Of a stretch of DNA of 26,571 nucleotides, positions 1 to 26,571 are shown in pieces. The notes beneath the pieces are model-generated. The model made no database searches. It saw nothing but the letters and a program-made list of their open reading frames with translations, and was not told where the DNA came from. A program made the translations under genes and the position numbers. Position 1 is the stretch's first letter, and each line of letters begins with the position of its first letter. Source of the stretch: a virus; the IMG/VR virus record IMGVR_UViG_3300021365_001169, positions 1-26,571 of that record. One strand, 5' to 3'.

Positions 1-1
1 T

Positions 2-358
2 CAGGTAGTCAGAGAACAAGAACGCAAAGAGTCTGGAATAGATCAACAAGATGGTTTAAATAAATCTAAGAAAAAACAAATATTATTTTTTACAGCAAGT
101 TGGTGTGGACCCTGCCAGAGTTGGAAGCAAAAAGAGTTGGCAAGATTTAAAACCAACCCTAAGTGGAAGATTTCAGAAGGGCCAGAGGCCATGATAAGGA
201 TTGTAGACATCGACAAACCATCTAACAAACAGCTAATGTTTAATAAACAAACTAGGGTAGTGCCTGAGTTTGTTCTAATGGTAAACGGTAAATATAAATC
301 CCATAAAACAGGTTATCAGTCTGCTGAAACTGTAGGGCGTATGTATAACCAATGGTGA
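2..358 (+). CDS. Thioredoxin-like protein (partial, 5' end missing)
   Basis: The frame is open from the window's left edge to the TGA at 356-358, so the N-terminus lies outside. It encodes a redox-active WCGPC motif (codons around 104-118) preceded by a hydrophobic strand (ILFFTAS), the usual beta1-alpha1 entrance of a thioredoxin fold. A VVPEF segment about 60 residues later fits the conserved cis-proline loop. A thioredoxin reduces disulfides in client proteins. A class II ribonucleotide reductase, which needs its C-terminal cysteine pair re-reduced by thioredoxin, lies about 0.7 kb downstream, so this is a plausible electron donor (inference). The in-frame TTG at 137 would delete the catalytic motif and is not the start. 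The fold assignment is firm; the physiological partner is not proven. Confidence 0.85.
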   Translation, partial: QVVREQERKESGIDQQDGLNKSKKKQILFFTASWCGPCQSWKQKELARFKTNPKWKISEGPEAMIRIVDIDKPSNKQLMFNKQTRVVPEFVLMVNGKYKSHKTGYQSAETVGRMYNQW

Positions 359-639
359 ATCCATACCAAGTGATGTCTTCTATCTTTTCCGAAGACGGTC
401 TAAAAATCTTAGACTTTACCCTGAAAGTTCAGAGTGAAACCTCTATAGACATATATAAGAATGACGAGTCTATCGTTATAGACTTTCAGGAAAATCAACC
501 AACGGTAACAATAAAAAAGATAATAAGACTTAAATTAACCGTAGAAGGTATCGAGCTAAGGGAAGACGGCGGGATACTTAAACTGGATTACTTCCCTAAT
601 ATACCTTTTAAATACGAGTGGTTAGAAAATGAACAGTGA
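352..639 (+). CDS. Hypothetical protein, 95 aa
   Basis: I do not recognise this protein. It starts at an ATG overlapping the end of the thioredoxin-like gene by 7 bases and overlaps the next gene by 11, so it is translated within the same dense cluster. The sequence alternates charged and hydrophobic residues in short stretches (for example SIVIDF and LKLTVEGIEL), which suggests a small all-beta protein. It has no cysteine motif, signal peptide or membrane helix. It is counted as a gene because of length, strand and tight packing; no function is assigned. Confidence 0.6.
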   Translation: MVNPYQVMSSIFSEDGLKILDFTLKVQSETSIDIYKNDESIVIDFQENQPTVTIKKIIRLKLTVEGIELREDGGILKLDYFPNIPFKYEWLENEQ

Positions 640-934
640 AATTAAAACTACAGTAGGTTTAGATATTGAAAAAAAGTTTAAAGGAAGAAGTAGAAACAAA
701 AGAATAGCCGAGTCTTGTCTGCTGCTCGCAGACGAATGGGCAACAGTAAGGGGCGATGCGATTCAAGACTTTACAAAGTCGCAAGCAAAAAAAGCATGTA
801 AAAAATATATAAAAGAAAACCTAAAGGAAGAGATAGCAGGAAACCCTCTTGTCACTATGCTAGTTAGCCTTATCGTGAAGTTAATTATAGAGTGGGTTGT
901 AGAAAATTACATCACAAAATTAATGAGACAGTAA
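629..934 (+). CDS. Small protein with hydrophobic C-terminal helix, 101 aa
   Basis: I do not recognise this protein. The N-terminal two thirds are rich in Lys, Arg and Glu and probably helical. From about residue 71 a run of Leu, Val and Ile (PLVTMLVSLIVKLII) forms a hydrophobic helix interrupted by one Lys, so it could be a membrane anchor or an amphipathic helix. It is the last gene before the promoter at 947-975. No enzyme motif is visible. Confidence 0.6.
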   Translation: MNSEIKTTVGLDIEKKFKGRSRNKRIAESCLLLADEWATVRGDAIQDFTKSQAKKACKKYIKENLKEEIAGNPLVTMLVSLIVKLIIEWVVENYITKLMRQ

Positions 935-946
935 CACAAATTGTGC

Positions 947-975
947 TTGATTTTTTACAGTTCTCAATCTATAAT
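947..975 (+). promoter_or_regulatory. Sigma-70-type promoter upstream of nrdJ
   Basis: TTGATT (947-952) and a perfect TATAAT (970-975) are separated by 17 bases, the optimal housekeeping-sigma spacing. It lies in one of the few intergenic gaps (935-1016), and an AGAGGA ribosome-binding site (1003-1008) precedes the ATG at 1017. An 11-base palindrome, CACAAATTGTG (935-945), sits immediately upstream of the -35. The next gene junctions downstream are overlaps or very short gaps, so this promoter could serve a long transcript. Confidence 0.8.
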
Positions 976-1016
976 ATACTATCTACTAAACATTTAATAT
1001 ACAGAGGAACAAATTA

Positions 1017-3206
1017 ATGTCATTGAAGTCCCTTATGGATTATACTTTTGTTAGCAAATATGCACGATGGATACCGGAAAAGAAAAGAAGAGAAACTTGG
1101 AACGAGGCTGTAGATAGAGTCAAGCAAATGATGCTTGAGAAATACGCAGACAAACCAGAAGTATTACCAGAAGTAGAATGGGCATACGAACAAATGCGTA
1201 AAAAGAGAGTGCTTGGTAGTCAGCGCGCTCTACAATTTGGCGGCAAGCCAATCTTTAAACACAATGCAAGAATGTATAATTGCATTGTATCTTTCTGTGA
1301 CAGAACAAGATTCTTTCAAGAATGTATGTATCTTCTTCTGTGCGGCTGTGGAACAGGGTTTAGTGTACAAAAACACCACATAGACAAACTACCAGAATTA
1401 CTACCTAAAAAAGAAGGAAGTAAAAAATATGTCATACCTGACACGATTGAGGGGTGGAGTGATGCTGTCGGAGTCCTCGTATCAAGTTATTTTAATCAAT
1501 TTGCTGATGAAGAGTTGTTTGTAGAATATTCTGGCAAGAATGTAAACTTCGACTATAGCGAGATTCGCCCTGCTGGAGCATACCTTAAATCTAGTGGAGG
1601 CAAAGCACCGGGACCAGAGCCGCTTAAAAAAGCACTTACAAACATTAGAAAAATTTTAGACAAGGCATTGAAAGATGGACAAACAAAACTCTCACCCATC
1701 CAAGCTTATGACATTGTTATGCATACCGCTGACGCTGTTATTTCTGGCGGGGTCCGCCGTAGTGCTACCATTTGCGTATTTAGCCCTGACGACACTGAGA
1801 TGGCGACCGCTAAAACAGGAACTTGGTTCATCGACAACCCACAAAGAGGAAGATCCAATAACTCGGCGCTTCTACTCAGGGACGAAACGAGCAAAGAGCA
1901 ATTCGCAGAATTAATGAAATCTGTCAAAGAGTTTGGAGAACCGGGATTTGTTTGGTCAGACAGTACAGAGTTGCTAGTCAATCCCTGCGTTGAGATTGGT
2001 ATGTGGCCTGTGTGCGAAAAAACAAAAGAGTCAGGATGGCAGGCTTGTAATCTTAGTACAATCAACTGTGCAAAAATTAAAACAGAACAAGACTTTTTTG
2101 ATGCCTGTCGTGCCGCCACCATCATAGGCACTCTACAGGCGGGTTTTTCGGAGTTTGAATATCTGGGCAAGGCGTCAGAAAGAATTATCTCCAGAGAAGC
2201 TTTGCTTGGTGTAAGTATGACGGGTATAATGGAGCAGCATCAAATTTGCTTAGACGCAACTGCACAAAAGCGTGGCGCTACTATTGTAAAGAAAACAAAC
2301 AAAAAGATTGCAGAAATGATCGGTGTCAATCAAGCCGCTCGCACTACCTGTATCAAACCAGAAGGTACTTCTAGCTGCATCCTTGGTACATCTAGCGGCA
2401 TCCATCCACATCACGCCAAACGCTACATTAGGCGAGTACAGGCAAATAAGATGGAACCTATCTATAATTACATGAAAGAAATTAACCCTAGAGCATGTGA
2501 AGAAAGCGTTTGGAGTAATAATGATAGCGATGACGTTGTTGGTTTTTGCGTAGAAGTTCCAGACGGAAGTAAAACTAAAAATGCAGTAGATGCTATTCAG
2601 TTGTTGGACTATGTAAAGTCTACACAGCAAAACTGGGTAATTAACGGTACTAATAAAGAACTATGTACACAACCTTGGCTTGTTCATAATGTAAGTAATA
2701 CTATCAATGTTAAGCCAGACGAATGGCAAGAAGTAGAAAAGTATATTTATAAGAATAGAAAATATTTCTGTGGCATTTCTTTACTTCCTATTTCTGGAGA
2801 TAAAGACTATCCTCAAGCCCCTTTTACTACCGTATATCTGCCAAGCGAACAAGTTGCACACTACGGTGACGCATCTTTGTTTGTTAGCGGTCTGATCGAA
2901 GTCGCCCTTACGCTTTGGGAAGACAATCTATGGACCGCATGTGATAGCTTGCTTGGCGTAGGTGAAAAGATCAAAGGTAATGGAAAAAAAGCTTGGAAAG
3001 ACCGATGCAAGAAATTTGCCGGTAAATATTTCAATGGAGACTTGAGACAATTAACCTACTGCATGAAAGATGTATACAACTGGAAAGAGTGGGTTGACAT
3101 GAATCGTGAATATAAAGATGTAGATTTTACAAATGTTATCGAGGAAACTAACAATGTTCAACCAGAGCAGGAGCTTGCCTGCGCAGGAGGAAAGTGCGAA
3201 ATATGA
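1017..3206 (+). CDS. nrdJ: Class II (B12-dependent) ribonucleoside-triphosphate reductase
   Basis: This is a monomeric adenosylcobalamin-dependent reductase of the Lactobacillus leichmannii RTPR type, converting ribonucleoside triphosphates to dNTPs in the cytoplasm. At 729 aa it is close to the roughly 740 aa of that family. The visible catalytic set is NPCVEI at residues 322-327, with C324 as the thiyl-radical cysteine and N322 and E326 beside it. C89 (YNC) and C344 (ACNL) fit the active-site disulfide pair. A C-terminal CAGGKC (C722, C727) fits the swinging pair that thioredoxin reduces. Class II enzymes need no oxygen and no separate radical subunit, and none is seen nearby. It starts at the first ATG after AGAGGA (1003-1008) and its own promoter; the stop overlaps the dUTPase start as ATGA. 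No intein or intron interrupts it. Confidence 0.95.
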   Translation: MSLKSLMDYTFVSKYARWIPEKKRRETWNEAVDRVKQMMLEKYADKPEVLPEVEWAYEQMRKKRVLGSQRALQFGGKPIFKHNARMYNCIVSFCDRTRFFQECMYLLLCGCGTGFSVQKHHIDKLPELLPKKEGSKKYVIPDTIEGWSDAVGVLVSSYFNQFADEELFVEYSGKNVNFDYSEIRPAGAYLKSSGGKAPGPEPLKKALTNIRKILDKALKDGQTKLSPIQAYDIVMHTADAVISGGVRRSATICVFSPDDTEMATAKTGTWFIDNPQRGRSNNSALLLRDETSKEQFAELMKSVKEFGEPGFVWSDSTELLVNPCVEIGMWPVCEKTKESGWQACNLSTINCAKIKTEQDFFDACRAATIIGTLQAGFSEFEYLGKASERIISREALLGVSMTGIMEQHQICLDATAQKRGATIVKKTNKKIAEMIGVNQAARTTCIKPEGTSSCILGTSSGIHPHHAKRYIRRVQANKMEPIYNYMKEINPRACEESVWSNNDSDDVVGFCVEVPDGSKTKNAVDAIQLLDYVKSTQQNWVINGTNKELCTQPWLVHNVSNTINVKPDEWQEVEKYIYKNRKYFCGISLLPISGDKDYPQAPFTTVYLPSEQVAHYGDASLFVSGLIEVALTLWEDNLWTACDSLLGVGEKIKGNGKKAWKDRCKKFAGKYFNGDLRQLTYCMKDVYNWKEWVDMNREYKDVDFTNVIEETNNVQPEQELACAGGKCEI

Positions 3207-3715
3207 GTACCCATCCAGATGAATTAGCCAGAGAGAAAATGTTAAGAAAATCACAAAATAAACATAGAGCGCCATTTCCTAGTTGGAATGGGCCACAGTT
3301 AAAAGTGCAAAAACTTGACGGCATGGCAATTGTCCCAACCAAAGCAAACAGATCGGACGCTGGGTACGACCTTTATGCTTTACATGGGGCTATAATTGAA
3401 AAACACTGCCATAAACTAATTAAGACAGGGATCGCTATGGCTATTCCAGAAGGTTACGTTGGGTTAATTTGGCCTAGATCTGGAATGGCGTATAAACATG
3501 GAATAGACGTGTTCGCTGGCGTCATAGATTCGTCTTATAGAGGTGATATTGGGGTTATACTATACAACTCTCAGTATAACGACTACAAGTTACAAAAAGG
3601 CGACAGAATAGCACAAATAGTATTTCAAAAAGTAGAGGATTTTGACTTACAGTTGGTAAACAACTTGGACGATACAAATAGAGGATCGGGAGGGTTTGGA
3701 AGTTCTGGCTCATAA
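3203..3715 (+). CDS. dut: dUTP diphosphatase (trimeric type)
   Basis: It hydrolyses dUTP to dUMP and pyrophosphate, keeping uracil out of phage DNA and feeding dTMP synthesis. All five motifs of the homotrimeric family are present in order: DAGYDLYA, PRSGMA, GVIDSSYRGDIGVILYN, GDRIAQIVF and the C-terminal glycine-rich arm RGSGGFGSSG that closes over the substrate. I chose the ATG at 3203 because it overlaps the nrdJ stop as ATGA, as at many junctions here, and AGGAGG lies at 3185-3190. A GTG at 3194 would be only 3 bases from that site. The product is 170 aa, with about 40 residues of lysine- and proline-containing extension before motif 1. Confidence 0.96.
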   Translation: MSTHPDELAREKMLRKSQNKHRAPFPSWNGPQLKVQKLDGMAIVPTKANRSDAGYDLYALHGAIIEKHCHKLIKTGIAMAIPEGYVGLIWPRSGMAYKHGIDVFAGVIDSSYRGDIGVILYNSQYNDYKLQKGDRIAQIVFQKVEDFDLQLVNNLDDTNRGSGGFGSSGS

Positions 3716-3736
3716 CACTAATAATAAGGCTAACAG

Positions 3737-4402
3737 ATGACCAAGAGAAAAACCAGAAAAGAAAACTTAGCACCACAAAAAGTTAAAATAGTAGAGGCTA
3801 AAACACCCAGACAAAAAGACTATATAAGAGCAATCATAGAAAACGATGTGATATTCTGTACCGGTCCCTCTGGTTGTGGTAAGTCTTTCATAGCTTCGGG
3901 CATAGCAGCAGAACACTTACACCGTGAAGACATAGACCAAGTTGTTGTAACCCGTCCGCTGGTATGTACTGGTAAGGAAATAGGGTCGCTACCGGGAGAA
4001 CTTCTCGATAAGATAGCGCCCTATCTCCTGCCAATGCAAGAAAATTTCAAGTTTTTCCTTGGAAGAGCTTACTATGGACACTATAGTAATGAAGGTAAGA
4101 TTAAATATGCGCCACTAGAAATCATGCGAGGGTCTACGTTTCATAATTCATATATGATATTAGACGAAGCACAGAACTGTACTTGGGAACAAATCAAAAT
4201 GTTTATCACCCGAATGGGACAGGGCAGTAAGGTTATTATAAACGGGGACGTAAGACAAACGGACCTAAACAGAAAGAGTGGTCTAGAAGAAATTATAGAT
4301 AAGTTAGATGGACTAGAGGGTGTCGGTGTGTGTAGATTAGGATATAGCGACATCCAAAGGAACGGAATATTAGGAAATATATTAAATAGATTGGAGAATT
4401 AA
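3737..4402 (+). CDS. phoH: PhoH-like P-loop ATPase
   Basis: This protein of 221 aa carries a Walker A motif GPSGCGKS (residues 43-50) and a Walker B LDEAQ (D143, E144), followed by the GDVRQTDL segment typical of the PhoH family. PhoH proteins are cytoplasmic ATPases related to the helicase core of RecD/SF1 enzymes. They are very common in marine and T4-like phages, but their role in infection is not settled. The gene has a 21-base gap upstream with AAGG as a possible ribosome-binding site, and its TAA overlaps the next ATG (TAATG). The family call is firm; the function is open. Confidence 0.93.
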   Translation: MTKRKTRKENLAPQKVKIVEAKTPRQKDYIRAIIENDVIFCTGPSGCGKSFIASGIAAEHLHREDIDQVVVTRPLVCTGKEIGSLPGELLDKIAPYLLPMQENFKFFLGRAYYGHYSNEGKIKYAPLEIMRGSTFHNSYMILDEAQNCTWEQIKMFITRMGQGSKVIINGDVRQTDLNRKSGLEEIIDKLDGLEGVGVCRLGYSDIQRNGILGNILNRLEN

Positions 4403-4755
4403 TGCCGATATATGATTACGAATGCAAAGACTGTGGAGCAGAAGTAACTGACGTGTTTCAAAAAGTTACAGACCCAGAGTTAAAAAAATGTGAGGCTTGT
4501 GGAACAAGCGGACTTTACAGGGTTGTTACAGGCGGGCTTCACAGTTTCATGGCGGGTAGCAACACAATAGGTAGCATTGCAGATAAGAACACTCGCACCA
4601 ATAAAAATAAGATAAACGAGATGGAGGCTATGAAAAAAGAAAAGAATCCTCCACCAGAAAAACCTTGGCATCATAAACAGGGAGATAAGTCTTTGAAAGA
4701 TATAAATAAAATGTCAGAGAATCAAAAAACTAAATACATCATGGAGGGAAGATGA
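4402..4755 (+). CDS. FmdB-type zinc-ribbon protein
   Basis: The first 50 residues match the FmdB/CxxC zinc-ribbon family: MPIYDYEC opening, CKDC near residue 8 and CEAC near residue 31, two cysteine pairs able to bind one zinc. After the ribbon the protein becomes a charged, Lys/Glu/Asn-rich, probably disordered tail to residue 117. Family members are small putative regulators and occur in both bacteria and phages. No DNA target can be inferred. It overlaps phoH by TAATG and the following gene by ATGA. Confidence 0.85.
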   Translation: MPIYDYECKDCGAEVTDVFQKVTDPELKKCEACGTSGLYRVVTGGLHSFMAGSNTIGSIADKNTRTNKNKINEMEAMKKEKNPPPEKPWHHKQGDKSLKDINKMSENQKTKYIMEGR

Positions 4756-5078
4756 AGTACATAAACGAAGATACAAAAAATATGCAAGAAATAAATATAA
4801 AAAAGGAGATAGATTTTAATAAGAACGGAACTGTTTCTCAAGGTAAAGAAAAAACATACGCAAAAATTGTAGAATCTGAAAAAGATAAAACATACTTAAT
4901 AAAAATTTATCAAAACCAACCATTTGATCCTATGGGGTCAGCGGCAACTAGAGAAAATTACTTAGAAACAAAACTTAAAAGAGTGTCAAAAGACACATTC
5001 GATTTTTATTTAATTTACTTACAAACAAAAAATTCAATTTATTTAACAAGGACAAACAGGAGATTTATAAATGAGTAA
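4752..5078 (+). CDS. Hypothetical protein, 108 aa
   Basis: I do not recognise this protein. It is rich in Lys, Asn and Ile, with an alternating pattern (AKIVESEKDKTYLIKIYQ) that suggests beta strands in the middle and a tyrosine-rich end. No cysteine, signal peptide or membrane segment is seen. Its start overlaps the stop of the zinc-ribbon gene as ATGA, and it overlaps the next gene by 8 bases. The packing supports it being translated. Confidence 0.6.
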   Translation: MKYINEDTKNMQEINIKKEIDFNKNGTVSQGKEKTYAKIVESEKDKTYLIKIYQNQPFDPMGSAATRENYLETKLKRVSKDTFDFYLIYLQTKNSIYLTRTNRRFINE

Positions 5079-5391
5079 ACGAGGACCATTAAGTAAGATA
5101 GAAAAATTTTACATAGAAAACAACTGTGACGTAGATCTAGATGTACTATCGTCAGATTTAGATAGAGCAAAAAGTGTAGTTAAAGCCTATGCCAGCAAGT
5201 GTCAAAAAAAGAAAAAGAACACAGAAGACACTAAACAAAAAAAAGAGCCTACACACCTAGCATCTCAAATACCTTCCAGTAGAGGTTCTACGGTAATGAC
5301 AGAAAATGGATCTACAATTTCAGATGATTTCAGAAAAAAATCACAGTTCTTAGGAAAAAGAAGTGAGTGTACAACTTCCATAAGGAGATAG
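5071..5391 (+). CDS. Hypothetical basic protein, 106 aa
   Basis: I do not recognise this protein. The first 45 residues look helical (SKIEKFYIENN, then DLDRAKSVVKAYASK), followed by a lysine-rich linker and a Ser/Thr-rich, probably disordered tail. The composition (many Lys/Arg, low hydrophobicity) would suit a nucleic-acid- or protein-binding accessory factor, but that is only a guess. A CAGGAGA ribosome-binding site precedes the ATG, and the gene overlaps its upstream neighbour by 8 bases. Confidence 0.6.
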   Translation: MSKRGPLSKIEKFYIENNCDVDLDVLSSDLDRAKSVVKAYASKCQKKKKNTEDTKQKKEPTHLASQIPSSRGSTVMTENGSTISDDFRKKSQFLGKRSECTTSIRR

Positions 5392-5392
5392 A

Positions 5393-5818
5393 ATGGATAG
5401 GGAAAAATGGTTGAAAGACTATAGAAAAAATAAACAAGCGGTTTGGATTAGGTGTAAGCTAACAAATGGCGAAGAATTTAACTATGATAAATTTGAAGGA
5501 TGGAGAGAGTTAAAAGCCAAGTGTGATGAAGAAGATTTATTTTTATTAGAATTGTACTTGCAATATCGCTCTCATAAGGCTACTATAGATATAAGCGATG
5601 CGGTAGATGGTGTCTATTTAATTAGATCATTGCTGGGTGCATTAGGCTCAGACTCTAAAGAATACTACACGATTGGTTTAGTAAAAGGGTCTAATGTCTC
5701 TAAAAAAATGTGGATTACACCAGAACTTGTATTAGATAAAGAATATGAAGATGAAATTGAAAACTGTTTTGAAGAAGCAATCATCTATGACAAAACGAAA
5801 GAGAACAGACAAGAGTAA
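5393..5818 (+). CDS. Hypothetical acidic protein, 141 aa
   Basis: I do not recognise this protein. It starts one base after the previous stop with a good AAGGAG site. The N-terminal half mixes aromatic and charged residues (MDREKWLKDYRKNKQAVW). The middle (DAVDGVYLIRSLLGALG) looks like a hydrophobic helix in a soluble protein, and the C-terminal 30 residues are strongly acidic. It overlaps the start of the next gene. There is no catalytic motif that I can name. Confidence 0.6.
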   Translation: MDREKWLKDYRKNKQAVWIRCKLTNGEEFNYDKFEGWRELKAKCDEEDLFLLELYLQYRSHKATIDISDAVDGVYLIRSLLGALGSDSKEYYTIGLVKGSNVSKKMWITPELVLDKEYEDEIENCFEEAIIYDKTKENRQE

Positions 5819-6242
5819 GTATAAACACCAAACAACTGGTGATCATTGCACATGCGCTTCTTATTTGGCGGAAATGATGTGTCTTCGCCTAGCAGAGTAC
5901 AAGAACGAAGGCAATCTTACATATAAATTCTGGAACAAGAAACCTTGGGATTGGACTTTTAAGCAGCAAATGTTTGCTGCAAATAGTCTAATAAAGAAGT
6001 ACGGCGAGAAAGCTGTACTAAAGGCGGTTGCTAATCAAAAATCCGTGTTCTCTCTAAAGAACAAACGTCTTGTCCCAGAAATAATTAAACAGAAAAAAAT
6101 AATAGAAGAAGAAGACAAGAAACCTAATCAGGAATTAGACGTAAAGAAAGAAGCAAAGACTAGGAAGAAATCTTACGGAAAGAAATCTGGACTAAACAAA
6201 CTTAGAGGATTAGACAATGGCAAAGAAGAAAGCCAAGAATAA
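5787..6242 (+). CDS. Hypothetical lysine-rich protein, 151 aa
   Basis: I do not recognise this protein. I chose the ATG at 5787 (MTKRKRT) rather than the one at 5745, because the upstream extension merely overlaps the conserved-looking end of the preceding gene; this remains uncertain. A short segment HCTCASYLAEMM (H, two Cys) is followed by aromatic-rich helices and then a highly basic, probably disordered tail of about 60 residues. The gene ends 26 bases inside uvsX. Its position directly ahead of the recombinase and its basic charge would fit a DNA-associated role, by inference only. Confidence 0.6.
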   Translation: MTKRKRTDKSKYKHQTTGDHCTCASYLAEMMCLRLAEYKNEGNLTYKFWNKKPWDWTFKQQMFAANSLIKKYGEKAVLKAVANQKSVFSLKNKRLVPEIIKQKKIIEEEDKKPNQELDVKKEAKTRKKSYGKKSGLNKLRGLDNGKEESQE

Positions 6243-7323
6243 ATTTGAAGACGACATTGTAAGCAATGGGATTATTAAAAAATATGGAGACATTGTAGAA
6301 GAAGGCACAAAGGTGCTTAAAGATCTAGAAAATTTCCAAACCCTATCAATCTCTCCAGCCTTAGACCTAGCGCTAGGCGGTGGACTAAGAGAGGGTAGTG
6401 TAACCTTGATGGCTGGCGACCCCAAGACCGGAAAAACAACCACGGCGCTTTATGCTGCGGCAAAGGCTCAACAAGCAGGCAAAACTGTTGTCTATTTTAA
6501 TACAGAGGGTAGGCTAACAAAAGAAAACTTCAAAGGTATTAAAGGTTTAGATGTAGAAAAAATTAAGATTGTCCAAGCTACAGATGCTCAACCTGTAGTG
6601 TCAGCAGAAACCTTTTTAAATGTAATAGAAACCTACGTCAAAAATACACCAGATTTCTTTGGAATTGTAGACTCATCTTCTAGCATGGTCCCCCAAGACG
6701 AATTAGATGGTGAGATTCGGACAGGTGTCAGGAATCAGTTACCTCGCCTAAACTCCATGTTTTTCAAAAGAATTTCTAATGATGTTTCAAGAACAAGAGC
6801 TATGCTGGTTTGCATCTTGCACAACATAGCTAACACAGGGGGTTCAAGATGGTCGCCCGCTAAAATGGCAGATGGAGGAAACATGATTCAGTATCAAGCT
6901 GGAACCAACATGGTAATTACCCACAGGGGCAAGTGGGAAGAGACAGACGAGAATGGTCACGATGTAGGTCAGGTTGCTAACTGGCTAGTAAAAACCTCTG
7001 CGTCTGGAGGTAAACCTAACTCAAACGCTGTATCCTATATCAAGTATGGAACAGGCATTGATGAGGTTAGAGAACTTTGTGAAATAGCAAACGAACTAAC
7101 CTTTATTAAACAAGCTGGCGCTTGGTACACCGTATCATCTGCTATAGGATCTGAAGACAAAAGAATTTTATCGCTACTGAAAAAACACGAAGTAGACGCA
7201 AAAAATCAAGAAGCTCTAGAGAAATTCTTTAAGTTTCAAGGTATGGCGAACCTGAGTAAATTCATAAAAGAGAACAAAGAGATACAAGAGTTTCTGTACG
7301 ATGAAATCAAAAGTGTTCTATGA
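6217..7323 (+). CDS. uvsX: UvsX/RecA-type recombinase
   Basis: This is a RecA-superfamily strand-exchange ATPase of 368 aa, the usual size for phage UvsX. After about 35 variable residues come the core opening SPALDLALGGGLREGS, Walker A GDPKTGKT (residues 67-74), the YFNTEG strand and a hydrophobic Walker B ending in DSSSSMVP. The segment MADGGNMIQYQAGTNMV fits loop 2 and its flanks, and a charged C-terminal tail follows. UvsX coats ssDNA, drives homologous pairing and supports recombination-dependent replication and repair. GAGGA precedes the ATG, and the end overlaps the next gene as ATGA. The following genes, especially the UvsY-like one, fit a T4-style recombination module. Confidence 0.9.
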   Translation: MAKKKAKNKFEDDIVSNGIIKKYGDIVEEGTKVLKDLENFQTLSISPALDLALGGGLREGSVTLMAGDPKTGKTTTALYAAAKAQQAGKTVVYFNTEGRLTKENFKGIKGLDVEKIKIVQATDAQPVVSAETFLNVIETYVKNTPDFFGIVDSSSSMVPQDELDGEIRTGVRNQLPRLNSMFFKRISNDVSRTRAMLVCILHNIANTGGSRWSPAKMADGGNMIQYQAGTNMVITHRGKWEETDENGHDVGQVANWLVKTSASGGKPNSNAVSYIKYGTGIDEVRELCEIANELTFIKQAGAWYTVSSAIGSEDKRILSLLKKHEVDAKNQEALEKFFKFQGMANLSKFIKENKEIQEFLYDEIKSVL

Positions 7324-7742
7324 AAGTTACGGGTTTAAACGGTAGAGGCTACAATCTAGACCTTAAAAAATATATTATAAAAAAAGATGACAAAACAAAG
7401 AAATCTCGCTATCATATGGTAGCAAGAGATCTGTTACATGAAATGTTTTCTGGTTATTCTATATTAGAAGAGGTAAAACTTCCGGGTTCTAGGTGTCCTA
7501 GTAAAAAATCTGTATTGTTCTTGGATTTTTTCATACCCAACTTGTCATTAGGGATAGAGGTTCATGGGCAACAGCACTACGAATTTTGTAAGTTTTTTCA
7601 TAAAACTAAAGCCGGATTCTTAACCTCTTTGAAAAGAGATAGTGTAAAAGAAGATTGGTGTAACTTAAACAAAATAGATTTAATTGTATTAAAGTATTCA
7701 GAAAGTATAGAAGATTGGAGAAAACAAATTGACAGCCGCTGA
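7320..7742 (+). CDS. Vsr/PD-(D/E)XK-like endonuclease
   Basis: This 140 aa protein shows a restriction-endonuclease-like core: FLDFFIP (D69), then GIEVHGQQHY (E80, H82, H86), then KRDSVKEDWC (D107, K110) and a closing IDLIVLKY strand. This D-ExH-H-RD-K pattern is what I expect of Vsr-like and related single-domain nucleases, some of which are phage homing endonucleases (the I-Bth0305I group is Vsr-like) and others repair or resolution nucleases. It sits between uvsX and the UvsY-like gene, overlapping uvsX as ATGA. Either a free-standing homing enzyme or a recombination nuclease is possible. The fold call is good; the role is inferred. Confidence 0.7.
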   Translation: MKVTGLNGRGYNLDLKKYIIKKDDKTKKSRYHMVARDLLHEMFSGYSILEEVKLPGSRCPSKKSVLFLDFFIPNLSLGIEVHGQQHYEFCKFFHKTKAGFLTSLKRDSVKEDWCNLNKIDLIVLKYSESIEDWRKQIDSR

Positions 7743-8193
7743 AAGATTGAAAGAGTTTTTAGATGGTATTGAAAATTACATAACCGCTAAAAACATAACG
7801 CCAACAAAGTTTAACCCAGAGTTCGCCATAGCAGAAACGCTTTCTTTAGATGGTATGCAAAAGTTAACTCAGGAAGAATGTTTTGGTCATGCTTACCAAC
7901 TAATGCAGTACGTAGACCACGTAGGTTCAGAACGCGCCAACTGCGAAAACGTAATACGGTGGTGCGAGAACTCTCTTCAAAGTATTATATCTGAATTGAT
8001 AAGTAGTGGTGTCTGGGATACATACGCCAAGCACGAAACCAAGGTGGCTACTATTCTTAGAAATGACGATCTAGCGAGAAAAATTAATGACTGGAAAATA
8101 ACTGCTCAAGGAAGGCTTGAAAATATCAAGTCTAGAGAGTATAATATAAGAAGGAAGGCTGACATACTATTTGAAAAAGGTAAAAGAAAATGA
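7729..8193 (+). CDS. UvsY-like recombination mediator (tentative)
   Basis: A TTG start is supported by GGAG (7717-7720) eight bases upstream and overlap with the preceding gene. The protein is 154 aa, mostly helical, with no Cys-based motif, and close to T4 UvsY (137 aa). From memory of T4 UvsY, the C-terminal part matches in pattern: a Trp (WKITAQ), then LENIKSREYNIRR against its LDAIKSRGFAIKH, ending in a short basic tail with a glycine. UvsY binds ssDNA and loads UvsX onto SSB-coated DNA, and this gene lies one gene after uvsX, as expected. The similarity was judged by eye over a short region, so it remains a hypothesis. Confidence 0.5.
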   Translation: MTAAERLKEFLDGIENYITAKNITPTKFNPEFAIAETLSLDGMQKLTQEECFGHAYQLMQYVDHVGSERANCENVIRWCENSLQSIISELISSGVWDTYAKHETKVATILRNDDLARKINDWKITAQGRLENIKSREYNIRRKADILFEKGKRK

Positions 8194-8615
8194 ATTCAGA
8201 AGATATGGCTAATTTTATTGAATCACTTAGCCCAGAGCAAATGTCTCAATTTCAACAGGTGTTTAAAACTATCGGTGATACGATGGGTGTAGAAACAAAA
8301 GAAGAACCCGAACAAAAAGAAGAGATAGCCTCTTCTAATATAGAAGTAAATGAAGATTTTACTGTTACTAGAAAGATAAATGATTCTACAAGGAGAAATC
8401 CGGTGAAAGCCAAGAAGAATAAATGGGTTGACGATGGTAGCTTTCAACTAGAAGGCGAAGAAGAGTTTTCTTCAGACAGAAAAAGAAGTTCTAGAAATAG
8501 AGGTAAAACCAAGAAGCTTGAGCTTGAGTGTTCTGTTTGTGGAAAAAAATACATGGAACATGCTAGTTTAGTTTATGGAGAGTATCACCGATGTAATCGG
8601 TGTGGGGGCAAGTAA
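8190..8615 (+). CDS. Hypothetical protein with C-terminal zinc ribbon
   Basis: This 141 aa protein begins with a short acidic helical region (SLSPEQMSQFQQVFK) and a charged, low-complexity middle containing many Arg/Ser. It ends in two cysteine pairs, CSVC near residue 113 and CNRC near residue 136, a compact treble-clef or ribbon zinc site. It overlaps the UvsY-like gene as ATGA and dnaB by TAATG. The position between recombination mediator and helicase suggests a replication accessory protein such as a helicase-loading factor, but no sequence signature proves that. Confidence 0.6.
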   Translation: MNSEDMANFIESLSPEQMSQFQQVFKTIGDTMGVETKEEPEQKEEIASSNIEVNEDFTVTRKINDSTRRNPVKAKKNKWVDDGSFQLEGEEEFSSDRKRSSRNRGKTKKLELECSVCGKKYMEHASLVYGEYHRCNRCGGK

Positions 8616-10060
8616 TGGAATCTAAGTTGTTAGACTTAGGCGCAGAGAGAGCAGTGTTAGCTGGTCTCTTTACCTACGGTCTAGAATCATACGTTGAAAT
8701 AAGTGATATAATAGATCACAATAGCTTTTGCCATCAAAATAATCAGCTAATATACAAATGCATTGAGAAAATACTACTAAAAGAAACTCAGGTTGACCTA
8801 CCCGCATTGCTTTCTGCTGCGGATCAGTTGGGTTTTTCTGAAACCATACAAACCAAACAAGAACTTGAATACATAAATTCTTTAATGGAGTTCCCAGTAA
8901 AGAAAGATAATGTAATCCACTTTGCTGCGCAGATTAAAAAGTTTGAGTTTGCCAGAAAGATTAGAAGTCTTGCCAGCAAGATTGGTAGAGATATAGAAGA
9001 AATAAAAGGTGACGAAGATATTGACGATATTATTGGTATCGTAGAAAATCCAATTACAGAGTTTCTTCAAGACGACGATACTAGAGATAAACATGAAAAA
9101 ATAGGTGAAGGATTAGAAGAATATGTTGACTTTCTTATCGAAAACAAGTGTGACCAGATTGGTGTACCTAGCGGGTTTGATAGGTACGATGCCGCCATTG
9201 GCGGTGGTCTTAGACGTAAATGTGTAGACCTAGTTTCTGCTAGACCTAAAGTTGGCAAGTCTGTATTCGGTGACAACGTTGCCGTGTCTGTAGCAAGAAA
9301 GGGTGTACCCGTTTTGATGCTAGATACAGAGATGAGCAAAGAAGATCACTTAAACAGAATCTTATCTAGTATGAGTGGAGTTCCCATTAGTGAAATATCT
9401 ACAGGAAAATTTGCACAAGATGAAGAAAAGTTTATCGCTGTTAAATCAGCAATGGAAGAAATAAAAGATATACCATATACATACGTTAGTGTGGCAGGAG
9501 CGCCATTTGAGAATATCCTAAATCATATCAAGCGATGGGTAATTCAAGAAGTCGGCACAGATGAAAACGGAAGAACAAACGAGTGTGTAGTTGTTTATGA
9601 CTATCTCAAACTCATGTCGTCTGCTGGTATATCTGGGAACATTCAAGAATATCAAGCGCTTGGATTCCAAATTACAAACCTACACAACCTTGCTGTTAAG
9701 TATGACTTCGCGTGTCTTGCGTTTGTTCAACTGAATAGAGATGGTATCACAAAAGAGTCTACAGACGCTGTAAGCGGTTCTGACAGACTTATCTGGCTGT
9801 GTACATCATTCTCCATCTTTAAAGAAAAGTCAGCGGAGGAACTTGCAGAAGATGGTCCAAAGGCAGGCAATAGAAAACTTGTACCCATCGTCTCTAGACA
9901 TGGACCCGGAATGCATGATGGAAACTACATAAACCTCAGAATGGATGGCGACTATGCTAAACTTTCAGAACTAAGAACAAGAGATGAGTTTATTAAATCT
10001 GGAACAGACGATGCCCTAGAAGGCGCTGAATTACCATTTGACGAGGAAAAAAATGACTAG
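8615..10060 (+). CDS. dnaB: DnaB-type replicative helicase
   Basis: This is the hexameric 5'-3' helicase that unwinds the fork and recruits primase. The first roughly 150 residues resemble the DnaB N-terminal helical domain (ERAVLAGLFTYG, then the ALLSAADQLG region). The RecA-like motor follows, with IPSGF-type entry (VPSGFDRYD), Walker A ARPKVGKS (residues 209-216), LDTEMS as the motif 1a glutamate region, Walker B VVVYDYLKL and the FVQLNRDG segment of motif 3. At 481 aa it is a normal length. I chose the ATG at 8615, which overlaps the preceding TAA as TAATG; the in-frame GTG at 8600 is less likely. A primase gene lies two genes downstream. Confidence 0.92.
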   Translation: MESKLLDLGAERAVLAGLFTYGLESYVEISDIIDHNSFCHQNNQLIYKCIEKILLKETQVDLPALLSAADQLGFSETIQTKQELEYINSLMEFPVKKDNVIHFAAQIKKFEFARKIRSLASKIGRDIEEIKGDEDIDDIIGIVENPITEFLQDDDTRDKHEKIGEGLEEYVDFLIENKCDQIGVPSGFDRYDAAIGGGLRRKCVDLVSARPKVGKSVFGDNVAVSVARKGVPVLMLDTEMSKEDHLNRILSSMSGVPISEISTGKFAQDEEKFIAVKSAMEEIKDIPYTYVSVAGAPFENILNHIKRWVIQEVGTDENGRTNECVVVYDYLKLMSSAGISGNIQEYQALGFQITNLHNLAVKYDFACLAFVQLNRDGITKESTDAVSGSDRLIWLCTSFSIFKEKSAEELAEDGPKAGNRKLVPIVSRHGPGMHDGNYINLRMDGDYAKLSELRTRDEFIKSGTDDALEGAELPFDEEKND

Positions 10061-10277
10061 ATATGAAGCACAATTTAATGGTGGGCCTTCTCATGGAGAT
10101 GTGATCCCACTTCCTGACGCACAGTCTGTATACAAGGTTACTAAAGTTTACGAAAGTGGACTAATGACACAATCTTCATATTGGCTAGTTAAAACAGAAG
10201 ATGAAAAGTTATTCTACGACTTACAAGAAGAAGTGTTTGTAAAGTATACAACACACCTTAACAGAGACCCCAGATGA
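10053..10277 (+). CDS. Hypothetical small protein, 74 aa
   Basis: I do not recognise this protein. The ATG at 10053 is preceded by GAGGAA and lies just inside the end of dnaB; a TTG at 10038 is less likely. The sequence is mixed (FNGGPSHGDVIPLPD near the N-terminus, YWLVKTEDEKLFYDL later) and suggests a small beta-rich domain. It ends in ATGA overlap with the primase gene, so it is translated between helicase and primase, possibly as a partner of either. Confidence 0.6.
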   Translation: MTRYEAQFNGGPSHGDVIPLPDAQSVYKVTKVYESGLMTQSSYWLVKTEDEKLFYDLQEEVFVKYTTHLNRDPR

Positions 10278-11287
10278 CAAACACAAAGAAAAAGCTTGAT
10301 TTAGATAAAGTAAAAGATCTAATCCTTGATAACATAGATGTCTTGCTGGAAGATTTAGACTTAGAGTACGAGCAGATATCCGATAACATTTTTATGAAAT
10401 GCCCAATACACGGAGGTGACAACGATAAAGGCTTGTCAATATCCCTAACTCAAAAGAACTGGCGGTGTTGGACTCGCGGATGTCAAGAAGATTTTGGTAC
10501 TGATATATTTGGGTTTATTCGCGCCGTCAGGGAGGACGGTACGTTTTCGGAAACACTAGGATACATATGTAAACTTTACAACATTGGAAACGAGTACAGG
10601 TCTACATCAACCAAGCCAAAAGTTAAGAAAAGTGAGTTTGATGAGATAGTTAATATATTTAGTAAAAAGAAAAAGACTACAGAATCAGAGTATGTGAGAG
10701 ATGTAGAAACGTTAAATAATTCTTTTTATTTTGAAAAGAGAGGATTTTTACCTGACACATTAGAGCATTTTGGAGTACAAGATTGTATAGATAAAAACTC
10801 AAAGATGTGGAATCGTGCTATCATCCCAGTAACTTTTAAACAAAAAGAGATAGCATATATAGCGAGAGCGGCAAAGAATTTTATACAACCTAAATATTTG
10901 TTCTCCGTAGGCTTTAAGAAAACAGACTATCTGTATAATTACGACAATGCAATGGGGGTTGCTCAAGAGAAAAGCACACTTTTTGTTGTAGAGGGTCAAG
11001 GCGATGTTTGGAGGATGTACGAAGCTGGTGTTAAAAATTGCGTAGGTCTTTTTGGTAAAGATATCTCTGAAACCCAAAAATCTCTCATTGTAAAATCAGG
11101 TGTTACAAACTTAGTTGTACTGACAGACATGGACCAAGCAGGTAGAGAAGGAAGAATGAAGATACAGAGAGAGTTAAATAGAATGTTCAATTTAATTTAT
11201 CCTCCTATGCCAAAAAAAGACGTAGGAGATACATCTGTTAAAAAAATAGAGAAACATATTTTATCCCAAGTACAAGGACTTTATTGA
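10274..11287 (+). CDS. dnaG: DnaG-type DNA primase
   Basis: This primase synthesises RNA primers for lagging-strand replication. The N-terminus has a CHC2-type zinc site C43-x2-H46-x18-C65-x4-C70. A TOPRIM fold follows, with the catalytic glutamate at E240 (VVEGQGD) and the DMDQAGREG metal-binding segment (D285, D287). At 337 aa it is shorter than bacterial DnaG and appears to lack the separate C-terminal helicase-binding domain, as is common in phages. It overlaps its upstream neighbour as ATGA and the dNMP kinase as TGATG. The zinc and TOPRIM motifs make this call secure. Confidence 0.9.
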   Translation: MTNTKKKLDLDKVKDLILDNIDVLLEDLDLEYEQISDNIFMKCPIHGGDNDKGLSISLTQKNWRCWTRGCQEDFGTDIFGFIRAVREDGTFSETLGYICKLYNIGNEYRSTSTKPKVKKSEFDEIVNIFSKKKKTTESEYVRDVETLNNSFYFEKRGFLPDTLEHFGVQDCIDKNSKMWNRAIIPVTFKQKEIAYIARAAKNFIQPKYLFSVGFKKTDYLYNYDNAMGVAQEKSTLFVVEGQGDVWRMYEAGVKNCVGLFGKDISETQKSLIVKSGVTNLVVLTDMDQAGREGRMKIQRELNRMFNLIYPPMPKKDVGDTSVKKIEKHILSQVQGLY

Positions 11288-12072
11288 TGATTCTAGGTAT
11301 ATCCGGAAAGAAGCAAGCAGGTAAAACAACCGTTGCTAATATAATCCACGGCGAAGTGTTGCTTCAAAAAGAAATGATCGGTGATTATAACATAAACGAA
11401 CAAGGGAAGTTGTTGATCAAAACAAGTAACTCTAAAGGTCAGGAAGGTTGGGGTGAGTTTGAAATAGAAAGAAAGGACGAGCAGTTCATAGAGTATGCTC
11501 ATTACAACATGTGGCCTAATGTAAAACTATATAATTTTGCCGATTCGTTAAAAGACATGTGTATAAATCTATTTGGGTTTACATACGATCAAGCCTATGG
11601 TACAGACGAACAAAAAAATCAAACACTTTCCGATATAAGATGGGAAGATATGCCAAGGCATCAAAACATGAAGATAATGAAGAAAATGCCAGTAGACTCA
11701 AAAAAGAGTTGGGGCTGGAGAGAAGGGGAAATGACAGCGCGAGAATTCATGCAGTTTTTTGGAACTGATATTATGCGTAATATTCATCCAAACGTATGGA
11801 CCAATGCTTGCTTAAACAAAATCACAAAAGAAGGTAGCGAACTTTCTATTGTTGCAGATGTAAGATTTCCTAACGAAGTAGAAGCAATTAACAGGGCGGG
11901 GGGTAAAGTCGTAAGACTAGAAAGAGACGTACACGAAGACAAGCACGATAGCGAGACTGCGCTAGACGTAGACAACTATAATCACGCTAATTTCTGGAGT
12001 GTTCTTGATAACGGTAATATGACAATTGGCGATACTATAATAGAAGTCAAAAAAATATTGGAGCAGATTTAA
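11287..12072 (+). CDS. Deoxynucleoside monophosphate kinase (T4 gp1-like)
   Basis: This P-loop kinase phosphorylates dNMPs, feeding the dNTP pool after host DNA breakdown. Walker A is GKKQAGKT at residues 7-14 of the 261 aa product. Further matches to the phage dNMP kinase pattern are YNFADSLK, an FGTDIMR segment near residue 157, VADVRFPNEVEAI with VVRLERD after it, and a terminal HDSETALD motif. I chose the ATG at 11287, overlapping the primase TGA; the TTG at 11284 is three bases upstream in the same frame. The gene fits with nrdJ and dut as nucleotide metabolism. Confidence 0.85.
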   Translation: MILGISGKKQAGKTTVANIIHGEVLLQKEMIGDYNINEQGKLLIKTSNSKGQEGWGEFEIERKDEQFIEYAHYNMWPNVKLYNFADSLKDMCINLFGFTYDQAYGTDEQKNQTLSDIRWEDMPRHQNMKIMKKMPVDSKKSWGWREGEMTAREFMQFFGTDIMRNIHPNVWTNACLNKITKEGSELSIVADVRFPNEVEAINRAGGKVVRLERDVHEDKHDSETALDVDNYNHANFWSVLDNGNMTIGDTIIEVKKILEQI

Positions 12073-13109
12073 TGATAGTAACATATATAAGATCTTCAAG
12101 TTATAATAATTACGACTTCTGTCAAATGCAGTACTTTCTAACCTATGTTTTGGGGCATAGGTCTGATAGTAATAAAAAAGCAGACTTAGGAACTATGGCC
12201 CATAAGGTGATGGAAATTCTTGCTGGACTAAAAAAGTTTCAGCAGGATAACCCTAAAAGAAAATATTTAGTTATCGAGGACGATAAATGCGGTAAGATTA
12301 GAATCACAAAAGACGAACTTTACACGGACGAGTTCGTGGAAAGAATGTGTGAATTAGCAGTCACAGATTATGCAGAGGGATCAATTCATAACTTCACAAG
12401 GGGAGACAGGAAGGTTGTTAGAGATACTGTATTCACTTTTCTTAATCACTCAGACAGTCTTTTTGACCCAAGACAGAGAAACATTTACCACCCAGAAGCG
12501 CAGTTTGACATTCCTATTGAAGAAGATTGGGCTAAGTTTGAATACGAAATAGAAGGAAAAAAAGTCTCTGGTCAACTAGCAATCAAGGGAACTATCGACT
12601 TGACAACTTTGATAGGAGATGATACAATTGAAGTCATTGACTGGAAAAGCGGTCGTAGGATGGACTGGATAACAGGAGAGGTAAAAGACTATAAAAAGCT
12701 AGAACAAGACCCTCAACTGTTACTGTATTTCTATGCCATATCTAAACTATACAAAGATTTTCCTAATAGGATTATGAGCATTTTCTTTTACAAAGACAAA
12801 GATGGTAAAGTTGACCCAATGCCTTTTAGTATATGTCTTGGGCCGGAAGATGAGAAAAGATTCTTAAAAATGCTTAGAAAACAGTTTGAGGGAATAAGAG
12901 ACAATGTATCTCCTAAACCGTTAAAGGAGGACAGGAGTCACTGGAAATGTACGAAGCTGTGTCATTTTTACAAAAACAACTGGGAAGGTACAGACACTCC
13001 TATCTGCATCCATGTTGGCAACAAGCTAAAAGCAGACGGAATGAAAAAGACAGTAAAAGATTGCACTAAAAAAGGTTTTTCCATAGGATATTACGAGGCA
13101 CCGGGATGA
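12072..13109 (+). CDS. Cas4/RecB-like PD-(D/E)XK nuclease, probable Fe-S type
   Basis: This 345 aa protein carries the RecB-family nuclease motifs: GTMAH (H44), GTIDL (D176), VIDWKSG (D190, K192) and a following QLLLYFYA helix. Four cysteines, C17 near the N-terminus plus C293, C297 and C312 after the nuclease core, are placed like the cluster ligands of Cas4 and AddB. The spacing C-x3-C-x14-C differs from the compact Cas4 pattern, so the Fe-S cluster is inferred. Such enzymes are 5'-3' or ssDNA exonucleases for end resection. No CRISPR array or cas gene is present, so a replication/recombination role is more likely. It starts at TAATG overlap and ends in ATGA overlap with a glycosyltransferase. 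Confidence 0.75.
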   Translation: MIVTYIRSSSYNNYDFCQMQYFLTYVLGHRSDSNKKADLGTMAHKVMEILAGLKKFQQDNPKRKYLVIEDDKCGKIRITKDELYTDEFVERMCELAVTDYAEGSIHNFTRGDRKVVRDTVFTFLNHSDSLFDPRQRNIYHPEAQFDIPIEEDWAKFEYEIEGKKVSGQLAIKGTIDLTTLIGDDTIEVIDWKSGRRMDWITGEVKDYKKLEQDPQLLLYFYAISKLYKDFPNRIMSIFFYKDKDGKVDPMPFSICLGPEDEKRFLKMLRKQFEGIRDNVSPKPLKEDRSHWKCTKLCHFYKNNWEGTDTPICIHVGNKLKADGMKKTVKDCTKKGFSIGYYEAPG

Positions 13110-13981
13110 GAGAAATAAATATAGTAGGACATGAGGGTGAAAGTGGTTTTGAAAGAGATATGTTTGACCACCTATATCACGGCGTAAAATTAAATGAATA
13201 TAGCTATGACGACGACCCCTCTAAAATAGATAGGCCAGTTTTGGAATATTCTCACATGGGATTTGGTATCCCTGATGAAGTTGCTAATTTTGCAGAAAAA
13301 TTACCTAATGGATATCTCATATATCATAAGTCTAACGAGTTCCCATATCAACAATATCCTCAATTTATTCAACAAAAAGCAAATTTATATAAAGATGCCA
13401 TCCATGTCTTTAGACCTAATTGGATGCCGAGCTTCGATTTACCTAATGTAACATTTATGCCATTATTTTGGGGAAAAGGTCATGGAGAAATGAGAGAGCC
13501 TACAAAAGAGACAAAAAAGTTTAAAACTGCCATGATAGGCGAATTGAAGTCTGACAGAGCAGAAGTTCTAGAAGTAATGAAGAAAATGGAAGATCATTTT
13601 CATTATTTTAACAAGGGTTGGCTTTCTCAAGACATGATAACACCAGAACAATCTATGGATGTGTATGCAAATTCAGTAATTTGCCCCTGTCCTATGGGCA
13701 ATGTCCACCCAGAATGTAATAGATTTGCAGAGATTTTAAACTCAGGAGGCATACCGGTCTTGAAAGAGTACTGGAATCGCGACTGGCACTGTAGAATTTA
13801 TGGATTTGATTCTCCAATTCCGTTTGTTAAATCGTGGAATGAGCTTCCAGAAGTGTATAATAAGGTGATAAAAGAAGGTGTTTACAACTTTGCTATGAGG
13901 CTGCACCAGTGGTGGTACGCCAAGAGAATAGAAATCAGGGATAATTTTCAGAATATATTGCTGGAGAAGATAAATGTTTAA
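13106..13981 (+). CDS. Exostosin (GT47)-like glycosyltransferase
   Basis: This 291 aa protein has no signal peptide or membrane helix. The segment VICPCPMGN followed by PECNRFAEILNSGGIPVL (about residues 190-220) looks like the nucleotide-sugar-binding C-terminal lobe of exostosin/GT47-like and other GT-B enzymes, where a Glu in an (N/E)xxRxxEAL-type helix binds the donor. The first half is variable. It probably transfers a sugar in the cytoplasm, but acceptor and donor cannot be read. The gene ends 8 bases inside the first DUF1501 gene, linking glycan chemistry to the exported proteins. Confidence 0.6.
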   Translation: MREINIVGHEGESGFERDMFDHLYHGVKLNEYSYDDDPSKIDRPVLEYSHMGFGIPDEVANFAEKLPNGYLIYHKSNEFPYQQYPQFIQQKANLYKDAIHVFRPNWMPSFDLPNVTFMPLFWGKGHGEMREPTKETKKFKTAMIGELKSDRAEVLEVMKKMEDHFHYFNKGWLSQDMITPEQSMDVYANSVICPCPMGNVHPECNRFAEILNSGGIPVLKEYWNRDWHCRIYGFDSPIPFVKSWNELPEVYNKVIKEGVYNFAMRLHQWWYAKRIEIRDNFQNILLEKINV

Positions 13982-15248
13982 CCATATTCACATCGGACGT
14001 AGAGCTTTTCTTCAAACAAGCCTGTTTGCTGCTGCTGGAACCCAGTATGCGCTTGGCGAGCAAAAGCACTACGAAAGCGTTGAAGGTCAAGCAAAAAGTA
14101 TGATTTTCATATATCTTCCGGGCGGAATGGCCGCTCAAGAGACGCTTGACCCTAAAACTGTAGCCCCTCTAGAGTATCGTGGTTCTATGAAAGCGATCAA
14201 CACCAATGTTGATGGAATTCAGATCAATGAAAGATTTACAAAAACCGCGCAGATCATGGATAAATTGACAATTATCAGGAGCATGACGCATGGAGAGGCT
14301 GCACACGAACGAGGAACAAACAGTATTTTCACAGGTTACAAGCCTAGTCCTGCACTCCAGTATCCTTCTATGGGTTCTGTTGTGTCTCATGAGTTCGGTT
14401 CTAGGGATAATCTTCCTGCTTACATTTGTGTGCCGGAAAAACCCAACGAGTTTGCAGGAACCGGATATTTAAGCAATGCCTACGCTCCGTTTTCTTTGGG
14501 TTCTGATCCCGCTTCTGATAAATTCAAAGTTAGAGACTTATCTTTTAATGTGACTGACGAACAATTCATCAAGCGTAAAAGATTGCTAGAGATTGTAAAC
14601 AAAAACATGAATCAGAAAGTTAATTCTGATGCTGTAAAAGCTATGAATACTTTTTATGAAAAAGCTTACGATCTTGTTGGAGATCAAAAAGCTCAAGACG
14701 CTTTTGACATAGAAAAAGAAAAACCAGAAGTACGCGATAGGTACGGACGCAATACTGCTGGCGCAAGGATGCTTATGTCCAGAAGATTAGTTGAAGCGGG
14801 TGCTAGGTTTGTGTCGATGACTTATGGTAGTTGGGATATGCACCAAAATATCTTTGGCGGTATAGATTCTCAAGTTCCACCATTTGATCAAGCGTTTGCT
14901 GCGCTAATTCAAGACTTGACCGAAAGAGGGCTTTTGGAATCTACCTTGGTTTGTGTAGTGTCGGAGTTTGGAAGAACTCCTAAAATAAATAAAGATGCTG
15001 GACGCGACCACTATCCCAAGGTGTTTAGTTCTATCCTTGCTGGAGGTGGAATTAAAGGCGGCATGACTTACGGCAGAACTGATGCTACTGGTACAGAGCC
15101 AGAAGATAATCCAGTTCCTATTCCACACTGGGCGACAACTATCTATCATCAAATGGGAATAAATGCCGATAAAGAACTAATGGCTCCCGGAGATAGACCT
15201 ATTGAAATTGTAGATTTTGGTGAAGTAATTAAGGATATTATAGTATGA
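13974..15248 (+). CDS. Tat-exported DUF1501 protein, copy 1
   Basis: This 424 aa protein starts with a twin-arginine signal: R9-R10 in GRRAFLQ, a hydrophobic stretch rich in Ala, and a likely cleavage near YALG (about residue 28). The remainder matches DUF1501, a branch of the alkaline phosphatase/sulfatase superfamily. Visible markers are IIRSMTHGEAAHERG, YPSMGSVVSHE, SWDMHQN (D288, H290), SEFGRTP (E331) and AGRDH (D345, H346), which fit metal-binding positions. The GGxxxxxD opening of the family is altered here (PGGMAAQETLDP). A ribosome-binding GGAG lies at 13963-13966. Tat export means folded secretion to the periplasm. DUF1501 is typical of Planctomycetes and is unexpected in a phage operon. 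No enzymatic activity is established for this family. Confidence 0.88.
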   Translation: MFNHIHIGRRAFLQTSLFAAAGTQYALGEQKHYESVEGQAKSMIFIYLPGGMAAQETLDPKTVAPLEYRGSMKAINTNVDGIQINERFTKTAQIMDKLTIIRSMTHGEAAHERGTNSIFTGYKPSPALQYPSMGSVVSHEFGSRDNLPAYICVPEKPNEFAGTGYLSNAYAPFSLGSDPASDKFKVRDLSFNVTDEQFIKRKRLLEIVNKNMNQKVNSDAVKAMNTFYEKAYDLVGDQKAQDAFDIEKEKPEVRDRYGRNTAGARMLMSRRLVEAGARFVSMTYGSWDMHQNIFGGIDSQVPPFDQAFAALIQDLTERGLLESTLVCVVSEFGRTPKINKDAGRDHYPKVFSSILAGGGIKGGMTYGRTDATGTEPEDNPVPIPHWATTIYHQMGINADKELMAPGDRPIEIVDFGEVIKDIIV

Positions 15249-16477
15249 TTAACAGAAGACATTTTTTACAACATGCGGGTGGATTAGCGTCTGTATCCGC
15301 AGCGTCAACTGCGTTTGGTCAAAAGATCATTGATAGTCGTGAGGATTTAGGAAAGAACGAGAAGGGCGCAATCCTTATTTGGCTTAATGGCGGTCCTCCG
15401 ACTATTGATATGTGGGATGTAAAGTTTGGCGCTCCTACTGGCGGTCCAACAAGACCTATCACTACAACTGGCGACTTCCAAATCAACGAGCTTATGCCAG
15501 AGCTTGCAAAGCAAGGAAAAGATTTTTCTATTGTTAGAAATATGGCAACAAGAGAAGCAGACCACATGCGAGGTCGCTACTATATGCACACAGGCTTCAA
15601 GCCAAATCCAAATATGAGTCACCCATCAATGGGATCTGTAATATCTTACGAACTATCTCAAGATAGAGACTACCTAGAAATACCGCCATTCTTTTCAATT
15701 AGTACAGGAAGTATTGGTGGCGGGTTTCTGGGTTCTGCTTGGAATCCTTTTGTTGTAAGTTCAAACGGTCAAGTTAGAAACCTTGGCGATTCTGTAGATA
15801 ACGAAAGGATGCAAGCTCTTGCTGCGATAGAAACAGGTTTTGTAAAAAGAAGCAACAGTGACATGGCAAAGAGTCATATGAAAATGTTGCAACAAACATT
15901 TAGACTTAATACAAGCCCACAAATGAAAGCCTTAAAACCAACAGACGAACCTAAGAATGTAATTGACGCTTACGGCGAGACAGGATTTGGTAAGGGCGCT
16001 TTGATGGCGAGAAGGTTGCTTCAAACAGGTGTGCCATTTGTAGAGCTTGGCTTTGGCGGTTGGGACTTACACCAAAACACGCACGAAACGTTATCAACTA
16101 AACTTCCAGAATTAGACAAGGTAGTTTCTACTCTTATGCTGGATTTAAAACGTCTTGACATGTGGAACAATACTGCTATCGTTATGATGGGAGAATTTGG
16201 TAGAACTCCAAAAATTAATCAAAACGCTGGTCGTGACCATTGGGCAAGATGCTGGTCTGCATTTGTTTCTGGTGGATTAATTAAAGGTGGTCAAGCGATT
16301 GGCTCAACAAGCGACGATGGAAAAGAAATAACTAGCGATCTAGTATACTCGTCAGAAGATTTAATGATGACAATTTGCAAGTCTCTTGGAATTAGTACAG
16401 AAAAAAGTTATACAGCAAAGAATGGTCGCCCAATGAGAATTGCGAACAACGGCAAAATAATAGAAGGTTTGGTGTAG
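15245..16477 (+). CDS. Tat-exported DUF1501 protein, copy 2
   Basis: This 410 aa protein overlaps copy 1 as ATGA and has its own twin-arginine signal (R4-R5 in NRRHFLQ, Ala/Gly-rich core, likely cleavage near AFG at residue 25). It is closer to the usual DUF1501 pattern: NGGPPTIDMWD at the N-terminus, IVRNMATREADHMRG, GGWDLHQN (D274, H276), MGEFGRTP (E317) and AGRDH (D331, H332). The paralogue next door has the same motif order but differs over most of its length, so this is an old pair and not a recent duplication. An AGGA precedes the start. The stop TAG shares its G with the GTG start of the PAP2 gene. The substrate could be a phosphate or sulfate ester, or it may have no enzymatic role. 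Confidence 0.9.
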   Translation: MINRRHFLQHAGGLASVSAASTAFGQKIIDSREDLGKNEKGAILIWLNGGPPTIDMWDVKFGAPTGGPTRPITTTGDFQINELMPELAKQGKDFSIVRNMATREADHMRGRYYMHTGFKPNPNMSHPSMGSVISYELSQDRDYLEIPPFFSISTGSIGGGFLGSAWNPFVVSSNGQVRNLGDSVDNERMQALAAIETGFVKRSNSDMAKSHMKMLQQTFRLNTSPQMKALKPTDEPKNVIDAYGETGFGKGALMARRLLQTGVPFVELGFGGWDLHQNTHETLSTKLPELDKVVSTLMLDLKRLDMWNNTAIVMMGEFGRTPKINQNAGRDHWARCWSAFVSGGLIKGGQAIGSTSDDGKEITSDLVYSSEDLMMTICKSLGISTEKSYTAKNGRPMRIANNGKIIEGLV

Positions 16478-17007
16478 TGGATATTATATCAGAATTTAAC
16501 AAGTCACTTTCTTCAAGGCTAGACTCGGCTGTTTATACAAACAAAACGAGAACTTGGAAAGTACCAAAAATTATAACCATAGACTGGGAAGGCGTTTTAC
16601 CAGAGCCTCCTAAAAACACATCTGAAGAAACAAAGAAAGAACTTCAGTACTTAGAAAAACTAACAAGTAAGTTAGGCTATGAAGAAAAAAATCTAATAGA
16701 TCTTGTTGACAAAGAACCTTTAGATTTGTATAAACCAATCTTTAGTAAAATGGGAAAGCCTATCCCAAAGAAAGATTTTGAAAAAATATGGAAGATATCA
16801 GAGCCTATTGTAATGAACTTGAAACATAAGTTTAATAGGCCGCGACCCAAGCAGTTAGGAGATCTTTTAAATTACAAAATAAATGTAACAGAATCAAAAA
16901 CACACCACACCCCGGCTTATCCATCGGGTCATACCGTTTATGCGGCCTTGGGTGCTTACCTTTTTTCAGACATGTATCCACATAATCGTCTGAGTTTTTT
17001 AAAATGA
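16477..17007 (+). CDS. PAP2-family phosphatase, N-terminal 0-frame part
   Basis: A GTG start (TAGTG overlap with DUF1501 copy 2) opens a 176 aa frame. It contains PAP2 motif 1, K-x6-RP (KHKFNRPRP), and motif 2 PSGH (PAYPSGHTVYA), but stops at 17005 before motif 3. The missing motif lies immediately downstream in the -1 frame (17004-17150). The 0-frame ends with T TTT TTA AAA TGA, a TTTTTTA slippery heptamer three codons before the stop. The PAP2 superfamily (lipid phosphate phosphatases, class A acid phosphatases) hydrolyses phosphomonoesters. No signal peptide or membrane helix is visible here, so this looks like a soluble, cytoplasmic member. The truncated form should be inactive, since motif 3 supplies the nucleophilic His. 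Confidence 0.8.
   Translation: MDIISEFNKSLSSRLDSAVYTNKTRTWKVPKIITIDWEGVLPEPPKNTSEETKKELQYLEKLTSKLGYEEKNLIDLVDKEPLDLYKPIFSKMGKPIPKKDFEKIWKISEPIVMNLKHKFNRPRPKQLGDLLNYKINVTESKTHHTPAYPSGHTVYAALGAYLFSDMYPHNRLSFLK
16995..17001 (+). promoter_or_regulatory. Candidate -1 ribosomal frameshift site (TTTTTTA)
   Basis: The heptamer is in register as T TTT TTA with the PAP2 0-frame, the same slippery sequence as HIV-1 gag-pol. A -1 shift continues as AAA ATG ATA AAT into the frame coding PAP2 motif 3. A weak hairpin could form downstream (17011-17016 with 17037-17042, 6 pairs including one G-T, 20-base loop), 9 bases after the site. A miscalled homopolymer or translational restart at the ATG at 17004 are alternatives. 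Confidence 0.5.
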
Positions 17008-17150
17008 TAAATCTTGCCGGATTTGCTCGCTGCCTACAAGGTGTCCATTATCCATCAGACAACGAAGCGTCTATGGTAATCAGCGGTGCTATTTGGCAAG
17101 ATGTTAGATATAAATTATTTCCAAATTTACAACATTATAGGAGCAGATAA
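17004..17150 (+). CDS. PAP2 phosphatase C-terminal part in the -1 frame
   Basis: This 48-codon frame (ATG 17004 overlapping the TGA of the 0-frame as ATGA) encodes NLAGFARCLQGVHYPSDNEA, which holds PAP2 motif 3: R-x5-H-x3-D, with the nucleophile His and its Asp. The preceding Ala replaces the common Ser of SR. Its TAA overlaps the next gene's ATG as TAATG, as at several other junctions here, which supports this frame as the true gene end. Joined to the 0-frame part by -1 slippage it gives a product of about 224 aa with all three motifs. There is no good ribosome-binding site before the ATG at 17004, which argues against independent initiation, though coupling at ATGA is possible. Confidence 0.75.
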   Translation: MINLAGFARCLQGVHYPSDNEASMVISGAIWQDVRYKLFPNLQHYRSR

Positions 17151-17821
17151 TGTCTAATCAAAGAAAAAATTACGTTTTTGACATGGATCAATCCTTTCAT
17201 TACAATAAAAACTTAGGTTTTGATATGGATGAACATGGATGGACGGAAGAAGTAACAGAAGAAAATTTTTATATTCCGTCAGAAGCAGAATATGAAGATT
17301 TAGGAGAAGAAACAGAAGAGTGGAACTGGGCGGCAGATCGTCCCGGTCTCTGGGAAAATATTCGCAGAAAAAAAGAGCGAGAAGGTAAAAATTATAAACC
17401 CGCCAAGACTGTAAAAGAGGGTAGACCCACCCAAGAGCAACTAAAGAAATCACAGTCTAAATATAAATACAAAGATCCTAAAACGGGTCAGGTTTATGAG
17501 TATGAACAAAAAGGTATCTATAAAAAAGAAGGAAGAACACTTATTCCTGCTAAAGCAGAGCTTGATTACACAGAGTCAGCAGAGTATCAGGGTCGAAAAG
17601 TAAAGCTTGGCAAACCCTTCAAGACTCCCGGAGGTCCAAAGAAAAGCGCTGTCTACGTAAAGAATGGTAGTGGAAAAGTGGTCATTGTTAGGTTTGGCGA
17701 TCCAAACATGAAAATTAAAAAGAATATTCCGGGTCGCCGGAAAAACTTCAGAGCAAGACATAACTGTAGTAATCCCGGTCCTCGCTGGAAAGCAAGATAC
17801 TGGTCTTGTAGAGCTTGGTGA
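17150..17821 (+). CDS. Conserved phage protein with FRARHNC/KARYWSC C-terminus
   Basis: This 223 aa protein starts at ATG 17150, with AGGAG at 17139-17143. The first 70 residues are acidic and aromatic, the middle is Lys/Tyr-rich (YKYKDPKTGQVYEYEQKG), and the last 40 residues form a compact basic motif: RFGDPNMKI, then FRARHNC, then PRWKARYWSC and RAW. I recall this terminal pattern as a recurrent domain in phage and other viral proteins of unassigned function. The His and two Cys could bind a metal. It does not belong obviously to the glycan/phosphatase cassette. No function is assigned. Confidence 0.7.
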   Translation: MSNQRKNYVFDMDQSFHYNKNLGFDMDEHGWTEEVTEENFYIPSEAEYEDLGEETEEWNWAADRPGLWENIRRKKEREGKNYKPAKTVKEGRPTQEQLKKSQSKYKYKDPKTGQVYEYEQKGIYKKEGRTLIPAKAELDYTESAEYQGRKVKLGKPFKTPGGPKKSAVYVKNGSGKVVIVRFGDPNMKIKKNIPGRRKNFRARHNCSNPGPRWKARYWSCRAW

Positions 17822-17825
17822 TGCC

Positions 17826-18089
17826 GTGATTACAAACGTATCTCCAACAAAGTTGTACGGAATTAGCGACAACTATAACCTTGTCGTTGTCGAGGATGGT
17901 GACGGGGAGTTACACAATTTAGTTTTTTCTAATTCAGAAATATTAAAAAGTAGACTAAGGGGATCAAGATATTCACATAAAGTGCCAAAGTATAAATTAA
18001 AATTTTTAGATTGTACGGAAGTATTTGTTGTGTCTACTCTCGTCTCCCTTGTTGTAGGGATTTTAACAGGCTGTTTTTTAGGAAGATGA
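17826..18089 (+). CDS. Small protein with C-terminal membrane helix, 87 aa
   Basis: I do not recognise this protein. It uses a GTG start at 17826, since the ATG at 17821 is followed by an in-frame stop. The N-terminal 60 residues are soluble-looking; the C-terminal end (VFVVSTLVSLVVGILTG) is a clear single transmembrane helix of about 20 residues ending two residues before the stop. A tail-anchored small membrane protein is consistent with an envelope role such as membrane association or superinfection exclusion, but nothing proves this. Confidence 0.55.
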   Translation: MITNVSPTKLYGISDNYNLVVVEDGDGELHNLVFSNSEILKSRLRGSRYSHKVPKYKLKFLDCTEVFVVSTLVSLVVGILTGCFLGR

Positions 18090-18090
18090 A

Positions 18091-19212
18091 GTGAAGCTAT
18101 CTAAATGTGAATGCCAATGCGCAGGGTTTTGCGCTACGTTTGGCAAGGAGATGGACCAAGTAAATTACTCTTGGTGTAAAAATACCACGCAAGAAAAAAG
18201 ATTAAAGTATTTTTTAGAGAATAACAAAGCGGTCCATACAGATGAAAGTTATATTGATTATATAAAAAGAAAATATGAGATAGCAAGATTTTACAACACG
18301 CCAAAAGACATTGATGAAGTTGAAATAGTAACATTTCACTTTAATTTGTCTAAATCAAAAAGATTAAAAGAAACCTACCAAGAGTGGATAGAGTCTCTTT
18401 CTGCTCTAGGTCAATATGTAAAGTGTTATGAAATTGTTTTTGACGACGCTGAACCAGAAATAGAAAACTCAATAGTAATTAAAGGCTATTCGGACAAGCA
18501 CTGCCTCTGGCAGAAAGAGCCTTTACTAAATCTAGCATTTCGCAATCTTGAAAAACACAAAAAATACTTCTGTTGGATAGATCACGATCTGGTTTTCAAA
18601 GAAAGGAATTGGCTAAAAGAATCTATAGATAAATTAAAATCAGGCCATGACGCTGTGCAGTTATTTGAAAAAGTGTCTTATCTAGACAAGTCAGGAGAAT
18701 TTCTTTTTGATTCTGTGGGCAGAGCTAAGACTATGCACGATAACATATTTCATAAGAAGTCTAGAAATCCTTATGGATCTCCGGGTGGCGCTTGGATAGC
18801 AAGGGTAGATAAGCTTAAAGACATATTCCCGACTCCCACAATAATAACAGGAAGCGGTGACGAATGGCTAGCTTATGCTCTTTATGGGTCAACTAGGATA
18901 TCTCCAGCCTCAAAATCAACCCTAGAAGCATATCCAAAAGAAGTGCAAGATTTTTTGATATCATATGTAAAAAGAATTGGAAAAAATAATCTTAAAATAG
19001 ATTATCAGCAAGGAATTTGTTATCATCTTTGGCATGGGGATATAAAAAACAGACAGTATATGACTAGGCATAAAATATTAGAAAAACATAATTTTGATCC
19101 TAGATGTGATATGTTTGTAAATAAAGACGGGATACTAGAATTAACGGGTAACAAAAAAGGCATAGAAAAAGATTTAGTTGAGTATTTTACTCAAAGAAAA
19201 GAAGATGGTTGA
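18091..19212 (+). CDS. GT-A-type glycosyltransferase with N-terminal Cys cluster
   Basis: A GTG start with AGGAAG (18080-18085) is the only reasonable choice, because the ATG at 18086 soon hits a stop. The 373 aa protein begins with a cysteine-rich segment (CECQCAGFC, then a Cys near residue 29), of a kind I have seen at the head of other phage glycosyltransferases. The catalytic region has WIDHDLVF (D164-H-D166), a DxD-like motif for metal and nucleotide-sugar binding, and a later PGGAWIARVDKL segment and a YHLWHGD motif near the end that fit the GT-A fold. Donor and acceptor are unknown. It lies directly upstream of the polymerase promoter. Confidence 0.75.
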   Translation: MKLSKCECQCAGFCATFGKEMDQVNYSWCKNTTQEKRLKYFLENNKAVHTDESYIDYIKRKYEIARFYNTPKDIDEVEIVTFHFNLSKSKRLKETYQEWIESLSALGQYVKCYEIVFDDAEPEIENSIVIKGYSDKHCLWQKEPLLNLAFRNLEKHKKYFCWIDHDLVFKERNWLKESIDKLKSGHDAVQLFEKVSYLDKSGEFLFDSVGRAKTMHDNIFHKKSRNPYGSPGGAWIARVDKLKDIFPTPTIITGSGDEWLAYALYGSTRISPASKSTLEAYPKEVQDFLISYVKRIGKNNLKIDYQQGICYHLWHGDIKNRQYMTRHKILEKHNFDPRCDMFVNKDGILELTGNKKGIEKDLVEYFTQRKEDG

Positions 19213-19237
19213 CAAAAGTTGATTTACGGTCTATTAT
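19209..19237 (+). promoter_or_regulatory. Sigma-70-type promoter upstream of split dnaE
   Basis: TTGACA (19209-19214) is a perfect -35. After 17 bases comes TATTAT (19232-19237) as the -10. The -35 begins inside the stop of the preceding glycosyltransferase gene. An AAAGGAG ribosome-binding site (19254-19260) and ATG (19267) follow. Confidence 0.8.
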
Positions 19238-19246
19238 AAGTAGACC
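19228..19246. promoter_or_regulatory. Palindrome over the dnaE -10, candidate operator
   Basis: GGTCTA (19228-19233), seven bases, then TAGACC (19241-19246) form an exact inverted repeat across the -10 hexamer and the presumed transcription start. It could be a repressor operator or a short hairpin in the leader. It has no T-tract after it, so it is not a terminator. No second copy was noticed upstream of the other two promoters. Confidence 0.45.
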
Positions 19247-19250
19247 CATG

Positions 19251-19270
19251 TTGAAAGGAGATATTGATGA
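19251..19270 (+). repeat. Leader/RBS repeat, copy at dnaE
   Basis: TTGAAAGGAGATATTGATGA includes the strong AAAGGAG site and the ATG of the polymerase N-part. A copy differing at one base (A for T) occurs at 23668-23687 before ssb. The shared leader suggests co-regulation or similar translation strength for polymerase and SSB. Confidence 0.7.
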
Positions 19271-20934
19271 CTTGGTTCCCACTCTGTAATTACACGCACT
19301 ACTCACTGCTGAAAGGGTTTTCTAAACCCAAAGAACTTGCAGCAAAATGCAAAGATAACGACTTCCGCGCCTGCGGTATCGCTGACTACAAGACTATATC
19401 TGGCGCTGTGGCTTTCTATCAAGCTTGCGTAGCGAACAACATCAAGCCAATTATAGGCTGTTCGTTCGACAGCTTCACGTTGTTTGCGAAGAACGAAAGA
19501 GGATGGTTTGACCTTATAAAGATTGTGTCTTTGTTAGATGAAAATGGAGACTACAATGCAAGCGACTTATCTAAAATTTGCAACAAAGGAAACTTAATTG
19601 TTCTGGCAGAATCTGCTGCGGATTCGCCAATCAAAAAAAGCTGGTACGAGAAAAGTAGATGCTTCCAAGACTCGCATTACACAGAATCGGAAGACGCTAA
19701 TCTACACAGGATTTTGCTTTGCTCTGAAATGAAGACTACTCTTCCCAAATTGAGAAGGAAGTTCAAAAACAAAGAAGATTTTCCTAACAAAAAGTTTTTT
19801 GACTACTCTCATTTTTTTGTTCCAGATAAAACTGGAGCAACAGAAGCTATGCTTGAAGACCCAGTAGGAACACAGAATCTTGACGATATATACGATCAGT
19901 GTGAAGATTATAACATTCTAAGCAAACCTATTCTTCCTAAGTTTGATACCCCTAACGGAGAGTCAGAAAAAGATTATCTAAGGACACTGGCTAGAAGAGG
20001 ATGGAAAAATCTACTCGCAGAAAAAATCACAGAAGAAGAAGGTCGTCAAAAGTATGGAGACAGATTCAGGAAAGAATTTGAAGTTATTGAAGAAGCAGAT
20101 TTGTTTGGTTACTTTCTTATTGTTCGTGATATTATCAAGTATGCGGTAGATCAAGGTTGGATGGTAGGTCCGGGTCGTGGCTCTGCTGCTGGATGTTTAA
20201 TATCTTACCTGATTGGAATCACACAAATTGATCCGATTGAGTTTGACTTATTGTTTGAGCGCTTCTATAATAGTGGCAGAAACACCAAAGACAATGTGTC
20301 ACTTCCAGATATCGACATAGATATCCCCGGCAAGAAAAGAGATAAGATCATATCGTATATCAAAGATAAATACGGACACGGCAATGTTAGTCAGATGGTG
20401 ACGTTCGGTAGACTACAGGGGCGTAGCGCAATCAAAGAAATCCTACGTGTAAACGAAGCGTGTGGGTTTAGCGTGATGAACGAGATTACAAAATATATTC
20501 CAGACGAAGCGGCTATCTCTGATCAACTATCACAGATGGACGAGGAAGACAGATCTATTATTAGGTGGGCGTTGCAAAACAACGAACAAGACTTGTATGA
20601 TTATTGTCACATAAATGAGAAGGGTTACTTAGAAGGTGACTATGCAGAATATTTTGAACAAGCGATCAAGATAGAGGGTACGCTGAAAACTCAAGGCAAA
20701 CATGCTGCGGGTGTTGTTATATCAGCAAACAAACTATCAGAAGTTTGCCCTATGGTAAACTCAAAAAGTAGTGATGAAAAGATAGCAGGACTAGAAATGG
20801 CAGACTTAGAGGCACTTGGTCACGTTAAGTTTGACGTTCTAGCAATTAACCTGCTGGACAAACTTATGTATATTGACTACATAGTAGCCAATCCAGATTC
20901 CGTAAAAATGAAGGAAAATAATGTCGAACCGTGA
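19267..20934 (+). CDS. dnaE: DNA polymerase III alpha-like, N-terminal half (PHP and palm)
   Basis: This 555 aa protein is the first part of a C-family replicative polymerase. The N-terminal PHP domain is recognisable (THYSLLKGFSKPKEL, then GIADYKTISGAVAFY and NIKPIIG), but metal ligands look lost: the HxH motif reads NYT (residues 8-10) and TDH reads ADY. The palm holds GPGRGSAAG (from residue 301), PDIDIDIP (D348, D350) and VKFDV (D523), the full catalytic Asp triad. Sequence ends 32 residues after the last Asp, before the fingers. I chose the ATG at 19267 with AAAGGAG six bases upstream over the TTG at 19264. The rest of the polymerase is at 22064-23623. Confidence 0.92.
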   Translation: MTWFPLCNYTHYSLLKGFSKPKELAAKCKDNDFRACGIADYKTISGAVAFYQACVANNIKPIIGCSFDSFTLFAKNERGWFDLIKIVSLLDENGDYNASDLSKICNKGNLIVLAESAADSPIKKSWYEKSRCFQDSHYTESEDANLHRILLCSEMKTTLPKLRRKFKNKEDFPNKKFFDYSHFFVPDKTGATEAMLEDPVGTQNLDDIYDQCEDYNILSKPILPKFDTPNGESEKDYLRTLARRGWKNLLAEKITEEEGRQKYGDRFRKEFEVIEEADLFGYFLIVRDIIKYAVDQGWMVGPGRGSAAGCLISYLIGITQIDPIEFDLLFERFYNSGRNTKDNVSLPDIDIDIPGKKRDKIISYIKDKYGHGNVSQMVTFGRLQGRSAIKEILRVNEACGFSVMNEITKYIPDEAAISDQLSQMDEEDRSIIRWALQNNEQDLYDYCHINEKGYLEGDYAEYFEQAIKIEGTLKTQGKHAAGVVISANKLSEVCPMVNSKSSDEKIAGLEMADLEALGHVKFDVLAINLLDKLMYIDYIVANPDSVKMKENNVEP

Positions 20935-21598
20935 TATAATTGTTTTTGACTTTGAGACAGGCGGTAGAAATCCAGTTACATGTCAGCCAACTCAGTTGGC
21001 GGCGATAGCTTTGGATGGAAGAAACTTTAGACTCAAAGGTGAGTTTAATAGCAAGATTTGGGCAGAAACGGACGACGAAAAGGCCACAAAGAAAGGTCTT
21101 GGACCTATTGAGGATGGCGCACTAAAAGTTACAGGACAAACCAGAGAAGAAATAGCAAAAGCACCTAAACCAAAAGCTGTATGGAAAAAGTTTTGCGCTT
21201 TTGTAGACAAGTATAACTGGAAGGGAACTTCGTTCTTCGCACCCATTGCTGCTGGATATAACATTTTAGGATACGATATGATTATCGTAGACAGACTCTG
21301 TAAAGAATACGGACCTTGGGACGACCAAAGACAGAGACAGAAGCTGTTTCATCAAATTCATAAAATCGACATGATGGACAACTATTATATGTGGACAGAG
21401 GGAGATCCTAGTGTAAAATCTAGGAGCATGGACGCGATTAGAGACAGGATGGGTATGTCAACAGAGAATGCTCACGATGCCTTACAGGACGTAAAGGATA
21501 CGGCAAATCTAATGATTAAGTTTATGAAGACCCATCGCGCTGTATATAGAAACCTGAAACTTGAAAAAGCATTTGCGGATGGGAATACTTACCTATGA
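20921..21598 (+). CDS. DEDDh 3'-5' exonuclease (DnaQ-like)
   Basis: This 225 aa protein has exonuclease motif I VFDFETGG (D10, E12), motif II in AAGYNILGYD (D119), and motif III AHDALQDVKDTA (H185, D190), the DEDDh set of proofreading exonucleases. It is therefore probably the editing activity for the polymerase, whose own PHP domain looks inactive. The gene overlaps the end of the polymerase N-part by 14 bases and the HNH gene as ATGA, so it lies inside the gap of the split polymerase gene. A host-DNA-degrading or RNase T-like role is an alternative. Confidence 0.85.
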   Translation: MSNRDIIVFDFETGGRNPVTCQPTQLAAIALDGRNFRLKGEFNSKIWAETDDEKATKKGLGPIEDGALKVTGQTREEIAKAPKPKAVWKKFCAFVDKYNWKGTSFFAPIAAGYNILGYDMIIVDRLCKEYGPWDDQRQRQKLFHQIHKIDMMDNYYMWTEGDPSVKSRSMDAIRDRMGMSTENAHDALQDVKDTANLMIKFMKTHRAVYRNLKLEKAFADGNTYL

Positions 21599-22071
21599 AT
21601 TTAAGACAGCTAACTTTGTTTGAATTACCAGAAACTGCAAACCATGAAGTTTCTGATAAAGATGTAATTGATGTCAGTAAGATAAAAGCTAACTTTATTG
21701 GCGACAAAGAGATGCATAGAAAATCCAACATCATGATTTCTAAGTTAAACTCTATGAATTCTGGTAAATATTTCCTTCATAAGAATACTGGTGATTTTCC
21801 GTATGTAATAGGAACAAAGGGTAAAAAGTTATCCATAAGCACTACTAGAAATCAGTACCCCTGCATAGGTATGGGTGGAGTTGTAATAGCTATGCATAGA
21901 TTAGTAGCATTAGCATTTGTAGAAAATGATGACACTTCTAAAAAACTAGAAGTAGATCACATAAACGATGATAAGTCAGATTACAGAGTAGAAAACTTAC
22001 AGTGGGTAACAAACGGTTTTAACTCTAAAAAAGCTCAACAGAAAAGAAAAAGTAATAAAACTAATGATTGA
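21595..22071 (+). CDS. HNH endonuclease, probable homing enzyme
   Basis: This 158 aa protein ends with an HNH core: LEVDHIND (D121, H122, N124) and VENLQWVT (N134), preceded by MHRLVALAFVEN, the usual lead-in of phage free-standing HNH enzymes. The N-terminal half (about 80 residues) may carry DNA-binding specificity but shows no motif I recognise. It sits directly against the start of the polymerase C-part, overlapping it by 8 bases, and overlaps the exonuclease by ATGA. Such enzymes promote their own spread by cutting allele-lacking genomes, and they are known to split phage genes (Aeromonas phage Aeh1 nrdA split by mobE). Confidence 0.85.
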   Translation: MNLRQLTLFELPETANHEVSDKDVIDVSKIKANFIGDKEMHRKSNIMISKLNSMNSGKYFLHKNTGDFPYVIGTKGKKLSISTTRNQYPCIGMGGVVIAMHRLVALAFVENDDTSKKLEVDHINDDKSDYRVENLQWVTNGFNSKKAQQKRKSNKTND

Positions 22072-23623
22072 TTATAACGATGAAAAGACTTGGGATCTTT
22101 TTAAAGAAGGTAGAACTAAAGGTGTCTTTCAACTAGAAAGCAATCTTGGACGCGCTTGGTCCAAAAGACTACAACCTACCAACCTTGAAGAACTTGGAGC
22201 ATTGATCGCTTTGATTAGACCGGGATCGCTAAAAGCGATAACAGATGGCAAGTCTATGACTCAGCACTACGTTGATAGAAAAAGCGGCTTAGATGTAATT
22301 AAGTATTTGCATGAGTCGCTAACAGACGTATTGCAGTCCACCAAGGGTGTGTTGATTTATCAAGAACAGTCCATGCGCATTGCTCAAGAGCTTGCAGGTT
22401 TCAACCTACAAGAAGCAGACGTGCTTCGCAAGGCGATTGGAAAGAAGAAAGCAGACCTCATGGCTAAAGTTAAAAAAGACTTTCTAGAGGGGTGTGTGAC
22501 GCAAGCAATTGTAGACGTAGAAACCGCAGAAGAAATTTTTGGGTGGATTGAGAAGTCTTCTAGGTATTCGTTTAATAAGTCTCATGCAATTTGCTACGCA
22601 GAAAATTCTTATAAGAGCGCTTGGTATAAAGCTAATCATACAAAGCAATTCTTTCTGTCATACCTAACCTATGCGAATGAAAAGCAAGATCCGCACCAAG
22701 AAATATACGAGCTTGTTTCTGAGGCAAAGCTGTTTGACATTGAAGTAAAAATTCCTAAGATCAGTTTGTTTAATAGAACTTTTGGCGTTTATAAGAGCAA
22801 TGTTTACTTTGGTCTTAAAGATATAAAATCATTAACTGGTGTAAATGGCGACAAGGTTATAAACGCAATATCTGAAGCCTGCGCAACTACAAGTAAAAAG
22901 CCTAAGCACTTTACTTGGTTGGATGTACTTGTATATTTATCGCCTAAAATAAATGCAACAGCCTTTAAAGCTCTGTGTTCTGTAGGGTTCTTCTCTACGG
23001 AATCTATTGGCGTCACTAGAAATAAAGCTCTTTACGAATATCTAATATTTAAAAATCTAACAAAGGCAGAATTGAAGTGGCTGACATTAAATTACCCTGT
23101 GCGAAAGTGGAATAATCTTTACGATGCTTTCAAAGCACTATCGCCCACAAAGAAAGAAGGCGGTGGGACAAGCAAGGTTGATAGAAAGCAAGTCATAGAA
23201 AATGAGATGTTTTTCATAGAAAATCCTCCTTACGATCTTTCCGACGACCCAGAGTGGATCGTTGAACAAGAAAAGAAGTTTTTGGGATGCCCCATATCAC
23301 TATCTAAGGTAGAAGCATCTGACACTTCTCACTCTAACACTACGTGTAAAGAGATTTTAAATGGCAAACACGGCAAAGATATTTGTATAGTAGCAAATGT
23401 AAGCAGGTTGCAGAAGTATAAATGCAAAAAAGGCAAGAGTAAAGGCAAGGATATGTGTTTTCTAACACTAGAAGATGAAAGCTGCTCTATTGACAACGTG
23501 GTAGTCTTTCCAGAGACCACAGAGAAAACTAAATACATACTAGACGAAGGTCTTAACTTATTATTCTGTGGAGAGGTAGAAAAAGATGGCTCATTTATTA
23601 TTAATAAAATACATGAAATATAA
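22064..23623 (+). CDS. dnaE: DNA polymerase III alpha-like, C-terminal half (fingers to OB)
   Basis: This 519 aa protein continues the polymerase. YNDEKTWDLFKEG aligns with the DDKKSFDML region of E. coli DnaE, followed by GVFQLES, IALIRPGS, GVLIYQEQSMRIAQ, ADVLRKAIGKKK and FNKSHAICYA, all fingers-domain signatures. A Cys/Lys-rich C-terminal region (ICIVANVSRLQKYKCKKGK, then CFLTLEDES) fits the OB-fold domain. Counting both halves gives about 1,070 residues, near a full C-family enzyme, and no conserved motif appears lost at the break. The halves would have to associate non-covalently. No intein ends are seen. It starts at an ATG overlapping the HNH stop. Confidence 0.92.
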   Translation: MIDYNDEKTWDLFKEGRTKGVFQLESNLGRAWSKRLQPTNLEELGALIALIRPGSLKAITDGKSMTQHYVDRKSGLDVIKYLHESLTDVLQSTKGVLIYQEQSMRIAQELAGFNLQEADVLRKAIGKKKADLMAKVKKDFLEGCVTQAIVDVETAEEIFGWIEKSSRYSFNKSHAICYAENSYKSAWYKANHTKQFFLSYLTYANEKQDPHQEIYELVSEAKLFDIEVKIPKISLFNRTFGVYKSNVYFGLKDIKSLTGVNGDKVINAISEACATTSKKPKHFTWLDVLVYLSPKINATAFKALCSVGFFSTESIGVTRNKALYEYLIFKNLTKAELKWLTLNYPVRKWNNLYDAFKALSPTKKEGGGTSKVDRKQVIENEMFFIENPPYDLSDDPEWIVEQEKKFLGCPISLSKVEASDTSHSNTTCKEILNGKHGKDICIVANVSRLQKYKCKKGKSKGKDMCFLTLEDESCSIDNVVVFPETTEKTKYILDEGLNLLFCGEVEKDGSFIINKIHEI

Positions 23624-23652
23624 TTGACTTTTTTAAAATTCTATGCTATAAT
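23624..23652 (+). promoter_or_regulatory. Sigma-70-type promoter upstream of ssb
   Basis: TTGACT (23624-23629) and a perfect TATAAT (23647-23652) are 17 bases apart. The promoter lies in the gap after the polymerase C-part and precedes an AAAGGAG ribosome-binding site at 23671-23677. It is the clearest of the three promoters seen in the window. Confidence 0.85.
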
Positions 23653-23667
23653 ATTACATAAGACAGC

Positions 23668-23687
23668 TTGAAAGGAGAAATTGATGA
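23668..23687 (+). repeat. Leader/RBS repeat, copy at ssb
   Basis: TTGAAAGGAGAAATTGATGA matches the dnaE leader at 19251-19270 in 19 of 20 bases and spans the ribosome-binding site and start codon. The flanking bases on either side are not similar, so the match is confined to the leader. Confidence 0.7.
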
Positions 23688-24004
23688 ATAATTGCACTTT
23701 TACCGGGTATCTTTTACATGACCCACAGATAGACAGCGATGCAGATGAACCATCCTGTTGCACTGTAAAAATGGTAACTTACGAGTATCGTAAAAATAAA
23801 CGTGGAGAAAAGAAGAAAGTTCCCACTACAATAACCTTGCAGGCTTGGGCTAGCGGCGCAGAGACCATCTTTAAACTTGGCAGGAAAGGCACTAAGATGA
23901 CCGTCTATGCCTCTGCTAGAAACAGCTTTATGAAAACAGAAGCTAGTGACGATATTATATTTAGAATTAATGAATTTGACTTTGGTTGTTTAGATAAGGA
24001 ATAA
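23684..24004 (+). CDS. ssb: Single-stranded DNA-binding protein (OB fold)
   Basis: This 106 aa protein resembles the OB-fold core of bacterial-type SSBs: an N-terminal FTGYLLHDPQ strand, then a strand-loop-strand region and TITLQAWASGAETIFKLGRKGTKMTVYASAR, matching the typical pattern of a Trp-containing strand, an Ala-Glu helix and a KG turn before the final strand. It lacks an acidic C-terminal tail of the E. coli kind, though it ends FDFGCLDKE. It would coat the ssDNA at forks and serve UvsX/UvsY-dependent recombination. Its own strong promoter and leader are consistent with high expression. I chose the ATG at 23684 over the TTG at 23681. Confidence 0.75.
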   Translation: MNNCTFTGYLLHDPQIDSDADEPSCCTVKMVTYEYRKNKRGEKKKVPTTITLQAWASGAETIFKLGRKGTKMTVYASARNSFMKTEASDDIIFRINEFDFGCLDKE

Positions 24005-24005
24005 A

Positions 24006-25697
24006 ATGAGAAAGAAAAGAATTCTGTTTTGCAGCGAAGCTACCTTTCTAAACACTGGGTATGCAACTTACACCAGAGAAATTTTGAACTACCTTCATGG
24101 TACAGGTAAGTATGAAATTGCTGAGATGGCATCCTATGGACAAAAAAACGACCCAAGAGCGGCTAACATTCCGTGGACATATTACGGCGTAGCGCCAAAT
24201 ACAGAGTGTGAACCAAAAGCATCCGAAGAAGAAATAAATTCTTACAACTCAAATCCTGTCAATCAGTTTGGTGGATGGGCATTTGAGCATGTTTGCTTAG
24301 ATTTCTTACCAGACTTCGTATGCGATATTCGTGACTTTTGGATGCTTGATTTTGCGGAAAGATCTCCATTTAGACCGTTTTTTAAATGGGCTGTTATGCC
24401 AACAGTAGACGCAAGGCCGCAAGCTAGGCAATGGATTGCCACTTATGCAAACGCAGATGCGTGTCTGACATATTCAGATTGGGCTGGCGGCGTTTTAGAA
24501 GATCAATCTGGAGGTAAGATTAATTACCTTGGAAGCGCCCCTCCTTCTGCGCACCCTGCCTACGCACCCGTTCCAGATAAGAACGCCCACAAGCTCTCTA
24601 TGGGAATTGACCCAGACTATAAAGTAATCGGAACAGTTATGCGCAACCAAAGACGTAAACTGTATCCAGACTTATTCGAGGCATTCAAGTTATTCTTAGA
24701 TAAGTCAGAAAATAAAAAATACTACTTATACTGTCATACATCTTATCCAGACTTGGGTTGGGATATACCAGAACTTCTACATCAGCATGAATTAGCTTCT
24801 AATGTACTGTTTACATACATCTGTCCAGAAACAAAAAAACCTTTTGTCTCTACGTTCAGAGGGGCGATAGCGCAATCTCCTTACACCGGAAAATGGGGTT
24901 GTACACTATCTAATGTAAAAAATGGTTTGAGTTATGAAGATTTATCAAATGTAGTAAACTGTTTTGATTTGTATGCTCAATACGCAAACTGTGAGGGATT
25001 TGGACTACCTCAAGTAGAAGCTGCGGCTTGTGGGGTTCCCGTCTGCGGAACTGATTATTCTGCTATGGAAAGTGTTTTACGGAAGTTAGGCGGATACCCC
25101 ATCAAGCCAGCGGCTTTGTATAAAGAGCTAGAAACTGGGTGCTTACGCGCAGTTCCAGATAATGAAGCGGCAGCAGACTTTTTCTTGGATTTCTTTGACG
25201 AATCCGACGAATGGCGACTTATTAAAGGCGAACGAACAAGAGAGAAGTTTGAAGAATATTATCAGTGGCACCTGAGCGGTTCTGTTTGGGAAAAATATTT
25301 TGACGAGACAGAGCCAGTGTCTTTCGAGCATGGTTGGGCTTCTCAACCAAGGCTGCATCAACCCGCAGAAAAAATTAAACTTCAAGGCAATGAAAATCAT
25401 TCTAGTTTATGTCAATGGCTTATAGCAAATGTCTTAGGAGATCAAAGTAAACTGAATACATATTTTGAATCAAGAATGACCAGAGACTTGATTTATCAAC
25501 AGACCACACAATCAACTGGAGGTATGTACTTCAATGAATCTTCTGCTGCTTTTGATGGTCAAAACCATAGACAGCCTTTTAACTTTGATTCTGCTTATGA
25601 TCAAATGAAAATGCAGTGCGATCTAAGAAATCACTGGGAACAAGCTAGAGTTCAAAGAATTCAGCAGATTTCTCAACAACAGGTGACGAATGTATAA
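24006..25697 (+). CDS. GT4-like (GT-B) glycosyltransferase with long C-terminal extension
   Basis: This 563 aa protein has the Rossmann start RILFCSEATFLNTGYATY (a glycine-containing acceptor loop), a middle GTVMRNQRRKLYPDLFEAF segment that opens the donor-binding domain, and the family signature EGFGLPQVEAAACGVPV (E330 onwards) in which the two Glu bind the nucleotide sugar. The last 150 residues go beyond a normal GT4 domain and are rich in Gln, His and Asn; they could bind the acceptor or the virion. It has no signal peptide or membrane helix. It starts one base after the ssb stop and overlaps the methyltransferase gene. Confidence 0.8.
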   Translation: MRKKRILFCSEATFLNTGYATYTREILNYLHGTGKYEIAEMASYGQKNDPRAANIPWTYYGVAPNTECEPKASEEEINSYNSNPVNQFGGWAFEHVCLDFLPDFVCDIRDFWMLDFAERSPFRPFFKWAVMPTVDARPQARQWIATYANADACLTYSDWAGGVLEDQSGGKINYLGSAPPSAHPAYAPVPDKNAHKLSMGIDPDYKVIGTVMRNQRRKLYPDLFEAFKLFLDKSENKKYYLYCHTSYPDLGWDIPELLHQHELASNVLFTYICPETKKPFVSTFRGAIAQSPYTGKWGCTLSNVKNGLSYEDLSNVVNCFDLYAQYANCEGFGLPQVEAAACGVPVCGTDYSAMESVLRKLGGYPIKPAALYKELETGCLRAVPDNEAAADFFLDFFDESDEWRLIKGERTREKFEEYYQWHLSGSVWEKYFDETEPVSFEHGWASQPRLHQPAEKIKLQGNENHSSLCQWLIANVLGDQSKLNTYFESRMTRDLIYQQTTQSTGGMYFNESSAAFDGQNHRQPFNFDSAYDQMKMQCDLRNHWEQARVQRIQQISQQQVTNV

Positions 25698-26328
25698 TGC
25701 TCAAGCATGTCAAGATATATTTGTTGACAAAATTCTTAATAAAACAGAAGGATTTTTTGTTGATATAGGCGCAGGTACAGGCGGCCTACCCACTCACGCT
25801 GCGGGTTTCTATAGTAATACTTATTATTTTGAGACATTTAAAAACTGGAAAGGTATAGCTATTGATTACGATAGTAGTTGGTGGTCAAGAGTCAGTCCGT
25901 TAAGATTAGCAGATTGTATATGTGTAGATTTACTAGAAAAAAACATAAACGAAGTGCTAGACAAGTCAAATTGTCCTACAGAAATTGATTATCTTTCTAT
26001 AGACGTAGATGATGCGCAAATGAAAGTGTTTAACGATTTTGATTTTGATAAATACAAATTTAAAGTGTTGACTCTGGAGCATAATTTGTTTCAATCAGAT
26101 CCTAATTGTGGACAAAATAGAACAGAGGAACACAGGAAGAATATTATAAAAGAACATGCACACTACAGAAAGACACTATCTAAACATGGATATAAATTAC
26201 TTTGGGGAAATGTGTCTTTGGAAGGATACGGCCCTGTAGAAGATTGGTTTGTAGACGAAGAAACATTTGAAAAAAATAAAGATATTCAAAAAGAATATGC
26301 TAATTGCTTGGAGACAATGAATATATGA
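25690..26328 (+). CDS. FkbM-type SAM-dependent methyltransferase
   Basis: This 212 aa protein shows the pattern of FkbM-family O-methyltransferases: an opening ACQDIFVDKIL, a SAM-binding GFFVDIGAGTGG at about residues 21-32, SNTYYFETFKNWKGIAIDYD, and DYLSIDVDD (near residue 100). FkbM-family enzymes often methylate sugar hydroxyls, and here the gene is flanked by two glycosyltransferases. It would cap or decorate the product of those enzymes (inference). It overlaps the next gene as ATGA. Confidence 0.75.
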   Translation: MYNAQACQDIFVDKILNKTEGFFVDIGAGTGGLPTHAAGFYSNTYYFETFKNWKGIAIDYDSSWWSRVSPLRLADCICVDLLEKNINEVLDKSNCPTEIDYLSIDVDDAQMKVFNDFDFDKYKFKVLTLEHNLFQSDPNCGQNRTEEHRKNIIKEHAHYRKTLSKHGYKLLWGNVSLEGYGPVEDWFVDEETFEKNKDIQKEYANCLETMNI

Positions 26329-26571
26329 AAGTTTTATACATAGGACACTATAAAGAGTTTGGTGGCTGGTCACAAGCTGCAATAGACAACATTTTAGCTT
26401 TAGATAATGTTGGCGTAGATGTTGTTTGCAGAAATGTCACACTAACTCAGGATAGGAAAGACGTTGACAAAAGAATTTTAGCGCTAGAATCAAAAAGCAC
26501 AGAAGGTTGTAATATTTGTATTCAACACGTCTTACCGCATCATATTGTGGGTTCAGATGGTTTTGATAAAA
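26325..26571 (+). CDS. Glycosyltransferase N-terminus (partial, 3' end missing)
   Basis: The frame opens at an ATG overlapping the methyltransferase stop as ATGA and runs off the window's right edge after 82 codons. The start MKVLYIGHYKEFGGWSQAAI is a typical GT-B N-terminal beta strand and glycine loop, like the GT4 gene upstream, and HVLPHHIVG lies near the edge. Only the first half-domain is visible, so the family call is provisional. Confidence 0.55.
   Translation, partial: MKVLYIGHYKEFGGWSQAAIDNILALDNVGVDVVCRNVTLTQDRKDVDKRILALESKSTEGCNICIQHVLPHHIVGSDGFDK

Follow-up and report, generated by a model that had tools for sequence, protein, structure and literature searches.

Two adjacent genes within the window, the whole 26,571-nucleotide stretch of viral DNA analysed here, encode DUF1501 proteins with Tat-type starts and a predicted alkaline phosphatase (AP)-superfamily fold: protein A (P0001, 424 aa; 13974–15248) and protein B (P0002, 410 aa; 15245–16477), both, like every feature located below, on the plus strand. 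That these are genuine phage genes is firm. Our best explanation for them, to which we assign a probability of about 0.45, is that A and B are host-derived, Tat-exported components that plug into the planctomycete PSCyt/PSD1 system. The initial annotation had placed a gene pair at 13974–16477 and taken the overlaps with neighbouring genes as a sign of integration into the phage operon. Open reading frames lie at exactly those positions, and the overlaps could be read directly in the sequence: A starts inside the upstream gene (8 bases, 13974–13981), the A/B junction is ATGA (15245–15248), and B is joined to a PAP2-family gene by TAGTG, the stop codon and the GTG start sharing base 16477.

A 162,690-bp IMG/VR contig (G002) that carries both TerL and tape measure genes aligns with the full window at 99.9% identity, so the window is not a chimera. 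A second contig (G001) matches 21 kb of it at 99.97%, and the gene junctions around A-B are identical in the two contigs, in agreement with the earlier view that A-B is part of the phage locus and not a contaminating fragment. A bacterial or chimeric assembly at 13.9–16.5 kb would fit the facts that DUF1501 is otherwise a bacterial family and that GC content is 0.42 at A-B against ~0.38 for the window, but it is 0.416 at 1–2 kb too. Given the shared junctions, and given that many related loci have the pair next to the same replication genes and that PSCyt2, the usual bacterial neighbour, was not found in G002, this explanation is ruled out; the recurrence of A-B in other records had already refuted it. 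Terminase counts by phrog_2, positive in 11 of 14 control genomes, were not used alone; TerL was tested as a protein.

A Cas4-like exonuclease and DNA polymerase III lie on either side of the pair, within a replication/nucleotide-metabolism block, a placement that makes A and B probably early or middle products. The gene upstream (13106–13981) has an RXYLT1_C-like (glycosyltransferase-type) domain and is labelled in 2 of 37 related loci, namely those of G001 and G002, some contigs being counted twice among the 37. A length difference of one base near 16984 truncates the PAP2 gene downstream (16477–17007) in the present record; the gene is intact in both G001 and G002. A glycan-biosynthesis cluster lies near A-B in G002.

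Related genes recur on other terminase-bearing contigs, which had been proposed earlier as a check on the phage association. Searches of IMG/VR returned 33 loci for A and 24 for B; PF07394 was detected in 30 of 34 IMG/VR records, and the other four end inside the gene. Related contigs of 100–195 kb carry between one and four DUF1501 genes each, although these records were picked by matches to DUF1501 or PSCyt queries, so that the 16/16 occurrence is largely by construction. The terminase query gives a less biased count: among the best 80 of at least 600 TerL relatives in IMG/VR, all three contigs longer than 100 kb carry DUF1501, and it is absent from 13 TerL contigs of 19–57 kb, as might be expected of fragments. 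Both genes are under strong purifying selection, with a mean dN/dS of 0.026 for A (12 of 105 pairs) and 0.075 for B (23 of 91 pairs), after exclusion of all pairs whose dS reached 1.5. In locus L005, A is 99% conserved, compared with 78% for RecA, 75% for DnaB and 55% for primase. The 50,697 GenBank phage records yielded no match to P0001 at E up to 1e-5 and none to P0002, types C and X1 or the phage PSCyt at E up to 0.01, and PHROGs holds no family for A or B. The initial annotation knew of no phage role for DUF1501, and we likewise found no paper describing one; yet one entry, A0A6J5M742, is already named 'DUF1501 domain-containing protein [uncultured Caudovirales phage]'. It shares the family name and the phage origin and is the best viral fold match (E 1.4e-9), with only 15% identity in that alignment.

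The family assignment made from the motifs alone holds at full length for both proteins. PF07394 is the sole Pfam family found in each: residues 40–423 of A cover profile positions 1–390 of 390 (368.3 bits, E 7e-110), and residues 40–409 of B cover positions 2–389 of 390 (303.4 bits, E 3.6e-90), against a cut-off of 27. The WDMH/WDLH, EFGRTP and GRDH motifs reported earlier are all present in the translations, and both proteins carry the motifs common to aligned relatives (GG, H111, WDxH, EFGRT and GRxH). The alignment has 137 rows and comprises relatives found through A, B and C rather than a sample of the whole family; phage ORFs cut by a locus edge and bacterial ORFs shorter than 395 aa were left out, and N-terminal ORF extensions were trimmed to a Met ahead of the RR motif. 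In A, the WDMH motif (14832–14843) is a putative metal site in which W287, D288 and H290 are invariant (137/137 rows), as is H111 (codon 14304–14306; 137/137). EFGRTP occupies residues 331–336 (14964–14981), with E331 and F332 present in 136 of the rows and a gap in the other, and GRDH occupies residues 343–346 (15000–15011).

The twin-arginine starts and the small-residue ends described in the initial annotation are likewise present in the translations. The putative signal of A covers residues 1–28 (GRRAFLQ ... ALG; 13974–14057), a region of low pLDDT in the model, and that of B covers residues 1–25 (NRRHFLQ ... AFG; 15245–15319). Both have an RRxFL-type motif, a hydrophobic stretch and a small-residue cleavage site, the last two recognized by eye. 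When the 147 mechanically called ORFs of at least 100 aa in G002 were scanned for RRx[FLIVM][LIVMF] in the first 35 residues, only three had the pattern and two of these were A and B, so the RR starts are more than chance. RR is also present in 45 of 46 aligned phage DUF1501 rows, and the remaining row is truncated at a locus edge. From this motif and its conservation, A and B are predicted to be exported by the Tat pathway; one paper interprets the signal peptides of DUF1501 clusters as Sec.

An AP-superfamily fold, as the initial annotation had anticipated, appears in both predicted models: A (pLDDT 86.8) has its best match at Z 20.2, rmsd 3.2 over 246 aligned residues, and B (pLDDT 81.3) at Z 19.2, rmsd 3.4 over 249, in each case to NPP-type phosphodiesterases. 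The earlier expectation of intact metal ligands is not supported. In a profile comparison (E 0.061), the E-F-G of A and B aligns with the sulfatase D-H-G, so that the Asp-His of this canonical metal motif is missing, while the remaining putative ligands D288, H290 and H346 are retained; a profile search of solved structures with A and B gave nothing at E below 0.06. H111 lies nine residues ahead of the conserved T120-G121, which a very weak profile segment pairs with the sulfatase Thr-Gly, and by this spacing it apparently occupies the slot of the catalytic Ser/Thr/formylglycine. A and B share the overall fold of the AP superfamily (NPP phosphodiesterases, sulfatases, LtaS), but differ from it in having E-F-G for D-H-G and, apparently, a His at the presumed nucleophile slot. 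At position 54 of A (codon 14133–14135), every one of the 78 bacterial A rows has His; of the 20 phage A rows, 18 have Ala and the two from TB57 have His.

These features bear on the earlier proposal that the pair acts on phosphate or sulfate esters. Under this alternative, A and B would be catalytic AP-superfamily phosphatases or sulfatases that act on esters in the periplasm of the host to release phosphate, sulfate or sugar, alongside PAP2. Phages with AP-fold phosphatases serving phosphate supply are known, cyanophage phoA being an example, and the fold of both proteins, the conservation of D288, H290, E331 and H346 and the labelling of PAP2 in 17 of the 37 loci are in keeping with it. However, the E-F-G replacement, H111 at the presumed nucleophile slot, the change of H54 to Ala in the phage lineage and the cytochrome-type genes linked to DUF1501 in bacteria all argue against ordinary phosphatase or sulfatase chemistry, which is not supported by the sequence. 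PAP2 is also an inconstant neighbour, unlabelled in L022, L024, L030 and L031 despite more than 8 kb past the last DUF1501 gene, and its presence in fewer than half of the loci weakens the case for this alternative a little, with no effect on its odds; we regard it as unlikely.

Because phage A lacks a His found in every bacterial relative aligned, it may not do the job of the host protein. In the main phage clade, the H54-to-Ala change is fixed (18/18) together with six further fixed or near-fixed changes relative to bacterial relatives. This raises a second alternative, namely that A and B copy periplasmic proteins of the host, either without catalysis or in competition with them, and act by remodelling or masking the surface, so that superinfection is excluded or the host module is blocked in a dominant-negative way. 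The strong constraint on both genes, the one to four paralogues per contig and the glycan-biosynthesis genes nearby in G002 would suit such a role. The other motif residues are nevertheless those of an active protein. Position 54 also differs from one paralogue to another, most B having Thr and most C having Gln, so that loss of the His need not mean inactivity, and the cytochrome half found in some sister phages would be odd for a mere blocker. We therefore consider this reading rather unlikely.

The genomic context of the bacterial relatives favours a link to the PSCyt/PSD1 system. Of the 78 bacterial A loci, 64 have a PSCyt2/PSD1-like gene no more than 6 kb downstream and in the same orientation, as do 64 of the 65 loci with at least 3.5 kb of room; in one locus such a gene lies upstream. 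The profile was built from six proteins, three from phages and one from L080, which is itself among the 78 loci. In L080, a DUF1501 gene of the subfamily nearest to the phage proteins is followed by a PPC-domain gene, a PSCyt2/PSD1 gene and a PSCyt1/WD40 gene. Among planctomycete B orthologues, PSCyt2/PSD1 was next door in both of the two whose neighbours were profiled. The PSCyt1-PSCyt2-PSD1 (DUF1549/DUF1553) cytochrome-type proteins that neighbour DUF1501 in bacteria also form a two-gene module with it in some sister phages: relatives of the PSCyt1-PSCyt2-PSD1 protein of contig G432 were found at 17 phage loci, 13 of which read both CYSCH and CARCH (two CXXCH motifs), and an RR ORF comes next in 13 of the 17, overlapping by 11 bp in 11 of those 13. 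In these phages the PSCyt gene is thus usually followed by an overlapping RR-DUF1501 gene. Unlike them, the window's close relatives G001 and G002 are among the 47 of 52 records tested (51 virus and one MAG) in which PSCyt2 was not found, so a partnership there would need the host protein. For the bacterial PSCyt/PSD1/DUF1501 proteins, a carbohydrate role has been suggested.

The planctomycete affinity pointed out in the initial annotation is borne out. The nearest bacterial relatives, at 59–66% identity, are nearly all titled Planctomycetota, and they share with phage A and B the RR start and the same invariant motifs; main-clade phage A differs by H54A, and G002 by having PAP2 and no detected PSCyt2 gene. 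Five planctomycete genomes gave 54–175 DUF1501 matches each, and the family also occurred in 2 of 14 control genomes outside Planctomycetota. In trees that took 39 of the 78 bacterial A rows, phage rows adjoin Planctomycetota rows. This placement points to a bacterial origin of A and B, and dN/dS together with recurrence shows that they have become fixed in phage genomes. A quick tree divides phage A in two, and an AU test does not reject a single clade (p 0.518); for B, a single phage clade is marginally rejected (p 0.039, with only five bacterial rows), so that separate capture by two phage groups is not established. Two of the top-scoring 'bacterial' matches, from the SAR202 MAG TB57, looked like a sign of Chloroflexi origin, which was rejected because they are misbinned phage contigs. 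A TerL search of 392 Planctomycetota genomes gave 11 weak matches (best 31 bits) and no integrated copy linking phage and host. Planctomycete hosts are likely.

Taken as components of the PSCyt/PSD1 system, A and B would have been captured by phages from Planctomycetota, their likely hosts. Their production would probably fall in the early or middle phase of infection, and they would fold in the cytoplasm before export through the Tat pathway of the host. Once in the periplasm, they may replace or compete with the DUF1501 subunits of the host, whose genes are linked to those of PSCyt1/PSCyt2/PSD1 cytochrome-type proteins; some sister phages would also supply the cytochrome half. The phage would benefit from the resulting change in an envelope or periplasmic process, perhaps one that involves glycans, by gaining nutrients, remodelling the envelope or keeping other phages out. 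More broadly, and more tentatively, a clade of large phages of Planctomycetota may carry its own PSCyt/PSD1-DUF1501 parts, with one to four Tat-exported DUF1501 proteins and, in some, a two-gene diheme cytochrome-DUF1501 operon. These would form a new viral class of periplasmic redox or glycan-processing proteins, in which A of the window would be a re-tuned H54A variant that uses host cytochromes.

Described Planctomycetota phages are apparently few. For the 21.9-kb planctomycete phage Phage-ZRK32, other auxiliary genes are described and DUF1501 does not occur in the part of the text consulted (PMC10945688). The present results suggest that Planctomycetota are infected by at least part of a group of uncultured phages whose terminase has at least 600 relatives in IMG/VR. 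Phages tend to keep what pays, and the retention of DUF1501, with one dN/dS of ~0.03, suggests that the proteins are of direct use in the host periplasm. In Planctomycetota, the DUF1501 and PSCyt/PSD1 families are numerous and uncharacterised, and the phages offer a lead to their role in compact sets for study, either A with B or PSCyt with DUF1501. If the proposed reading is true, some phages would ship c-type cytochromes, and there would be an entry point to a DUF1501-PSCyt system of unassigned function whose DUF1501 part is abundant in the five planctomycete genomes examined. The combination of DUF1501 with a cytochrome gene may provide a concrete lead to how phages rework the outer compartment of their hosts.

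DUF1501 proteins A and B are encoded on the plus strand of the window by open reading frames at 13974-15248 and 15245-16477, exactly where the initial annotation had placed them. DUF1501 is the sole Pfam family matched by either protein, full length in each (7e-110 for A and 3.6e-90 for B), which bears out the family assignment. A overlaps the upstream gene by 8 bases, A and B meet at an ATGA, and B meets the next gene at TAGTG; all three junctions are as originally described. Among the 147 ORFs of at least 100 amino acids called mechanically in G002, a 162,690-bp related contig, an RRxFL-type twin-arginine motif within residues 1-35 was present in three, two of them being A and B. Judged from sequence, these twin-arginine starts suggest that A and B are exported folded via the Tat pathway, and their position among replication genes suggests expression early or in the middle of infection. 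Downstream, a PAP2 gene stops early (region 16900-17010) owing to a one-base length difference, either a sequencing error or a real mutation, relative to two nearly identical contigs with an intact gene. At 19264-23623 the DNA polymerase III alpha gene is split into two ORFs with an exonuclease-like ORF between them and an extra 158-aa ORF, HNH-like by eye, in the gap; the split is seen again in related loci.

The A/B locus belongs to a phage. The window derives from a virus record, and it is 99.9% identical to G002 across its entire length and 99.97% identical to the related contig G001 over 21 kb. G002 encodes a terminase large subunit (phrog_2, 1.6e-25) whose best-covering GenBank matches show 26-27% identity over ~70%, and it has a tape-measure protein match (1.2e-22), a long series of structural-size genes and a weak major-head-protein match (6.8e-4). 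The gene pair and terminase thus share a contig, and A is immediately followed by B in 21 of 37 labelled related loci (a few contigs being counted twice), the recurrence that had been proposed as a check. In this set 18 loci have a Cas4-like exonuclease at most three ORFs upstream of A, and 17 carry a PAP2 label; eight of the 16 loci with DUF1501 but no PAP2 label stop no more than 400 bases past their final DUF1501 gene, and PAP2 is apparently absent from L022, L024, L030 and L031 despite more than 8 kb of room in each. The labelled loci also hold DUF1501 genes in a second genomic context, without replication genes. Two distinct A genes lie close to opposite ends of one 32-kb contig, G005 (L077, 164-1438; L078, 9344-10618), and occupy the two contexts, one each. 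In IMG/VR, A was found at 33 loci and B at 24, and PF07394 was present in 30 of the 34 records behind them, the contig end falling within the gene in the other four.

A third DUF1501 type (C) lies upstream of A in some phages, and types X1 or X2 are found in others; in searches, C had 133 relatives (80 kept), X1 was matched at 37 loci and X2 at 47, counts that include list overlaps and cross-type matches. Sixteen contigs longer than 100 kb, chosen from matches to DUF1501 and PSCyt queries, carry one to four DUF1501 matches each, and nine match the G002 terminase (53-77% identity for the main pieces; in G449 as two pieces with internal stops), as do 11 of 21 records of the full test set. In a less biased count from the 80 kept terminase matches, all three contigs above 100 kb had DUF1501, which was absent from the 13 shorter terminase contigs tested. 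A, B, C and X1 had no match among 50,697 GenBank phage records; in the predicted-structure library, one uncultured-phage protein already bears the name DUF1501. In G431, a 173,842-bp phage contig, a trypsin-like protease gene with a signal-peptide-like start (L271, 6798-7757) lies directly upstream of a C-type gene.

Bacterial relatives point to planctomycetes, as anticipated: the best 80 of at least 547 bacterial matches, at 59-66% identity, are nearly all titled Planctomycetota, and in the tree, another check suggested at the outset, phage rows adjoin Planctomycetota rows for both A and B. A single clade was not rejected for all phage A (AU test, p = 0.518) and was marginally rejected for all phage B (p = 0.039). 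Five planctomycete genomes gave 54, 77, 101, 132 and 175 matches to B (best 55% identity), and DUF1501 occurred in two of 14 control genomes outside the phylum (Caulobacter and Deinobacterium). The G002-type terminase had weak matches in 11 of 392 Planctomycetota genomes. The two top-scoring 'bacterial' relatives in direct comparison came from a SAR202 MAG, TB57, and their bacterial origin was rejected: the same MAG has, on another contig, a terminase 76% identical to that of G002, the gene order is that of the phages, and an identical C protein lies on a 166,833-bp IMG/VR contig, which identifies these as misbinned phage contigs. The misbinned loci are L079 (VFHP01000007.1) and L084 (VFHP01000013.1), with DnaB, primase and DUF1501 synteny, and L272 (contig C9), with the terminase.

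AlphaFold models of A and B (pLDDT 86.8 and 81.3) are predicted to adopt the alkaline-phosphatase fold foreseen by the initial annotation, with best superfamily matches at Z 20.2 (rmsd 3.2, 246 residues) and Z 19.2 (rmsd 3.4, 249 residues), respectively; the best match of each is an NPP-type venom phosphodiesterase. Such a fold would suit plain hydrolases, and the annotation had guessed at phosphate or sulfate esters. An alignment of 137 rows (46 phage and 91 bacterial, mainly A-like) shows no variation at H111, W287, D288 or H290; at E331, F332 and H346 the only departure is one gap. However, E331-F332-G333 of A stands where sulfatases have D-H-G (profile E 0.061 for the entire match), and a very weak alignment pairs the conserved T120-G121 with the Thr-Gly after the sulfatase active-site Cys, which would put H111 in the nucleophile slot. 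At position 54, each of the 78 bacterial A rows and both TB57 phage rows have His, and the other 18 of the 20 phage A rows have Ala; B mostly has Thr there and C mostly Gln, so the site looks like one that distinguishes subfamilies. Ordinary phosphatase or sulfatase chemistry, ester action included, finds no support in these features, and another chemistry is possible; we consider plain hydrolases improbable, the lowest ranked of three readings.

The gene neighborhood offers a candidate partner. Among bacterial A orthologues, 64 of the 65 with 3.5 kb or more of downstream sequence have a PSCyt2/PSD1-like gene there on their own strand (64 of 78 overall; median distance 2.7 kb; upstream in one), as in L080, where DUF1501 is followed by a PPC-domain protein, PSCyt2-PSD1 and PSCyt1-WD40. 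PSCyt2-PSD1 also adjoins both planctomycete B orthologues with profiled neighbors. The sister phage G432 (135,790 bp; terminase 75% identical to that of G002) itself encodes PSCyt1-PSCyt2-PSD1 (L269, 586-4570; 8.6e-14, 3.2e-79 and 8.4e-71), and its twin-arginine DUF1501 gene overlaps this gene by 11 bp. Relatives of the G432 protein occur at 17 viral loci, two truncated at a contig end (L286 and L289), and in 37 of 59 Planctomycetota genomes (best-scoring 39-42%). CYSCH and CARCH are both kept at 13 of 17 viral loci read; by pattern, a twin-arginine ORF comes next after PSCyt at 13, 11 of them with the 11-bp overlap, and at L280 and L284 (contigs G447 and G450) DUF1501 lies beside PSCyt2 although the pattern missed both. 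The cytochrome-type PSCyt1-PSCyt2-PSD1 genes of L275-L285, like that of G432, have a signal-peptide-like start and two CXXCH motifs, and most overlap a twin-arginine DUF1501 gene by 11 bp. Among 52 records tested PSCyt2 was found in five, G001 and G002 not being among them. Ahead of the PSCyt/DUF1501 genes of G432 lies a thioredoxin-like gene whose product has a hydrophobic start; G002 has a thioredoxin-domain protein with a hydrophobic N-terminus (130226-130960; window 2-358), which is perhaps exported and could be relevant to cytochrome or disulfide chemistry.

The dN/dS ratio (NG86) averaged 0.026 across 12 of 105 A pairs and 0.075 across 23 of 91 B pairs, the pairs left out being too diverged at silent sites. 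Between the related locus L005 and the window, A is 99% identical, with RecA at 78%, DnaB at 75%, primase at 55% and the Cas4-like exonuclease at 84%; the conservation of A may reflect both constraint and exchange among phages.

In line with the initial annotation, no published phage role for DUF1501 was found in open-access full text; the phage-related texts concern a Pseudomonas phage with a weak 61-aa domain match (PMC5418858) and a table of Dickeya genes (PMC6329079). That literature held nothing on point for PSCyt, PSD1 and DUF1501 combined, phage-encoded cytochromes, planctomycete-specific cytochromes with viruses, Tat with auxiliary metabolic genes, or phages infecting planctomycetes; the accessible portion of the report on Phage-ZRK32, a 21.9-kb phage of a deep-sea planctomycete, does not mention DUF1501 (PMC10945688). 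For bacteria, a carbohydrate role was put forward for the PSCyt/PSD1 system from gene context (PMC5615132), DUF1501/DUF1800 genes travel along with chitin synthases, their twin-arginine motif being remarked (PMC5122149), and DUF1501 clusters were discussed whose signal peptides were taken to be Sec (PMC4452313). At 88-104 kb of G002 (L061-L062), nucleotide-sugar/glycan genes (NAD epimerases, a cytidylyltransferase, a DegT aminotransferase and an HMGL-like protein) sit beside the DUF1501 block, and this phage may make a glycan of its own.

Gene linkage suggests that A and B act with PSCyt/PSD1. A competing or masking role is a reading that we hold to be rather unlikely and rank second. Their position, twin-arginine starts, PSCyt/PSD1 linkage and published context favor instead, with a probability of about 0.45, A and B as host-derived exported components that would integrate into the PSCyt/PSD1 system of the host and modify a process of the envelope or periplasm.
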